Of a stretch of 64,000 nt of DNA, positions 1-64,000 are shown one piece after another. The notes below the pieces were generated by a model. It had not been told where the DNA came from and searched no databases. It worked only from the letters and a program-made list of their open reading frames with translations. Origin of the DNA: Eubacterium sp. (GTDB lineage: Bacteria; Bacillota; Clostridia; Lachnospirales; Lachnospiraceae); NCBI GenBank assembly GCA_017433825.1, contig JAFRGL010000008.1, forward strand, positions 62,001 to 126,000, written 5' to 3'. The number at the start of each line of letters is the position of its first letter. Position 1 is the stretch's first letter. A program made the position numbers and the translations under genes.

Positions 1-213
1 GTCCAGGATCATGGGCATGGAAATCTCCAGGATCTCCTTGTCGTCCAGCTCCGGCACTGCGCCGGAAGCAATGCGCAGGGCAAGGCATTTGTTCTTGTCC
101 CTGTGGGGTACCGCAATCAGGTCAGCCTCCTTAATCAGGCGGACCGCCTTCAATGTCATAAGCTCCGGGTCGCCCGGGCCTACGCCTACACCGTACAGCT
201 TTCCTTTCTTCAT
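1..213 (-). CDS. cbiL: Cobalt-factor II / precorrin-2 C20-methyltransferase, N-terminal part
   Basis: Only the first 71 codons lie in the window; the gene runs off the left edge. The start ATG at 213 follows the cbiD stop by 3 nt. The N-terminus ([20 protein letters not shown]) carries the GVGxGDPE loop of tetrapyrrole SAM-methyltransferases and is followed by [14 protein letters not shown], the pattern of the C20-methyltransferase branch (CbiL/CobI). The family adds the methyl group at C20 of the corrin precursor using SAM, in the cytoplasm. It is the last visible gene of the riboswitch-controlled cobalamin operon. The subfamily call rests on a short segment; another tetrapyrrole methylase (CbiH, CbiF) is less likely but possible. 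Confidence 0.82.
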
Positions 214-216
214 GTC

Positions 217-1365
217 TTACCTCTCTTTCAGTTCTTCAAGCCACAGGTCTGCCGGACCGGTGGTGCATAAAATGCCGTATTCGTTGGAAAATACTACCGC
301 CCCGAGGACGATGGCATCCTTCACCCTGTTCCGGATGTAAAAATCTATCTTCTCCGCTGCCGCGGCCATGGTCGCGGACAGCAGCTTTTTTTCGTCGAGA
401 ATCCGCAGCATTTCATCTGTGGTCAGGCTCTCCAGGATTTCCCTGGCCGTATCGCCGTCGCAGCCGGCACGCAGCGCGCAGGCTGCCATCAGCTCCGCCC
501 GGGCATCCGCCTCCTTCGAATGGGAGTTCATGATGCCGCCCGCCAGTTTGATGAATTTGCCCACATGGCCCACCAGCAGCACTTCCGTAAAGCCTGCCGC
601 CGCGGCCATGTCCAGGGAAAGGCCGATGTAGTTGGAGCATTTCACCAGTTCGCTGTCTTTGATATCCGCCAGGGAACGGATGAAATCCTCCCCGTAATTG
701 CCGGGGGTAATAATCAGCCTTTCAAGGCCCAGAGCCTTTTTCTGCTTAATCTCCAGGTCAATGCAGTCGGTCAGTGCCGCTTCGCTCATGGGCTCCACAA
801 TCCCGCTGGTGCCCAGAACGGAGATGCCGCCTACGATGCCCAGCCTGGGATTGAATGTTTTCTTTGCCAGCTCCACCCCCGCAGGGATGGAAATAATCAC
901 CTTGACGCCTTCTGCCTGGCCGCAGTCGGAGAAGCTTTCCTCCGCGGCGTCTTTTATCATCTGCAGGGGGACCGGGTTAATGGCCGCCTCGCCTATTTTC
1001 TGTTTCAGTCCCGGCTTGGTCACCCGGCCTACGCCGATGCCGCCGTCCACCGTAATGCCGGGAATTTCCGACCAGGAGGCCTCGGCGTACACCAGGACGC
1101 CGTTGGTTACGTCCGGGTCGTCGCCGGAGTATTTCCGGATGGCGCAGACCGCCTTTCCGTCTTTCATCTCCGGTTCCAGTACTTCAAGATTTAAATGAAT
1201 GCCTTTCGGCGTATCGATATCCACGGTTTCCGGCGGCGTTCCGCATGCCAGGTATTTTACCGCCGCTTTTGCGGCCGCCGCGGCGCAGGTGCCGGTGGTA
1301 TAGCCGAACTGCAGCTTTTTACCGTCCCTTACCGCGTAATAGTCTTCAATTCCGGATTTATGCAT
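217..1365 (-). CDS. cbiD: Cobalt-precorrin-5B C1-methyltransferase
   Basis: A 382-residue protein of normal family length. Near residue 21 it has the diagnostic segment FGYTTGTCAAAAAKAA, followed by an internal GGIGVGRVTKPGL segment and GNYGEDFI, all typical of CbiD. CbiD methylates C1 during ring contraction in the anaerobic (cobalt-early) corrin pathway, using SAM. The start overlaps the end of cobD by 8 nt and cbiL starts 3 nt after its stop, so translation is probably coupled. The presence of CbiD rather than the aerobic CobF system points to anaerobic B12 synthesis. Confidence 0.95.
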   Translation of the reverse strand: MHKSGIEDYYAVRDGKKLQFGYTTGTCAAAAAKAAVKYLACGTPPETVDIDTPKGIHLNLEVLEPEMKDGKAVCAIRKYSGDDPDVTNGVLVYAEASWSEIPGITVDGGIGVGRVTKPGLKQKIGEAAINPVPLQMIKDAAEESFSDCGQAEGVKVIISIPAGVELAKKTFNPRLGIVGGISVLGTSGIVEPMSEAALTDCIDLEIKQKKALGLERLIITPGNYGEDFIRSLADIKDSELVKCSNYIGLSLDMAAAAGFTEVLLVGHVGKFIKLAGGIMNSHSKEADARAELMAACALRAGCDGDTAREILESLTTDEMLRILDEKKLLSATMAAAAEKIDFYIRNRVKDAIVLGAVVFSNEYGILCTTGPADLWLEELKER

Positions 1366-2410
1366 GCATTACCTCCTTTAGCGCGGCAATCAGTCTTTCA
1401 TTTTCCGCGTGGGTGCGCACCGCAATCCGGCAGTCGCCGTCGTCAAGCCCGTGGTAGTTGGCGCAGCGCCGGATGAGGATTTTCTTTTCCAGAAGCTTTT
1501 CATACAGGCCCGGCACGCCGGACAGCAGCAGGAAATTTGTATCGGAAGGCAGTACGGAAATCCTCAGTTCTTTAAGCTTTTCCACAAGATATGCCTTCTC
1601 TTCGGCAATCACTTTGCGGGTTTTCTCCGGCCAGTCCTTTAAGGAAAGGGCTGCAATACCCGCTGCCTGGGCTACGCAGGATACGTTCCAGGGCTGGATA
1701 AGGCCGCACATCCTGTCCGTCATTTCCGTGTTTTTGCAGATGCCGTAGCCTAAACGGACACCCGCCATGCCGTACATTTTCGTGAAGGCCTTCAGCACGA
1801 AGGCCTTGTCGCCTTCCTTCATCACCGGGATCAGGCTTGCCGCCTTTTCCGCGTCGGAAAGGTCCAGGAAACATTCGTCCAGGAACAGCCACGTACCGGT
1901 TTTCCGGCATTTCTCCAGAATGCGTAAAAGCAAATCTTCCGGAATGCACACACCCGTCGGGTTGTTCGGGCTGCAGAGCATCAGAAGGGAAATATCCTCC
2001 GTAATCCTGTCCGGGAAATCCTCCTGCAGGGCAAAGCCGTTCTCCCTCAAAAGCCGGAAATGCACGATTTCGCAGCCTGCCGCGTCCAAAGCGGATTCAT
2101 ATTCCGAAAATGACGGTTCCGGCAGCAGGGTTTTCGCGGGCTTTAAGGCCTGCACAAACTGGAAAATCAGTTCCGCCGCGCCGTTTCCGCAGATGATGTG
2201 CTGCACGTCCGCGCCTGTTTTCTCCGCCAGCTTATCCCTTAAATTCCCGCAGTAGGGATCCGGGTAAGCCGCCATGTCCGCAGCGGCCTTCGCTGCTGCC
2301 TCCACCACCTCCGGCGGGGTGCCGAAGGGATTGATGTTCACAGAGAAATCCAGTTCGATTTCGTTTTTGTAGATGTCGCCGCCGTGGCCGTAGGTATTGT
2401 TGATAATCAT
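1358..2410 (-). CDS. cobD: Threonine-phosphate decarboxylase (PLP-dependent)
   Basis: A 350-residue fold-type I aminotransferase-like protein. It starts with the N-terminal HGGDI segment and DFSVNINPFG usual for CobD, has SPNNPTG near residue 147-153, and the likely PLP lysine K211 in KAFTKMYGMAGVRLGYG. CobD decarboxylates L-threonine O-3-phosphate to (R)-1-amino-2-propanol phosphate, the linker joined to the corrin ring by CbiB, whose gene is directly upstream (15 nt gap). Histidinol-phosphate aminotransferase is the main lookalike, but the operon and the N-terminal motif favour CobD. Confidence 0.93.
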   Translation of the reverse strand: MIINNTYGHGGDIYKNEIELDFSVNINPFGTPPEVVEAAAKAAADMAAYPDPYCGNLRDKLAEKTGADVQHIICGNGAAELIFQFVQALKPAKTLLPEPSFSEYESALDAAGCEIVHFRLLRENGFALQEDFPDRITEDISLLMLCSPNNPTGVCIPEDLLLRILEKCRKTGTWLFLDECFLDLSDAEKAASLIPVMKEGDKAFVLKAFTKMYGMAGVRLGYGICKNTEMTDRMCGLIQPWNVSCVAQAAGIAALSLKDWPEKTRKVIAEEKAYLVEKLKELRISVLPSDTNFLLLSGVPGLYEKLLEKKILIRRCANYHGLDDGDCRIAVRTHAENERLIAALKEVMHA

Positions 2411-2425
2411 GCCTTTTATGCCGCC

Positions 2426-3400
2426 TTAAATCAGAAATGAAACAATAAGCGCTGCCGCGCCAAGTACAGCCAGAAGGATAATACTGGTGCCGTACATCAG
2501 TTTACAGGAAGCCGGGATATCCTTAGGCTTCGGCTCCCGGTCCGGATCGCCCATGGTGGGCTTTTTGTAAAGCTGTCCGAAATAGCTGGCGTCGCCGCCG
2601 AGGCGGATATGCAGGGCGCCGGCGCAGACCGATTCCGTCTGGGCCGAATTCGGGCTCGAATGCTTCCTTCTGTCGCGTTTCCAGATGCGGAAGGCGTTTT
2701 TCGCGTCGAAGCCTGTCAGCTTTGCCGCCGCAATCATCCCCAGGGCCGAAAGCCGGGCCGGGATGAAATTCGCCACGTCGTCCGTTTTCGCGGAACACCG
2801 TCCGAAATACAGGTATTTGTCATTCTTGTAGCCCACCATGGAATCCATGGTATTGATGGCCTTGTAGACAAAACCGCCCACCGGTCCGAAGATAATCATC
2901 CAGAACAGCGGTGCGATGACGCCGTCCGACGTATTCTCGGCCACAGTTTCCACCGCTGCCTTTATCACCTGCTCTTCCGTCAGCTGATCCGTATCCCGGC
3001 CTACCAGCATGCCCACCTGCTTCCTGGCGGCTTCAAGTCTGCCTTTCCTTAAGCGGACATACACTTTCATGGCCTCGTCTTTTAAGCATTTCGCCGCGAA
3101 AATCTGCCAGCACATGAAGCAGCAGACGGCAAAATACAGCCAGATATTGACTTTCCGGCAGAAAAACAGGATGAAAAAGGGAATCAGGCCGGAACAGGCC
3201 GCCACAATGGCCGTCATGATGCAGCCCGCTTTGAATTCGCCTTTTTCATCTGCGGGAAACCTCTTTCTTAATACCTTTTCCAGGAAGGAAATTGCCTTCC
3301 CGATGAGGATGACCGGGTGGGGGAACCTGGCCGGATCCCCCAGAAAACAGTCGATAACAAATCCCGCAGCAATTGCGGCAATCGTCAGCTTAACGTACAT
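2426..3400 (-). CDS. cbiB: Adenosylcobinamide-phosphate synthase
   Basis: A 324-residue polytopic membrane protein. It has the family motif FLGDPARFPHPVILIGK at residues 19-35, the ETVAENTSDGVIAPLFW segment and GDASYFGQLYKKPTMGD near the C-terminus. CbiB attaches aminopropanol or its phosphate to the propionate side chain of the corrin ring in the membrane. Hydrophobic segments lie at about 5-20, 60-100, 165-185 and at the extreme C-terminus. It sits between the second lipoprotein gene (20 nt away) and cobD in the same operon. Confidence 0.95.
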   Translation of the reverse strand: MYVKLTIAAIAAGFVIDCFLGDPARFPHPVILIGKAISFLEKVLRKRFPADEKGEFKAGCIMTAIVAACSGLIPFFILFFCRKVNIWLYFAVCCFMCWQIFAAKCLKDEAMKVYVRLRKGRLEAARKQVGMLVGRDTDQLTEEQVIKAAVETVAENTSDGVIAPLFWMIIFGPVGGFVYKAINTMDSMVGYKNDKYLYFGRCSAKTDDVANFIPARLSALGMIAAAKLTGFDAKNAFRIWKRDRRKHSSPNSAQTESVCAGALHIRLGGDASYFGQLYKKPTMGDPDREPKPKDIPASCKLMYGTSIILLAVLGAAALIVSFLI

Positions 3401-3420
3401 TTTTTACGTTCCTTTGAAGT

Positions 3421-3999
3421 TTATTCCATCGGCACTACGTCTGATACGGAAACCTTGTGGTCGTACCAGGTGCCCTTGGTGCCTACAAGGGCCACGTCAA
3501 ATTCCTCGTCCAGTACCGGAACGGGGATATCAAAGCCGTATACTTCATCGGACAGTCCGTCGGAATAGGTTACCGTATCCAGAGTGGGCTCAAGGATAAC
3601 CGCGCCGGGCTTCTGGGCGTCTTCGGCAAGGCCCTGATACAGGTTAACGATGCCTTTGGCCACCAGGCTTACATGGATAGTCATCTGTCCGTTTTCCACC
3701 GTCAGTACGCCGCGGCCTTCATTGGCCTCGTTGACGTGGAACATGGAGCTGTCGGTATCGAACTTGGCGGAATACACGCCGTCTTCCAGTCCGTAGGGAT
3801 TCACAGCGGCTTCGCTGGTTGCCGACACGGCAGAAGCCTCGCTTACGGCACTTTCCGCTTCTGAAACTGCGGAAGATACCACGCTTTCACTCTTTGTCTC
3901 CGCCGCTGATGAGCTTTCCTTCGCTCCGCCGCCGGAACAGCCGGCAAGCAGCATGGCAGCACAGACTGCAGCAATTACAACTGCAACACTTTTTTTCAT
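3421..3999 (-). CDS. Surface lipoprotein, possible metal/tetrapyrrole-binding partner of the tandem CbiK protein
   Basis: About 192 residues. The start at 3999 is chosen because AGGAGG (4009-4014) is 9 nt away; an in-frame ATG at 4005 is only 3 nt from it. The signal peptide KKSVAVVIAAVCAAMLLAGC is a clear lipobox (LAGC), followed by a Ser/Ala/Glu linker. The mature domain starts at about GLEDGVYSAKFDTDSSMF and continues as a beta-rich domain with LTVENGQMTIHVSL and a final GTKGTWYDHKVSV. From memory, similar clostridial lipoproteins are labelled iron transporter, and the strand pattern recalls NEAT-like beta-sandwiches; neither was checked. Its place in the B12-riboswitch operon, after the chelatase lipoprotein, suggests capture of a metal or tetrapyrrole at the cell surface. 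Confidence 0.7.
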   Translation of the reverse strand: MKKSVAVVIAAVCAAMLLAGCSGGGAKESSSAAETKSESVVSSAVSEAESAVSEASAVSATSEAAVNPYGLEDGVYSAKFDTDSSMFHVNEANEGRGVLTVENGQMTIHVSLVAKGIVNLYQGLAEDAQKPGAVILEPTLDTVTYSDGLSDEVYGFDIPVPVLDEEFDVALVGTKGTWYDHKVSVSDVVPME

Positions 4000-4030
4000 T
4001 TTCATTTTCCTCCTGCTATTTATAATAAGC

Positions 4031-4075
4031 AAAAACGGCTGCAGCGACAACCGGGAATGTGTATCGCTGCAGCCG
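4031..4075 (-). terminator. Intrinsic terminator between the tandem-CbiK gene and the rest of the cobalamin operon
   Basis: A perfect 12-bp inverted repeat (CGGCTGCAGCGA at 4036-4047, TCGCTGCAGCCG at 4064-4075) followed, reading the minus strand, by TTTTT (4031-4035). It lies after the chelatase stop at 4092 and before the next gene's ribosome binding site. Partial termination here would give more transcript for the lipoprotein chelatase than for the biosynthetic genes. Confidence 0.8.
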
Positions 4076-4091
4076 TAATGTCCTTCAGATA

Positions 4092-6383
4092 TTACTGAAT
4101 GCTGTCAATGGCTGCCTGGGTATGAGCAACATAAAGTGCTTCAACATCGGCAATACGGCCAAGACCGGAAATCTGGCATTCAATGCCTTCGAAATATCCG
4201 GATGCGCCAAACTGGCTGATCCAGGATTCTTCGTCCTCAACATCCGCCATGTCGTTGTTCGCATGGTCGCCTGCAACAACCATCAGGGGCCGCATGATTA
4301 CTTTCTTGTATCCGGCGGCATGAACGGCTTCGATGATGTTCTCACATGCAGTCTCTTCCGGCTCGCCCTCTACGGTACCGATGAAGACGTTCTTGTAACC
4401 AAGCTCGTCCATCTGGGTCTGCATCTGGCTGTAGGAAACCTTGGCAACATGGGCAGTACCATGGCCCATGAATACGAAGGCAACTCCTGCTGCTTCGGCT
4501 TCTTCAAGGGAAGCAAGGTTGGCTGCCTTTACGGCTTCCGCGGTAATGGCTTCGGCAACGGCTTTCTTGTCAGCATTGATAACGGTGGCGTCGGAACCGA
4601 CTTCACCCAGAAGGGGTTCTGCAACTACACAAGTCTCAAACTTGCCTTCATACTCTGCAAGGGCTTCGCAAAGCTCATCATACTCGGCACCATGCATCAG
4701 ATGGGTGGGCTGTACAACGAGGGTTTTTACATTGTTTGCTACAGCACGGTCAAGGGCCTGCTTTACGTTGTCGATATGCTCGTCATCACGGGCCTGTACA
4801 TGGTTGATGATAATCTGGGCGGTAAACGCTCTGCGTACGGACCAGTCCGGGAAAGCAGCAGCGATGGCATCTTCGATGCCCTTGATATCAGCCGCACGGC
4901 TGCTGTTGAAGGAAGTACCGAAGCTTACCACCAGGATTTCCTTCTCACCGATTTCGTCCGCGTTTCTGGGATCGTCTTCGCTGGCATCACCGGTATCTCT
5001 TCCGAAGTAATCGGGATCGGCTTCTTCGCCTTCAACCATTTCCTTCTGCTCATCGGTCAGGGCATCCCAGGCAGCTTTTGCGGCTGCACACTGGGCATCG
5101 GTTTCTTCTGTCCATTCCTGGACATAGATGGCGTCAATGAGGTTGGCAACGTTCTTCGCGGCAAGGCTTTCGATAGCTGCTGCGGTATGCGCTACATAGA
5201 TGTCCTCAATGGCAGCAATGCGGCCAAGGCCGGAGATCTGGCACTCAACGCCTTCGAAATAACCTGAAGCGCCAAACTGGCTCAGCCAGGACTCTTCATC
5301 CTCAGGATCAGCCATATCGTTGTTGGCATGGTCGCCTGCAACAACCATCAGGGGCCGCATGATAACCTTCTTGTATCCGGCAGCATGAACGGCTTCGATG
5401 ATGTTCTCACATGCAGTTTCTTCCGGCTCACCCTCTACAGTGCCGATGAAGACATTCTTGTAACCAAGCTCGTCCATCTGGGTCTGCATCTGGCTGTAGG
5501 AAACCTTGGCAACATGGGCAGTACCATGGCCCATGAATACGAAGGCAACGCCTGCTGCTTCGGCTTCTTCAAGGGAGGCAAAGTTGGCTGCCTTTACGGC
5601 TTCCGCAGTAATGGCTTCTGCAACAGCCTTCTTGTCTTCGTTGATAACGGTGGCATCGGAACCTACTTCACCGAGAAGCGGCTCTGCAACTACGCAGATT
5701 TCAAACTTGTCGGCATACTCTTCCAGCGCTTCGCAAAGCTCGTCATACTCAGCACCATGCATCAGATGGGTGGGCTGTACAACCAGGGTCTTTACATTGT
5801 TCGCAACGGCACGCTCAAGAGCCTGTTTTACGTTGTCGATGTGCTCATCGTCACGGGCCTGTACGTGGTTGATGATGATCTGGGCGGTAAACGCTCTGCG
5901 TACGGACCAGTCCGGATAAGCGGCGGCAAGAGCATCTTCAATACCCTTGATGTCAGCCGCTCGGCTGTCATTGAAGGAAGTACCGAAGCTTACCACCAGG
6001 ATTTCCTTCTCGCCGATACCGTCAGCATTTAAGGGATCATCCTGGCTGGCATCACCGGTATCTCTTCCGAAATAATCGGGATCGGCTTCTTCGCCTTCAA
6101 CCAGTTCCTTCTGCGCGTCAGTCAGGGCGTCCCAGCCTGCCTTGGCGGCTGCGCACTGGGCGTCGGTTTCTTCTGTCCATTCCTGAACATAGATGGCATC
6201 GATAAGGGCAGCAACTTCGTCAGCTGCTTCCTGATCGGTCTTTTCGCCTGCAGATGCCGCAGAAGAAGCAGATGCCGCTTCAGCGCTGCTGCTGCTCGTT
6301 GCAGCCGGCTCGTTTTTGCCGCAGCCTGCGAAAAGAGATGCGACCATGACTGCTGCGGTCAGCAGTGCAAGTCCTTTTTTCAT
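4092..6383 (-). CDS. Lipoprotein with two tandem CbiK-type sirohydrochlorin cobaltochelatase domains
   Basis: A 763-residue protein with signal peptide MKKGLALLTAAVMVASLFAGC (lipobox LFAGC, lipidated Cys21) and a Ser/Ala linker to about residue 55. Two nearly identical units follow (about 60-405 and 415-760, offset 355 residues). Each has a helical lead-in with YVQEWTEETDAQC, then a full CbiK domain starting EILVVSFGTSF. Both predicted metal-binding histidines are kept in each unit: MGHGT (H286, H641) and VVAGDHANND (H352, H707). The CbiK family inserts Co2+ (or Fe2+) into sirohydrochlorin; exported forms are known in Desulfovibrio (CbiK-P) with suspected roles in metal or haem traffic. Here the enzyme would be anchored outside the membrane, away from the cytoplasmic corrin pathway. 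AGGAGG lies 8 nt before the ATG. It is the first gene after the cobalamin riboswitch. Confidence 0.9.
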   Translation of the reverse strand: MKKGLALLTAAVMVASLFAGCGKNEPAATSSSSAEAASASSAASAGEKTDQEAADEVAALIDAIYVQEWTEETDAQCAAAKAGWDALTDAQKELVEGEEADPDYFGRDTGDASQDDPLNADGIGEKEILVVSFGTSFNDSRAADIKGIEDALAAAYPDWSVRRAFTAQIIINHVQARDDEHIDNVKQALERAVANNVKTLVVQPTHLMHGAEYDELCEALEEYADKFEICVVAEPLLGEVGSDATVINEDKKAVAEAITAEAVKAANFASLEEAEAAGVAFVFMGHGTAHVAKVSYSQMQTQMDELGYKNVFIGTVEGEPEETACENIIEAVHAAGYKKVIMRPLMVVAGDHANNDMADPEDEESWLSQFGASGYFEGVECQISGLGRIAAIEDIYVAHTAAAIESLAAKNVANLIDAIYVQEWTEETDAQCAAAKAAWDALTDEQKEMVEGEEADPDYFGRDTGDASEDDPRNADEIGEKEILVVSFGTSFNSSRAADIKGIEDAIAAAFPDWSVRRAFTAQIIINHVQARDDEHIDNVKQALDRAVANNVKTLVVQPTHLMHGAEYDELCEALAEYEGKFETCVVAEPLLGEVGSDATVINADKKAVAEAITAEAVKAANLASLEEAEAAGVAFVFMGHGTAHVAKVSYSQMQTQMDELGYKNVFIGTVEGEPEETACENIIEAVHAAGYKKVIMRPLMVVAGDHANNDMADVEDEESWISQFGASGYFEGIECQISGLGRIADVEALYVAHTQAAIDSIQ
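4104..5141 (-). repeat. Tandem gene-internal repeat, copy 2 (second CbiK unit)
   Basis: Codons 415-760 of the same gene, matching copy 1 over the entire unit including the helical lead-in before the chelatase fold. Both copies keep the two predicted metal-ligand histidines, so neither looks decayed. Confidence 0.9.
5169..6206 (-). repeat. Tandem gene-internal repeat, copy 1 (first CbiK unit)
   Basis: Codons 60-405 of the chelatase lipoprotein. Nucleotide and protein sequence repeat at a constant offset of 1065 bp; differences are mostly single substitutions (for example S-Q-D-D versus S-E-D-D in the lead-in). Such close identity indicates recent duplication or ongoing gene conversion between the halves. 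Confidence 0.9.
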
Positions 6384-6529
6384 TTTTCATTCCTCCTTTT
6401 ACTGGGGATAGTCACCCCTCCGGTATATATTAATTCGATTACCGGCTTGCTTTGAGGTACGGAAAGAAAATCCAAAAGCCCTGTCGCGTGTAAGTCTGCC
6501 CCGGCCGCTGCCGCATACCGCTTTTCCCG

Positions 6530-6562
6530 AAAAAAAACCTTCCGCCGTAGAAAGGCGAAAGG
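6530..6562 (-). terminator. Expression-platform terminator of the cobalamin riboswitch
   Basis: Reading the minus strand, a 9-bp stem (CCTTTCGCC / GGCGGAAGG, one G-T pair) at 6538-6562 with a 7-nt loop is followed by eight T (6530-6537). It lies between the B12 box and the chelatase start codon, where an attenuator of a transcription-stopping riboswitch would be. The remaining untranslated stretch 6384-6529 shows no gene. Confidence 0.8.
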
Positions 6563-6624
6563 ATCGAAAAAGCACAGTATACAATACACAATCGGTACAA
6601 TCAATCCCTCGTGACTTTGGAAAT

Positions 6625-6836
6625 TACTTTCCTGTACCAGCAGTCGGCAGGTTTCCTGGCTTGCAGCTTTTTCAAATACCGCCGCCTTCCCAAAATACTT
6701 CAGTGGCTTACGTGTCCGTAAAGGCGGTATTTATTGCTGCCTACAGTGACGAGATCGCACAGGCTTTTAACCTGTTTCCCTTTTCCCGCGCGGTTTCTTA
6801 ACCGGCGGCACCGGCTGCTCTTCTTATTCAGTTCGG
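6625..6836 (-). promoter_or_regulatory. Cobalamin (B12) riboswitch
   Basis: On the minus strand the conserved core is visible: GCCACTG followed by TGGGAAGGC (around 6680-6705), an upstream GGGAAACAGG/TTAAAAGCCTG segment, and the B12 box AGCCAGGAAACCTGC at 6647-6661. Adenosylcobalamin-class riboswitches repress B12 synthesis and uptake genes when the cofactor is abundant. It precedes the tandem-CbiK lipoprotein and the cbi/cob genes, and a terminator hairpin follows at 6530-6562. The outer boundaries are approximate. Confidence 0.93.
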
Positions 6837-6842
6837 CTATAG

Positions 6843-6871
6843 ATTATGACATAACCCCTCTGCCTTGTCAA
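6843..6871 (-). promoter_or_regulatory. Promoter of the cobalamin operon
   Basis: On the minus strand TTGACA (6866-6871) and CATAAT (6843-6848) are separated by 17 nt, placing the transcript start near 6836, exactly at the 5' side of the riboswitch. Confidence 0.8.
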
Positions 6872-6923
6872 GCCGTTGCAGTCTTTTTGTGCATTTCATG
6901 CAGGAAATGTATAAAAGGCACAC

Positions 6924-6954
6924 GGCAGGGTGCGCTGCACACCCTGCCGGTTTT
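6924..6954 (-). terminator. Terminator of the feo operon
   Basis: A perfect 9-bp GC-rich inverted repeat (GGCAGGGTG / CACCCTGCC, 6924-6932 and 6940-6948). It is located just after the FeoB-associated gene on the minus strand and followed by a TTTT run some nucleotides later; GGTTTT on the other side could make it work in both directions. Confidence 0.6.
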
Positions 6955-6962
6955 GAAAGGTA

Positions 6963-7142
6963 TTAGCTATCTGGATTTTTATGGCAGCTGCAGTTCATTG
7001 CGCAGTTCGCGCAGCCGCAGCCGCAGGAGGATTTTCCTCTTTTTTTATCTTTGATGAGTTTCCGGATGACGAGGCCCACGACAAGGACCAGGACCGCCGT
7101 AATAATAATCGTAGAAAGGTTGGCCGCTAACCATCCTGCCAT
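6963..7142 (-). CDS. FeoB-associated Cys-rich membrane protein
   Basis: A 59-residue protein. It begins MAGWLAANLSTIIITAVLVL with one transmembrane helix (about residues 5-27), then a basic KLIKDKKRGK segment and a Cys cluster SCGCGCANCAMNC ending SCHKNPDS. This layout matches the small FeoB-associated family found after feoB in Clostridia. The cluster has six Cys and may pass or sense ferrous iron. AGGAGG lies 9 nt before the ATG, and the gene starts 15 nt after feoB, so it is the last gene of the feo operon. Confidence 0.9.
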   Translation of the reverse strand: MAGWLAANLSTIIITAVLVLVVGLVIRKLIKDKKRGKSSCGCGCANCAMNCSCHKNPDS

Positions 7143-7157
7143 ATGCCTGCACCTCCT

Positions 7158-9623
7158 TTACATTGATGATGCTTTAACCGATGTTCTGACTTCCTTTGTC
7201 AGGCGGCTTGCTTCCTTATATTTCTTAAAGAACAGGTTGTAGATTATTATAATAAGGAAGATTACCGCAACGATGACACCGACTGCATTGCCCCGGCCTG
7301 CTGCCAGATTGCCGAACTGGGTAATCATAAGAGCGATTACGTAGGCAAATCCGCACTGCCAGCCGATGGCAAACCAGGTCCATTTCGGACTGTTCATCTC
7401 TCTCTTGATAGCACCGATGGCGGCAAAGCAGGGAGCACAAAGCAGATTGAACACCAGGAAGGAGAAGCCGGTAACGCCTGTAAAGGCCATTGCCAGCGCT
7501 GCATGCGCGCTTGCGCCTCCGCCCCCGTACAGGACGCCCATGGTTCCCACGATGTTCTCCTTGGCGACAAGGCCGGTGATGGTTGCCACCGTTGCCTGCC
7601 AGTTGCCCCACCCCAACGGGGCAAAGATCCAGGAAATCGCGCTTCCCACAGTGGCCAGGATAGAAAACTGAAGTTCCTCCCCGGCCAGCATCCTGAAGGT
7701 GCCGTCCACGGTTCCGAAATTGCTCAGGAACCAGATGACTATGGTAGAAAGAAGAATGATGGTTCCGGCTTTTTTGATGAAGGACCAGCCCCTCTCCCAC
7801 ATGGAACGCAATACGTTTTTCACAGTGGGAAGGTGGTAGGCCGGGAGCTCCATAACGAAGGGTGCCGGGTCCCCGGAAAACAGTTTTGTCTTTTTCAGGA
7901 TAATACCCGAAATTACGATGGCCGCTACGCCGATGAAATAGGCGCTGACGGAAATCAGGGCCGAGCCGCCGAAAATCGCGCCGGCAACCATGCCGATAAA
8001 GGGCAGCTTCGCTCCGCAGGGGATGAACGTAGTGGTAATAATGGTCATCCGGCGGTCGCGCTCATTTTCAATGGTACGGCTTGCCATAATGCCGGGAACG
8101 CCGCAGCCGGTGCCCACCAGCATGGGAATGAAGGATTTACCGGATAATCCGAACCTTCTGAAAATCCTGTCCAGTACGAAAGCGATTCTGGCCATGTAGC
8201 CGCAGGCTTCCAGGAATGCCAGCAGCAGGAACAGCACCAGCATCTGCGGTACGAAGCCGATGACGGCGCCGACACCGCCGATGATGCCGTCCAGTATCAG
8301 GCCCTTCAGCCACTCGGCAGTGTTTGCCTTCTCCAGCGCTTCTCCCACCACATCGGGAATACTGCGCACCCAGACGCCGTAAGCGGCCGGATCCGGTTCT
8401 TCGCCTTCGTATTTCTCATAGACGGCCACCGCGTCGGTCAGCTCGTCATATGTATAGGTAACTTCTTCAATATTCAGTGTTTCTTCGTCTTCCAGCTCAT
8501 AATCCGCCGTGCTGCCGGCCGGAACGGATGCATATCCGGACTTCACGTATTCCACATCCGGCTCTTCAGGAAGACCGATGAAGGCGTCAATGACGTTGGA
8601 AGCCTCTCCGTATTCTTCCGATGCTTCCCCGTAAGCGGCAGAACCGATACCGAACAGATGCCAGCCGTCGCCGAACAGGCCGTCATTCGCCCAGTCGGTG
8701 AGCTTTGTGCCCGGGGCGGAAGAGCTCATGGCGATGAAATACACCAGGAACATAATCGCCGCGAAAATCGGCAGGCCAAGTATCCTGTTGGTAACCACCT
8801 TGTCGATTTTGTCGGAAACGGTGAGCGCGCCGGCATTTTTCTTGTGATAACAGGATTTGATGACGTTCGCGATATAAACATACCGCTCATTGGTGATGAT
8901 GCTTTCCGCATCGTCGTCCAGCTCTTCTTCTGCAGCCTGGATATCCTTCTCAATATGAGCCATTACATCAGCGGGGATGTGCATCTGCTCCAGGACTTTT
9001 TCATCCCGCTCGAAAATCTTCACCGCGTACCAGCGCTGCTGCTCTTCGGGCATTTCATGCACCGCAGCCTCTTCGATGTGGGCCAGGGCGTGTTCCACTA
9101 CGCCTGAGAACCGGTGCTGCGGCACGGTTCTGCCGTTTTTCGCCGCATCGATGGCGGCTTCCACAACTTCCATAACGCCGTTGCCTTTCAGGGCGGAAAT
9201 TTCCACGATTTTGCAGCCCAGCTGCCTGCCCAGCTCCTCCGTGTTTATTTTGTCGCCGTTTTTCTTTACGACGTCCATCATGTTCACGGCGCAGACCACC
9301 GGGATTCCCAGCTCGGTCAGCTGGGTGGTCAGATAGAGGTTTCTCTCCAGGTTTGTGCCGTCGATAATATTTAAAATAGCGTCCGGCCGTTCGCCGATAA
9401 GGTAATTCCTGGCTACCACTTCCTCCAGTGTATAAGGGGAAAGGGAATAAATGCCGGGAAGGTCGGTGATGGTCACGCCGTCGTGTTTCCTTAATTTGCC
9501 TTCCTTTTTCTCAACCGTAACGCCGGGCCAGTTTCCTACGAACTGGTTCGCGCCGGTGAGCGCGTTGAAAAGTGTTGTTTTGCCGCTGTTGGGGTTGCCT
9601 GCCAGGGCGATTTTGATGTCCAT
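7158..9623 (-). CDS. feoB: Ferrous iron transporter B
   Basis: 821 residues from the ATG at 9623 (MDIKIALAGN). This start is preferred to the longer frame beginning at 9701, which would run through an operator-like palindrome. The N-terminal G protein has G1 GNPNSGKTT (9-17), GVTVEKKEG, DLPGIYSLS, NMMD and SALKG. The membrane domain includes VGTGCGVPGIMASR and IPCGAKLPF, with the second gate half near the C-terminus. FeoB takes up Fe2+ across the cytoplasmic membrane. The loop after the first membrane helix (about residues 300-445) is about 145 residues, clearly longer than the roughly 50 of E. coli FeoB, and is acidic and Tyr-rich. Two feoA genes lie upstream. Confidence 0.97.
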   Translation of the reverse strand: MDIKIALAGNPNSGKTTLFNALTGANQFVGNWPGVTVEKKEGKLRKHDGVTITDLPGIYSLSPYTLEEVVARNYLIGERPDAILNIIDGTNLERNLYLTTQLTELGIPVVCAVNMMDVVKKNGDKINTEELGRQLGCKIVEISALKGNGVMEVVEAAIDAAKNGRTVPQHRFSGVVEHALAHIEEAAVHEMPEEQQRWYAVKIFERDEKVLEQMHIPADVMAHIEKDIQAAEEELDDDAESIITNERYVYIANVIKSCYHKKNAGALTVSDKIDKVVTNRILGLPIFAAIMFLVYFIAMSSSAPGTKLTDWANDGLFGDGWHLFGIGSAAYGEASEEYGEASNVIDAFIGLPEEPDVEYVKSGYASVPAGSTADYELEDEETLNIEEVTYTYDELTDAVAVYEKYEGEEPDPAAYGVWVRSIPDVVGEALEKANTAEWLKGLILDGIIGGVGAVIGFVPQMLVLFLLLAFLEACGYMARIAFVLDRIFRRFGLSGKSFIPMLVGTGCGVPGIMASRTIENERDRRMTIITTTFIPCGAKLPFIGMVAGAIFGGSALISVSAYFIGVAAIVISGIILKKTKLFSGDPAPFVMELPAYHLPTVKNVLRSMWERGWSFIKKAGTIILLSTIVIWFLSNFGTVDGTFRMLAGEELQFSILATVGSAISWIFAPLGWGNWQATVATITGLVAKENIVGTMGVLYGGGGASAHAALAMAFTGVTGFSFLVFNLLCAPCFAAIGAIKREMNSPKWTWFAIGWQCGFAYVIALMITQFGNLAAGRGNAVGVIVAVIFLIIIIYNLFFKKYKEASRLTKEVRTSVKASSM

Positions 9624-9649
9624 TCTTCTTTTGCCTTTCTGGTTCCGTT

Positions 9650-9667
9650 GGTTAGCTTTGGCTAACC
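9650..9667. promoter_or_regulatory. DtxR-like palindromic operator in front of feoB
   Basis: GGTTAGCTTTGGCTAACC is a perfect palindrome with 7-bp arms and a 4-nt centre. It lies 27 nt before the feoB ATG, in the feoA-feoB gap. It shares the TTAGC/GCTAA core with the boxes at 10220-10264, as expected for one metalloregulator of the DtxR/IdeR type. The regulator itself is not in the window. Confidence 0.65.
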
Positions 9668-9738
9668 TGTAATGCTTAGAAAAGACCGCGTACGCAGCCA
9701 TTCTTTAAAGATTATTGTGAGGGAAATGATGAAGGTTT

Positions 9739-9966
9739 TTAAGCGTCCGTAACCTCTATCATTTCGCAGTCCGCTTTTCTCAGGCTCAGTTCATAGCCTC
9801 TGACGGTAATCTCCACCGGATCTCCCAGCGGCGCTACCTTGCGCACATACACTTCCGTGTTCCGGGTAATGCCCATATCCATAATCCGGCGTTTTACCGC
9901 ACCTTCCCCGTGCAGTTTTACCACCTTCACGGTTTCGCCTGTTTTCGTCTCTCTCAGAGTTCTCAC
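9739..9966 (-). CDS. feoA: FeoA-family protein, second copy
   Basis: 75 residues; starts with GTG at 9966, with AAGGAG 7 nt upstream. It has the FeoA SH3-like pattern: ETVKVVKLHGEGAVKRRIMDMGITRNTEVYVRK, PLGDPVEITVRGYELSLRK, ending EMIEV. FeoA proteins are small cytoplasmic partners thought to modulate FeoB. It lies 11 nt after the other feoA and is transcribed with feoB. Confidence 0.93.
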   Translation of the reverse strand: MRTLRETKTGETVKVVKLHGEGAVKRRIMDMGITRNTEVYVRKVAPLGDPVEITVRGYELSLRKADCEMIEVTDA

Positions 9967-9977
9967 AGCTTTTCTCC

Positions 9978-10190
9978 TTACACCATAATTTTGGCCGCCA
10001 TCTCCTTGCTGATGGCAATCCTGGCTTCTTTCACATTGACGATGAGGTTGCCTGCGGTTTCGGAAATCACCTTTACGCTTCCCCCGGCCACAAAGCCCAG
10101 GTTCTCCAGATGCTTTTTCACTTCCGGCTTTCCGCCAACCTTCCGGATAATGACGTCTTCTCCGACGCCTGCAAATGCCAGCGGCATCAT
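9978..10190 (-). CDS. feoA: FeoA-family protein, first copy
   Basis: 70 residues, SH3-like FeoA fold: MPLAFAGVGEDVIIRKVGGK, KKHLENLGFVAGGSVKVISE, then NLIVNVKEARIAISKEMAAKIMV. It differs from the second copy in having the MPLAFA lead and an LGF turn in place of MGI. Two non-identical FeoA proteins ahead of FeoB are common in Clostridia. The start codon lies about 30 nt downstream of the nearer operator. Confidence 0.92.
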   Translation of the reverse strand: MMPLAFAGVGEDVIIRKVGGKPEVKKHLENLGFVAGGSVKVISETAGNLIVNVKEARIAISKEMAAKIMV

Positions 10191-10219
10191 ATCATCCCTC
10201 TTTTCCTCATAGTAATAAA

Positions 10220-10272
10220 TTAGCCTCAGCTAACTACGCTCACATTGTAGTTAGCCAAGGCTAATTTGTCAA
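10220..10272 (-). promoter_or_regulatory. feo promoter with two DtxR-like operators
   Basis: On the minus strand TTGACA (10267-10272) and TACAAT (10244-10249) are separated by 17 nt. The palindrome TTAGCCAAGGCTAA (10251-10264) fills almost the whole spacer, so a bound repressor would block RNA polymerase. A second, one-mismatch box TTAGCCTCAGCTAA (10220-10233) lies just downstream. The boxes resemble the DtxR/IdeR consensus half TTAGG-TTAGCC rather than a Fur box. The segment between them also forms a 9-bp inverted repeat (GCTAACTAC / GTAGTTAGC). Confidence 0.75.
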
Positions 10273-10360
10273 GAGGTAATTTATTACTTCTTTCAGTAAT
10301 ACAGAAAATTCTTAAATCCGCGGCCCTTATGCCGGATTTTATTTATTCATCTGACTTAAA

Positions 10361-11095
10361 TTAAGCTTTCAGTACGTTGATTCTGTCCACAAAAAGGCCC
10401 ACCGCCGTCGGCCGGCTGCCTGACAGGGCTGCCGCCGCGCCGGAGTTTTTGTCTTCATTATACTTATCCAGCTTTTCTCCCGCGGAAGAAAGAGCCTCAT
10501 CCACGAGGGTATCGCTGATGATCGGCACCTTTTTCAGCGCTTCACCGGCTTTTTTGCTTACCGCGGCGACACCGGAGATAATCTTTGACCAGCCGGTTTC
10601 GTCCGCATCCGCGCGAAGCTGGATAAAAGATTCCGTAAAGAGGGAGGTATAGGCTTTGTCCTTCTCCTGCAGATCCGCGGCCGCTGCCGCAACCGCTTCC
10701 TCCGAGAAATCCCCGGCAAAAAGCGTGATCAGATAGGTAGAGAAAGCATACAGATACAGGCCCTTCTGATACTCCCCGAACAGGCTTAGCAGGCTTTCAA
10801 TCTTGCCGGACAGCTCGGTCTGGCTCTTAAATACCGCTTTTTTGCCTGCTGCCGCCGAAATATTCTCCCGGCAGGCGGCAAGCTTCTCCGCGGCATCTTC
10901 CTTAATGTCCTGCGCCGTTTTCAGCTTGCCTGAGGTAAATGCCTCATCGCCGTATTTATCCTGGTACAGATACAGCAGGTTGTACAGCATCCTGGCGCTG
11001 CCCGCGCTTTCCGTGTCCGTATCCTCGAAGATATCAAATGAGAGTTCCTGAATCTTCGGCAGATTTTCCTCAATGTCTTTTAAGATTTTTTCCAT
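10361..11095 (-). CDS. Uncharacterised soluble helical protein
   Basis: 244 residues, no signal peptide and no membrane segment. Predicted mostly alpha-helical and acidic: an N-terminal MEKILKDIEENLPKIQELSF segment, long Lys/Glu/Ala helices, a repeat of AAAAADLQEKDK, and a C-terminal Ala/Gly/Lys-rich helix (SKKAGEALKKVPII). I do not recognise the family. It lies between the feo operon and a flavodoxin gene on the same strand and may be co-transcribed with the flavodoxin (32 nt gap). No catalytic motif was seen. Confidence 0.75.
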   Translation of the reverse strand: MEKILKDIEENLPKIQELSFDIFEDTDTESAGSARMLYNLLYLYQDKYGDEAFTSGKLKTAQDIKEDAAEKLAACRENISAAAGKKAVFKSQTELSGKIESLLSLFGEYQKGLYLYAFSTYLITLFAGDFSEEAVAAAAADLQEKDKAYTSLFTESFIQLRADADETGWSKIISGVAAVSKKAGEALKKVPIISDTLVDEALSSAGEKLDKYNEDKNSGAAAALSGSRPTAVGLFVDRINVLKA

Positions 11096-11127
11096 TCGTT
11101 ACTTACCCTTTGCTGCCTTAAACTATG

Positions 11128-11520
11128 TTAAATATATTTCTTTGCGAAGGCTTCCGCCTCGGCCAGCTGGCCGGCGTCGGGCTTGCTCTTCACATAGAAA
11201 GCCTCCTCTTCCACCGGAATGTCCTTCTCAGTAAGGCCCTTCTTAATTAAATCGATGGAATGTTTGGAAATGGCAGATGTGGAAAATACCACAGCCTTCT
11301 TTACCATGCCCTTCGGCATAGCCTGCAGATAGGCTTTCAGCCTCTTGTCCAGGCCGTAGGCGTAAAGCGCGCCGCCGATGAAAAGCACATCCACCGGTTC
11401 TGCAATCGCCGCATCCGCCGCGTCAACGGAAACAGCCGGCACACCTGCTGCCTTTGCAATGGCATCCGCTACGGCTTTGGTATTGCCGGAGCGGGAATAA
11501 TATCTTACTGCAACACTCAT
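11128..11520 (-). CDS. Flavodoxin-family protein
   Basis: 130 residues. The N-terminal YYSRSGNTKAVADAIA is the FMN phosphate-binding loop (T/S-x-S/T-G-x-T) of flavodoxins, followed by DVLFIGGALYAYG, the second FMN loop, and a C-terminal helix. Shorter than classical flavodoxins (about 140-170 residues) but consistent with the flavodoxin-like clostridial subgroup. Probably a low-potential electron carrier or FMN-binding reductase partner. Confidence 0.85.
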   Translation of the reverse strand: MSVAVRYYSRSGNTKAVADAIAKAAGVPAVSVDAADAAIAEPVDVLFIGGALYAYGLDKRLKAYLQAMPKGMVKKAVVFSTSAISKHSIDLIKKGLTEKDIPVEEEAFYVKSKPDAGQLAEAEAFAKKYI

Positions 11521-11713
11521 TTTTATATTCCTCCGTCAGTAGTTTTTTTAATGATTACAGCCTTCCGGCTGTATGCATATTATAACATATATACATTTCC
11601 TTTTAAATACCGTAATTCTTTTCCTTCGGATTTCCGTACCCTTCCGCTGTTGCTTTTATGCCGGGAAACTGTCATAATACGGTTAAACAAACCTGTCTTT
11701 GGAGAAATAAGAA

Positions 11714-12565
11714 ATGGCAAAGTACAAAGCAGCCGTAATCCAGATGGATTCCGGCAGAAATAAAGAAGAAAATTTCAGGCAGGCAGAAGAGCTTCTGGCG
11801 CAGGCCGTATCTTCAGGAGCAAAACTTGCCTCCTTCCCGGAATATTTCCACTACGGCGGAAGATCCGCCGCGGAAGAAATACCCGGCGGCGAAACCTGCC
11901 TTTTCATGTCAGAACAGGCAAAAAAACACGGCATCTGGCTTCTGTCCGGCAGCTTTTCCGAAAAAAAACCTCCCTCTGCAGACGGTGCGGAAGCCGCCGG
12001 CAGCGGGAAGCCTTTCAATACCGCCGCGCTTTTTGCCCCGGACGGCTCATATGTGACAAAATACCGCAAGCTGCACCTTTGTGACATTTATGATGAAAAC
12101 GGTCCCCTTGCGGAGGAATCCGCCCATCTTGCCGCAGGAAGTGAACCTGTAATGGCGGATCTGGGGGATTTCGGCCTCTTCGGCCTTTCCACCTGCTACG
12201 ACGTCCGTTTCCCGGAGCTTTACCGGTATTACGCCCTATCCGGCGCATCCGCCGTCTTCGTTCCTTCGGATTTCGGCATGAAAACCGGGCGTGCCCACCG
12301 GGAAGTGCTCCTGCGGGCCCGGGCCATCGAAAACGGGCTCTATATCATCGCCCCGCAGCAGTGCGGGCCTTCCACGCTACCGGGCCAGACCTCCTGCGGC
12401 CAGAGCATGATTATCGATCCCTGGGGCAGGATCCTCGCAAAGCTGGAAGACGATCCGGGCATTGCCGTGGCGGAAATCGACACGGACTATGTCACCGTTG
12501 TCCGCAACCAGCTGGGCACCCTGAAAAACCGCCGCACCGATCTGTACGAAGTAACCATAAAATAA
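11714..12565 (+). CDS. Carbon-nitrogen hydrolase (nitrilase superfamily amidase)
   Basis: 283 residues. The Glu-Lys-Cys triad is visible: E43 in FPEYFHYG, K119 in KYRKLHLCD, C161 in STCYDVRFPELYR. The spacing and the KLHLCDIY segment fit the omega-amidase / deaminated-glutathione amidase branch, which hydrolyses small omega-amides such as alpha-ketoglutaramate. Cytoplasmic, no signal peptide. The start at 11714 has GGAG 9 nt upstream. It is one of the few plus-strand genes left of oriC. The exact substrate cannot be read from the sequence. Confidence 0.9.
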   Translation: MAKYKAAVIQMDSGRNKEENFRQAEELLAQAVSSGAKLASFPEYFHYGGRSAAEEIPGGETCLFMSEQAKKHGIWLLSGSFSEKKPPSADGAEAAGSGKPFNTAALFAPDGSYVTKYRKLHLCDIYDENGPLAEESAHLAAGSEPVMADLGDFGLFGLSTCYDVRFPELYRYYALSGASAVFVPSDFGMKTGRAHREVLLRARAIENGLYIIAPQQCGPSTLPGQTSCGQSMIIDPWGRILAKLEDDPGIAVAEIDTDYVTVVRNQLGTLKNRRTDLYEVTIK

Positions 12566-12568
12566 AAC

Positions 12569-12714
12569 CCGGCATAATCATGAATATATTCTGAAGGGGA
12601 CGTCCACAGCGCCGGACCTTAACGATTGCGAACGAATGTGAGCAAGAGTTTAGTTCCGCTGCGCGAGGACTTAGTGCGAACGGTCCCCGGAAGAATGATT
12701 CATGATTATGCCGG
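12569..12714. repeat. 146-bp palindromic element between convergent genes
   Basis: The outer ends are an inverted repeat: CCGGCATAATCATGAAT at 12569-12585 and its complement ending at 12714, with partly complementary continuation (GGGGAC / GTCCCC). The interior has repeated TTAGT/GCGAACG words. It fills the gap between the nitrilase-family gene and the convergent esterase gene. It could be a bidirectional terminator, a palindromic mobile unit (MITE/REP-like) or an RNA element. No other copy was noticed in the window. Confidence 0.6.
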
Positions 12715-12737
12715 CTATTTATTTATGCCGAAACAAT

Positions 12738-13712
12738 TCAGACTTTAAACAGTATCTTCAGATAATTCCAGAAATAGTACGGCACCAGATAATCCGTATG
12801 ATAATAATCCGAAAGAGAATAATAAATATTGTTGACCTTCGGATCCGGCCCGTAAGAGAAATCCTCCTGGTCAGACAGAAGCTTCATCTGCTCCCGCATC
12901 CACGGACCGTCTGTCATGCCGCCGCTGGCCGCGTAAATATAAAACGGAAGATCCGGATGCGCCTTAATGGGTTCTCTGATATAATCCAGGATTTCCTCAT
13001 CCGTGCAGGTCGGGAACGGACCGCTGCCCGGAGGCATCGGCAGAGGCTTGTCACCGGAGATACCGCCGCTGGTGGGACAGAAGAATCTGAAATACTCGAA
13101 ATCATAGTGGAACATTCTCCAGGTCCACCCGGCGCCTCTGGAATATCCCGCAAACGCGCGGTGATCCCTCGTAGCCTTGATGCCCTCGTCCGTGGCCTCC
13201 TCCAGATACGTATTGAACCTGGTCTCCACGGCAGGAATGATATCCTTCACGATTTCCTTGTAATAGTAAGGCGGAATGCCCGGCGTCCAGCCGTCGCCCG
13301 CTTCCGCGCCGCCTGTCTGGATTCTCACATCCGCGTCACGCATCGGGTCCATATAGTAAGTGATAAAGACGATGATGCAGGGGTCATTTTCGCCGGAATC
13401 AAACAGCATGTCAAACATGTATTTGTTGCCGCCGATAGCGAACATGGCCGGCTCGCAGGTGTTGCCGTGCTGGAAATAGAGGACATTGTATTTTCTGGAT
13501 TTGTCCTCCGGATCATAGCAGTAAGGCAGGTAAACATACGCCGTTTTGTTGTAGGTTATACCGTTTTCATAAACAGCAGTGGAATAATCGACCCTCTCAA
13601 CCGTGCCCATTTTCTCCGGCACACCTGTCCTGAGGTAGGGATTTTCCTCAAACACGGTTTCGTAATTCAGTACTTCACCGGGTTTGGTAATAATTTTTCT
13701 GTATTCGCCCAT
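12738..13712 (-). CDS. Alpha/beta-hydrolase esterase (CE1 / putative-esterase type)
   Basis: 324 residues, no signal peptide. The nucleophile elbow GYSRG (in HRAFAGYSRGAGWTW) is of the G-x-S-x-G type; the strand before it (YFQHGN) and NDPCIIVFITYY fit the D-like esterase fold used by feruloyl and acetylxylan esterases. A probable acid/His pair lies in the C-terminal third. Located 46 nt after the OYE-family gene on the same strand, so possibly co-transcribed. The substrate is unknown; plant-derived esters or xenobiotics are possible. Confidence 0.8.
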   Translation of the reverse strand: MGEYRKIITKPGEVLNYETVFEENPYLRTGVPEKMGTVERVDYSTAVYENGITYNKTAYVYLPYCYDPEDKSRKYNVLYFQHGNTCEPAMFAIGGNKYMFDMLFDSGENDPCIIVFITYYMDPMRDADVRIQTGGAEAGDGWTPGIPPYYYKEIVKDIIPAVETRFNTYLEEATDEGIKATRDHRAFAGYSRGAGWTWRMFHYDFEYFRFFCPTSGGISGDKPLPMPPGSGPFPTCTDEEILDYIREPIKAHPDLPFYIYAASGGMTDGPWMREQMKLLSDQEDFSYGPDPKVNNIYYSLSDYYHTDYLVPYYFWNYLKILFKV

Positions 13713-13758
13713 GCACGTCTCCTCTCTTTTTTAATAACGATTTATGAACTCTCCGGTT

Positions 13759-15714
13759 TTACCAGCGGGTTCCCAGTTCCATCGCGGCGTTGAAGCCGAG
13801 ACGGTTCGCTTCCGCGACATTTCTGGCAGCCAGGCAGTCGCCCACCTGATAGAATATCGGGGCTGCCTGCGCAAATGCGGCAGCTTCCTTCTGGCGGCCC
13901 TTCATGCCTGCGGCAATAACCACGTGGTCCGCCGGATAGCATACTTCACCGTCCGGGCCTTCGCAGCATACACCCTTTTCATCAATCTTCAAAGCCTTTG
14001 TGCCGGTGTGGGAAACCAGGCCGATACGCTTAATTTCCACCATGACGCCCATCTCATGCACGGAATTGTCGCCGCAGTTCAGCTTGTCCGCCATTTCGAT
14101 GATTTCCACGTCCTTACCCAGGTTTTTCAGGTAGATGCCCAGCTCGATGCCCACCATGCCGCCGCCCAGGATAACCGTCTTTCCGGTCAGCTTGTCCGGG
14201 TCGGCATAGGCTTCCACAGCCGTCATCACATTGGCGCCGTCCACGCCGGGAATCGGCGGGATCACCGGATTCGCGCCGATGGCAGCAATGATGACATCCG
14301 GCTTCATTTCTTCCGCCTGCTCCGGGGTCAGATCATGGTTCAGAAGCACCTTGACGCCCGCTTCGTTTACACGGCGGATCTGGTTTTCGATGTACTCGTG
14401 CATATGCACCTTGAAGGGCACGTCTTTCTCGCACAGCAGGATGCCGCCGAGCCTGTCGCTCTTCTCCGCCAGCGTTACGGTATGTCCGCGCTTCGCAGCC
14501 GTTATTGCAGCCTGCATGCCGGCAATGCCGCCGCCTAAGACAAGCACGTTTTTCGGCTTGATAACCTTCAAAGGCTCTGTGGCATATTCACGCTCGCGGC
14601 CGATTTCCGGATTCAAAGCGCAGGCGAACTGGCCCTTGGACATCAGATGTGAGAAACAGTAGCTGCAGCGCAGGCATTTATTGATATCCTTTTCATTTCC
14701 GGTTCTGGCCTTCCAGGGAAGATCCGGGTCTGCTACCAGACCGCGGGCCACATTAACGATATCGGCCTTGCCGCTGGCGATGATTTCTTCCATCAGCTCC
14801 GGATCGGAAAGCGCGCCGACCGTGGAAACTTTACTGTATTTAATGTGCGGCTTAATCGCGGCGGCGTACTTCACGTTTACGCCGTCCTCCAGGAACATGG
14901 ACGGATGCGTAACGGTGAACGCTTCGTCGAAGGTCGCATGGCCGACGGATACATGGATGATATCCGGATAGCCGTCCACGGATTTCGCGATTTCAATGCC
15001 GGTCTCGACGCCGTAACCATCCTCCACACCTTCCGCACCGGAGATACGCAGGTCGATAACCAGGCCCGGTACCTGCTCGTGGATGCCCTTGCAGATTTCG
15101 CGGACGATACGCGCACGGTTTTCAGGGCTTCCGCCCCAGCGGTCCGTACGGGTATTGAATTCCGGGGACATGAACTCATTTAAAAGCCAGCCGTGGCCGC
15201 CATGGATGGTAACCATGCCGAAGCCGCAGCGTTTCGCCCATTTCGCATGCTCGATAAAGGCATCGATTACGCCCGTAATCTGCTCCTCGGTCATGGGCAG
15301 TACATGGATGCCGTTGATCTCGCATTCCACCGGGCCGTAAATCTGGTTGCCCTGCAGGGCGGACTGCTCCGAGAACGCGCCGGAATGCTGCAGTTCGATG
15401 GAAGGAACGGCACCGTGACGGCTGATGGCATTGGTATAATACCGGAACCAGGAAATGCCGCGGTAGTTTGTCAGCCCGATGACATTGTCACCGAAGTTCA
15501 TGCCGTGAACCGGATCCACGCTGCGGACACCCATGCAGGTGGTGGCAGCGCCGCCGATGGCTTTCCGCTCATAATAAACGGTGATTTCCGGTGTGGGCAG
15601 CTGGTCCACATCCAGATAGGAAGAGCCCTGCGGCGAAGCGAAAATACGGTTTTTGAAGACCGTGTCACCGATAATCAGGGGCTCAAAAAGATGGGGAAAT
15701 TTTAATACGCTCAT
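13759..15714 (-). CDS. Old Yellow Enzyme family NADH:flavin / 2-enoate reductase with Fe-S and FAD domains
   Basis: 651 residues. The N-terminal TIM barrel (about 8-370) binds FMN; it contains HGGHGWLLNEFMSP and GGSPENR. A Cys cluster C347-x2-C350-x2-C353-x11-C365 (CLRCSYC...FAC) fits a [4Fe-4S] site. The C-terminal half has FAD-binding GGGIAG (394-399) and a second Rossmann motif ILGGGMVGIELG for NAD(P)H. This is the architecture of 2,4-dienoyl-CoA reductase (FadH), 2-enoate reductase and the bile-acid enzymes BaiCD/BaiH, all reducing activated C=C bonds. The substrate is not defined. Oxygen-sensitive type, in line with an anaerobe. Confidence 0.93.
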   Translation of the reverse strand: MSVLKFPHLFEPLIIGDTVFKNRIFASPQGSSYLDVDQLPTPEITVYYERKAIGGAATTCMGVRSVDPVHGMNFGDNVIGLTNYRGISWFRYYTNAISRHGAVPSIELQHSGAFSEQSALQGNQIYGPVECEINGIHVLPMTEEQITGVIDAFIEHAKWAKRCGFGMVTIHGGHGWLLNEFMSPEFNTRTDRWGGSPENRARIVREICKGIHEQVPGLVIDLRISGAEGVEDGYGVETGIEIAKSVDGYPDIIHVSVGHATFDEAFTVTHPSMFLEDGVNVKYAAAIKPHIKYSKVSTVGALSDPELMEEIIASGKADIVNVARGLVADPDLPWKARTGNEKDINKCLRCSYCFSHLMSKGQFACALNPEIGREREYATEPLKVIKPKNVLVLGGGIAGMQAAITAAKRGHTVTLAEKSDRLGGILLCEKDVPFKVHMHEYIENQIRRVNEAGVKVLLNHDLTPEQAEEMKPDVIIAAIGANPVIPPIPGVDGANVMTAVEAYADPDKLTGKTVILGGGMVGIELGIYLKNLGKDVEIIEMADKLNCGDNSVHEMGVMVEIKRIGLVSHTGTKALKIDEKGVCCEGPDGEVCYPADHVVIAAGMKGRQKEAAAFAQAAPIFYQVGDCLAARNVAEANRLGFNAAMELGTRW

Positions 15715-15853
15715 AACACTTCTCCTTTTATGTACTGTTCTTTAATTATACAGCATTTTCCAGTAATATAATACCATGTGCGCTCCCTTTTAAACAGTAA
15801 AATCTGCATGATTTACCGGGCTTTACAGAAAATTTTATATCCCTCGTTCCGGC

Positions 15854-15883
15854 TTGACACTGCTGTTTTCCAAAGGATATAAT
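15854..15883 (+). promoter_or_regulatory. Promoter of the first C1 protease gene
   Basis: TTGACA (15854-15859) and TATAAT (15878-15883) with an 18-nt spacer, 34 nt before the ATG. It looks like a strong house-keeping promoter without an evident operator. Confidence 0.8.
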
Positions 15884-15917
15884 CCTTTTAAGAATTATAA
15901 ATACGAGGAAACACGAT

Positions 15918-18566
15918 ATGAAAAAGCATCTGGCACTGTTTTTGGTTTTCGTCCTCTGTTTTGCTTCTGTCTCCTGCGGAAAGGAAAATGAAGAACCCGC
16001 TTCGGAATCAGCGGCTTCTTCACAGGCAGAAGTTATACCGGAAAAAGAAGACGCTGCGGAAACTGAAGAAAATGTACTGGATTTTGTCTGGGATGGGGAA
16101 ACCATTCCGGATAGTTTTGATCTGCGCAGCGTTGACTGTGACGGTGACGGAATTGCCGACAGGTGTTATGTCACACCCGTAAAGCTCCAGCGTCCGTACG
16201 GCACCTGCTGGGGCTTTGCCGCCATCGCCGCAGCAGAAATCAGCCTTCTCGGTTCCGTTTATACATACGAACCTGACGCATGGACGTGGCTTGATCTTTC
16301 CGAAAAACAGCTGGCTTATTTTTCTCATATGCCGCTCAACAATCCGGACAGTTCGCAGAACGGGGAGGGCCAGGCACCCCTTGACCTGGAAAACATCCAA
16401 ATGAACGATATCTATAACACCGGCGGCACGCCTTTTATGGCAACAAGCCTGTTCGCACAGGGAATCGGCCCCTCCGAAGAAAATAATGCGAAAGCCGGCG
16501 AACAGTTTGTCTACCATGGGACTCAGGGTCTGATCGCGCAGACATTTCTGGATGGCGGTTATCATTATTTTTCATACAGTGATGAAGATGACTGGACACT
16601 CCCTGAAGAATACCGTTTTCTGCATGATTACTATATTGTCGAAGGCAGACTGCTTCCGCTTCCCGCAGGGAAAAACGAGCGGGGTGAATACGAGTACAAC
16701 GAATCCGGAACACTCGAAATCAAAAAACAGCTGCTGCAAAAGAAAGGTGTCGTTGCCGGTTTTACCGCAGACACCGCCCTTCCGGATCAGGAAACCCAAA
16801 AGCAGGGTGTGTATATCAGTTACAACTGGGCACACTACACCTATGCGCCGCTCAAGGCGAATCATGCCGTAACGATTATCGGCTGGGATGACAATTATCC
16901 CGCCTCCAATTTCATCGAAGAGCATCAGCCGCCGGCCGACGGCGCCTGGCTTGTCAAGAACAGCTGGGGCAGCGGCGAACGCGATTTCCCATACAAAGGC
17001 TACGGTACCTGGGGGATTCCGGTGCAGAAAACAGATGAAAACGGCGAACCCGTATTTGATGAAAACGGTGAACCAGTGATGGTCGGTTCCGGTTATTTCT
17101 GGCTTTCCTATTATGACCAGTCGCTGACCATGATTGAATCTTTCGATTTCTCAAACGAAATAGTGCCTGAGATCATTGACCAGTATGATTTCCTTGCCGT
17201 CAATGACCTGATGGTTGAAAAATCATCTGAAGAAATTAAAATGGCAAACGTATTCCGCGCCGGCTACACCCAGTACTTAACAGACATTTCCTGTATAACC
17301 GAAGCGGAAAATGCCGAAGTTCATTATGATATTTACCTGCTTCCCGAGGGTTTTGAGTCTCCGGAAGACGGCTTAAAGGTTGCCGGCGGAGATGAAACTT
17401 ACAGATTCGGCGGCTTCCACCGGATTCGTCTGAAGGAACAGGTTCTGGTCCAGAAGAACCAGCAATACGCAATCATTATCACCGTGAAACAGGGCGATCA
17501 GTATCTGATTAACGCGCCGAGTGGTGCCGCAATTGCTATGTTCTTAAATCAAAAAGCGGTCATCAATGCAGGCGAAAGCTTTCTTTTTGACGGCACCCGC
17601 TGGGAAGACTATAAAGGGATTGCCGAAAGCAAGGCTGAAGCCGATAACGCAGCGAGCATACTCCCGGGGACGCTTTCCAGTTATGACAACTTCCCGATTA
17701 AAGGGTATTCCCACAGAGCTGTCGGCGATTTCCATCTTGTTCCCAAATTACAGAAGCAGAAGCTGTATTTTATCGATGAATACCTTGAAACGTCTGTGGC
17801 AGTCACTTTTGTCGGTTTCGAATCATATGAACTGGGTGACCTGAAGATTGAATGGAAACTCGAAAACGGTTCCGAAAATATTGTTGACCTGATTCCGAAT
17901 GAAGAATCCAATTATACGACAGCAACGATCCGGGCAAAAGCACTGGGAACGGCGGTCATCTCCATAAATGCGGGTGAGTACGGTACACACGTACTGAAAA
18001 TCACAGTCGGAAGAAGCATCCCTACTTTGTTAAGCGTCATGAACAAGTTTGAAACTTATACCGGACAGCCGATAGAACCTGCCGTGTTTGTTCTGTCCCA
18101 GGATGCCATCCAGCTTAAGAAAGACGTTAATTTCACTCTGGAATATGATGGTGACAATGTAAACTGCGGACTGGTATCAGTAAGAGTAGTCGGAACGGAA
18201 CCCGTACCGGAGGAAGAACTGCCGCCCGTCCGCATGGTTGAGGGATATTTTGTAATCATTCCTCCGGCAGCAGAGATCGTTTCCGCCCAGGCGGAAGGAG
18301 GCAGCCTGACCGTTAAGGTGAAAGACCTTTATCCAATCGGCATTTCCGGATACAAGCTGGAATACCGCCTGGAAGGAACGGAAGAATGGACAGCTGCCGA
18401 AATCTCCGGCGGAAATACCGAATTCGTCATTACAGGCCTTGCCTCCGGAGAATATGAAATCAGGGCATGTGCTTTTGTCACCGTTCCGGATGTCAGCACG
18501 GCTATCCAGCGTCTCGGCGGATCTTATGACGGTGAATATTCCGATATCAGCACCGTTGCCAATTAA
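15918..18566 (+). CDS. Lipoprotein C1A (papain-like) cysteine protease with lectin-like, Ig-like and Fn3 domains
   Basis: 882 residues. Signal peptide with lipidated Cys20 (SVSCG) and an acidic linker. The protease domain starts about residue 63; oxyanion Gln91, nucleophile C97 (YGTCWGFAA), H316 (NHAVTIIGWDDNY) and N348 (VKNSWG) complete the triad. Between FDLRSVD and VTPVKLQ, where papains have a short turn, it has DCDGDGIADRC, an Asp-rich loop resembling a calcium-binding DxDxDG motif. After it come a lectin-like domain (about 385-560, usual in clostridial surface C1 proteases), an Ig-like region (about 630-710) and a fibronectin type III-like domain (about 785-870). Anchored on the outer surface; presumably processes surface proteins or peptides. 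A paralogue lies at 50291-52885. No propeptide inhibitor domain is obvious. Confidence 0.92.
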   Translation: MKKHLALFLVFVLCFASVSCGKENEEPASESAASSQAEVIPEKEDAAETEENVLDFVWDGETIPDSFDLRSVDCDGDGIADRCYVTPVKLQRPYGTCWGFAAIAAAEISLLGSVYTYEPDAWTWLDLSEKQLAYFSHMPLNNPDSSQNGEGQAPLDLENIQMNDIYNTGGTPFMATSLFAQGIGPSEENNAKAGEQFVYHGTQGLIAQTFLDGGYHYFSYSDEDDWTLPEEYRFLHDYYIVEGRLLPLPAGKNERGEYEYNESGTLEIKKQLLQKKGVVAGFTADTALPDQETQKQGVYISYNWAHYTYAPLKANHAVTIIGWDDNYPASNFIEEHQPPADGAWLVKNSWGSGERDFPYKGYGTWGIPVQKTDENGEPVFDENGEPVMVGSGYFWLSYYDQSLTMIESFDFSNEIVPEIIDQYDFLAVNDLMVEKSSEEIKMANVFRAGYTQYLTDISCITEAENAEVHYDIYLLPEGFESPEDGLKVAGGDETYRFGGFHRIRLKEQVLVQKNQQYAIIITVKQGDQYLINAPSGAAIAMFLNQKAVINAGESFLFDGTRWEDYKGIAESKAEADNAASILPGTLSSYDNFPIKGYSHRAVGDFHLVPKLQKQKLYFIDEYLETSVAVTFVGFESYELGDLKIEWKLENGSENIVDLIPNEESNYTTATIRAKALGTAVISINAGEYGTHVLKITVGRSIPTLLSVMNKFETYTGQPIEPAVFVLSQDAIQLKKDVNFTLEYDGDNVNCGLVSVRVVGTEPVPEEELPPVRMVEGYFVIIPPAAEIVSAQAEGGSLTVKVKDLYPIGISGYKLEYRLEGTEEWTAAEISGGNTEFVITGLASGEYEIRACAFVTVPDVSTAIQRLGGSYDGEYSDISTVAN

Positions 18567-18613
18567 AGCACCTTTTTCCCGGCAGGCTGTTCTGCCTGTG
18601 CGTTAACATTAAA

Positions 18614-18663
18614 AAACGGCCATGTACGTTATTTTAATAAAGTACATGGCCGTTTCCTTTTTT
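18614..18663. terminator. Bidirectional terminator between convergent genes
   Basis: A perfect 14-bp stem (AAACGGCCATGTAC 18614-18627 / GTACATGGCCGTTT 18642-18655) with T-runs on both sides. The plus-strand T-run after it reaches into the stop codon of the converging gene at 18662. Confidence 0.9.
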
Positions 18664-19726
18664 ACTTCAGTTCATCCAGCTTCCACTCTCTGGGTTTGTC
18701 GGTAAGCGAGAACCAGAGTTTTGCCTTGTAATAACCGGATTTTACCACTTCAAAGAACTTGTCGATATTCTCGATGGGCGTATCCGCAGGAATATCACAG
18801 CCGGAAGAAATCTGGAAATTGTCGTACCGCATGCAGCGGACCAGCAGATTCTGGGTGTTGACCGCCATTTTCTGTGAGGTATCCGCCTTAAATACGGATG
18901 CCGGACTGATATTGCCCAGAATCATGACGTCTTTGGGCATGTTCTCCAGAATCTGGACCATATCCGCCATATCTCCGTAATGGAACATTCTGCAGCCCGT
19001 GTCGAGTGTCTCTTTAATCTTGCGTTCCATGGCCCCGGAACAGTTATGGTACATGATGATAAATTCTTCATCCTGCACTTCCGCAACAATTTTCTTAACA
19101 TATTCCGTGGAAAATTCCTGCATCAGGCCGGGTGAAAGCAGTCCCGCCAGGGGCTCCGCCATAATGAGGCCGTCCGCGCCGGCTTCTTTAAACGCCTTGA
19201 CGTATTTAATAATGAACTCCGTCGCCTTTTCCAGAATGGTATGCACCAGATCCGGGTCTTCCAGCGTCTGAAGAAGGATTTCGTTGACATCCATCAGACG
19301 TCCGGCCAGAGAGAACGGTCCGCAGCTGTTTGCAAATACCGGACGGTCTGTGATGAGCTGTTTTGCATACCGGATTCCGTCTACGCAAACACCTGTCCGG
19401 CCTGCTCCCACCTCGGGAACAACCAGCGCGTCGGCCTGTTCCTGGGTTTCAACCAGCTGACCGACAATTGTCGGTATTTCATTTGCCCTGTGAATGCATT
19501 TTGCGCCGAAGGCTTCTGCCTCCACGGAAAGGTCCATGTAAGCGGATGCCAGCGGCATGTCATACCGATCCGCTATCAGCCTCATGCCGAGTGCCTGACA
19601 GAAGGGGTCCTGCACCAGTTCCTCCACATTGATAAACATAAGCTGTACCGACGGATAAGAAAGAAGCGGCAGTGCGGTCTTTTCCTTGTCTGCAATCTTT
19701 TCCTGCAGCCATTTCTCCATGTTCAT
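18662..19726 (-). CDS. Uroporphyrinogen decarboxylase-fold protein of the MtaA/CmuA methyltransferase type
   Basis: 354 residues. It keeps the H-x-C...C zinc ligands of the methylcobalamin:CoM methyltransferase subgroup: H227 and C229 in MYHNCSG and C310 in SSGCDIP. URO-D residues for substrate carboxylates are not evident. Such proteins move methyl groups between corrinoid proteins and thiols or tetrahydrofolate. No corrinoid-binding protein or partner methyltransferase gene is adjacent; the gene stands alone between two terminator/promoter boundaries. Function as a corrinoid methyltransferase is therefore inferred from family only. Confidence 0.88.
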   Translation of the reverse strand: MNMEKWLQEKIADKEKTALPLLSYPSVQLMFINVEELVQDPFCQALGMRLIADRYDMPLASAYMDLSVEAEAFGAKCIHRANEIPTIVGQLVETQEQADALVVPEVGAGRTGVCVDGIRYAKQLITDRPVFANSCGPFSLAGRLMDVNEILLQTLEDPDLVHTILEKATEFIIKYVKAFKEAGADGLIMAEPLAGLLSPGLMQEFSTEYVKKIVAEVQDEEFIIMYHNCSGAMERKIKETLDTGCRMFHYGDMADMVQILENMPKDVMILGNISPASVFKADTSQKMAVNTQNLLVRCMRYDNFQISSGCDIPADTPIENIDKFFEVVKSGYYKAKLWFSLTDKPREWKLDELK

Positions 19727-19871
19727 AAATTAGTTCTCCTTTTCCTGTTTGTACTTTTTAAATATATCTGCATTTATTATCATACTATATTTTACGACAT
19801 ATAAATAGTATTCTTTTGTTCTGCAAGGCTTTTTTCCTGCCGCTTTTACATCATGGCAGCTTCTGCCGGCA

Positions 19872-20672
19872 TCATTCTCCCGAAAATATCTTATCCAGCA
19901 TTTTCTTCATAAGAGAAGTCCAGACGTCATGGCCTTTTTTGTTCAGGTGTATTCTGTCCATCCGGAAATATGCCGGATTGAAATACCTTCCGTCTGCCGT
20001 GCGGAATTCTGCATCCCCGGTATCTGTCAGCATGCTGTCCGTAGCGTCAAGGAAATGCATTCTTTCCGTTTCCGCGCAGTATTTCTCCAGAAGTTTATTT
20101 GTTTCCACAGTGGCATCCCAGAATTGCATTCTTCCCGGGAGAGGAAGGCCTGAACAGACGATAAGCTGTGCGTAGGGCATGTCTTTCAGGAACATGCCGT
20201 ACATTTTCTTCTTGTTTTCCAGAATCTCCGTCAAAGGAATGCCGGAAGCGATGTCATTCGACCCGGTCTGGAAGATAACCGCCTTCGGACGGTAGGCATA
20301 CAGAAGACGCGGCGCGTATTCCATCATTTCTTCATCGATGCAGCCGCCGATGCCGTGATTCTGGGCCCGGTAGGGCAGCATGTCTTTTTCCAGGGAATAC
20401 CACATCATGATGTTCGAAGGGCCGTAGCAGATAACCGGGCCTTCCGTTACCGGATAGGTTTCCTCGATGCAGCGCACGGCTGCCTCATTTGCCGCCGGAC
20501 TTCCCCACTGGTACCGGGGGCCGAAGGGATTGAGATCCTCCACGCCGAATTCGGCTGCTTCTTTTAATGTCAGCTCACGAAACCATTCCGGGTTATCGAT
20601 GGCTTTCTTCATGAACTGTTCGAAATAGTCCGCCCTGTCATCTATCTTATAGCTGCGCTGTTTCTCAAACAT
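19872..20672 (-). CDS. SGNH/GDSL-family hydrolase
   Basis: 266 residues. Block I is ICYGPSNIMMW (Ser nucleophile), block II has NHGIGG, block III is TGSNDIASG and block V is DRIHLNKKGHDVW with the Asp-His pair. No signal peptide. Family members deacylate sugars, lipids or other esters. It starts 3 nt after the upstream SGNH gene, so the two are translated together. The substrate is unknown. Confidence 0.88.
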   Translation of the reverse strand: MFEKQRSYKIDDRADYFEQFMKKAIDNPEWFRELTLKEAAEFGVEDLNPFGPRYQWGSPAANEAAVRCIEETYPVTEGPVICYGPSNIMMWYSLEKDMLPYRAQNHGIGGCIDEEMMEYAPRLLYAYRPKAVIFQTGSNDIASGIPLTEILENKKKMYGMFLKDMPYAQLIVCSGLPLPGRMQFWDATVETNKLLEKYCAETERMHFLDATDSMLTDTGDAEFRTADGRYFNPAYFRMDRIHLNKKGHDVWTSLMKKMLDKIFSGE

Positions 20673-20675
20673 GGT

Positions 20676-21233
20676 TCAGGCCCTCTCCAAATCTGCTTTG
20701 ATGGTGTCCCAGATATACCCGGCCGCGAAATCCGAACCGTGTACGGAAGCGTGCGCACCGTCAAAGGCGTACATTTCCACATCCGGATGGCTTTCCATAT
20801 ATGCCCGCCAGTTCTCTCCGACCGGCGCAAGCAGCGCGTTTATCTCTTCCGCCACCCTGTGATGGACTTCATTCATATATGCCTGATTCTCCGGCTCGTC
20901 CTTTTTTGCCCAGGTTTCATAGATAACCGGTGTGCTTCCGGCTTCTTTTATCCAGCCGTTTAAGATGCGCGCGGCATCCATAAATTTCTCCTCCGGGCCG
21001 AATGGATGCGAATGTTCCTGCATGACGACGTAATCATACCGTCCGTAAAGGATATTGAAGCGGACGTCTTCCTCTTCCACATGCTGCGCCAGGAACCAGC
21101 CGCCGTGGGCTATCATCGTCACGCGGCAGTCATAGCCATCCTTTTCCGCGCGGCTGCGCACCATCCGCGGCATATCATTGAAAAATGTGTGGCTGTTGCC
21201 GATAAAAAGTATGCTTAATGTCTTTTTCTCCAT
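20676..21233 (-). CDS. SGNH/GDSL-family hydrolase (short form)
   Basis: 185 residues. Block I is LFIGNSHTFFNDMP (nucleophile Ser), then AHGGW, VVMQEHSHPF, and a C-terminal DGAHASVHGSDF with Asp and His. No signal peptide. It differs from the following gene, so the operon combines two distinct SGNH enzymes. Sequences of this GNSHT type occur as soluble esterases of unknown substrate. It is the first gene of a two-gene transcript with its own promoter (21271-21299). Confidence 0.85.
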   Translation of the reverse strand: MEKKTLSILFIGNSHTFFNDMPRMVRSRAEKDGYDCRVTMIAHGGWFLAQHVEEEDVRFNILYGRYDYVVMQEHSHPFGPEEKFMDAARILNGWIKEAGSTPVIYETWAKKDEPENQAYMNEVHHRVAEEINALLAPVGENWRAYMESHPDVEMYAFDGAHASVHGSDFAAGYIWDTIKADLERA

Positions 21234-21270
21234 TATTTTCTTCTCCTTTACCTCCAGTATCCCCGCATTG

Positions 21271-21299
21271 ATTATACTGCACCGTTGTTACCATGTCAA
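21271..21299 (-). promoter_or_regulatory. Promoter of the SGNH hydrolase operon
   Basis: On the minus strand TTGACA (21294-21299) and TATAAT (21271-21276) with a 17-nt spacer; both hexamers are perfect. The rest of the 21234-21548 gap is AT-rich and contains no gene I can support. Confidence 0.85.
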
Positions 21300-21500
21300 A
21301 AAACACCTGTTTCACATGAATTAAAATATATTTATGACACATTTCACAATTTTATCATAACCCTATTGACACATTCCTTATGTTCCGGTTTTGCAACACT
21401 GACCAACGGAAATGTTCGGGGAAATTCCTGTCTTCCTGCTTTTTTCGGAATATAATCCGGCCAAATGAGCGTACTATACACATTTTCAATCCAAAACAGA

Positions 21501-21543
21501 AAAATGCCGCCGGATTCTGTCTTTCGACAAAATCTCCGGCGGC
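21501..21543 (-). terminator. Terminator of tRNA-Arg
   Basis: GCCGCCGGA...TCCGGCGGC stem (21506-21514 / 21535-21543) followed on the minus strand by TTTTT, immediately after the tRNA. Confidence 0.85.
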
Positions 21544-21548
21544 ATCGC

Positions 21549-21622
21549 CGTTCCTGGCGGGATTCGAACCCACGACCTTCCGCTTAGGAGGCGGACGCTC
21601 TATCCTGCTGAGCTACAGAAAC
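21549..21622 (-). tRNA. tRNA-Arg (anticodon CCT)
   Basis: Cloverleaf read on the minus strand: acceptor GTTTCTG / CAGGAAC (one G-T pair), D arm AGCTCAGCAGGATAGAGC, anticodon loop CTCCTAA giving CCT, T arm GTGGGTTCGAATCCC, discriminator G. The CCA end is not encoded. An inverted repeat (21628-21659) just upstream may be part of its leader. Confidence 0.95.
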
Positions 21623-21719
21623 ATATCCGGCAGCTTTCTGTACCGAAAGCTTTGCCGGTATCATGTGAACGAACTGTATTATACACAATCGCTCACATTT
21701 TTTCAATAATAAAAACGAA

Positions 21720-22598
21720 TTAATAATACAGGCTTCCCATCAGCCATACGACGCCCTTGAAACGTCTGCCCCTCTTCGGCTCTCCGAAGAGGTCCGCGGC
21801 GTTGATGCATACATCCAGGGAAATGTCATTGCAGACGACAGCCATCTGGTACAGCATCTCGCCGGTATAGCTGTTCGTGGTGGTCCGCACCTGGCGGATT
21901 TCACCGACAATACTGTACTGGTCGCATTCGAAGCCGTAAGGCATAAAACAGGTATCCACGATGGAATACAAATCCTCCGACATAATCCTGCGGTTGATGC
22001 GGTTGAACGTGTCCATGTCGTCGATGGTCAGGCTTTCTATAGCATCCTCGTCCCCGTTTCTCGCCCGGGTAATGAGGGCGTTCCTCTTCTGCATCTTTTT
22101 CGTGGCTTCCTGCATCTGCAGGACGTTTTTCTTCACCGGAAGCAGCACGGTCCCGGTTTCCGCCAGGCAGGATAATGCCAGCGCGGGATTCTTCACCCGC
22201 ATGCTGTCCTTGTCCGGCCGGCTGTTCAGGAACTGGGCCGCCTGAATCAGCGTAAATATCAGCGTTATATCAACTCTTCTGTCTTCACAGGCCCCCACAA
22301 ATGCTCGCTTGTCGGCCTGCCGGTCAATGATGACTTCGTCATTTGAACTGATAAGCGAACCCCTGTAATGCGGGTAATAATATTCCATCCGGAATCTTCC
22401 GGAATCATCATATTCACCGCACAGCGTAATACCGCAGTCGTAGGCGTAATCCAGGGAAAGCTCTACGAACTGCCGTCCGTCCGGGGTACCCGCCACCGTT
22501 TTTACATTGTGATTGGCAGCGACATCCCTGATAATCCTGTCCAAATCTTCTGTTTTCCTGATTTCCGAAAATCCGACGGATCGCAAAAATCTGTGCAT
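21720..22598 (-). CDS. DUF3881-family protein
   Basis: 292 residues beginning MHRFLRSVGFSEI, the N-terminus I associate with the DUF3881 family common in Lachnospiraceae; not checked by search. Charged, soluble, no signal or membrane segment. Contains a helical KKNVLQMQEATKKMQKRNA stretch in the middle and a C-terminal beta-rich part ending GVVWLMGSLYY. Function unknown. It lies between tRNA-Arg and serS on the same strand. Confidence 0.78.
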   Translation of the reverse strand: MHRFLRSVGFSEIRKTEDLDRIIRDVAANHNVKTVAGTPDGRQFVELSLDYAYDCGITLCGEYDDSGRFRMEYYYPHYRGSLISSNDEVIIDRQADKRAFVGACEDRRVDITLIFTLIQAAQFLNSRPDKDSMRVKNPALALSCLAETGTVLLPVKKNVLQMQEATKKMQKRNALITRARNGDEDAIESLTIDDMDTFNRINRRIMSEDLYSIVDTCFMPYGFECDQYSIVGEIRQVRTTTNSYTGEMLYQMAVVCNDISLDVCINAADLFGEPKRGRRFKGVVWLMGSLYY

Positions 22599-22693
22599 TG
22601 TCCTCCTCCTTTCACAATGGTTTTACATCTGTTTTTTGAAACTGAAATTATATAAGCCAAAATACAAGTTATGTAAACCTTGCTGTAATTTCT

Positions 22694-23980
22694 TTATTTT
22701 TTCGGGATAAGTACCTTGGTGCCTCCCATGTATGGCCAGAGCACTTCCGGAATGGTGACGCTGCCATCTGCCTGGAGATGGTTTTCCAGGAAGGCAATCA
22801 GCATTCTGGGCGGTGCAACCACGGTATTGTTCAGGGTGTGGGCAAGATACTTGCCGTTCTTGCCGTTAACGCGGATGCGGAGCCTTCTGGCCTGGGCATC
22901 GCCCAGGTTGGAGCAGCTGCCCACCTCGAAGTATTTCTTCTGGCGGGGAGACCAGGCTTCCACATCGCAGGATTTCACCTTCAGGTCGGCCAGGTCGCCG
23001 GAGCAGCATTCCAGGGTACGCACCGGGATTTCCATGGACCGGAACAGATCCACGGTGTTTTTCCAAAGCTGGTCATACCAGTATTTGCTGTCCTCGGGCT
23101 TGCAGACCACGATCATTTCCTGCTTCTCAAACTGGTGAATGCGGTATACGCCTCTCTCCTCGATGCCGTGGGCGCCTTTTTCCTTACGGAAGCAGGGAGA
23201 ATAGCTGGTCAGCGTCAGCGGAAGGCTTTCCTCGTCCAGCATCTGGTCGATGAACTTGCCGATCATGGAATGCTCGCTGGTGCCGATAAGATACAGGTCT
23301 TCGCCCTCAATCTTGTACATCATGGCGTCCATCTCTGCAAAGCTCATAACGCCGGTCACCACGTTGCTGCGGATCATGAAGGGCGGTACGCAGTAGGTGA
23401 AGCCCCTGTTAATCATGAAGTCCCTGGCGTAGGAAATAACGGCGGAATGCAGCCTGGCAATGTCGCCCATCAGATAGTAGAAGCCGTTGCCCGCAACGCG
23501 GTGGGCGGCATCCAGGTCAATGCCGCTGAAGCTTTCCATGATTTCGGTATGGTAGGGGATTTCATAGTCCGGGACATAAGGCTCGCCGAACTTTTCGATT
23601 TCCACGTTTTCACTGTCATCCTTGCCGATGGGCACGGACGGGTCGATAATCTGCGGGATAATCATCATCTTGGTTCTTAAGGTATCTTCCACCTGTTTCT
23701 CTTTGACGGTCAGCTCATCGATTCTGTCGCCGTCGAAAGCAACCTTCTTCTTGATTTCCTCGGCCTCTTCCTTTTTGCCCTGGGCCATCAGCTTGCCGAT
23801 TTCCTTGGAAATGCGGTTTCTTTCCGCGCGGAGCGCTTCCACCTCACCCTTGATGGCGCGGTTTTCCTTATCCAGCTCGATTACTTCGTCCACCAGGGGA
23901 AGCTTGTCGTCCTGGAATTTGTTTTTAATATTCTGTCTTACGATATCGGGATTTTCCCTTACAAACTTGATATCAAGCAT
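22694..23980 (-). CDS. serS: Seryl-tRNA synthetase
   Basis: 428 residues, normal length. The N-terminal antiparallel coiled coil (about 25-105) that binds the tRNA-Ser long arm is visible as Lys/Glu heptads. Class II motifs: motif 2 FRKEKGAHGIEERGVYRIHQFEKQE region (about 264) and motif 3 NNTVVAPPRMLIAFLENH. It charges tRNA-Ser; a tRNA-Ser lies at 46769. The 76-nt gap before it has no T-box-sized leader. Confidence 0.98.
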   Translation of the reverse strand: MLDIKFVRENPDIVRQNIKNKFQDDKLPLVDEVIELDKENRAIKGEVEALRAERNRISKEIGKLMAQGKKEEAEEIKKKVAFDGDRIDELTVKEKQVEDTLRTKMMIIPQIIDPSVPIGKDDSENVEIEKFGEPYVPDYEIPYHTEIMESFSGIDLDAAHRVAGNGFYYLMGDIARLHSAVISYARDFMINRGFTYCVPPFMIRSNVVTGVMSFAEMDAMMYKIEGEDLYLIGTSEHSMIGKFIDQMLDEESLPLTLTSYSPCFRKEKGAHGIEERGVYRIHQFEKQEMIVVCKPEDSKYWYDQLWKNTVDLFRSMEIPVRTLECCSGDLADLKVKSCDVEAWSPRQKKYFEVGSCSNLGDAQARRLRIRVNGKNGKYLAHTLNNTVVAPPRMLIAFLENHLQADGSVTIPEVLWPYMGGTKVLIPKK

Positions 23981-24056
23981 TTGTTTCGTCCTCCAAAGCC
24001 TCTTCGTTTCAAAAGGTTTTTACTATTATACAAAAGCATGCCGAAAAAGCAATATT

Positions 24057-24575
24057 TTATTCGAAATTTTCTTCTTCTATAACGTTGGCTGTCTTTTCCA
24101 GCGCTTCGATTTCCTCATTGCTGAGCATGGTGTAGGATTCGCCCTTGACGATCTCCTTTAAATAAAGGAAGCAGTTGTCATTGGAATGCACCGTGTTCAG
24201 GATAAAACCGTTATTATCATCATCCAAAAGAGCAATAGCAAAACTCATTTTGCCACCAACGTCATCAAATGCATCGTACCGGACGATACCGTAGTGGGTA
24301 AGCGTCCTGGACAGGTGGTCTTTTATGGTTTCAATGTCCTCTTCGTGGGCATCCGCCATGTTCATGGTGTGGTCCAGCTCTTCAAAATGCGACAGGAAAG
24401 CCTTCTCCATGCTTCTTCCGTCTGCGCCTTTCATGAAAATCTGGTATTTTCTTGTCAGCCGGTTTACTTTCCGGTAAAGGAAGAGCGTGACAAATACCAG
24501 GACCAGTATCAGCAGTATCAGAAGCACCAGCACGAGGCCTATATCAATGCCGCTGTTCTCCAGTATGGCGCTCAT
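24057..24575 (-). CDS. DUF4446-family membrane protein
   Basis: 172 residues with one N-terminal membrane helix (VLVLLILLILVLVFVTLFLY, about 15-34), then a cytoplasmic region with a coiled-coil segment and the conserved YDAFDDVGGKMSFAIALLD core. The family is routinely found next to parB in Clostridia; its role is unknown. Its start overlaps the parB stop by 4 nt, indicating translational coupling. Confidence 0.88.
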   Translation of the reverse strand: MSAILENSGIDIGLVLVLLILLILVLVFVTLFLYRKVNRLTRKYQIFMKGADGRSMEKAFLSHFEELDHTMNMADAHEEDIETIKDHLSRTLTHYGIVRYDAFDDVGGKMSFAIALLDDDNNGFILNTVHSNDNCFLYLKEIVKGESYTMLSNEEIEALEKTANVIEEENFE

Positions 24576-25570
24576 GCTTCACCTTCCCCCTTAATGCTGT
24601 GCAGCAGTGCGGTCAGTCTTTCCAGCTCTTCCGGATTGTAATAGCTGATCTCGATGCTGCCTTTGCCGGAAGCTTTGTAATGCAGCTGCACCCGGGTGCC
24701 CAGCCTGCGGCTCATATTTTCCTCAAAATCCCTGCATGCCTGCAGTACCTGCTCGCTGACAGGCGGTGTTTTGATAACTTTCGGCGTTTTTATCTGTTTA
24801 ACCAGACGTTCGGTATCCCTTACGCTTAAGTTTCCGGCAATAATCTTCTCCGCGGCTTCGTACTGTTCCTCCGGATTTTCCAGTCCCAGCAGGCACCTGG
24901 CGTGTCCGGTGGATATGACGTCGTCTATAAGCATCTGCTGTACGCGTTCGTCCAGTTTTAAAAGCCGCAGGGCATTCGCGATGGCGGAACGGCTCTTGGA
25001 TACGCGCTCGGCCACCTCTTCCTGCTTCAGCTCATATTCCTCAATAAGCCGGCTGTAAGCCTTCGCTTCCTCTATCGGATTCAAATCCTGACGCTGGATA
25101 TTCTCAATTAACGCAACCTCCAGGACTTCCCTGGTGTTGTAATCCTTGACCAGAACCGGGATTTTCTTCAATCCTGCCAGCTTTGCGGCACGCCAGCGGC
25201 GTTCACCGGCGATTATTTCATAATACTTACCGGATTTACGCACCAGAAGCGGCTGAATGACACCGAATTTTGCGATGGATTCCGCCAGCTCGGTAAGCGC
25301 GGCATCCTCAAACTCCTTTCTGGGCTGGTCGCTGTTAGGTACAACAGAGGAAATACGCACCTCCAGAACCGCATTTGGTTCCGGTTCCGGCTTCGCTGCG
25401 GGCTTTTTTTCTTCCTTTTTAAGAGTATTTTCCGCTTTAACCGTCTTTTCGGGCTCTTTCACATCTGTTTTCGCGACAGTTTTTTCTTCTTCGGGTTTCT
25501 TTTTTAGTTTCTGGGGAATTAATGACTCCAGCCCCTTGCCCATATTCAGGCCGCCTTTTCTTACTGCCAT
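24572..25570 (-). CDS. parB: Chromosome partitioning protein ParB (Spo0J family)
   Basis: 332 residues. After a Lys/Glu/Pro-rich N-terminal linker (about 15-65) comes the ParB/Srx domain with NSDQPRKEFED and the CTP-binding GERRWRAAK box, then the HTH region (LKQEEVAERVSKSRSAIANALRLLKL) that reads parS, and a C-terminal dimerisation part. The long charged N-terminal linker is more extended than in B. subtilis Spo0J. Its start follows the parA stop directly. parS sites are at 26614-27049 and 28643. Confidence 0.97.
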   Translation of the reverse strand: MAVRKGGLNMGKGLESLIPQKLKKKPEEEKTVAKTDVKEPEKTVKAENTLKKEEKKPAAKPEPEPNAVLEVRISSVVPNSDQPRKEFEDAALTELAESIAKFGVIQPLLVRKSGKYYEIIAGERRWRAAKLAGLKKIPVLVKDYNTREVLEVALIENIQRQDLNPIEEAKAYSRLIEEYELKQEEVAERVSKSRSAIANALRLLKLDERVQQMLIDDVISTGHARCLLGLENPEEQYEAAEKIIAGNLSVRDTERLVKQIKTPKVIKTPPVSEQVLQACRDFEENMSRRLGTRVQLHYKASGKGSIEISYYNPEELERLTALLHSIKGEGEA

Positions 25571-26338
25571 TTAAAAAGCCCTCCTGTGTATTACTTCATC
25601 AGCCAGTGCGCGGTATGCCTCTGCGCCTGCGCTTCTCGGATCGTAAATATTTATCGGCAGTCCGTAGCTTGGCGCTTCCGCCAGACGGACATTTCTTGGA
25701 ATCAATGTTTTATAAATGAAAACATCCAGATTATCCTTTACATTTTCCACAACCTGGGCGGAAAGCCTCGTCCGTGTGTCGTACATTGTAAATACGACGC
25801 CGTCTATCTTCAGGTCGGGATTCAGACCATTCTGAATCAGTTCAATGGTATGTGTCAGAAGAGCCAGCCCTTCCAGTGCGTAATATTCGCACTGTGTGGG
25901 AATCAGGATATAATCTGCAGCTGTCAGGCCGTTTATTGTCAGCATGGAAAGTGAGGGCGGACAGTCGATATAAATGTAATCATACTTCTTTTTCAGTCCT
26001 TCCAGGGCGTTTTTAAGCCTGTATTCACGGTCCTCCGCGTCCAGAAGCTCAATTTCCGCTCCGGAAAGGTCTATACTGGAGGGCAGCACGTCCATTTTCG
26101 GATATTCCAGGTCCACAATTGCCTCCTGTACGGTACAATCCCCGATAAGCACATTATAGACGGACTTTTCCACCAGATCCTTTGTCAAACCGATACCGCT
26201 GGTCGTATTTCCCTGCGGATCAATATCCACCAGCAATACCTTTTTGCCTTTTTCGCTTAAGCAGGCGCTTAAGTTAATGGCAGTCGTGGATTTTCCCACA
26301 CCGCCTTTCTGGTTGGCTACTGCAATTATTCTTCCCAC
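25571..26338 (-). CDS. parA: Chromosome partitioning ATPase ParA (Soj family)
   Basis: 255 residues. It starts with the deviant Walker A KGGVGKST (11-18), then DIDPQGNTTSGIG, and DCPPSLSMLTINGL. Soj-type ParA separates the origins and, in B. subtilis, also controls DnaA. GGAGG lies just before the ATG. Upstream is the 0.9-kb parS/DnaA-box region, which could regulate it. A degenerate palindrome at 26487-26509 (GTGGTT...AACCAC arms, GATTAATC centre) lies in its leader. Confidence 0.98.
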   Translation of the reverse strand: MGRIIAVANQKGGVGKSTTAINLSACLSEKGKKVLLVDIDPQGNTTSGIGLTKDLVEKSVYNVLIGDCTVQEAIVDLEYPKMDVLPSSIDLSGAEIELLDAEDREYRLKNALEGLKKKYDYIYIDCPPSLSMLTINGLTAADYILIPTQCEYYALEGLALLTHTIELIQNGLNPDLKIDGVVFTMYDTRTRLSAQVVENVKDNLDVFIYKTLIPRNVRLAEAPSYGLPINIYDPRSAGAEAYRALADEVIHRRAF

Positions 26339-26613
26339 GAAGATCCTCCTTCCTGCTGATTACGTAAACCTCAGCAGGCATTTCTTTTGCAAATATCTAA
26401 TTTATCATGTAAAACAGCTTCTGTAAACTAAAATTCTATAGTTTTTCTGATTATTTTTTGATGATTTACGAGTGTTTCTACACCTTGTGGTTTAGATTAA
26501 TCCAACCACCAAATGTAGTTTTTAGCGTTTTTTCTGCTTTATTTCAGATAAATTATGGTAACTTTCGCTTTTTCTATATTATAACATGGTTCGGACACAC
26601 TACAACCGTGAAA

Positions 26614-26629
26614 TGTTTCACGTGAAACA
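26614..26629. promoter_or_regulatory. parS site 1 (ParB-binding)
   Basis: TGTTTCACGTGAAACA, an exact match to the Firmicute parS palindrome. Confidence 0.95.
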
Positions 26630-26653
26630 TTTTGTGCATTTCTGACACCGAAG

Positions 26654-26669
26654 TGTTTCACGCGAAACA
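26654..26669. promoter_or_regulatory. parS-like site 2, one mismatch
   Basis: TGTTTCACGCGAAACA; one base differs from canonical parS (CGTG to CGCG) so binding is probably weaker. Confidence 0.75.
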
Positions 26670-26675
26670 TTTCAG

Positions 26676-26719
26676 TTATCCACAATTGTAGATACATTGT
26701 AGATAACTGCTTCACATAA
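26676..26719. repeat. 44-bp DnaA-box repeat, copy 1
   Basis: Starts with perfect DnaA box TTATCCACA, then AATTGTAGA, an inverted degenerate box TTGTAGATAA, and ends CTGCTTCACATAA. parS 3 begins 32 nt after it. Confidence 0.85.
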
Positions 26720-26751
26720 TACCATACAGCTTAGCTTTTTAAGATTTTCAG

Positions 26752-26767
26752 TGTTTCACGTGAAACA
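26752..26767. promoter_or_regulatory. parS site 3 (ParB-binding)
   Basis: TGTTTCACGTGAAACA, exact match, 32 nt after repeat copy 1. Confidence 0.95.
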
Positions 26768-26853
26768 TTTGTTATTAATGACTTTTCTATTGAATACTGA
26801 GAACGTAATTACATATGTTTAGCAGTCAGAGATTTTCCACAAGAATTCCGGAA

Positions 26854-26897
26854 TTATCCACAATTGTGGAATTGTTGTGGATAACTGCTTCACATAA
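26854..26897. repeat. 44-bp DnaA-box repeat, copy 2
   Basis: Begins TTATCCACAATTGTGGAA and contains the inverted box TGTGGATAA; ends CTGCTTCACATAA as in copy 1. parS 4 begins 36 nt later. Confidence 0.88.
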
Positions 26898-26933
26898 CTC
26901 ATATATATATGCTGTTTTACAGATTATAAGTAA

Positions 26934-26949
26934 TGTTTCACGTGAAACA
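26934..26949. promoter_or_regulatory. parS site 4 (ParB-binding)
   Basis: TGTTTCACGTGAAACA, exact match. Confidence 0.95.
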
Positions 26950-26956
26950 TTTCTAA

Positions 26957-27000
26957 TTATCAACAATTGTGGAAATCTTGTGGATAAACGTTTCACATAA
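26957..27000. repeat. 44-bp DnaA-box repeat, copy 3
   Basis: TTATCAACAATTGTGGAAAT, inverted box TGTGGATAA, end CGTTTCACATAA; 44 bp like the other copies. parS 5 begins 33 nt later. Confidence 0.85.
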
Positions 27001-27033
27001 TGACTGATAATAAGAATTTCCATGAAAACAAAA

Positions 27034-27049
27034 TGTTTCACGTGAAACA
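27034..27049. promoter_or_regulatory. parS site 5 (ParB-binding)
   Basis: TGTTTCACGTGAAACA, exact match. Confidence 0.95.
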
Positions 27050-27182
27050 TTATACTTCTTATTGTTTACAGAAATTATTTACTCTATCTGGTTTATATTC
27101 AGAGGAACTATTCAGGTTTAAATAATTCTTTGGATTTGTATTATTTTATGTTAAGCAGGACAAAACTGCCGGAAACAAACTC

Positions 27183-27211
27183 TTGAATAAACCCGGCTTA
27201 CTCGCTATAAT
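27183..27211 (+). promoter_or_regulatory. Promoter of the polytopic membrane protein gene
   Basis: TTGAAT (27183-27188) and TATAAT (27206-27211), 17-nt spacer, 41 nt before the chosen ATG at 27253. Confidence 0.75.
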
Positions 27212-27252
27212 AGACCGGTATTCAATTATTCCATACAGGGGAATTGACAGAT

Positions 27253-28599
27253 ATGTCCGAGAAAAATTATAAACTCGTACGGAATCTGGAATTAATCGCG
27301 TTTCTGATACTGGCGCTTGTTGCTGCTTACGGCCTGGTAATCACCAAAGCGCCCGACGAAGCCATGCGATACCTGATTCCACAGTACATCTTTAATCACG
27401 GTAAACTGCCTGTTGGTACCGAACCGGAGGTAATAAACCAGATCTGGGGCTTCTCCTACGCATTATATCCGTATCTGACATCCCAGATAAGCGTTGTTTT
27501 TATGAAAATTGCCTCCGTATTCACTGCGTCACCCCTGGTTTTGCTGTTTGCAGCCAGGCTGACAAGCGTACTTTCAGGCTTCGGAACCATGATTTTCGCC
27601 TTTAAGGCAGGAAAACTGTTCTTCAAGGAAAATGAATTTGCCTTATTGTTCGGAACCTTTGTTGGCTTCGTTCCGCAGTTTATCTTCCTTTGCAGCTACC
27701 AGAACAATGATTGTTTCGCTGTTTTCTGCTCTGCAATCATTATTTACTGCTGGGCATATGCTTTAAAGAACGGCTGGAGCATGAAAGTCTGCCTCGGTCT
27801 CGGCATCGGCTGCGGTTTGTGTATGCTTTCATATTACAGTGCTTATATTTACTGCCTTGCTTCCCTGATTCTATACTTTGTAAACCGTGCAATGAAGAAG
27901 GAAAAGGGTTCCGATATCTTATTGAAGGCACTTTTCATCATTATTATAGCGTTTTTGATTGCCGGTTGGTTCTTTGTACGGAATTACCTGATTCACAACG
28001 GCGATTTCCTGGGAAGAAGAACATTAAACGAACTTGCTGAACAGTTTGCCATGGAAGGCTTCAAGCCTTCCCAGCTGGCAAATCCGGCGAATATGGGCTT
28101 TACTTTCAAGCAGACCTTCATCAGTCTGTACCCCGGGCAGGTTCTTCGCTGGCCTGTAATTGTTATTTACAGCTTCTTCGGGTGTTTCGGCTACATGGAA
28201 CACTGGCTCGTAAAGCCGATTTACTTCCTGTATCTGATTCTCGTGGCTGTTCCGGCAGTTATCTTTATCGTATATATGATTGCCAGGGGAAAGAAGGAAA
28301 AACCGTTCTTCATCAGCGGAAAGCTCACTATACTGATGATTCTCCTTATCTTCATGAATCTGGGACTGTTCATGTATATGGTTTATTATTCCGACTGGCA
28401 GGGACAGGGCCGTTATATGATGCCTTCCTTACTGCCTGTCATGCTGATGGCCACCGGGGGTATCCGGGCGATTGCGGGTAAGAAAGCGGACAATAAGCCA
28501 AACGGAAGCGTACTGGCGAAAGTAATTATCGTCGTATATTTCGCATTGTGCGTCTTCAATTACGTGAGATACTTTGCACCGAACTGCCTGCAATTCTGA
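27253..28599 (+). CDS. Polytopic membrane protein, glycosyltransferase family 39 / DUF2142-like
   Basis: 448 residues from ATG 27253 (MSEKNYK); a TTG at 27244 is possible but sits only 2 nt after the GGGG purine run. It has about ten hydrophobic segments, the first at 15-30. A conserved KAPDEAMRYL loop follows the first helix, like the acidic catalytic loop of GT-C lipid-linked glycosyltransferases (PMT/ArnT type). Later loops have RNYLIHNGD and the C-terminal RYMMPSLLPVMLMA. Probably moves a sugar from a lipid carrier to a cell-envelope acceptor, but the subfamily is uncertain. Embedded between parS sites, with no related gene next to it. Confidence 0.75.
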   Translation: MSEKNYKLVRNLELIAFLILALVAAYGLVITKAPDEAMRYLIPQYIFNHGKLPVGTEPEVINQIWGFSYALYPYLTSQISVVFMKIASVFTASPLVLLFAARLTSVLSGFGTMIFAFKAGKLFFKENEFALLFGTFVGFVPQFIFLCSYQNNDCFAVFCSAIIIYCWAYALKNGWSMKVCLGLGIGCGLCMLSYYSAYIYCLASLILYFVNRAMKKEKGSDILLKALFIIIIAFLIAGWFFVRNYLIHNGDFLGRRTLNELAEQFAMEGFKPSQLANPANMGFTFKQTFISLYPGQVLRWPVIVIYSFFGCFGYMEHWLVKPIYFLYLILVAVPAVIFIVYMIARGKKEKPFFISGKLTILMILLIFMNLGLFMYMVYYSDWQGQGRYMMPSLLPVMLMATGGIRAIAGKKADNKPNGSVLAKVIIVVYFALCVFNYVRYFAPNCLQF

Positions 28600-28642
28600 A
28601 TATCTTTGCAGACCACCTGCACTGCATTGAAATTCAGATAAA

Positions 28643-28658
28643 TGTTTCACGTGAAACA
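28643..28658. promoter_or_regulatory. parS site 6 (ParB-binding)
   Basis: TGTTTCACGTGAAACA, exact match, separated from the main cluster by the membrane protein gene. The 28600-28887 gap otherwise holds two terminators. Confidence 0.95.
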
Positions 28659-28675
28659 TTTTTGCTTATGTTAAC

Positions 28676-28713
28676 AAAAAGCATCCGGCTGATTTCCGGC
28701 CGGATGCTTTTTT
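28676..28713 (+). terminator. Terminator of the membrane protein gene
   Basis: GCATCCGGC / GCCGGATGC stem (28681-28689, 28699-28707) followed by TTTTTT; the A-run before it would also let it work on the other strand. Confidence 0.9.
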
Positions 28714-28768
28714 ATTTCTATATCTGTGACGATTTGATATTGTTATCAGCCGGAACATTTCACTGCAG

Positions 28769-28804
28769 AAAAAGATGCCGGGCTCATCAACTGAACCCGG
28801 CATC
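28769..28804 (-). terminator. Terminator of the FAD reductase gene
   Basis: GATGCCGGG / CCCGGCATC stem (28774-28782, 28796-28804), followed on the minus strand by TTTTT (28769-28773). Confidence 0.85.
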
Positions 28805-28887
28805 TTAAATCATGATGACGACGTCGTCCTGGTTTACATAACATGATTTACATAATTATGTTTACATAATCCGCTAACCTGTCCCGG

Positions 28888-30468
28888 TTATGACTCCCCG
28901 TTGGCGATGGTTTCAGCCGCCTGGCGTCCCCATGTAAGGCAGCGTCCGTGGCTGTTGCCGTTGAAGAGCAGCGGGTAGTCCACGCCGTACAGACCGCCGG
29001 CAATCATGCCTACGGCAAGAAGTCCGGGAATCGGCTTGTAGTCCGCGTCAAGCACGTGCAGCTTCACGTCGGTGTTTACACCGCCGAACACATCCAGCAT
29101 GCTCGGTCCGAATTTCAGCGCATAGTAAGGCGGTTTGGTGATCGGCGTCAGAAGGGCAGTACGTTTGCCGTAATCCTCGTCATTCTGCTGCTCATACATC
29201 TTATTGTAACGGGCAACCGTAGCAAGGAAGGTATCCACCGGAACATCCATCTGTTCGGCCAGCTCTTCCAGGGTATCCGCCTTGCAGCAAAGACCGTTCT
29301 GCACATAGTTGTCGATGGCCTGTATGATTTCATTGCCGTCTTCCTCTTCCTTCCAGGGGTCGCCGTACATGGCCATCAGGGGCTGTACGAACTGGCCGCC
29401 GTTAATCGGGGAGAGATAACGCACCTGATCTGCCCATCTGGCATCGAAAACCGACCATGCCCACTGGCCTCTCGGCTGCTGCGCAGTCCTGATGGCTTTC
29501 GCCTGTACCCAGGTATCCTCATTCATGTAACGTCTGCCCTCGCGGTTTACATGCAGGAAGAAGAAGGTATACATGGAATACGCAATCAGGTGCATGGAGA
29601 GCGCCCAGTCATGCTGTTCGTATTCCGCGCCGGCCCAGTAAGCCATCTTGTGGCCATCACCGGTATTCAGGCCGGCAGGATAGTAGCCGTTGTGCTCGGG
29701 AACCAGTCCCAGCGGCGCGAAGTATTTCATCATTTCACGGTCGGCACCGATATCGCCAGTGGCGAGAACCACGGCCTTTTTGCCCACATACCTGCGGTAT
29801 ACGCCGTCCTTGTCCTGGGCAATAAAGGAAACCACGCGGCCGTTTTCATCTTTTTCCAGATATTTCGCCACGGTTTTGCGGTCGATGCGCTGTCCGGCGT
29901 CGCGGATGACCTTATCCAGGATTTCCACCATCAGCAGTGCGCCGCCTTTGTATTTGTAGGTATTGTAGCCCGGTTTCTGCACCACTACATGCGTGCCCGG
30001 ATATTCGGTGAAATCCGGTCCTTTGTAGTAGCCGCCGAAAAGCTTTGCCTCAACGGCTTCGCCGCCGGTCTCCAGCAGCCATTCAAACGCGGCTTCACTT
30101 TTGTTTACATAAAGCCAGAGCAGATCTTCATTGACACGGCTGCCGCAGATGCGCATCCAGTCCCTGGCGAACTGTCTCTTGTCAATATATACGCCGTTGT
30201 CGCGCTGGCACTGGCTGCCGACAGAAGCAACATGGGCGCCGTGGGCTACCAGGCCGCCGGATTTCTCCGCAACCACTACCGTCTGCCCCAGCTGTACGCA
30301 GCGGGCACCGGTGGCAAGGCCGGAGATGCCTCCGCCGATAATAGCCACATCGGCTTCCACGGTTTCCGCAATCAGGCTTTCGTCAATCTTCGGCGGCGGG
30401 GTGCCCCAGGGATACCGCGCGGCTCTTGCTTCCGGGGTGGAATAATCTTCTTTTTCAATAAAATGCAT
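28888..30468 (-). CDS. FAD-dependent reductase of the fumarate reductase / ketosteroid dehydrogenase flavoprotein family
   Basis: 526 residues. FAD-binding GGGISG at 45-50 in VAIIGGGISGLATGARC, a second FAD contact AVVLATGDIGADREMM, and C-terminal GVNTDVKLHVLDADYKPIPGLLAVGMIAGGLYGVDYP, the typical capping-domain closure of FAD_binding_2 proteins. No haem, FMN-linked domain or signal peptide, so it is a soluble single-subunit flavoprotein. Such enzymes in gut Clostridia reduce alkenes (fumarate, urocanate, enoates, steroids); which one is not readable. Single-gene unit with its own terminator. Confidence 0.88.
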   Translation of the reverse strand: MHFIEKEDYSTPEARAARYPWGTPPPKIDESLIAETVEADVAIIGGGISGLATGARCVQLGQTVVVAEKSGGLVAHGAHVASVGSQCQRDNGVYIDKRQFARDWMRICGSRVNEDLLWLYVNKSEAAFEWLLETGGEAVEAKLFGGYYKGPDFTEYPGTHVVVQKPGYNTYKYKGGALLMVEILDKVIRDAGQRIDRKTVAKYLEKDENGRVVSFIAQDKDGVYRRYVGKKAVVLATGDIGADREMMKYFAPLGLVPEHNGYYPAGLNTGDGHKMAYWAGAEYEQHDWALSMHLIAYSMYTFFFLHVNREGRRYMNEDTWVQAKAIRTAQQPRGQWAWSVFDARWADQVRYLSPINGGQFVQPLMAMYGDPWKEEEDGNEIIQAIDNYVQNGLCCKADTLEELAEQMDVPVDTFLATVARYNKMYEQQNDEDYGKRTALLTPITKPPYYALKFGPSMLDVFGGVNTDVKLHVLDADYKPIPGLLAVGMIAGGLYGVDYPLLFNGNSHGRCLTWGRQAAETIANGES

Positions 30469-30628
30469 GAATTCTCCTCCTTATAATTCCTTCTATGCAA
30501 TTAACAAAACAAAAGATACACAAAAGCCTTTTCAAAAGACTTCCATGTATCTTCAATATAGCAAAATATCATTAAATTGTAAACAGCGCAGCCGCGGTCT
30601 GTTGGCAGTTCCCGCAGCCCGCAGCCGT

Positions 30629-31357
30629 TTATTTTTTCTTTTCCAGAGGCTTTTTCTCCGGCGTACCTGCCTTCCTCGGATACACTGCCGGCGTGGCTTT
30701 CTCTTTCCGTATAAGACAGAAGGTTCTGGAAAGAGGGGAGGGGCCGAAGGTTAAGTCCGCCGTCTTTTCGATGCGGCCGCCCAGGACCTTTACAGCGTAT
30801 TCCGCGTCTTTTATTTCCGCGCTGCTTTCCGATGCCTTATACGCGGCAAAGAGCCCGCCTTCCCTTATAAAAGGCAGGCAGTATTCCGAAAGTACGGACA
30901 GCTTTGCCACGGCGCGGGAGACTGCCAGATCGAATTTTTCCCGGTATTCCGGCTTCCTTGCCAAATCCTCAGCACGGCCGTGGACAGCAGTGATATCGGT
31001 TAACATAATTTCGTCAATCACCCTCTGCAGGAAGCCCACCCGCTTGGCCAGGGAATCGGCCAGTGTAACCTCAAGATGGGGGAAAAGTATCTTCAAAGGA
31101 ATGCCCGGAAATCCGGCGCCGGTACCCACGTCAATGACCGTACGGACCCCTGTCAGGTCAGCTGCGGCAGCCAGGGCCAGGCTGTCCAGAAAATGCTTTT
31201 CCGCAATGCCTTCCGCGTCTGTAATTGCCGTCAGGTTCATGACTTTATTGGTTTCAGCCAGAAGGTCCGCATATTTTTCCAGCTGTTCGAACTGCCTGTC
31301 GTCTGCAGTGATATGCCAGCCGGTTAATGTGTCTTCCAGCAAATGCCGCAGTTTCAT
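30629..31357 (-). CDS. rsmG: 16S rRNA (guanine-527-N7)-methyltransferase
   Basis: 242 residues. SAM-binding motif TVIDVGTGAGFPGIPLKILF near residue 70-90 and FDLAVSRAVAKLSVLSEYCLP are typical of RsmG (GidB). It methylates G527 N7 of 16S rRNA. Its ATG directly follows the mnmG stop. Last gene of the rpmH-to-rsmG block. Confidence 0.97.
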   Translation of the reverse strand: MKLRHLLEDTLTGWHITADDRQFEQLEKYADLLAETNKVMNLTAITDAEGIAEKHFLDSLALAAAADLTGVRTVIDVGTGAGFPGIPLKILFPHLEVTLADSLAKRVGFLQRVIDEIMLTDITAVHGRAEDLARKPEYREKFDLAVSRAVAKLSVLSEYCLPFIREGGLFAAYKASESSAEIKDAEYAVKVLGGRIEKTADLTFGPSPLSRTFCLIRKEKATPAVYPRKAGTPEKKPLEKKK

Positions 31358-33247
31358 TTAAGTATCCTTTCTGTACTTACCGGTAATATAAACCGTCAGC
31401 ACGGAAATATCCGCCGGGCTGATACCCTGAATCCGGGATGCCTGACCGATGCTGGCAGGGCGGTAGGCTTTCAGTTTCTGCCTTGCTTCCAGCCTGAGGC
31501 TTCCCACCTTGTCGTAATCGATATCTTCCGGAATCATCTTAGTTTCCAGCTTCTTGAACTGCTCTACCTGACGCATCTGGCGGTTGATGTAGCCTTCGTA
31601 TTTAATCTGGATATTAACCTGTTCGGCGGTATCCCTGGGCAGTACCGGCCGGTTTTCATCCAGAGGCGCGATGATTTCGTAGGAAAGCTCCGGCCTCTTT
31701 ATAAGGTCAGCCAGCGAACAGCCGCCTTTTAAAGGCGCGGTGCCGTATGATTCCAGCAGTCTGTTTACACTTTCCGTTTCCCCCACGAACGTGGAAGAGA
31801 GGCGTTCGGTTTCCTCCGCAATCTGTTTTTCCTTCAGAAGTGTTTTTTCATAGTCTTCGTCGCTTACCAGGCCGACTTCATGTCCGTATTTGCGAAGCCG
31901 CAGGTCCGCGTTGTCCTGGCGCAGCAGAAGGCGGTATTCCGCCCGGCTGGTCATCATCCTGTAGGGCTCCTTCGTCTCCTTGGTCAGAAGGTCGTCAATC
32001 AGCACGCCGATGTAAGCTTCGGAACGCTTCAGTACGAGAGGCTTTCTTCCCTTTATCTTCATAGCCGCGTTGATGCCGGCGATAATGCCCTGGGCTGCCG
32101 CTTCTTCATAGCCGGAGCTGCCGTTGGACTGGCCGGCGGAAAACAGGCCTTTGATATTCTTGAATTCCAGGGAGGAGGAGAGCTGTATCGGATTAATGCA
32201 GTCATACTCGATGGCGTAGGCATTTTTCACGATATGCGCGTTTTCCAGTCCCGGTACGGTGCGGTACATGGCGTACTGCACGTCCTCCGGCAGGGAAGAA
32301 GACATGCCGGACAGGTACATTTCATTGGTAAACAGGCCTTCCGGCTCGATAAATACCTGATGCCTGGTTTTTTCCGGGAATTTCATGACCTTGTCTTCGA
32401 TGGAAGGGCAGTACCTGGGGCCGGTGCCTTTGATGGCGCCGGAATACAGGGGTGAACGGTCGATATTTGCCCGGATGATTTCATGGGTTTTCTCGTTGGT
32501 GTAGGTCAGCCAGCAGGAAACCTGCTCGATTTCCATATTCTCCGGGTCGGAAGAGAAGGAGAAGGGCACCACCGGGGTATCCCCTTTCTGTTCCTCCATT
32601 TTGGAGAAATCAATGGTCCTTTTGTCCACACGGGCCGGCGTACCGGTCTTGAAACGCAGGATTTCGATGCCGTTTTTCATCAGGGAATCCGTCAGGTGGT
32701 TTGCGGCCATCAGTCCGTTCGGACCGGTGTAATTGCGCACTTCACCGTAGATACAGCAGGCGTTCAGGTAGACGCCGGTGCAAAGAATTACCGCCGACGT
32801 ATGATAAACCGCGCCGCTTACGGTTTTCACGCCCTTGCAGACGCCGTCTTCCACGATAAGCTCGCTGACTTCCGCCTGCTTCAGACACAAGTTCTCCGTG
32901 TTTTCCAGAACCTTGCGCATGCTGCGGGAATATTCGCTTTTGTCTGCCTGCGCCCTTAAGGAATGCACGGCCGGGCCTTTTGACATGTTCAGCATCCGGG
33001 ACTGGATGAAGGTTTTGTCGATATTCCTGCCCATTTCACCGCCCAGGGCGTCCACTTCCCTTACGAGATGGCCTTTTGACGTGCCGCCGATATTCGGATT
33101 GCAGGGCATGAAAGCCACGTTGTCGGTGCTTACCGTGAAAAGTATGGTGGAAAGCCCCAGCCTTGCGCATGCAAGGGCGGCCTCGCAGCCCGCATGGCCC
33201 GCGCCGATGACCGCGGCATCGTAGGTTTCTTCTATCGTCTGAATCAT
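31358..33247 (-). CDS. mnmG: tRNA uridine 5-carboxymethylaminomethyl modification enzyme MnmG
   Basis: 629 residues. FAD-binding [19 protein letters not shown] near the N-terminus, [22 protein letters not shown], and the C-terminal domain. With MnmE (gene upstream) it installs the cmnm5 group at U34 of tRNAs. The C-terminal helical domain is intact. Gap of 19 nt to mnmE. Confidence 0.98.
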
Positions 33248-33266
33248 TTGTTTCCTCTGTTCTAAC

Positions 33267-34652
33267 TTATTTTCCGGTGCAGAATTTGCTGAAAATCTCG
33301 TCCACCAGGTCTTCGGACAGATTTCCGCCCAGTATCATATCCAGCGCGTCCAGCGCACCGTACAGGTCTATGGACAGGAAATCCTCCGGCATGCCGTTTG
33401 CAATGCTTTCTTCCACGTTTTCAAGGCTTTCCTCAGCCGAAAAGAGGGCATTCCTGTGCCTGAGGTTGGTGATGACCACTTCTTCGTTGAAAGACAGGCT
33501 TCCTTCAAAGAAAAGCTTTGTTATCGTCTCTTTTAAGGTGTCCAGGCCCTCCCCGGTTTTCGCGGAAACGGCAATCACCGGGAAATCCTTTCGGTTTTCC
33601 AGGGCTTCCGGGATTTTAAAGTCCTCCAGGTCGGTTTTATTGACCAGGATAATGGCTTTTTTACCCCTGATAAGAGAAAGTATTTCCCTGTCATTTTCGT
33701 CAAGGCTTCCGGTGCCGTCATAAACGTACAGAATCAAATCCGCGTCATCCGCATTGCTTTTTGCCATGTCAACGCCGATTCTTTCCACCTCATTGTCCGC
33801 GCTGCGGATGCCGGCAGTATCCAGAATCCGCAAAGCAATACCGGAAAGCTGGATGGTTTCCTCAATAACGTCGCGGGTGGTGCCGGGAATATCGGTAACG
33901 ATGGCCCGTTGTTTGCCCGTAACGGCATTTAACAGGGAGGACTTTCCCGCGTTCGGTTTGCCTAAGATGACGGTTTTAATACCTTCCCCGATGAATTTTC
34001 CCTTGTCAAAGCTGGCAATCAGTTTTTCTATTTCTTCCTTCTGCCGGGATACGACGCCGGAAATCCGCTCTGTATAGCCGTCCAGGTCATAATGCTCCGG
34101 GTCATCCAGGGCAGATTCAATATAAGCCAGCTCGTACAGAAGCGCTTCCCGGATACGGCTGATTTTGTCTTTTAAGGAGCCGGAAAGCTGGCTTAAGGAG
34201 CTTTCCAGGGCATATTCGCTTTTCGCGGAAATCACGTCCATAACGGCTTCCGCCTGGCTCATGTCAATCCTGCCGTTTAAGAATGCCCTTTTGGTAAATT
34301 CACCGGGTTCTGCAATCCTTGCGCCTTCCGCCAGGGCAGCTTCCAGCACCCTGCGCACAGCAATCACACCGCCGTGACAGTCGATTTCCACCGTGTCGTC
34401 GCCGGTGTAGGAGTGGGGTGCGCGCAGAACGATACACAGTACCTCGTCCAGTTTTTTCCCTTCGTGGACAATCCACCCGTAATGAACGGTATTGCCCTTC
34501 TGGTCAGCCAGTTTTTTATCTTTTACGCCGCGGTAGAGCCGGTCGGCCACCGCAAAGGCGTCTTTTCCGCTGATTCTTACGATACCGATGCCGGAAGGCG
34601 CCGCACTGGTGCTGATGGCGGCAATGGTATCCTCTGTCGTGTCAATTCTCAT
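33267..34652 (-). CDS. mnmE: tRNA modification GTPase MnmE
   Basis: 461 residues. N-terminal folate-binding domain (1-120), G domain with G1 GKPNAGKSS (231-239), [18 protein letters not shown] and SAKTGEG, and the C-terminal catalytic Cys in FCTGK (C458), where the usual motif is C-I-G-K. Works as a heterotetramer with MnmG at the wobble uridine of tRNAs. Confidence 0.98.
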
Positions 34653-34723
34653 CTTTTTTTATAAAACGACCCACGAAGCGTCTTCCCTGTACGGTGCAGC
34701 GCTTTCGCGGGTCTTTTTCTTGA

Positions 34724-35656
34724 TTACTGTTTCTTCAGCGTTACAACCACATGTCTGTAGGGTTCGTTGCCTTCACTGTAAGTTTCGACATACTTGTTCG
34801 GCTGAATTGCAGAATGAATAATTCTTCTTTCGTAGGGATTCATGGGTTCAAGAACAACGCTTTTTCCGGTCTTCTTAACCTTGCTGGCAATATTTTTCGC
34901 CAGGTTTTCCAGCGTTTCTTTCCTTCTCTTCCTGTAATCCTCGGTATCCAGCTTCACCCGGACGTGGTCCTTGCTGTTTTTGTTGACCACAAGGCTGGTC
35001 AGATACTGAAGAGAATCCAGGGTCTGTCCCCTCTTGCCGATGAGGACGCCCATGTCGTCACCTTCGAAATCAATGTTCAGACTTCCGTCCGTTTCATTGT
35101 ATTCAAAGACAAATTCCGCTTCGATTTCCATTGCGGCAAACACCTTCTCAAGGAAATCCTTCGCGTCTGCCTTCATCACCGCGATTTCTTCTTCCGTACG
35201 TACGGGAACCGGTTCTTCTTTTCTTTCCTTCTTCACCGGTTTTACGGCTTCTTTTGCCACATCAGGCTTTCTGTCGGCCTTCGGGCGCTTTTTATTCTTG
35301 CGGTTCTTTGATTTTTTGCCTGCAGGTTTTTCCGGCTTTGCTTCTTCGGCATACCGCACATTTTCGGCTTCTTCGGAATAACGTACATTGACGGTTTCTT
35401 CCGCCGCTTTTTCCGCTGCCTTTACCGCTTCCTTTGCTGCCTCTTTTTCTTTTTCCAGTTCAAGGAGGGCCATTTCCTCCTCATCAAGCAGCTTTTTAAC
35501 TTTAATCACAGCCGGCTTGCTGCCGAATCCCAGAAAACCGCTGCTTCCTTCACTGATAATCTGAATTTCAAGACGGTCGCTGGAAACAGCCAGTTCAAGG
35601 CAGGCTTTTGTAATAGCATCTTCCACTGTTTTCGCGGAAAATTCAATATAATCCAT
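34724..35656 (-). CDS. jag: RNA-binding protein Jag / KhpB
   Basis: 310 residues: Jag_N domain (1-55), a long Lys/Glu/Ala/Pro-rich linker (about 70-160), a KH domain with GVLIGKRGQTLDSLQYL (about 205-235), and an R3H domain with RKRRKETLENLA and NPYERRIIHSAI. Binds RNA in the cytoplasm and influences cell-wall growth in other Firmicutes. It is 14 nt after yidC. The long charged linker is more extended than in Bacillus Jag. Confidence 0.96.
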   Translation of the reverse strand: MDYIEFSAKTVEDAITKACLELAVSSDRLEIQIISEGSSGFLGFGSKPAVIKVKKLLDEEEMALLELEKEKEAAKEAVKAAEKAAEETVNVRYSEEAENVRYAEEAKPEKPAGKKSKNRKNKKRPKADRKPDVAKEAVKPVKKERKEEPVPVRTEEEIAVMKADAKDFLEKVFAAMEIEAEFVFEYNETDGSLNIDFEGDDMGVLIGKRGQTLDSLQYLTSLVVNKNSKDHVRVKLDTEDYRKRRKETLENLAKNIASKVKKTGKSVVLEPMNPYERRIIHSAIQPNKYVETYSEGNEPYRHVVVTLKKQ

Positions 35657-35670
35657 ACTCTGACTCTTTC

Positions 35671-36951
35671 CTACTTCTTTTTCTTATTTTTCTTCTGTTC
35701 CTGAAGACGCCGTACCATGTTCGCCTTTGCGGTCAGGCTGTTGGGATCCGCATCCTTGGACGCGCTGTAATAATCGATTTCCCGGCCGTCATTGGTATAT
35801 TTGGTAATCGTTGTTCTGGGAACATACTGCGTTGCCCGTTCGTTGATATTGTCTGTATGTTTTTTGTCTCTTTCCCTCGCCCTTGCGGCTTTTTCCTGCT
35901 TTTTGCTTATGTTGTCCTCAACTATCTTGTCCACATTCAGTTTCATCATACTTCGGTTTATGATGACCTGCTGGACACTTCGGACAACGGCACCCGCAAT
36001 CCAGTAGACGCCGACACCGATAGACAGTGAAAAGCAGAAGATTACGGAAAGGATGGGCATGAAATAGTTCATCATCTTCATGGTAGAGGCCATCTGGTCG
36101 CTGGAATTTGAACTGTTTGCCGCACCCGGGGTCAGCTTCATGTTAATCCACTGCGTAAGGAAAGCCAGCACGGGAATCATAATCGCCAGGAATACAATCA
36201 GATACTGTCCTTCCGCTGCGCCGTTCTTGATCGTGTTGATGGTTGACTCTGAAATATGCATTCCCAGGAAGGAAGATATCTTCTGTCCTTTTACGGCCAC
36301 CTCGGCCATTTCAGCAGAAAATCCCGAGAATGCGGGAATACTCTGGAATACCGTCCATTGCCGCGGACTCAGCATATACAACAGGTCCACGATATTGGTT
36401 CTTGTCAGATTTCCCGCCACATAATTCTGCAGTGTTCTGTTCAGCTGGTTGGTTTCGATAAAGTTGGTAATTGCCGCAACGCCGCCGGTGGTTGTATAAA
36501 GCTTATCCGCAAGTCCGGTGAAAATACTGCCTACCTTGTGGATATATCCGGGGATGTGGTAAATAACCTGGTATACAGAGAAAAGCAGGAGCAGCTGAAT
36601 AATGGAGGGAAGGCAGCTTCCTGTGGGGGAAACGCCGTACTTGTCATAAACCGCCATGGTTTCATTGTTCAGCTTCTGCTGGGATTCGGTATCCCTTCTT
36701 CCCATGTACTTCTTCTGGATTTCCCTGAGTTCGGGCTGGATAAGGCCCTGCACCTTCATCAGTTTCTGCTGTTTTACCTGAATGGGCGTCATTATCAGGT
36801 ATACAATAATCGTATAAATGATAATGCAGAGCGCGATGTTCTGAATGCCGACTTTCTCAAGAACGACATAGATGCCGTTCATCACCCAGCCCAGAAGCTC
36901 GGCGATCCAGCCTAAAATCGGCATTGTTGATTTACTTAAAAAAAGTAACAA
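35671..36951 (-). CDS. yidC: Membrane protein insertase YidC
   Basis: 426 residues with the OxaA/YidC fold: a membrane helix at about 13-33, the conserved MTPIQVKQQKLMKVQGL cytoplasmic hairpin start, further helices, and a Lys-rich tail (KKNKKKK). The start is probably TTG at 36951, as GGAGG is 10 nt upstream; the ATG at 36924 has no visible ribosome binding site. No lipobox is visible, unlike B. subtilis SpoIIIJ. Inserts membrane proteins with or without SecYEG. Confidence 0.95.
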   Translation of the reverse strand: MLLFLSKSTMPILGWIAELLGWVMNGIYVVLEKVGIQNIALCIIIYTIIVYLIMTPIQVKQQKLMKVQGLIQPELREIQKKYMGRRDTESQQKLNNETMAVYDKYGVSPTGSCLPSIIQLLLLFSVYQVIYHIPGYIHKVGSIFTGLADKLYTTTGGVAAITNFIETNQLNRTLQNYVAGNLTRTNIVDLLYMLSPRQWTVFQSIPAFSGFSAEMAEVAVKGQKISSFLGMHISESTINTIKNGAAEGQYLIVFLAIMIPVLAFLTQWINMKLTPGAANSSNSSDQMASTMKMMNYFMPILSVIFCFSLSIGVGVYWIAGAVVRSVQQVIINRSMMKLNVDKIVEDNISKKQEKAARARERDKKHTDNINERATQYVPRTTITKYTNDGREIDYYSASKDADPNSLTAKANMVRRLQEQKKNKKKK

Positions 36952-36981
36952 GTCTGTTTTTCCTCCGAAAATAAGTATTGT

Positions 36982-37191
36982 TTACGGAACCGGGTCATAC
37001 CCGCCCTTGGAAAACGGGTTGCATCTCAATATTCTCCAGGCTGCCAGTAAACTTCCTTTAAGTGCACCGTGCTTCTGAATCGCTTCGATAGCATACTGAG
37101 AACATGTTGGCGTATAAGGACAGTGAACACGTTTCAACGGTGACAGGAAAACCTGATAAAACCTTATCATTTTGATTAAAATAAACTTCAT
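36982..37191 (-). CDS. yidD: Membrane protein insertion efficiency factor YidD
   Basis: 69 residues. Typical Yid[30 protein letters not shown], then [29 protein letters not shown]. Adjacent to yidC and directly after rnpA (1 nt gap). Confidence 0.97.
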
Positions 37192-37192
37192 T

Positions 37193-37534
37193 TTATTCTC
37201 TTTTCAATAAACCGTGCATTTCAGACAGCCGGCAAATTGCACGCTCGATCTCTAAATACGTACAGTCCTTAGCATTTGTCCTGGCCACAAAAATGCAGTC
37301 GTATCCGATATGAAATCTGTCTTCCGAAAGACGGTAGGCTTCCTTTACCAGACGGCGGACGCGGTGCCTTACCACGGAATTGCCGACCTTTTTGCTCACG
37401 GAAATGCCTATCCGGTTTTTTCCAAGGCTGTTTTCTTTCACATACATTACAAGAAGACGGGTCGCAAAGGATTTTCCCGTTCGGTAAACCTTTTTGAAGT
37501 CTTCATTACTTTTCAGGCTTTCGGAATATTTCAT
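37193..37534 (-). CDS. rnpA: Ribonuclease P protein component
   Basis: 113 residues. RNR motif segment [30 protein letters not shown] and [19 protein letters not shown] are conserved. Assists the RNase P RNA in trimming tRNA 5' ends. 57 nt after rpmH. Confidence 0.97.
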
Positions 37535-37591
37535 ATCTTTCTTTCAGTAACGAAAAGACCACATTTTTATGCGGTCTTTGTATTCGTAGTC

Positions 37592-37726
37592 TTAAGCAGA
37601 TAAAACTTTTCTTCCTTTTAATCTTCTGGCAGCTAAAACTTTTCTTCCGCCTTTTGTGCTCATTCTCTTTCTGAATCCGTGCACACGTGCCCTTGAAATC
37701 TTCTTGGGCTGAAATGTCATTTTCAT
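37592..37726 (-). CDS. rpmH: Ribosomal protein bL34
   Basis: 44 residues: [18 protein letters not shown], then [26 protein letters not shown]. The ATG is 8 nt after GGAGG. First gene of the leftward operon; promoter at 37810-37838. Confidence 0.98.
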
Positions 37727-37809
37727 AACCAGCATTCCTCCTTTTATTTTTACCCCTTTGTTAAAAGGGACCGATGTTGCGTAACATATGTGAAAAAAAT
37801 ATCGCCTAT

Positions 37810-37838
37810 ATTATAATCATGCCCTTTTAAAGAGTCAA
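37810..37838 (-). promoter_or_regulatory. rpmH promoter
   Basis: On the minus strand TTGACT (37833-37838) and TATAAT (37810-37815) with a 17-nt spacer, about 85 nt before the rpmH ATG. Confidence 0.8.
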
Positions 37839-37839
37839 G

Positions 37840-38168
37840 GAAAATATTTCCATTATGTTACAGACAAATATTCATCCTTCTGTTGACATAATAATTATCC
37901 ACAAAATGTGGAAAACTTGTGGAAAATCATATTTTCTGTGAATAACCCTGTTTTTCCGGTTTGTTTCTTCCTTAATTATATATGCTGTGGAATTTCTGTC
38001 GAAAAATCTTTCCACTTTATCCACAAGGGACCGTATTCCGGTTTAAAATAATCATTTTCTGCGCTAAAATACCTTATATTCCCAAAGTTATCCACATTTT
38101 CAGTTGAATATGAAGCGTTTTTTTTATATAATATATTAGGTTATGCTGATGAAAAATGAGGAGTTTAT
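37840..38168. other. oriC, upstream part
   Basis: An AT-rich gap between divergent rpmH and dnaA. DnaA boxes TTATCCACA at 37895, 38017 and 38098, the inverted TGTGAATAA at 37937, and TGTGGAAAA copies at 37907 and after 37918. The segment from 37895 resembles the 44-bp repeats at 26676-27000. A T/A tract at 38127-38147 could be the unwinding element. The last box is 8 nt before the dnaA -35. Confidence 0.9.
38114..38142 (+). promoter_or_regulatory. dnaA promoter
   Basis: TTGAAT (38114-38119) and TATAAT (38137-38142), 17-nt spacer. DnaA box 38098-38106 lies next to the -35, allowing DnaA autoregulation. Confidence 0.8.
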
Positions 38169-39515
38169 ATGGACGTTATTAAAGAAAAATGGGAAGAAAT
38201 CCTGGAAAGGGTACGGGTGGAATATGAGCTGACGGATGTTGCTTTCCGTACCTTTTTAAAACCCCTTACCATTTATAAAGCAGAAGACAGTACCATCACC
38301 ATCCTGGTTCCCACGGAGCGTGTGGGTCTTGACTATACAAAAAGAAAATACAGCCTTCCCTTAAAGGTGATTATCGAGGAAATGACCGGCATTTCCTGTG
38401 AACTGGATTTTGTGGTTCCGGAGGACATTCAGCCTAAAAGCGAAACGGAACGTTTTGCCGCAAGCCACGTTATCTACGGACTGAATCCCAGGTATACCTT
38501 CAACACCTTTGTCGTGGGCAGCAACAATAAATTCGCGCATGCGGCATCCCTGGCCGTGGCGGAAGCACCGGGAAAGATTTACAATCCCCTTTTCCTGTAC
38601 GGCGGCGTCGGCCTGGGCAAAACGCATCTGATGCATTCCATAGCCCATTATATCCTGGAAAACAATCCGCAGATGAATATCCTTTATGTAACCAGTGAGG
38701 AATTCACCAACGAAGTGGTGGAAGCAATCTTAAACGGCAGGAACGGCAACAACACGGCCATCAACAAATTCCGGGAGAAATACAGAAGCATCGACGTGCT
38801 CCTGGTTGACGATGTGCAGTTTATCATCGGCAAGGAAGCCACGCAGGAGGAATTTTTCCACACCTTCAATTCCCTGCAGATGCAGGGCAAGCAGATTATA
38901 CTTTCCTCTGACCGGCCGCCAAAGGATATGACCGTTCTGGATGACCGTTTCAGGTCCCGCTTCGAGATGGGCCTGATGGCGGATATCCAGAAGCCGGATT
39001 ACGAAACCAGGATCGCCATCCTGAAAAAGAAGCAGGAGCTGGACGGAAGATATGTGGATGACGAAGTCATTCATTATATTGCCACCAACATCAAGTCCAA
39101 CATCCGTGAACTGGAAGGCTCCTTAAACCGGGTAATCGCCATGGCGGATATTGAAAAAACGCCCCTTACCCTGGAACTTGCGCAGAAAGCCCTGGTGGAT
39201 ATCATATCCGAAAGGGAGAAGAAACAGGTAAGCGCCGAAGAAATCATCAAAGCGGTGGCGGAAATGTATGACGTTACCGTGGAAGATATCAAAGGCAGCA
39301 AGAGAGACAGCAAAACAGCCACCCCCAGGCAGATAGCCATGTACCTGATAAGGGAAATGACAGGCGCCACCCAGGAAGCCATCGGACAGATGATGGGCGG
39401 AAGACACCATACCACAGTCATCAACGCGCTGGAAAAGGTGGAAAGTGCGAAATCTTCCTCTCCGGACGTGGCCGAAGCGCTTGAAGCCTTAAGGAACAGG
39501 CTGACCGGCAGATAA
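38169..39515 (+). CDS. dnaA: Chromosomal replication initiator DnaA
   Basis: 448 residues. Domain I (1-80), short linker, AAA+ domain with Walker A YGGVGLGKTH (about 142-151), Walker B LLVDDVQF, and C-terminal DNA-binding domain with GGRHHTTVINALEKVE. GAGGAG is 6 nt before the ATG. Binds the DnaA boxes on both sides of its gene and opens oriC. Confidence 0.99.
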   Translation: MDVIKEKWEEILERVRVEYELTDVAFRTFLKPLTIYKAEDSTITILVPTERVGLDYTKRKYSLPLKVIIEEMTGISCELDFVVPEDIQPKSETERFAASHVIYGLNPRYTFNTFVVGSNNKFAHAASLAVAEAPGKIYNPLFLYGGVGLGKTHLMHSIAHYILENNPQMNILYVTSEEFTNEVVEAILNGRNGNNTAINKFREKYRSIDVLLVDDVQFIIGKEATQEEFFHTFNSLQMQGKQIILSSDRPPKDMTVLDDRFRSRFEMGLMADIQKPDYETRIAILKKKQELDGRYVDDEVIHYIATNIKSNIRELEGSLNRVIAMADIEKTPLTLELAQKALVDIISEREKKQVSAEEIIKAVAEMYDVTVEDIKGSKRDSKTATPRQIAMYLIREMTGATQEAIGQMMGGRHHTTVINALEKVESAKSSSPDVAEALEALRNRLTGR

Positions 39516-39768
39516 AATATCCACAAATTTTGTGGAATCCACGTGGAAAACCGGTGCAAAACTTTTATCCTCAGATTTGTCAACAGACATCCACAGACTT
39601 TCAACATGATTTTCACAGAAATCCGCAAAGCTTTGTGAAGGGACCGGGTAAAGCATACGCCTGAAAATCTGCGTTTATCCACATTTCCACACCTTCTAAG
39701 AAGAAGGATCCTGATTAATTTATTATTTATTTCTTTCATTTTTGGCAAAACCGAAAGGAGTTATCCAC
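39516..39768. other. oriC, downstream part (dnaA-dnaN gap)
   Basis: DnaA box TTATCCACA at 39675-39683 and another at 39761-39769 that overlaps the dnaN ribosome binding site and start codon; several weaker matches (ATATCCACA near 39527, TTATCCTCA near 39565, ATCCACAGA). Together with the upstream part this gives a bipartite oriC around dnaA. Confidence 0.8.
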
Positions 39769-40869
39769 ATGAAGCTGATTTTTTCAAAAACCGATCTGAT
39801 GAAGAGCATCAACATTGCCTTAAGGGCAGTCTCCTCCAAGACGACGGTTCCCATCCTGAAAAATATACTGATCGATGCCAGAGGCGATGAGATCAAATTT
39901 CTGACAAATGACATGGAACTGGCCATCGAGACCAGGGTTTTAGGCAGCATTATAGAAAAAGGCATGATTGCCATCGAAGCAAGGACATTTTCAGAAGTGG
40001 TAAGGAAACTTCCGGACGGTTTAATTTCCATCGAGACAAATGAAAGAATGGTGGCAACCATTACCTGTGAAAAAATCATTTTCACGCTTCCGGGTCTTGA
40101 CGGGGATGATTTCCCGGAAATGCCGCAGATTTCCAGGGATTATTCCCTCGGAATTTCCCAGTTTACCTTAAAGGAAATGATCCGCCAGACCATTTTCTCC
40201 CTGAACATGAACGAAAACAACAAGCTGATGACAGGCGAGCTGTTCGAGATCAAGGACAACGCCCTTCGGATGATCGCCCTTGACGGCCACCGGATCGCCA
40301 TCCGGAAGCTGGCCCTTGGCGGAAACTATGAGAACAGGAAATGCATCATTCCCGGCAAAACCTTAAATGAAATCTCCAGGATCCTTTCCGACAACCTGGA
40401 AGACCAGGTGGAAATCTATCTTTCCGATAACCACGTGCTTTTCCTGTTTGACGAAACAAGCGTTTATACCAGGCTGGTGGACGGGGAATATTTCCGTATC
40501 GACAACATGATCTCCAGGGAATACCAGACCAGCGTGGTGGTAAACAGGAAAGAATTTATCAACTGTCTTGACCGTTCCGGGCTTCTGATCAAGGAAGGAG
40601 ACAACCGTCCGATCATTTTGAATATCATCGACGGTTTTATCGAGCTTAACATCCAGTCTTCCTACGGTTCCTTAAGCGAAGATATCGACGTGGAAAAGGA
40701 AGGAAAGGATTTAAAGATCGGCTTCAACCCGAAATTTGTGGGCGACGCCCTGAAGGTTATCGATGAAGACGATGTGCATATTTATTTCGTAAACGGCAAG
40801 GCGCCCGGTTATATCAAGGACGAAGAAGAGAATTATATTTACATGATCCTGCCGGTGAATGTGCTGTAA
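39769..40869 (+). CDS. dnaN: DNA polymerase III beta sliding clamp
   Basis: 366 residues from ATG 39769 (MKLIFSKTDLMKSINIALRA), with AAAGGAG 8 nt upstream; a longer reading from 39742 lacks this. Contains the three clamp domains and the C-terminal MILPVNVL, close to the family ending MPxRL. The start overlaps a DnaA box. Confidence 0.98.
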   Translation: MKLIFSKTDLMKSINIALRAVSSKTTVPILKNILIDARGDEIKFLTNDMELAIETRVLGSIIEKGMIAIEARTFSEVVRKLPDGLISIETNERMVATITCEKIIFTLPGLDGDDFPEMPQISRDYSLGISQFTLKEMIRQTIFSLNMNENNKLMTGELFEIKDNALRMIALDGHRIAIRKLALGGNYENRKCIIPGKTLNEISRILSDNLEDQVEIYLSDNHVLFLFDETSVYTRLVDGEYFRIDNMISREYQTSVVVNRKEFINCLDRSGLLIKEGDNRPIILNIIDGFIELNIQSSYGSLSEDIDVEKEGKDLKIGFNPKFVGDALKVIDEDDVHIYFVNGKAPGYIKDEEENYIYMILPVNVL

Positions 40870-40881
40870 CAGGGAGAGTAA

Positions 40882-41094
40882 ATGAGAGAAATCCAGATTA
40901 AAGACGAGTTTATCAAGCTGGGCCAGGCAATGAAGCTGGCCAGTCTGGTCTCCTCGGGGGTGGATGCCAAATTTATCATCACGGACGGTTACGTGAAGGT
41001 GAACGGCGAAGTGGAGACCAGGAGAGGAAGAAAGCTGTATCCCGGGGATGTTTTTTCTTACGAAGGGGAAGAAGTTAAGGTTGTATGTGGGTAG
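40882..41094 (+). CDS. S4-domain RNA-binding protein (YaaA/RlbA type)
   Basis: 70 residues: IKLGQAMKLASLVSSGVDAKF, then VNGEVETRRGRKLYPGDV. This small S4 protein usually sits between dnaN and recF in Firmicutes. 12 nt after dnaN; its stop overlaps recF by 10 nt. Confidence 0.93.
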   Translation: MREIQIKDEFIKLGQAMKLASLVSSGVDAKFIITDGYVKVNGEVETRRGRKLYPGDVFSYEGEEVKVVCG

Positions 41095-42164
41095 ATACCG
41101 TTAAATTAAAGGATTTCAGGAACTATAAGGAATGTTCCCTGACCTTTGATGAAAATGTAACTTTTTTATACGGTGAAAACGGACAGGGGAAGACAAATAT
41201 TCTGGAAGCTTTGTATCTTTGCTCCACGACAAAATCCCACAGGGGGGCAAAGGAAAAGGATCTGATCCGGTTCGGCTGCGAGGAAGCCCATATAAAGACG
41301 GAGTTCATCAAAAACACCGGCCGGCATTATATCGATTACCATGTCCGTAAAAATGACAAAAGAGGCGTGGCCATCGACGGCATGCCGGTGAAGAAGGCAT
41401 CCGATTTCTACGGCTTTTTAAAAGCGGTCATGTTTTCCCCGGAAGATCTGATGATTGTAAAAAGCGGGCCGGCGGAACGCCGGAAATATCTGGACAGGGA
41501 AATCTCCCAGACCAGCGGCTATTACATGAAGGCCCTGTCGAATTACAATCACGTGCTTCTGCAGAGAAACAAGCTGCTGAAGGATATTTACAATGATTCT
41601 TCCCTGAAAACCACACTGGATGTCTGGGACGACCAGCTGGTATTTTACGGGGAACTGGTGATTAACCAGCGCAGGGAATTCATAAAAACCCTGCAGGAAA
41701 TCCTAAAGCCCGTGCATAAGACTATTTCAGGGGGAAAGGAAGATATCCGGATTGTGTACCAGCCCAATGCGGGCGTGGATTATTTCAGGGATATTTTAAG
41801 GAAAAACAGGGAACGGGATATCATTAACGCGTCCACCACCAGCGGACCGCACCGGGATGATTTCTCCATTATGATTAACGGTTATGACTGCAGAAGCTTC
41901 GGGTCCCAGGGACAGATTCGCAGTGCAGCCCTTTCCCTGAAAATGGCGGAGATAAGGATTCTGAAAAACGTCACCCATGAAACGCCGGTACTGCTTTTGG
42001 ATGATGTGCTTTCGGAGCTTGACGGAATCCGCCAGGAGTGCCTGCTTTCCGAGATTAAAGGCGTCCAGACCATTATGACCGGCGCGGGCATAGATGAATA
42101 TATCAGAGACAATATCAGAATAGACAAAGTTTATTATATCAAGGACGGCACGGCCGCCTGCTGA
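41085..42164 (+). CDS. recF: DNA replication and repair protein RecF
   Basis: 359 residues. Walker A YGENGQGKTNILEAL (about 29-43), Walker B/signature LLLDDVLSELD near residue 300. Loads RecA at gaps. Starts inside the S4 gene end. Confidence 0.97.
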   Translation: MWVDTVKLKDFRNYKECSLTFDENVTFLYGENGQGKTNILEALYLCSTTKSHRGAKEKDLIRFGCEEAHIKTEFIKNTGRHYIDYHVRKNDKRGVAIDGMPVKKASDFYGFLKAVMFSPEDLMIVKSGPAERRKYLDREISQTSGYYMKALSNYNHVLLQRNKLLKDIYNDSSLKTTLDVWDDQLVFYGELVINQRREFIKTLQEILKPVHKTISGGKEDIRIVYQPNAGVDYFRDILRKNRERDIINASTTSGPHRDDFSIMINGYDCRSFGSQGQIRSAALSLKMAEIRILKNVTHETPVLLLDDVLSELDGIRQECLLSEIKGVQTIMTGAGIDEYIRDNIRIDKVYYIKDGTAAC

Positions 42165-42171
42165 AACTTAA

Positions 42172-44130
<1,959 letters not shown>

Positions 44131-44151
44131 TGACCTTTACAGGGAGAAAAT

Positions 44152-46626
44152 ATGGACGATACAGTATTTGACAGAATTCAGGAAGTGGATTTGAAACGGA
44201 AAATGGAGGATTCCTACATAGACTATGCCATGAGCGTTATTGCCTCCAGAGCATTGCCTGATGTAAGAGACGGCTTAAAACCCGTTCAGAGAAGAATTCT
44301 GTTCTCCATGATCGAATTGAACAACGGTCCGGACAAGCCGCACAGGAAATGCGCCCGAATCGTCGGCGATACCATGGGTAAATATCATCCCCACGGGGAC
44401 AGCTCCATCTACGGCGCCCTCGTTAATATGGCCCAGGACTGGTCCACCAGGTATCCTCTGGTGGACGGCCACGGCAATTTCGGCAGCGTGGACGGAGACG
44501 GCGCGGCAGCCATGCGTTATACGGAAGCCAGGCTTTCGAAAATTGCCATGGAAATGCTGGCCGACATCAATAAAAACACCGTGGAATTTGTGCCGAACTT
44601 CGACGATACGGAAAAAGAACCTTCGATTCTTCCCTCCCGTTATCCGAATCTTCTGGTAAACGGCACTTCCGGCATCGCGGTAGGCATGGCGACCAACATC
44701 CCGCCCCACAATTTACGTGAAGTGATTGCCGCCGTGGTGAAAATCATCGACAACCAGGTAACTGAAGGCCGGGAAACCACGCTGGATGAAATCTGCCAGA
44801 TTATCAAAGGGCCGGATTTCCCCACTGGCGCGGAGATTTTAGGCACAGCCGGCATCCGGGAAGCCTATACAAAAGGCCGCGGCAAAATTTATGTCAGGGG
44901 CGTTTCCGACATCGAAACCCTGCCCTCCGGCAAGCAGCAGATTATTATCACCGAGCTGCCCTATATGGTAAATAAAGCTAGGCTTATCGAGAAAATGGCG
45001 GAGTTGGTGAAGGACAAGAAAATTGACGGCATCACCGGCCTGAACGACCATTCCAACCGGGAAGGCATGCGCATCTGCATTGAGCTTCGGAAAGACGCAA
45101 ATGCCAACGTTATCCTGAACCAGCTTTACCGGCACACCCAGCTGCAGGATACCTTCGGCGTCATCATGCTGGCGCTGGTGGACGGCCAGCCCAAGGTCAT
45201 GAACCTTCTGGAAATGCTGCAGTATTACCTGAAGCACCAGGAAGACGTGGTTACCGGCCGTACAAAATACGATCTGAACAAGGCGGAAGAAAGAGCCCAT
45301 ATTTTAAGCGGCCTTTTGAAAGCCCTGGACCATATCGATGAAATCATCCGGATTATCCGGGCTTCGGAAAACACCCAGAAGGCCAAGGAAAACCTGATTG
45401 CGGCCTTCGGTTTCTCTGACGCCCAGGCCCAGGCCATTGTGGACATGCGTCTGCGTGCGCTGACCGGACTGGAAAGGGAGAAGCTTCAGACGGAATTTGC
45501 CGAGCTGGAAGTGAAAATCCAGGAATACAAAGCCATTCTGGCGGACAGAAACCTGCTTTTAAACGTTATCAAGACCGAAATTTCCGAAATCGCGGACAAA
45601 TACGGCGACGACAGGCGGACGAAGATAGGCATCGGTTCCTTCGACATGATTGATGAAGACCTGATTCCCAGGACCGAGGACGTGGTTGCCATGACAGGCC
45701 TTGGCTATATCAAGCGTATGACGCCTGATAATTTCCGCATCCAGAACAGGGGCGGCAAGGGCATCAAGGGCATGCAGACCATCGAAGACGATACCATCCG
45801 GGAAATGTTCCTGACCAGCAGCCACAACTACCTGCTGTTCTTCACAAATACCGGCAGAATGTACAGAATGAAGGCTTACGAGATTCCGGAAGCGAGCCGG
45901 ACGGCCCGCGGTACGGCCATCGTAAACCTCCTGCACCTGCAGGGCGACGAGCGGATAACCGCGGTTATCCCCGTGGCGGAATTTACGGACGATCAGTATC
46001 TGTTCATGGCGACAAAGAAGGGCGTGGTGAAGAAGACGCCTCTCATGAGCTTTGTCAATGTGAGAAAGGTCGGCATCAACGCCCTGAACCTGAATGAAGG
46101 CGACGAGCTTATCGAGGTCAGAAATACCGATGGAAATGACAATATCATCCTGGTCACGGCAAAAGGCATGTGCGTCCGGTTCAATGAAAGTGACGTGCGC
46201 AGCATGGGCCGTACTTCCACCGGTGTACGCGGTATTATGCTTTCGAAGGACGATGAAGTCATCGGCATGCAGAAGGATGAAGACGGTTCCGCCATGCTTT
46301 TCGTAACGGAAAACGGCATGGGCAAACGGACCAGGAATGATGACTTCACCCTGCATCACCGCGGCGGCAAAGGCATGAAGGCCTATAAGATAAATGCCAA
46401 AACCGGCCGGATTGTGGCATTTAAGGGAGTGGAAGACGAGCATGATATCATGCTGATTACCTCCGCCGGAACCGTTATCCGTATCAAATGTTCGGATATT
46501 TCCATCCTCGGAAGAGATACCAGCGGCGTGAAGCTGATGAACCTGGAGGAAGGCATCCGCGTGGCATCCGTGGCCCGCGTTCCCCATCAGGAGGAAGAAG
46601 AGGAAGCCGGAACAGAAGAGGAATAA
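44152..46626 (+). CDS. gyrA: DNA gyrase subunit A
   Basis: 824 residues. Catalytic Tyr in [10 protein letters not shown] (about residue 126), [16 protein letters not shown] upstream, a C-terminal beta-pinwheel with [11 protein letters not shown] as the GyrA box, and an acidic tail. 21 nt after gyrB, same operon. Confidence 0.99.
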
Positions 46627-46635
46627 TTCAAATAC

Positions 46636-46679
46636 AAAGCCGCCGGCGGCAGCAGTCCGCTTTCGCCGGCAGCGGCTTT
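46636..46679 (+). terminator. Possible gyrA terminator
   Basis: A GC-rich hairpin (AAAGCCGC / GCGGCTTT, extended by CGGCG/CGCCG with a small bulge) shortly after the gyrA stop, followed only by a weak T/A run. Confidence 0.45.
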
Positions 46680-46689
46680 AAGATAATTA

Positions 46690-46718
46690 TTGACATCGCA
46701 ACGGCTTTTTAGTATAAT
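46690..46718 (+). promoter_or_regulatory. tRNA-Ser promoter
   Basis: Perfect TTGACA (46690-46695) and TATAAT (46713-46718), 17-nt spacer, about 50 nt before the tRNA. Confidence 0.88.
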
Positions 46719-46768
46719 TTCATTTGCGTTTAAGCAAAAAGTAAATATTGATCGAGAGATCAGGCATT

Positions 46769-46857
46769 GGAGAAGTACTCAAGTGGCTGAAGAGGCGCCC
46801 CTGCTAAGGGTGTAGGTCGGGAGAACCGGCGCGAGGGTTCAAATCCCTCCTTCTCCG
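46769..46857 (+). tRNA. tRNA-Ser (anticodon GCT)
   Basis: Class II tRNA of 89 nt: acceptor GGAGAAG / CTTCTCC, anticodon stem CCCCT/AGGGG region with loop TGCTAAG giving GCT, a long variable arm (GTAGGTCGGGAGAACCGGCGC), T arm GAGGGTTCAAATCCCTC, discriminator G. No CCA encoded. Confidence 0.95.
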
Positions 46858-46869
46858 TGGTAAAATCAG

Positions 46870-46908
46870 CGAGAAACCTAAGGAAAATCAAGGGTTTCTC
46901 GTTTTTTT
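46870..46908 (+). terminator. tRNA-Ser terminator
   Basis: CGAGAAACC / GGTTTCTCG stem with seven T after it. Confidence 0.9.
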
Positions 46909-46916
46909 GTACTTGA

Positions 46917-46952
46917 AAAGTGCAACATTTTAAAGGCCTGTTGCACTTTTTT
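46917..46952 (+). terminator. Second terminator after tRNA-Ser
   Basis: AAAGTGCAAC / GTTGCACTTT stem (46917-46926, 46940-46949) with a T-run; the A-rich left side would permit the opposite direction too. The remaining stretch 46953-47080 shows no gene. Confidence 0.75.
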
Positions 46953-47080
46953 AGAAGGAGCATTTCCTATTGTTGCAAGAAAAGAAGGAGGGAGTTGTCA
47001 CGTATTTCTTATATTTTGGACTTTTATATAGACTTTAAAAACTAACGGCGACGGGCCGGTAATGAACTCTAAAGACCTTT

Positions 47081-47159
47081 TCGCTACATTTTTGAAGATT
47101 GTGTAGCATAAAAGCGTTGTCTTTCTCGCTACAATAATGTATAATGTGTAGCGAGAAAG
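47081..47159 (+). promoter_or_regulatory. AbiE promoter with two matched inverted repeats
   Basis: Promoter TTGTCT (47117-47122), 17 nt, TATAAT (47140-47145). Inverted repeat 1: TCGCTACA 47081-47088 / TGTAGCAT 47102-47109. Inverted repeat 2: CTTTCTCGCTACA 47121-47133 / TGTAGCGAGAAAG 47147-47159, perfect. Both have a 13-nt spacer between the TCGCTACA/TGTAGC halves and their centres are 45 bp apart. Repeat 2 covers the -10. AbiEi antitoxins are known to repress by binding two inverted repeats in their promoters, so these are the probable operators. Confidence 0.85.
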
Positions 47160-47172
47160 GAGAGTGATTGCT

Positions 47173-47760
47173 ATGGACGATAGGCTTAGGGCATATCTGG
47201 AAGAGAATAACGGCTTTTACCGCATCGCGGATGCAAGAGCTCTGGGTGTTTCCAAAGGGACAGCAGTTGGGTTTGTGAAGGAAGCAGGACTGAGCAGGGT
47301 TGCACATGGTGTATATTGTTCGGAAGAAGCGTGGCCTGACAGGATTTTCCTCATTCAGATTCGAAATCGTAAGATCATCTTTTCACATGAGACAGCTCTT
47401 TATTTGCACGGGCTGTCTGACCGAGAATCAGCCCAACTCGTGGTAACTGTAAAAAGAGGTTATAATGCAAGCCATCTGAAAGCGGATAACATTAAGGTTC
47501 ATACTGTAATTCCCGAATGGTTCGAAATCGGTCTGAAGGAAATTCAAACTTCTTCCGGGAACATGGTAAGGGTATATGACAGAGAACGCTGTATCTGCGA
47601 TATTTTGAGAGAAAAAAAAAGAATGGATATCCAGGTGTTTCAGGTGGTATTGAATACATATTTTAAAGATCAGAATAAAGATATTCATAAGCTGATGAAG
47701 TACGCATCAGAATTCGGAATCGAAAAAAGAATGCGCCAATATACGGAGGTGCTTTTATGA
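47173..47760 (+). CDS. abiEi: Type IV toxin-antitoxin antitoxin AbiEi
   Basis: 195 residues from ATG 47173, with AAAGGAG 10 nt upstream; GTG at 47164 is also possible. An N-terminal winged helix (MDDRLRAYLEENNGFYRIAD to LGVSKGTAVGFVKEAGLSRVAHGVY) is followed by the family's SHETALYLHGLSD core and RVYDRERCICDILR. It overlaps the toxin gene by 4 nt (ATGA). AbiEi represses the operon and blocks the AbiEii effect without binding it. Lower GC than the flanking core genes, suggesting acquisition. Confidence 0.9.
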   Translation: MDDRLRAYLEENNGFYRIADARALGVSKGTAVGFVKEAGLSRVAHGVYCSEEAWPDRIFLIQIRNRKIIFSHETALYLHGLSDRESAQLVVTVKRGYNASHLKADNIKVHTVIPEWFEIGLKEIQTSSGNMVRVYDRERCICDILREKKRMDIQVFQVVLNTYFKDQNKDIHKLMKYASEFGIEKRMRQYTEVLL

Positions 47761-48518
47761 TCAAAACTCGGATGCAGTTGAACGCGCTGATTAGAAATAA
47801 GGCGGCAGGGGATGGGGATAAGGCGCAGATTCTGCTGCGCATCTACATGATGGAGCGGCTGCTTGAGAGAATATCCGTTTCCGGGTATCGGGATAATTTT
47901 ATCCTGAAAGGCGGGATGCTAGTATCCTCACTGGTCGGTGTTGATATGCGAACCACTATGGATATTGACACAACAGTCAGGGCGATTCCGCTGACACAGG
48001 AAAAAGCAAAAGAATTCCTTAAGGAAATCATGGCCATTGATCTGGAAGATAATGTGTCCTTCAGGATTACAAAGGTTGAGGATATCATGGAAGGACATGA
48101 ATATGAAGGAATCCGGTTTCATATTGAAGGTAACCTCGAGAAGCTTTGCCAGACGATCAAGATAGATGTTTCCACAGGAGATGCGATTACACCTGCTGCT
48201 GTGGAGTATGAACTGCCACTGATTCTGGAGAACCGGAAGATCGGATTGTGGGCATACAATGTGGAGACACTCCTGGCTGAAAAACTGGAGACGGTGATGA
48301 CCAGAGCAGAGGCGAATACAAGGATGAGGGATTTTTATGATGTCTATATTCTGACTCGACAAGAAACGATTGAAATAAATTCCGCACATCTGAAAGAGGC
48401 TTTTGAAGCCACCTGCAGAAAACGTGGCTCAGAGGCTTTAATACCCTCTTTTGATGAAGTTCTGGAAAGTATAGAAGTGTATCCTTCACTGTTCCTCTTT
48501 AGTGGTAAGAGGTATTGA
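47757..48518 (+). CDS. abiEii: Type IV toxin-antitoxin toxin AbiEii (nucleotidyltransferase)
   Basis: 253 residues. Motif I KGGMLV (51-56) with D69-x-D71 (TTMDIDTTVR), motif III IKIDVSTGDAITP, motif IV VETLLAEKLETVMTR, followed by MRDFYDVYIL: all four nucleotidyltransferase motifs are present, so the toxin looks active. AbiEii uses NTP and causes reversible growth arrest; the pair aborts phage infection in lactic acid bacteria. Confidence 0.93.
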   Translation: MIKTRMQLNALIRNKAAGDGDKAQILLRIYMMERLLERISVSGYRDNFILKGGMLVSSLVGVDMRTTMDIDTTVRAIPLTQEKAKEFLKEIMAIDLEDNVSFRITKVEDIMEGHEYEGIRFHIEGNLEKLCQTIKIDVSTGDAITPAAVEYELPLILENRKIGLWAYNVETLLAEKLETVMTRAEANTRMRDFYDVYILTRQETIEINSAHLKEAFEATCRKRGSEALIPSFDEVLESIEVYPSLFLFSGKRY

Positions 48519-48537
48519 CAACAAGTGCCTCCAAAAA

Positions 48538-48629
48538 TGTAGAATTCTACAGAAAATGAGATTATGAAGGAAATGAATTGCCAAACGGGATTGCTGGTGA
48601 TATAATCGAAAAAAATGTAGAATTCTACA
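48538..48629 (+). promoter_or_regulatory. Promoter of the AAA/DUF4143 gene with a duplicated palindrome
   Basis: TGTAGAATTCTACA, a perfect 14-bp palindrome, occurs at 48538-48551 and 48616-48629, 78 bp apart. Between them lies TTGCCA (48578-48583), 17 nt, TATAAT (48601-48606). The second palindrome falls over the expected transcript start, so it may be an operator. Confidence 0.75.
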
Positions 48630-48643
48630 GAAAAGGTGATTAT

Positions 48644-49948
48644 GTGATCAATAGAAACAAGTATCTCACACAATTGATCGAATCAAGGGATAATGGATTC
48701 CCCAAAGTAATAACCGGAATACGAAGATGTGGGAAATCATATCTTCTAAAGGAAATATATCGGGAATATTTGCTTGGCTCAGGGGTTGATGAAGAATCTA
48801 TCCTTTTGCTTGAATTGGATGATGACAGGAATGCGGAATACAGAGATCCGATTATGTTGGGAAGGTATGTACGCGAGTATTGCAAAGACAAGAAGCGATG
48901 CTACGTTATTCTGGACGAAATACAGAAAGTGTATTCTCTGGTCAATCCGAATCTGACAAACGGTAAACATGTGCCTGCAAGGAAAACGGACACAGAGATT
49001 ATCACATTTGTTGATGTGGTTCTCGGATTATCGAGGGAGAAGAATATCGATCTTTATGTTACAGGCTCAAATTCAAAAATGTTGTCTACTGATATTATTA
49101 CCGAGTTTCGTGATAAGGCCGTAAACATAGCGCTGTCCCCGCTTTCTTTTGAAGAATACTATGAATATAAAGGGGGTTTCCCCGGTGAAGCAATCTATGA
49201 ATACATGCAATATGGCGGAATGCCTCTTGCCGTCCTTAAGAAAGAAGAGGACAGGAGAGAGTATCTTACAGCTCTCTTTGAAACAACATATTTTAAAGAT
49301 ATTATTGAACATAACAATCTCAGAAAAAGCGAATCCTTGGAGGAGCTTTGCAACATCATCAGTACGGGGACAGGGGAACTGATGAACGCGGAAAAAATAG
49401 CAAATACTTACCGCAGTATCAAAAAAACACGGATCGACAAAGAGACTGTTGAAAAATATATTGGTTATTTCAAAGATGCATTTATCCTGCGGGAAGCAAG
49501 GCGGTATGACCTTAAAGGCAGGGCGGAAATCGGAGCGCTTCGGAAATACTACTTTACAGATACCGGACTTCGTAACGCAAGATTGAACTTTGCGTTCCCT
49601 GATGAAGGCCAAATGCTTGAAAACATTGTTTTTAACGAATTGTGTTATAAGGGATATTCTGTAAATGTTGGCAGCTTTGATACGATCGGGAAGGACAAGA
49701 ACGGAAAATCGATAAGGAAAACCAATGAAGTCGATTTCTATGCCGTGAAGGGACTTAAGCGATATTATATTCAAGTATGTGCAGGTCTATCAAATGCTCA
49801 GACAAAAGCCAGAGAAGAGCGGCCTTATATGCTTTTAAATGATGAGGTCACAAAGATTATAGTTATCAACAAACCTGTAAAAGAAAGCCTGGATACTAAC
49901 GGGTTCACAATAATCGGTATTACAGATTTTCTTCTCAGATATATATGA
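48644..49948 (+). CDS. AAA-family ATPase with DUF4143 domain
   Basis: 434 residues from GTG 48644 (AAAGG 7 nt upstream). A longer reading from TTG 48578 would translate the promoter itself. Walker A VITGIRRCGKSYLL, Walker B CYVILDEIQKV, a TGSNSKML sensor, and the C-terminal DUF4143 nuclease-like region with NEVDFYAVKG. Such ATPases are widespread in mobile and accessory DNA; function unproven. Located directly after the AbiE pair, AT-rich like it. Confidence 0.9.
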   Translation: MINRNKYLTQLIESRDNGFPKVITGIRRCGKSYLLKEIYREYLLGSGVDEESILLLELDDDRNAEYRDPIMLGRYVREYCKDKKRCYVILDEIQKVYSLVNPNLTNGKHVPARKTDTEIITFVDVVLGLSREKNIDLYVTGSNSKMLSTDIITEFRDKAVNIALSPLSFEEYYEYKGGFPGEAIYEYMQYGGMPLAVLKKEEDRREYLTALFETTYFKDIIEHNNLRKSESLEELCNIISTGTGELMNAEKIANTYRSIKKTRIDKETVEKYIGYFKDAFILREARRYDLKGRAEIGALRKYYFTDTGLRNARLNFAFPDEGQMLENIVFNELCYKGYSVNVGSFDTIGKDKNGKSIRKTNEVDFYAVKGLKRYYIQVCAGLSNAQTKAREERPYMLLNDEVTKIIVINKPVKESLDTNGFTIIGITDFLLRYI

Positions 49949-50064
49949 TCAGATCATTGCAATGTTATTGTAAGAAACAGTGCAACATACATGAGCAGCG
50001 TGTCGAAGCTCCTTCCTATTATAAGGGTTTCTGAAGGATAGATAGGGTTTTAAAGCGCAGATGT

Positions 50065-50247
50065 TTAATTCCATGGATAAATCCACCAAAGACAAGTCCG
50101 GATATCCGGGTCGAAACAACTGTCCATTGTAAAAAACGGTTCCTCTGCAATATTGATTCCGGTGCCAAACCTGATTTTGTTCTGTCCAAAGCAGAATCCT
50201 TCTATGACCGGCCTGCACTTGTGGAATAGATTAACAGCCTGAAGTAA
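50065..50247 (-). pseudogene. Possible relic of a protein-coding gene
   Basis: An open minus-strand frame of about 60 codons with no start codon and protein-like composition (RPVIEGFCFGQNKIRFGTG, then INIAEEPFFTMDS). The overlapping 89-codon frame on the same strand looks less natural. I cannot identify the family. The 49949-50290 gap holds nothing else. Confidence 0.3.
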
Positions 50248-50290
50248 TCAATATAATAAATATACAGCGGTATATATGGAGTGTTTGAAA

Positions 50291-52885
50291 ATGAAGAAAA
50301 TCCTTGTGTTACTAATCGTCACGAGCATGCTGCTTTCAGCGTGTGCATCATCCGGCACTGCAAATCAGTCAGGCGAAACGGCTTCCGGTACGCCGGAGGC
50401 GCAAAGTGAAGAAGCTTTTTCGGACAATGCCGAAACGGAGACGGAAGAAGAAAAGCAAGACGTCAGCCGCAACTGGCGTGAAAACGGGATTCCTGCGGCT
50501 TTTGACCTGCGAAGCGTCGATACGGACGGGGACGGAACAGGCGACCGCTGCTATGTAACGCCGGTAAAACTGCAACATCCTTTCGGATCCTGCTGGGGAT
50601 TTGCGGCCATTGCGGCTGCGGAAATCAGTCTGCTGGGCTCGGTTTACAGCGAGGATCCGGATGCATGGAAGACGCTGGATCTTTCCGAAAAACAGCTGGC
50701 ATATTTTTCCCATGTTCCGCTGGATGATCCGTCCAGCCCGCAGAATACGGAAGGCGCTTCACCGATTGATCCCACGGACATGTCCGAGATTTATGGCGGA
50801 GGCAGTCCGTTTCTGGCGGCCATTACCTTTGCACAGGGGATCGGCCCTTCCGATGAGCATTCGGAGACGAATGACACGGGGGATTATTTCGAATATCACG
50901 GTGTCGGGAACATTACCACGCAGACTTATATCGACGGTGCGTACCGGAATTTCTGCTACAGCAAGGAAGATGACTGGACGATTCCGGAGGAATATCGTTT
51001 CCTTCAGGATTATATTCTGGTGGATTCCCATATCCTGCCGTCACCGGCAGGACGCGATGCGTATGGCCGGTACAAATATGATGAATCCGCTGTGGAAGCG
51101 ATCAAGGAACAGCTTCTGGAAAAGCGCGGCGTCATGATCGGGTTCTGTGCGGATTCCTACAGCCGAATGACGATGACCGGGGAAGAAGGAAAATACATCA
51201 GTTCCAACTGGGCGCATTATACCTGGGATGACGCAGTTCCCAATCACGCCGTCACCATCATCGGATGGGACGACAATTATCCGAAAGAGAATTTCCTGGA
51301 AGGGCATCAGCCGCCCGGGGACGGTGCCTGGCTGGTCAAAAACAGCTGGGGCTCGCAGGAAGAAGAATTTCCCGATTACGGCAGGGGAGACTGGGGCATA
51401 GAAAATGAAGAGGGAATTCATACCGGTTATTTCTGGATTTCGTATTATGACCGGTCGATCGAAAATCCGGAGTCTCTGGAACTCGATATCTCCCTCGCGC
51501 CGGAATCTGTCGACCAGCATGATTATATGCAGGTTACCAAACTGCAGTCGCGGGCCGTAGAAAAGCCTGTATCCATGGCAAATATTTTCAAAGCAGACCA
51601 TTCGAAGATCATCAGTGAGATTTCCCTTATCACGGCGACGGAAGACTCGGAGGTACAATACCAGATCTATCTTCTGAAGGATGATTTTTCTTCTCCCGTG
51701 GACGGGGTTCCGGTATGCGACGCGGCAGAATCTTTTGCGCACGCAGGTTTTCATCGCTTGAAAACAGGGGAAATATGGCTGCAGAAGGACCAGTATTATT
51801 CCGTTATTCTGACCGTGACAGACAAAGACGGTAAGTATAATACGATTATGCCGACGGCTGTCAGTTTTGCCGGCCTCAGCAGCCAGAAGGCCATTATCAA
51901 CGAAAAAGAAAGCTATCTGCTCGAAGACGGGGAATGGAAGGATTATAAACAGGTCGCAGAGGTCATGATCAACGATGTTGCCATACCCGGCCAGGAAGAG
52001 CTTGTTACTTATTCCTATGATAATTTCCCCATTAAGACGTACAGTTACCGTGTGGTGGGCGACCTCAGAATTGAGCTGGAGCACGCAAAAGAGGTGATGA
52101 GTGTCCTGGAAGGCTATGACAGAGACGTTTACCGGCTTTCGTTTACGGGGATTGATGCGTTTAACATCGGCAATCCCGCGGTGGAATGGAAGGTCGGGCC
52201 CGGTTCGGAAAATATTGTGGAGATAGAGCCTCTGGAGGAGGGATCACAGCTTGCGATAACGGCAAAGGCACCGGGAAAAGCCTGTCTGTCCGTAACGGTG
52301 GAAAATATCGGGACAAAAGTGTTTACCGTTGATGTCGGGGAAGGCACGGTTGGCCGGGTAGTGGCGATCCCGCAGAATTCGACGTTTACCGGTGAAGAGA
52401 TAAGGCCGTTGACCGTCGTTTACAGTGACAATGGTATTATGCTGGCAGAAGGCGTTCATTATAACGCAGAGTATTTTGATAATGTGAAGTGCGGCGTGGG
52501 ACATGTGGAGATCACCGGAATCGGGGAATGCGCCAATTCAAAGAATCCTGTTCCGGTTATCGGGTATTTTACCATCTCCCCGGAACAGCCGCAGATCGAA
52601 AGCCTGAACGCGGAAAACGGAAACATCGTCCTTTCCGTGAAGGACCTTTCGGAAACAGGAGCGACCGGATACGATGCGGAATACCGGGTGAAAGGCAGTA
52701 AGGATTGGAATGCCGTTCCGTTCGAGCCCGGCCGGAGAGAAGCAGTTATCACCGGCCTTGCTCCCGGTGAATATGAGGTGCATGTCTGCGCGTATGTTGA
52801 TACTTCCGATGCTTCCGTACCGGAAGCCTATCGGACAGTAAGCTACGGGGCTTTTTGCGACACGCATTTTGTAACGCTTCCGTGA
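50291..52885 (+). CDS. Lipoprotein C1A (papain-like) cysteine protease, second paralogue
   Basis: 864 residues from ATG 50291 (GGAG 9 nt upstream). Lipidated Cys18 in MLLSACASS, acidic Glu/Ser linker. Gln95, nucleophile C101 (FGSCWGFAA), H319 (NHAVTIIGWDDNY), N351 (VKNSWG). The DTDGDGTGDRC insert between FDLRSVD and VTPVKLQ is shared with the 15918 protein, as are the lectin-like part, an Ig-like segment and a C-terminal Fn3-like domain. The proteins are collinear over their full length but diverged, indicating an old duplication. Presumably surface-anchored and active. Next to it is a truncated exporter gene. Confidence 0.92.
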   Translation: MKKILVLLIVTSMLLSACASSGTANQSGETASGTPEAQSEEAFSDNAETETEEEKQDVSRNWRENGIPAAFDLRSVDTDGDGTGDRCYVTPVKLQHPFGSCWGFAAIAAAEISLLGSVYSEDPDAWKTLDLSEKQLAYFSHVPLDDPSSPQNTEGASPIDPTDMSEIYGGGSPFLAAITFAQGIGPSDEHSETNDTGDYFEYHGVGNITTQTYIDGAYRNFCYSKEDDWTIPEEYRFLQDYILVDSHILPSPAGRDAYGRYKYDESAVEAIKEQLLEKRGVMIGFCADSYSRMTMTGEEGKYISSNWAHYTWDDAVPNHAVTIIGWDDNYPKENFLEGHQPPGDGAWLVKNSWGSQEEEFPDYGRGDWGIENEEGIHTGYFWISYYDRSIENPESLELDISLAPESVDQHDYMQVTKLQSRAVEKPVSMANIFKADHSKIISEISLITATEDSEVQYQIYLLKDDFSSPVDGVPVCDAAESFAHAGFHRLKTGEIWLQKDQYYSVILTVTDKDGKYNTIMPTAVSFAGLSSQKAIINEKESYLLEDGEWKDYKQVAEVMINDVAIPGQEELVTYSYDNFPIKTYSYRVVGDLRIELEHAKEVMSVLEGYDRDVYRLSFTGIDAFNIGNPAVEWKVGPGSENIVEIEPLEEGSQLAITAKAPGKACLSVTVENIGTKVFTVDVGEGTVGRVVAIPQNSTFTGEEIRPLTVVYSDNGIMLAEGVHYNAEYFDNVKCGVGHVEITGIGECANSKNPVPVIGYFTISPEQPQIESLNAENGNIVLSVKDLSETGATGYDAEYRVKGSKDWNAVPFEPGRREAVITGLAPGEYEVHVCAYVDTSDASVPEAYRTVSYGAFCDTHFVTLP

Positions 52886-52969
52886 CAGGAAAATCCGCAC
52901 ATTCCCGCAGGATGATTCTTCTCCGCAACAGAAAGCCCCCGTTTCCGTCATTCCGGCATTTCATTCTGA

Positions 52970-54226
52970 ATGAACGCAGCGGCTGCCATGCCGGTGTTTG
53001 TTATATACGTCGCGGAGCTGCTTTTGTTTGCGGTGACAGTTGTCCAGGAACATAAGTATCTTGCCGGACGTCTGGAAGGAGAGGAAAAGAACAGCGGCGT
53101 TGTTTATTCGTTTCTTTCCGGCATCCAGAAGATAAAGGTCAGCGGCAGTGAAAAGCGTGCCTATGCAAAATGGCTGGAGACATATACGGAGAAGACGATA
53201 CCAACCTATGCAGTCAGGTTCCCGTATACGATAAGACAGCCATTGATTATCTTCATACATATGCTCGGAATGCTGTGGATCTATGCTGCCGCATATAAAA
53301 ACGGGGTAAACACGGCACAGTTCGCTGCTTTTTCCAGTGCATTCGGACTGGTTATGGCAGGGATTTATGCGCTGGGGGCATCCGGATCATCCTTTGCAAT
53401 AATCAGGCCCATACTGAAACGCGGTGAGCCCATATTAAACGAAGTTCCGGAAAACAGCAGCGGCAAGCGTGTGCCGCACAGCCTTTCCGGCAGGATAGAC
53501 ATGGACCAGGTGGTATTCCGTTATGAACAGGACAGCCCTGCGGTTATCAACGGTATCAGTCTCCATATTGACCCGGGGGAATATGTTGCGGTAGTCGGCA
53601 AATCGGGATGCGGCAAGTCCACGCTGATGCGGATCCTTCTGGGGTTTGAAGAGCCGGAACAAGACGCTGTATATTATGACAGCATGGATCTCAGCAGCCT
53701 GGATAAAAAGGCTTTGCGCCGGAATATCGGTACGGTGCTTCAGGACGGAAAGCTGTTTTCCGGGGACATTTATTCAAATATAATTATTTCAGCGCCATGG
53801 ATGAGCATGGACGACGCCTGGGAGGCAGCCGAAAAAGCCGGTATAGCAGAAGATATACGGCGTATGCCCATGGGGATGCATACGCTGATAACAGAAGGCA
53901 GCGGCGGAATATCGGGCGGCCAGAAGCAGCGGATACTGATTGCCCGGGCGATATGTTCAAAACCGAATATTATAATGCTGGATGAGGCAACCAGCGCATT
54001 GGATAATATCACACAGAAGATTGTTACCGATTCGATGAATGAAATGAAATGTACCAGGATAGTGATAGCCCACAGACTCTCCACGATAAAGCAATGCGAC
54101 CGGATCATCGTACTGGACAAAGGCGTTATCGCGGAAGAGGGTACTTATGAAGAACTGCTTGCCAGGGGCGGACTGTTTACCGAACTGGTAGAAAGACAGA
54201 TGCCCGACCGGGAATTCGGAAAATGA
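52970..54226 (+). pseudogene. 5'-truncated ABC exporter gene (bacteriocin-export type): half membrane domain plus complete ATPase
   Basis: 418 codons. The ATPase half is complete: Walker A GKSGCGKST, signature ISGGQKQR, Walker B IIMLDEATSALD, H-loop AHRLST. The membrane part covers only the last helices: it starts in the middle of the domain with the cytoplasmic FLSGIQKIKVSGSEKRAYAKW loop. NHLP/NHLM-type bacteriocin exporters, which it resembles, are about 700-900 residues and have several hundred more residues N-terminal. No ribosome binding site precedes the ATG. I read it as a remnant; a functional half-transporter cannot be fully excluded. Confidence 0.7.
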
Positions 54227-54286
54227 TTAAATCCAGAACGTAAAAGGAGAAGGATATGAAAAGGAAAGGGCGAAGATGAGTTTGTC

Positions 54287-54436
54287 ATGGAATACGATAA
54301 CATCTTTATCCCTGTTTCAGACAGCAGCTGCATTCGGATAACGATGCAGACATTTTCGACAGGTAAAGGGGACACAGGCGTCAGTGCATCAGACAAAGAC
54401 GTCATTGCTATCATGGAAAGCCTGAAGGTGGATTGA
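54287..54436 (+). pseudogene. Short gene fragment
   Basis: 49 codons from an internal ATG (MEYDNIFIPVSDSSCIRITM to ...VIAIMESLKVD), with the reading frame open about 10 codons upstream to a TGA. It looks like the C-terminal part of a small protein whose start is lost. Preceded by AGGAGAAGG and a tiny frame-shifted ATG peptide. Nothing else is visible in 54227-54591 except the terminator. Confidence 0.4.
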
Positions 54437-54523
54437 TTCTGAGCGTTTGGAATCTTTACGAAACGCAGCACAGAGGACTCAGGCAGGTTGTTTTCCTGTC
54501 AGAGTCCATATGAAAAACGAAAA

Positions 54524-54560
54524 GCGGCAGGGGCTGGTTCCCTGCCGCAGGTTTTCTTTT
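54524..54560 (+). terminator. Terminator before the flavodoxin gene
   Basis: GCGGCAGGG / CCCTGCCGC stem (54524-54532, 54540-54548) followed by a T-rich run; isolates the following gene from the exporter remnant. Confidence 0.8.
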
Positions 54561-54591
54561 ATAAACAGCGGCGGATGAGGAAGGAGCAACT

Positions 54592-55119
54592 ATGACAAAA
54601 ATATTGACAGCATTTTTTTCAAGGGCGGATGAGAATTATTTCGGCGGACAGATGCGTTACGTTACAGTGGGCAATACGGAGCTTGCCGTAAACCTGATGA
54701 AGGAAATGATCGACGCGGATGTTTTTAAGATCGAAATGAAAAAACCGTACGCCGCAGACTATATGACCTGCATCAATGAGGCGAAAAAGGATTTGCGGGA
54801 AAACGCCAGGCCGGAGCTTGTCTCTTACCCGGACAGTATCGGCAGGTACGATACGGTTATCCTTGCCTATCCGAATTACTGGGGGACGTTCCCGATGGCG
54901 GTGGCAACCTTCCTGGAGCTGTATGACTTTTCGGGAAAGACGATTCTTCCGCTGTGCACGAACGAGGGGAGCGGCCTTGGAGAAAGCGAAAACGACATCC
55001 GGAAGTTTACGCCGGGGGCTGAAGTGCGGAAAGGCCTGTCCGTCACAGGAAGCAAAACAGCGGAATCCGGCGCTGAAATACGTGCCTGGCTGGCCAAAAA
55101 CGGGCTTGAATTGAGATGA
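54592..55119 (+). CDS. Flavodoxin
   Basis: 175 residues. An N-terminal FFSRADENYFGGQM loop in place of the usual S-x-S-G-x-T (so FMN phosphate contacts are altered), VILAYPNYWGTFPMAVATFLE and LPLCTNEGSGLGESENDIRK, matching the flavodoxin_4 type. Likely FMN carrier or oxidoreductase. Not adjacent to a reductase gene. Confidence 0.85.
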   Translation: MTKILTAFFSRADENYFGGQMRYVTVGNTELAVNLMKEMIDADVFKIEMKKPYAADYMTCINEAKKDLRENARPELVSYPDSIGRYDTVILAYPNYWGTFPMAVATFLELYDFSGKTILPLCTNEGSGLGESENDIRKFTPGAEVRKGLSVTGSKTAESGAEIRAWLAKNGLELR

Positions 55120-55164
55120 TTGGCAAGTTATAATTAAATTGCCGAAAATCCGGAGGTCAGAACA

Positions 55165-55890
55165 GTGAGAAGATCAGTAGAAAAATTCATATCGGAAAAT
55201 GACTCCTTCACTACGGGGGAGTTTGCCCGGATGCTTATGGCCGAAAGGCCGGATCTGGGACGGTCAACCGTCTACGGCCAGCTGGCGCGGCTGTGCAGAA
55301 GCGGAAGGATTGTCCGGATTCAGAAGGGCCGGTATGCTTCCGCGGCAAGGAAAGATTACTCGTATGAACTTTCCGAAAAGGCCCGGGAAATCGCCTCTTC
55401 CATTATAAACCGGTATCCTTCCGTGAATTTCCAGATATGGGAACTGGACCAGCTGAATGAATTCGTCAATCATCTTCTGATTCGGAATACGATTTTCATC
55501 GAAGCGGAAAGCGGGCTGGATGAAAGCCTTTTCAACCTGCTTTTCGAGAAATATCCCCATGTGCTGCACAATCCGCGCAGGGAAGAATATTTTAAATACG
55601 CCGGCACGGAGACCATCGTTGTCAGAAAGCTGACATCGGAGACACCGCCTCCGTACGGCAAATACAGACAGGCATCACTGGAAAAAATTCTGGTGGATTT
55701 GTTCGGCCGGGGTATTGCGAGGAGCCTCGTTTCCCCTGAGGAATACCGGGTTATTTACGAGGATGCCTTCCGGGCTTACAGAATCAACCAGGCGAAAATG
55801 TTCCGCTACGCCCGCCGCAGGGGCGTGGAGGAGGCCATACTGGATTTTATATATGAAAAGACAAATATTACGCTGGAAGAAGACAGATAA
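55165..55890 (+). CDS. AbiEi-like winged-helix protein (DUF6577 type), without an AbiEii toxin
   Basis: 241 residues; GTG start with GGAGG 8 nt upstream. N-terminal winged helix: FTTGEFARMLMAERPDLGRSTVYGQLARLCRSGRIVRIQKGRYAS, then an AbiEi-like body with NFQIWELDQLNEFVNHLL. I associate it with DUF6577; not checked. No nucleotidyltransferase toxin gene follows; the next gene is a glutamine amidotransferase-type hydrolase. May be an orphan regulator or a relic of a type IV module. Confidence 0.72.
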   Translation: MRRSVEKFISENDSFTTGEFARMLMAERPDLGRSTVYGQLARLCRSGRIVRIQKGRYASAARKDYSYELSEKAREIASSIINRYPSVNFQIWELDQLNEFVNHLLIRNTIFIEAESGLDESLFNLLFEKYPHVLHNPRREEYFKYAGTETIVVRKLTSETPPPYGKYRQASLEKILVDLFGRGIARSLVSPEEYRVIYEDAFRAYRINQAKMFRYARRRGVEEAILDFIYEKTNITLEEDR

Positions 55891-55920
55891 TCCGCAAAGG
55901 CGGCAGGAAAAGGTGGCAAA

Positions 55921-56631
55921 GTGAAACAGAAGAAACCGGTTGTGGGCGTTACGCCCTTATGGGATGAGGAAAAAGACAGCATCTGGATGCTGCCCGGATA
56001 TATGGACGGCATCATGCAGGCAGGCGGAATACCGGTCATACTGCCGTTTTCGGAGGATGAACAGGAGCTGGAGCAGCTTGTAAGACTGTGTGACGGCGTA
56101 CTTCTTACCGGCGGGCCGGATGTAACGCCAGGGCTGTATCATGAGGAACCGCTGGGGGAGATGGTGGTCACCTGCCCGAAGCGGGATGTGACGGAAGGCC
56201 TGGTTTTTGCGAAGGCTGCGGATATGGACAAGCCGGTCTTAGGCATCTGCCGCGGGATTCAGCTTATCAATGTCTGTCTGGGCGGAACACTGTACCAGGA
56301 TATTCCGGCACAGCATCCCTCGGGGATTGTCCACCGGCAGCCGGCGCCGTATGACAGACCGGTGCATGAGGTAACGCTTCTGAAGGATTCACCGTTATAT
56401 GACTGTCTTGAAACGGAAACCCTCTCCGTAAACAGCAGCCATCACCAGGCGGTTAAAGAGCTTGCGCCGAATCTGGTGCCGATGGCATATGCGCCGGACG
56501 GCCTTGTGGAAGCTGTATATATGCCCGGAAAGAGATTCCTCTGGGCGGTGCAGTGGCATCCCGAACGGCTGTTCAGAACGGATGAATTTAACCGGAAGAT
56601 TTTCAGCGCATTCACAGAGGCCATGCAGTAA
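55921..56631 (+). CDS. Gamma-glutamyl-gamma-aminobutyrate hydrolase family protein (class I GATase-like)
   Basis: 236 residues, GTG start. Nucleophile C110 in LGICRGIQLINV, with H213 and E215 in QWHPERLF, complete the triad; the oxyanion LTGGPDVTP lies near 62. PuuD-type enzymes cleave gamma-glutamyl amides in polyamine catabolism, but no puu genes are nearby, so the substrate is open. Starts 30 nt after the AbiEi-like gene. Confidence 0.9.
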   Translation: MKQKKPVVGVTPLWDEEKDSIWMLPGYMDGIMQAGGIPVILPFSEDEQELEQLVRLCDGVLLTGGPDVTPGLYHEEPLGEMVVTCPKRDVTEGLVFAKAADMDKPVLGICRGIQLINVCLGGTLYQDIPAQHPSGIVHRQPAPYDRPVHEVTLLKDSPLYDCLETETLSVNSSHHQAVKELAPNLVPMAYAPDGLVEAVYMPGKRFLWAVQWHPERLFRTDEFNRKIFSAFTEAMQ

Positions 56632-56681
56632 ACGGGCATGGACAGAAGTGAAAACGCATACTTATATGGAGACAGAAAGAC

Positions 56682-58835
56682 ATGGACAACATAACCTTAC
56701 TTTTGGCGCAGGAACTGAACAAACCGGCCGAACTGGTCGAAAACGTCATTAAGCTTCTGGACGAGGGCAACACGATTCCGTTTATTGCCAGATACCGGAA
56801 AGAAGCCCATGGCGCGATGGATGATACGACTTTGCGTGAGCTGGAGGACCGGCTGAAATATCTGAGAAATCTGCAGGACCGGAAAGAAGAGGTTCTCCGC
56901 CTGATTGAAAAAGCGGGAAAGCTGACCCCCGCCATTACTGAGGCCGTACAGAAGGCCGCAACCCTGGCGGAGGTGGAGGATATCTACCGCCCGTATAAGC
57001 AGAAGCGCAAAACGAGGGCATCCATTGCAAAGGAAAAAGGCCTGGAGCCGCTGGCGGTGGCGCTGTTTTCACAGAAGGAAGACATGCCGGATCCGGAAGA
57101 ACTGGCGAAGAAATATATCGACCCGGAAAAGGGTGTTAATACGGCAGAGGAAGCCCTGAAAGGCGCATCCGACATCCTGGCCGAGGTGGTTTCGGATTCC
57201 CCGAATATCCGTAAGGCAGTAAAAGAATATTATAACAGAAGAGGGCTGATTTCCGCCGGCGCGGCAAAGGAAGAGGATTCGGTATACAGCCAGTATTATG
57301 ATTTCGCGCAGCCGCTTTCAAAGCTGCAGGGCTACCAGGTGCTGGCGATCAACAGGGGCGAAAAGGAAGGCTTCCTGAAGACCCGGATGGAAACGGACCG
57401 GGACGGCATCCTTCACGGGCTGGAAAGGCGCCTGATTAAGAAGAATTCCAAAGCGGAAAATTTCCTGCGGAACATGATAAAAGACAGCTACGACAGGCTT
57501 CTGTCCCCTTCCGTGGAAAATGAACTCCGTGCGGCTTTGACGGAAGATGCCTGCGAAGGCGCCATCCGGAATTTCAAGCTGAATCTGAAGCCCCTCCTGA
57601 TGCAGCCGCCGGTGAAGGGCAAGGTCATCCTGGCCCTGGATCCCGGCTACAGGATGGGCTGTAAGACAGCCGTAATCGACAGTACCGGGAAGGTGCTGGA
57701 CACGGCGGTGGTCTATCCCACCCTCGGGGAAAGGCAGGAAGCGGAAGCGATTGAAAAGCTGTACCGGCTGATACGGAAGCATCACGTGGAGCGGATTGCC
57801 ATCGGCAACGGCACTGCTTCCCGGGAAACGGAAAAAATGACCGTGAAGCTTCTGGAGAAATGCCCGGGCGTGTCTTACATGATTGTCAGCGAGGCCGGCG
57901 CGTCCGTGTATTCCGCGTCCAAACTGGCGGCGGAAGAGTTCCCGGATTATGATGTCAATTTGCGAAGTGCGGTTTCCATTGCCCGCAGGATGCAGGATCC
58001 GCTGGCCGAGCTGGTCAAAATCGATCCGAAGGCCATCGGCGTGGGGCAGTATCAGCATGACGTACCGCAGAAACGGCTTGGGGAAAGCCTGGAATCCGTG
58101 GTGGAGGACTGCGTCAATGCCGTCGGCGTTGACCTGAATACAGCATCTCCTTTCCTCCTGCAGAGGGTTTCCGGCCTGAACGGCGCCATGGCGAAAAATA
58201 TCGTGGCTTACCGGGAAGAAAACGGCGCGTTTTCCTCCCGCAGGGAGGTGCTCAAGGTGCCGAAAATCGGTGCGAAAAGCTACGAACAGGCAGCAGGCTT
58301 TTTAAGGGTGCCGGAAAGCCGGAATATCCTCGACAATACCGGCGTCCATCCGGAAAGCTATAAAGCGGCGGAAACGCTGCTATCCGCCTGCGGGTATACG
58401 CTGCAGGACGTAAAGGACGAAAAACTGTCCGGCCTGCCGGCCAAGGTAAAGACAATCGGCGAAGAAAAAGCGGCTGCCCTTTGCGGAATCGGCGTGCCGA
58501 CACTGCAGGATATCGTGCAGGAGCTTATCAAACCCGGCCGGGATATCCGTGAGGAACTGCCGGATCCGGTATTTTCGAAAGATGTCATGGATATTTCCGA
58601 CCTGAAGCCGGGGATGCGGCTGAAAGGTACGGTACGCAATGTCATTGATTTCGGCGCGTTTGTCGACATCGGCGTACATCAGGACGGCCTGGTGCATGTG
58701 TCGGAGATAGCCGACCGGTTCATCAAACATCCCAGCCAGGTGCTGTCCGTCGGGCAGACGGTGGACGTCGTCGTCCTGGGCGTGGATGAGAAGAAGAAAA
58801 GAATCAGCCTGTCCATCAAACAGGCGAAGGGATAA
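56682..58835 (+). CDS. tex: Tex-family transcription accessory / RNA-binding protein
   Basis: 717 residues: N-terminal helical Tex domain, YqgF/RNase H-like domain with ALDPGYRMGCKTAVID, helix-hairpin-helix region (VGVDLNTASPFLLQRVSGL), and C-terminal S1 domain (GMRLKGTVRNVIDFGAFVDIG, about 640-715). Binds nucleic acid and supports transcription. 50 nt after the previous gene. Confidence 0.97.
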   Translation: MDNITLLLAQELNKPAELVENVIKLLDEGNTIPFIARYRKEAHGAMDDTTLRELEDRLKYLRNLQDRKEEVLRLIEKAGKLTPAITEAVQKAATLAEVEDIYRPYKQKRKTRASIAKEKGLEPLAVALFSQKEDMPDPEELAKKYIDPEKGVNTAEEALKGASDILAEVVSDSPNIRKAVKEYYNRRGLISAGAAKEEDSVYSQYYDFAQPLSKLQGYQVLAINRGEKEGFLKTRMETDRDGILHGLERRLIKKNSKAENFLRNMIKDSYDRLLSPSVENELRAALTEDACEGAIRNFKLNLKPLLMQPPVKGKVILALDPGYRMGCKTAVIDSTGKVLDTAVVYPTLGERQEAEAIEKLYRLIRKHHVERIAIGNGTASRETEKMTVKLLEKCPGVSYMIVSEAGASVYSASKLAAEEFPDYDVNLRSAVSIARRMQDPLAELVKIDPKAIGVGQYQHDVPQKRLGESLESVVEDCVNAVGVDLNTASPFLLQRVSGLNGAMAKNIVAYREENGAFSSRREVLKVPKIGAKSYEQAAGFLRVPESRNILDNTGVHPESYKAAETLLSACGYTLQDVKDEKLSGLPAKVKTIGEEKAAALCGIGVPTLQDIVQELIKPGRDIREELPDPVFSKDVMDISDLKPGMRLKGTVRNVIDFGAFVDIGVHQDGLVHVSEIADRFIKHPSQVLSVGQTVDVVVLGVDEKKKRISLSIKQAKG

Positions 58836-58883
58836 TTTCAAAAGAAAGGCATAAGGAATCATAAACGGACAGAGGAGGCCTGT

Positions 58884-60875
58884 ATGAAATACCAGAAGCT
58901 TTTTACACCGGTTAAACTGGGAAGCATTACATTGAAAAACCGCTTTGCCATGGCTCCCATGGGGCCTTTGGGCCTGGGAGATTCGGAAGGCGGCTGGAGC
59001 CAGCGGGGCATCGATTATTTTACGGCCCGCGCAAAAGGCGGCGTCGCGCTGATTTCCACCGGCGTTACCTTCGCCGATCAGAAGGTGGAGCTGCAGAACC
59101 AGGCCATTGTGCCTATTTCCACCTATAACCCCGTGCATTTTATACGCACCAGCAAGGAAATGACCGAGCGCATCCACGCCTACGGATGCAAAATTTTCCT
59201 GCAGATATCCGCAGGCTTCGGCCGGGTGACGATACCCACAAACCTGGGTGAATTCCCGCCCATCGCGCCTTCGGAAATCCCCCACAGATGGCTGGACAAG
59301 ATGTGCCGCGCCGTGACGAAGGAAGAGATCCGCTCGATTGTCCATGACATCGGGGAAGGCGCTTATAATGCGAAACGCGGCGGATTTGACGGCGTCCAGA
59401 TTCATGCGGTGCACGAGGGTTACCTGATTGACCAGTTTGCTATCTCGATGTTCAATCTGAGGACGGACGAGTACGGCGGTTCACTGGAAAACCGGCTGCG
59501 GTTCGCCAGGGAAATCGTGGAGGAAATCAAAAGACGGTGCGGGGATGATTTCCCGGTTACCTTAAGATATTCCGTCAAATCCATGATAAAAGACTGGCGT
59601 AAAGGCGCTCTTCCCGGTGAGGAGTTCGAAGAAAAAGGCCGTGATGTGGAAGAAGGCCTGGAGGCGGCAAAGCTTCTGGTCTCCTACGGCTATGACGCCC
59701 TGGATACGGACGTGGGCACCTATGACAGCTGGTGGTGGAACCACCCGCCGATGTACCAGGAAAAGGGGCTTTACCGTAAATACTGCAAAATGGTAAAAGA
59801 CGTGGTGGACGTGCCCGTGTTATGCGCCGGCAGGATGGACAATCCGGACATGGCCCTGGAAGCACTGGAAAACGGTGACTGCGACATCATTAACCTGGGA
59901 CGGCCGCTTCTGGCGGACCCGGACTACGTCAACAAGCTGCGCTCCGGAAGAACCGGCGAAATCCGGCCCTGCATTTCCTGCCATGAAGGCTGCATGGGCA
60001 GGATTGCGGAGTATTCCATGATTAACTGCGCGGTCAACCCGCAGGCAGCCCGGGAGCGGTTCATGGCATTTGAGCCCGTTATAAAGAAAAAGAGGGTTGT
60101 GATTGTAGGAGGCGGCGCGGCAGGCTGCGAGGCGGCCAGGACCCTGGCCATCCGGGGTCACGAGCCGGTGCTGTATGAGAAAGGCAGCCGTCTGGGCGGC
60201 AACCTGATTCCCGGCGGCGCGCCGAAGTTTAAGGAAGATGATATCGCGCTGGCGGACTGGTACACCCGTGAGCTGGAAAGGCTCGGCGTTCCCGTGCATC
60301 TGAATACGGAACTGACGAAAGAGGACGTGCTGGGCATGGAGTGTGACGCGGTGATAATTGCCACCGGATCTGAGCCGAAAAGGTTCTCCCTGGGCGATGA
60401 TGACAGGGTGTTTACCGCGTCGGAAGTGCTTTTAAAGGAAAAAGACCCGGGGAAGACGACGGTGGTGATAGGCGGCGGCCTGGTTGGCTGCGAGACTGCG
60501 CTGCATCTGGCGCAGGAAGGCAGGAAAGTGACCGTCGTGGAGGCGCTGGACAGCATCATGTCGGTCAACGGGCCCTTGTGCCACGCAAACAAGGACATGC
60601 TGGAACAGCTGCTTCCCTACAACGGGGTGGATATTATCTGCCGCGCAAAAGCAGAAGGGTATAAAGACGGGGTGCTGACCGTAGCCGCGGGCGGGGAAAC
60701 CCGCAGCCTGTCCTGCGATTCCGTGATTCTCTCCGTGGGTTATGCGGAGAAGGATTCCCTGTACCGTGAACTGGAGTTTGAAGTGCCTGAGATTTATCTT
60801 CTGGGCGATGCCCGGAAGGTGGCCAATATCATGTACGCCGTCTGGGACAGCTATGAAGTGGCCAACCATATCTGA
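58884..60875 (+). CDS. Old Yellow Enzyme family NADH:flavin / 2-enoate reductase (second, diverged)
   Basis: 663 residues. FMN barrel with HAVHEGYLIDQF and LRTDEYGGSLENRL; Cys cluster C363-x2-C366-x3-C370-x11-C382 (CISCHEGC...NC) for [4Fe-4S]; FAD motif IVGGGAAGCEAA; NAD(P) motif VIGGGLVGCETALHL. Same architecture as the 13759 gene but clearly different sequence and Cys spacing. Followed closely by a hydroxyacyl-CoA-dehydrogenase-family gene (35 nt), which suggests a joint role in an enoyl/hydroxyacyl substrate pathway. Confidence 0.93.
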   Translation: MKYQKLFTPVKLGSITLKNRFAMAPMGPLGLGDSEGGWSQRGIDYFTARAKGGVALISTGVTFADQKVELQNQAIVPISTYNPVHFIRTSKEMTERIHAYGCKIFLQISAGFGRVTIPTNLGEFPPIAPSEIPHRWLDKMCRAVTKEEIRSIVHDIGEGAYNAKRGGFDGVQIHAVHEGYLIDQFAISMFNLRTDEYGGSLENRLRFAREIVEEIKRRCGDDFPVTLRYSVKSMIKDWRKGALPGEEFEEKGRDVEEGLEAAKLLVSYGYDALDTDVGTYDSWWWNHPPMYQEKGLYRKYCKMVKDVVDVPVLCAGRMDNPDMALEALENGDCDIINLGRPLLADPDYVNKLRSGRTGEIRPCISCHEGCMGRIAEYSMINCAVNPQAARERFMAFEPVIKKKRVVIVGGGAAGCEAARTLAIRGHEPVLYEKGSRLGGNLIPGGAPKFKEDDIALADWYTRELERLGVPVHLNTELTKEDVLGMECDAVIIATGSEPKRFSLGDDDRVFTASEVLLKEKDPGKTTVVIGGGLVGCETALHLAQEGRKVTVVEALDSIMSVNGPLCHANKDMLEQLLPYNGVDIICRAKAEGYKDGVLTVAAGGETRSLSCDSVILSVGYAEKDSLYRELEFEVPEIYLLGDARKVANIMYAVWDSYEVANHI

Positions 60876-60910
60876 GGCTTCAGTTGTAATATTGGAAAGG
60901 AAGACGGGAA

Positions 60911-61885
60911 ATGGCATATGAAGAAACCGGCCTGACCGAAAAACCGGTCATTGCCCTTATCGGTACAGGCATGATTGCCTCCAGCATGGCGGCACTGTCC
61001 GCCGGCCACGGACTGCACACTTTTGTTTTTGCCAGAAGCCTGGCATCCGAAAACCGCTGCAGGAATTATGTCCGGTCCGCTTACCTGGATATGGAAGAGC
61101 AGGGGCTGATGACGGATGCGCAGAGGGAAATCTGCGAAACCTACGTGCATTACGTTTATACATATGAAGAACTGCAGAGTGCGGATATTGCCTTTGAATG
61201 CATTGTGGAAAATGCGGATGAAAAGCATGCCATTTACCGGAAACTGGAAGAAAACTGCCCGAAGCTTAAGGCCGTCTGCTCCGTAAGTTCTTCCATTGTG
61301 CCGGAAGTCCTGGCGGAGGGCATGGAAAAATACGGCGACAGGATATTTGTCACCCATCCGTTTAATCCTGCGCATATGGTACCGTATTTTGAGCTCTGCA
61401 CGGCGGAAAATACTGCGCCGGAAGCTGTGGAATATGCCGTAAAGGTGCTGGAACTGCTGGACCGCAGGCCGGTGCTTTTAAAGAAAACCACGCCGGGCTT
61501 CATCGGAAACCGGCTGCAGTTTGCCCTGCTGCGGGAGGCCTTAAAGCTGGTGGAAGAAGGTATCGCAGATCCGGAGGATATTGATACCTGCCTGAAATAC
61601 AGTTTCTGTCCCAGATATACGTCTATCGGTATTTTCGAACATTTCGACAACGGCGGGCTGGAACTGTGCAGCACGGTGGCCGGAAACCTCTTCCCAATCT
61701 TAAGCGATGAGAAAGAAGTGCCGAAGCTGATTACGGATTTGATGGCGGAGGGGAAAACCGGCGCAAAGGCCGGAGAGGGCTTCTACGACTGGAGGAATAC
61801 GGACATGGAAGCCTACCGGAAGCGGGTATCGGCACCCTACTGGAAATTCTGCCGGTGGGAGCTGCCGGAAGAGGCGGATGAGTAA
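60911..61885 (+). CDS. 3-hydroxyacyl-CoA dehydrogenase family protein (carnitine dehydrogenase / lambda-crystallin-like)
   Basis: 324 residues. NAD-binding ALIGTGMIASSMAAL, then catalytic His in VTHPFNPAHMVPYFELC and KKTTPGFIGNRLQFALLREAL of the C-terminal domain. The HPFNPAHMVP form is more like L-carnitine or L-gulonate 3-dehydrogenases than like butyryl-CoA-pathway Hbd (HFFNP). A polar 3-hydroxy acid is therefore possible. Probably co-transcribed with the upstream reductase. Confidence 0.88.
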   Translation: MAYEETGLTEKPVIALIGTGMIASSMAALSAGHGLHTFVFARSLASENRCRNYVRSAYLDMEEQGLMTDAQREICETYVHYVYTYEELQSADIAFECIVENADEKHAIYRKLEENCPKLKAVCSVSSSIVPEVLAEGMEKYGDRIFVTHPFNPAHMVPYFELCTAENTAPEAVEYAVKVLELLDRRPVLLKKTTPGFIGNRLQFALLREALKLVEEGIADPEDIDTCLKYSFCPRYTSIGIFEHFDNGGLELCSTVAGNLFPILSDEKEVPKLITDLMAEGKTGAKAGEGFYDWRNTDMEAYRKRVSAPYWKFCRWELPEEADE

Positions 61886-62157
61886 AGAACTGTGAACGCA
61901 GGCGGGGTTATATTGAGATATGACTATGACTTAACATAACTATATGGCCCGTCATATCATTAACGGTACAATGTTTGAAAGACTGGTAAAACAAAGGTGT
62001 TATAAGAGTTTACCGGAAAGAATGATTTTATAATAAGGATGGCTTTAAGATGATAATCTCCTTCAATCATATCGGCGATCAGGATTTATCAAAAGTCTTA
62101 GCCTGTATTGAAGGCCTTTAAGTTTTACAATATTTTTAAAACGGAACAGTAAGAAAA
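61886..62157. other. AT-rich intergenic gap
   Basis: No gene I can support; a 23-codon ATG frame at 62050-62121 (MIISFNHIGDQDLSKVLACI) is probably a fragment or chance. A promoter for the next operon was not pinned down. Confidence 0.6.
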
Positions 62158-62538
62158 ATGGAAAACAAATCACCTGAAAAACTGTTAGCGGAGATGGTCC
62201 GGTATCAGAAAAAACTGGAAAGAAATACAAAAATTACCTCCATTGTGAATATCGTGCTTTGTATCGTCCTCGTGATTGCTTTTGCTGTTGTGGTGCCGAC
62301 GATTCGTGTCCAGATGGGGAAACTGGAGGAGTCGATGGGCAAGATCGACCGGATGGTTCAGTCGGTGGACGAGTTTGTCGGGAATGCCAATGCGGTAATC
62401 GTTGAAAATGCGGATACGGTCTCTGAAGCCATGCAGAAACTGAACGGCATCGAATTCGACGTTCTGAATGAAGCAATCGTAAACTTAAACAACACGGTTA
62501 AACCGCTGGCGGAATTCATGCAGCTCTTTCAGCACTGA
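62158..62538 (+). CDS. Small single-pass membrane protein with coiled coil
   Basis: 126 residues. A basic N-terminal segment, one membrane helix (about 27-47, VNIVLCIVLVIAFAVVVP) and a C-terminal helical region with MGKLEESMGKIDRMVQSV heptads outside or inside the membrane. No known family. 34 nt before an ABC ATPase gene, so it is probably part of that system. Confidence 0.75.
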   Translation: MENKSPEKLLAEMVRYQKKLERNTKITSIVNIVLCIVLVIAFAVVVPTIRVQMGKLEESMGKIDRMVQSVDEFVGNANAVIVENADTVSEAMQKLNGIEFDVLNEAIVNLNNTVKPLAEFMQLFQH

Positions 62539-62572
62539 CCCTGAAATACGGCATTGGAAGGAGGAGTAACGG

Positions 62573-63931
62573 ATGAGCATATTTACTGTCATTTTCGGCA
62601 CGATTTCCGAGTGGTTCCTGTTCTCCCTGTCATTGTACGGCCTGGCAAAAAAGCTGGGCTGGAGTGAGAAGTGGAGAGTCTGGCTTCCCGGACTGCGCTT
62701 CAGCATTTTCGGCGATGCCGTGGAGCTGAACCAGGACAGCTCTTTCTGCTCGATCACGGACATACTTTATATTGCAGGCGCGGTAGGCAGCTTTACGGTT
62801 TCCAGGGAAGGCTCGCTGTTCATACTGCTGGCGCTGGCATCCCTGATCCTGTTTGTGTTTTTCTACCTGAGCAGGCTCCGCATTTTCCTGCGGTATATAA
62901 TCCTGTTCGGGCTGAAAAAACGCTGGGTGATTCTCTGGCTGATAGCGGACTGGCTGCCGCTGATGATCATCGGCTTCGGAAAAAAACACCAGCCGAGGAC
63001 GGATATCCGGTTTGAAGAAGCCTGGGAAGCCGGAACGAAACCGGCGGAGATTCCCGGCGTGGAGAAAACGGATAAGGCCTGGGAAGCCGCAGGGGAAGGC
63101 CTCAGCATCAACCTGAAGGAAAAAACCGTCAAGGACCATCGCAAAAAGAGATATCTGTTAAAGGATATTGCCTTAAATATTCCGAACAAATCGCTGGTTA
63201 TGCTGCTGGGCGGCTCCGGTGCCGGCAAAACGACGTTTATCAATGCCGTTATCGGTTACGAAAAGGCGGACGCCACCGTCCTTCTGAACGGTTCGGACGT
63301 TTACAAGCATTACAACAGCGTAAAATACCGGATCGGCTACGTGCCCCAGCAGAACCTGATCAGGGGCAAGGATACGGTCCTTCGGACGATAACCGACGCG
63401 GCAAAACTGCGGCTTCCGGCAACGCTGACAAAAGAAGAGCGCAGGCAGAAGGTTACGGAAGTGATGGATACGCTGGGGCTTACCTCCGGCAGCGAGGGAC
63501 TGGTGGCCAACAAGTCCGGCGGCCAACTGAGACGTATTTCCATTGCCATGGAACTGGTAACCGACCCGGAGCTTTTCGTGCTGGATGAACCGGATTCCGG
63601 ACTGGACGGCGTTATTGCCCGTGAAATTTTCGGAAAACTCCGGGAGATAGCCGACGAAGGCAGAATCGTTATCGTTATCACGCATACGCCGGACCGGGTG
63701 GTGGATTTGTTCGACAAGGTTATCGTCCTTGCCAGGGATTCCGGCCGTGTGGGCCGGCTGGCATTTTACGGTACACCGGATGAAGCGAGGGAATTCTTCG
63801 GGAAAGACACCATGGAAGGCATCGTAATGAGCGTCAACAGCAAAGCCCAGGGCGGAGAAGGCCTGGCGGATGAAATCATCGGCCGGTTTGCGGAACGTAC
63901 AGGGGTTCAGGAAGCGGAGGCGGCGTCATGA
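62573..63931 (+). CDS. ABC transporter with N-terminal membrane segments and ABCG-type ATPase
   Basis: 452 residues. The first about 140 residues hold three to four membrane helices (SLYGLAKKLGW start; LFILLALASLILFVFFYLSRL). The ATPase follows, with Walker A GGSGAGKTT, signature NKSGGQLRR, Walker B LFVLDEPDSGLD and H-loop ITHTPDR. The sequence after the H-loop resembles eukaryote-like ABCG/WHITE transporters. The next gene overlaps by 4 nt (ATGA). Substrate unknown. Confidence 0.9.
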   Translation: MSIFTVIFGTISEWFLFSLSLYGLAKKLGWSEKWRVWLPGLRFSIFGDAVELNQDSSFCSITDILYIAGAVGSFTVSREGSLFILLALASLILFVFFYLSRLRIFLRYIILFGLKKRWVILWLIADWLPLMIIGFGKKHQPRTDIRFEEAWEAGTKPAEIPGVEKTDKAWEAAGEGLSINLKEKTVKDHRKKRYLLKDIALNIPNKSLVMLLGGSGAGKTTFINAVIGYEKADATVLLNGSDVYKHYNSVKYRIGYVPQQNLIRGKDTVLRTITDAAKLRLPATLTKEERRQKVTEVMDTLGLTSGSEGLVANKSGGQLRRISIAMELVTDPELFVLDEPDSGLDGVIAREIFGKLREIADEGRIVIVITHTPDRVVDLFDKVIVLARDSGRVGRLAFYGTPDEAREFFGKDTMEGIVMSVNSKAQGGEGLADEIIGRFAERTGVQEAEAAS

Positions 63932-64000
63932 CGGAAAAAAGGACAGAGAATATCAGACATACGGGCCGCCTGGCCCAGATTGGCATTTATTTCGGTAAAC
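63928..64000 (+). CDS. Start of the next gene, probably the ABC permease partner
   Basis: Only 24 codons are in the window (MTEKRTENIRHTGRLAQIGI). It begins with ATG overlapping the ATPase stop (ATGA), so it belongs to the same operon; the function is inferred from position only. Confidence 0.6.
   Translation, partial: MTEKRTENIRHTGRLAQIGIYFGK

Follow-up and report, generated by a model that had tools for sequence, protein, structure and literature searches.

What might a chelatase of the CbiK family do outside the membrane, when its gene stands at the head of a cbi operon? The window analysed here, a 64,000 nt stretch of Eubacterium sp. (Lachnospiraceae) DNA corresponding to positions 62,001 to 126,000 of JAFRGL010000008.1 (all coordinates are given within the window), encodes on its (-) strand a 763 aa protein (4092..6383, ATG start) recognised by Pfam, phmmer, and a profile of its homologues as a tandem CbiK and predicted to be an exported lipoprotein. 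We propose, with a probability of roughly one half, that this gene supplies the chelatase part of an extracytoplasmic module which would load and import tetrapyrroles for B12 synthesis.

The tandem CbiK gene and its operon

The N-terminus of the protein, MKKGLALLTAAVMVASLFAGC, reads as a lipoprotein-type signal, with a predicted signal peptide of residues 1–21 (6321..6383(-)) ending in the lipobox LFAGC (residues 17–21, with Cys21), identified from the sequence and by a lipobox scan in agreement with an earlier, sequence-only reading of this DNA. Two CbiK units follow, each behind a putatively helical spacer segment placed from the repeat register: unit 1 (residues 126–405, 5169..6008(-), from Pfam) is preceded by spacer residues 56–125 (6009..6218(-)), and unit 2 (residues 483–759, 4107..4937(-), with bounds from our own profile and Pfam counting a second stretch) by spacer residues 411–480 (4944..5153(-)). 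PF06180 (CbiK) matches two parts of the protein, which together score 444 bits against a cut-off of 26.2, a full-length match that places the protein in the family. The units repeat at a spacing of 355 residues and share 92% protein identity and 88% DNA identity over 353 aligned residues, with 82 of the 111 differing codons synonymous, bearing out the earlier description of two nearly identical, full chelatase units. Having two units may give each membrane anchor more active sites.

The phmmer matches of known structure are 1qgo (CbiK), 9b86 (FetB), and 2xvx (a putative chelatase), which we take to be the sirohydrochlorin cobaltochelatase CbiK of Salmonella (also 2xwp), IhtB of P. gingivalis, and the periplasmic CbiK of Desulfovibrio, respectively. 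In the alignment with 1qgo, unit 1 carries His, Glu, and His in line with H145, E175, and H207 of Salmonella CbiK, and unit 2 is the same at these positions in an alignment of exported units (A3, described below), so that both units have their predicted ligand histidines and the protein shows the CbiK family trait of two catalytic histidines in the C-terminal half. H145 and H207 are named as active-site histidines of Salmonella CbiK in the relevant passage of PMC7689651, with E175 as a putative matching catalytic position being our own reading of the alignment. The window protein is like the cytosolic CbiK of 1qgo and 2xwp in its full-length match and in the equivalents of H145 and H207 in both units, but differs in being predicted to be exported and lipid-anchored, in its extra spacer, two units, and NEAT-like partner, and in falling below the threshold of the NCBIfam equivalog NF047852 (SiroCoChCbiK), with the whole tandem protein scoring 336.7 bits against a curated cut-off of 400.

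Upstream of the gene, a promoter-like site (TTGACA-17-CATAAT, 6843..6871(-), a consensus match only, with 11/12 positions matching) is followed by a full-length cobalamin riboswitch aptamer (RF00174, 6629..6830(-)), which scores 91.4 bits against an Rfam gathering score of 31.5 and confirms the B12 riboswitch proposed earlier. Between the aptamer and the start codon lies a terminator-like hairpin with a T8 tail (6538..6562(-), from sequence and folding), in a stretch that folds with z = -4.9; this hairpin would act as the expression platform, in the layout expected of a transcription-terminating switch. The gene feoB is located just upstream of the tandem CbiK gene, at 7158-9701.

The setting inside a cbi/cob operon also stands, with the tandem cbiK as first gene, followed on the same strand by a lipoprotein ORF (209 aa), cbiB (2426..3400(-), Pfam and NCBIfam), a cobD-like aminotransferase/decarboxylase gene (1358..2410(-), 286.9 bits, just below the cut-off of 290.55), and cbiD (217..1365(-), Pfam and NCBIfam). 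The cbi genes run on past the window start, with cbiL, cbiF, cbiG, cbiH, and a cbiJ-cbiE-cbiT fusion found by family scan, and with cbiA and cbiP, read from the sequence alone, after the fusion. No importer is present beside the tandem CbiK in the window.

Exported CbiK and its partners in other Clostridia

Named genomes were scanned with an alignment of CbiK units, with at least 562 of 595 pattern matches confirmed and the best 80 loci kept, which lean towards close relatives because they are the best-scoring of the at least 562. Most of these 80 loci come from gut and rumen members of the Lachnospiraceae and Oscillospiraceae, and CbiK with a predicted export signal is widespread among Clostridia of these habitats. 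Among the 80 exported proteins with an intact start (79 of the best 80 of at least 562 loci and that of the window, L104 being cut), a lipobox is present in 70 and, judged by eye, an ordinary signal peptide in the other 10; a misread start as the source of the apparent export was rejected, as a signal of one kind or the other is present in 80/80.

The earlier reading had regarded the tandem, lipid-anchored form as unusual, which holds for the tandem but not for the exported form. Two units in one protein occur in only six of the best 80 of at least 562 loci (L059, L078, L088, L103, L114, and L119) and in 2/75 carriers among 299 genomes of the window's family, and the tandem was rejected as the main point on these counts. 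Homologues with the signal and a single unit, which that reading had named as a potential objection if they had an ordinary cytoplasmic role, make up 74 of the same 80 loci, but they appear to be exported too. In a genus sibling (G001), CbiK, companion, and CbiK follow one another in one chain. The ligand histidines, whose loss in relatives would likewise have counted against it, are retained: the H/E/H positions (234/265/300 of A3, an alignment of 87 units from 79 loci and the window, with L104 left out) are identical in 87/87 exported units, both window units included. In a quick tree the two window units pair with each other (support 99), which fits the recent duplication or gene conversion suggested previously, and the pairs in L103, L114, and L119 are also mutual nearest relatives, pointing to lineage-specific duplications or conversions in all four; for the pairs in L059, L078, and L088 this tree does not resolve a mutual nearest relationship.

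Rfam places a cobalamin riboswitch on the same strand, ahead of the gene, in 12/14 loci of one batch (L064 and L084 being those without) and in 10/11 of another (L073 being the one without). These 22 of 25 loci belong to a non-random set, picked by length and upstream DNA, that includes all six two-unit loci except L114.

The gene next to the tandem CbiK (3421..4005(-), from the ORF list and profile searches, with its start at an ATG behind AGGAGG and the mechanical ORF running from 4050) encodes a NEAT-like companion lipoprotein whose conserved domain spans 3424-3810. A homologous domain is present in 78 of the best 80 of at least 562 loci, as part of the CbiK protein in 34 and encoded by a separate gene in 44, and was not found at L070, where the contig ends, or at L089. 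Of 76 companion domains (alignment A2, from 75 loci and the window, with L072, L097, and the truncated L120 left out), 55 match PF05031 (NEAT) at E<=10, the best at 1.7e-5, and the runner-up family is matched by 6 members; the window's own domain matches 0 Pfam families and does not reach the NEAT gathering score. Many separately encoded companions carry a second domain, absent from the window protein, and of seven companions scanned against NEAT, six match at E<=0.1 in either domain, with the second domain of L123 above the cut-off of 32.8 at 34.5 bits, that of L092 a near miss at 32.1, and L110 giving no match. A PDB profile search with the companion places NEAT chains on top at weak E values of 0.05-0.2, together with galectins that are probably chance matches, and the companion profile matches seven other NEAT-like domains weakly (probability 5.9%). 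From the Pfam matches we read the companion domain as related to NEAT but divergent. Compared with Isd-type NEAT domains (PF05031), the second companion domain passes the cut-off in 1/7 scanned and the first is weak, and the companion differs from them in its divergence, its pairing with a chelatase, and its B12 control. At L093 a PF01497 binding protein is encoded within the companion gene as well.

A FecCD/BtuC-type permease is encoded <=6 kb downstream in 45 of the 65 loci that have >=5 kb of downstream sequence (from the best 80 of at least 562, with 15 set aside). Of 20 genomes of the window's family where the exported protein is the sole CbiK, 15 encode a binding protein together with a permease, an ATPase, or both next to CbiK or close to it (13 with a labelled permease), and five have no importer beside CbiK. 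In G237 and G197 the importer adjoins the CbiD cluster, not CbiK, and in eight sole carriers (G183, G295, G086, G199, G302, G190, G273, and G128) CbiK and companion, importer, and most cbi/cob genes follow one another in one contiguous cluster, from which cbiL is missing. The genes cobT/cobU/cobS lie downstream in many cases. In the G183 operon, the one scanned, the permease is nearest BtuC and the ATPase nearest the corrinoid ATPase among NCBIfam models, both far below the cut-offs. The NEAT-like next gene, the frequent ABC importer, and the standing of the exported protein as sole CbiK in many relatives had been missed by the sequence-only reading.

Distribution within the family and the early ring steps

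Searches with CbiK, the exported-CbiK profile, CbiD, the companion, CbiX, and CbiM covered the 299 family genomes, almost every one from a different genus, and all counts from them ignore kinship. Exported CbiK of the window type is found in 75 (G214 and G069 being counted as carriers from contig-edge fragments), with a strong companion match (E<=1e-30) in 75/75 carriers compared with 0/224 other genomes, 29 of which have weaker matches. CbiD is present in 74 of the 75 carriers, the exception being G069 (89% complete), and exported CbiK is present in 74/171 CbiD-positive compared with 1/128 CbiD-negative genomes.

This distribution bears on the possibility that the exported CbiK fold and the NEAT-like protein instead bind B12, cobinamide, or other finished corrinoids at the surface and feed them to a BtuCD importer, much as BtuG and BtuH bind corrinoids at the surface in Bacteroidetes and feed the BtuCD importer there. 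Such corrinoid scavenging would accord with the B12 riboswitches of the window and of 22/25 loci, with the BtuC and corrinoid ATPase affinities of the G183 importer, far below cut-offs as they are, and with the cobT/cobU/cobS genes downstream in many; however, we consider it unlikely, since a scavenger would be expected to be common in genomes that lack ring synthesis, and only the one CbiD-negative genome in 128 has exported CbiK. The invariant catalytic H/E/H would moreover be unnecessary for mere binding, and the lack of a second CbiK and of short CbiM in many carriers, described next, would be left unexplained.

The exported protein is the only PF06180 match in 48 of the 75 carriers, two of which (G237 and G197) are single-contig assemblies, and CbiD is present in 48/48; the searches in these sole carriers covered CbiK, CbiD, the companion, CbiX, and CbiM, together with CobN and precorrin-2 dehydrogenase in 20 of them. 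Short CbiM, taken as a match at E<1e-20 in an open frame of <=320 aa, is found in 0/48 sole carriers compared with 44/62 CbiD-positive genomes having only CbiK of the non-exported, presumably cytosolic, type (Fisher p about 2e-16, kinship ignored). Two genomes, G027 and G169, were placed by hand as having short CbiM because their matches end at position 202, and without them the latter count is 42/62 (p about 3e-15). A longer CbiM/NikM-like protein is present in 13 of the 48 sole carriers, and in two more (G193 and G097) CbiM matches weakly, at 24.8 and 22.0 bits, the frames being about 200 aa long. Short CbiM is present in 6 of the 27 carriers that also have another CbiK. A second, probably exported, CbiK type, separated by score band in the exported-CbiK profile search, occurs in 26 genomes and is the sole CbiK in 18 of them, 17 with CbiD and none with short CbiM; export signals were seen in the four proteins of this type that were read (L024, L033, L040, and L042).

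CobN and precorrin-2 dehydrogenase were sought in 20 of the 48 sole carriers, chosen for completeness, with four controls as examples out of the 62. CobN (PF02514) gave no match in 20/20, and precorrin-2 dehydrogenase no real match in 17/20, of which 13 have a 20-24-bit match in a frame of about 460-500 aa, also seen in the controls, and four have none. Real dehydrogenase matches are present in three sole carriers (G197, G128, and G273), in 4/4 controls with other CbiK, and in the window genome. The CbiD region includes cbiL in only 2 of the 16 sole carriers read. A CbiX standing in unnoticed for CbiK was rejected: across the 299 genomes PF01903 scores at most 37.7 bits, and that match lies inside a CbiK. 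Any PF01903 match occurs in 34 sole carriers; among the matches listed, which come from 26 genomes, all lie inside the exported CbiK itself, and the other eight have only PF01903 matches at E 7e-4 to 1e-3. In G090, a genome without CbiK, a PF01903 match of 22.1 bits lies in an 886-aa frame.

The 0/48 count for short CbiM might also reflect capture of cobalt, in which Co(II) would be bound outside and delivered to the importer, with the ring metallated inside by an unrecognised chelatase. This we regard as distinctly unlikely. The importers that accompany exported CbiK belong to the FecCD/BtuCD type, which is known to take up chelates and tetrapyrroles, and have PF01497 binding proteins, and the partner protein resembles NEAT. 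No second cobaltochelatase emerged from PF06180 or, in 20 genomes, from PF02514, and PF01903 gave no convincing match. Capture of cobalt would by itself give no account of the chelation step, even if Salmonella CbiK is described as binding cobalt in the part of PMC7689651 that concerns it. The simple cobalt store raised by the sequence-only reading likewise becomes less likely given the invariant catalytic residues and a gene almost confined to genomes with the corrin-ring gene.

A candidate route for tetrapyrrole loading and import

The conserved chelatase, NEAT-like partner, chelate-type importer, B12 control, and association with CbiD, together with the missing short CbiM, other CbiK, and mostly dehydrogenase, suggest a module in which a ring from outside would be loaded at the surface, probably with cobalt, and imported, and the processing of external tetrapyrroles, already raised by the earlier reading, is retained as a possible role. 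When B12 is low, the riboswitch would permit transcription of the operon, and the lipid-anchored CbiK could act outside the membrane on a tetrapyrrole of microbial or host origin, such as sirohydrochlorin or a similar ring, with cobalt as the metal most likely inserted. Next, the NEAT-like lipoprotein may bind the tetrapyrrole and hand it to the PF01497 binding protein and BtuCD/FecCD-type ABC importer, with the product joining the cytoplasmic corrin pathway after the cobalt-insertion step. In many relatives the module would take the place of cytosolic CbiK and short-form CbiM, and also of precorrin-2 dehydrogenase in the majority of the genomes searched for it.

More tentatively, and as something we think possible rather than probable, many gut Clostridia might start B12 from outside tetrapyrroles, with surface CbiK inserting cobalt, the NEAT-like protein carrying the ring, and the BtuCD-type importer taking it in, so that one B12-controlled module would serve in place of cobalt uptake, chelation in the cytosol, and the early steps of the ring. 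Several observations count against the module model, which leaves the rarity of cbiL in sole carriers unexplained: the dehydrogenase in 3/20 and the longer CbiM/NikM-like protein in 13/48 sole carriers, the 5/20 sole carriers and the window without an adjoining importer, the signal-less CbiK and dehydrogenase elsewhere in the window organism's own genome, a possible cobalt permease behind another B12 riboswitch there, the lack of a Pfam match for the window companion, and the weak profile comparison with other NEAT-like domains.

Among known systems, the Desulfovibrio CbiK of 2xvx, a single CbiK, is like the window protein in its sequence match, and we know of no module of lipoprotein, NEAT domain, and importer for it. 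Least probable of the alternatives is a reverse chelatase that takes iron from heme or siroheme outside the cell, as proposed for IhtB of P. gingivalis, which would suit the heme-binding FetB (9b86) among the three PDB matches, the heme binding of NEAT relatives, and the feoB gene just upstream, but B12 riboswitches in 22/25 loci and the near-confinement to CbiD-positive genomes point to B12 and not to iron. In the relevant text of PMC10913741, IhtB is a putative heme-binding lipoprotein homologous to CbiK and thought to take iron from heme. IhtB/FetB is likewise an exported CbiK-like lipoprotein, and the iht system has an ABC importer; it differs in being discussed for iron from heme, in a bacterium that has an outer membrane and a TonB receptor, compared with the B12 riboswitch, NEAT-like partner, and cbi genes of the window (PMC10913741, in part). 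CbiK itself can support the supply of iron to siroheme, according to a passage of PMC7689651.

In the open-licence literature we found no recognisable description of exported CbiK in Clostridia or of the present module. The pathway of P. gingivalis is reportedly called an enigma in an older paper. The sections of Shelton et al. (PMC6461909) concerned with tetrapyrrole precursor salvagers describe organisms, mostly Firmicutes and many host-associated, that keep the corrin pathway and lack its early steps, with dependence on 5-aminolevulinic acid shown in three species and P. gingivalis cited as without the steps to precorrin-2. The relatives examined here may be salvagers of this kind, with CbiD in 48/48 and no real match for precorrin-2 dehydrogenase, the early step searched, in 17/20. 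These sections of PMC6461909 name no uptake system, for which the present module is a candidate. Predicted precorrin-2 salvage is quoted at 0.6% in a passage of a review (PMC8123684).

As to how salvagers obtain their starting ring, the tetrapyrrole-loading module would be a concrete, widespread, and testable candidate. If the proposal is true, tetrapyrroles would join the goods exchanged in the gut, and a metal-insertion step would take place outside the cell, coupled to the uptake of a cofactor precursor. Predictions of B12 synthesis would also call for caution, as not every CbiK need be a cytoplasmic cobaltochelatase.

In the window organism itself (G000, 2.6 Mb in 25 contigs) one further CbiK is encoded on contig C8, a 261 aa protein with no signal that is also under the NF047852 cut-off, at 220.1 bits. 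Its gene is followed by a precorrin-2 dehydrogenase-like gene and then by an importer whose binding protein is nearest the IsdE model, far under its cut-off. The signal-less CbiK and the dehydrogenase indicate that this organism has an internal route too, beside which the exported module would run as an addition. A further B12 riboswitch in this genome precedes the gene of an unrelated ABC permease, which might import cobalt.

Corrin-ring genes and CbiK in the surveyed family

Among the genomes in which the exported CbiK is the only CbiK found (sole carriers), no cbiL was found around the corrin-ring gene CbiD in 14 of the 16 read (loci L199-L215 except L206 and L209). The gene is present in G237 (L206) and G124 (L209), in two control genomes (L216 and L217), and in the window's own genome (L004). 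CbiD is also found with no CbiK match in ten genomes (G009, G024, G046, G058, G100, G133, G148, G173, G213, and G298), one of which, G024, carries the short form of the cobalt importer CbiM.

Further CbiK forms and the NEAT-like companion

A second, shorter type of CbiK, probably also exported, occurs in 26 genomes (for example G166, G260, and G178), with the profile of the NEAT-like companion domain giving weak matches in 24 of them. Two exported CbiK genes lie adjacent in G108 (C1:1337005-1339994), each in its own frame, one 493 aa long and the other 562 aa, and at L119:12616-13244 a CbiK-like frame with a signal-less start, cut by the contig end, lies downstream of a two-unit exported CbiK.

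A single protein at L093:8904-10781 combines the NEAT-like companion domain (by its own profile) with a PF01497 binding protein and a further NEAT-type stretch that was recognised by eye; this protein is unmatched by the Pfam NEAT model at E 0.001. At L065:11918-16705, the domain occurs twice within a 1595-residue protein, both copies being weak.

Other riboswitch and transport loci in the window's genome

Upstream of the riboswitch heading the cbi operon, and on the same (-) strand, lies feoB (window 7158-9701). Elsewhere in this genome, the gene behind a B12 riboswitch on contig C18 (L008:453-1723) encodes a binding-protein-dependent permease (PF00528), perhaps a cobalt or nickel importer, and a further B12 riboswitch on contig C5 (L007:1501-3211) is followed by a 452-residue open frame, cut by the locus end, that has no Pfam matches at E 0.001. 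Contig C8 (L005:6381-10641) carries, consecutively, a signal-less CbiK, a precorrin-2 dehydrogenase-like gene, an IsdE-like binding protein, a FecCD permease, and an ATPase, possibly forming a second tetrapyrrole import cluster.
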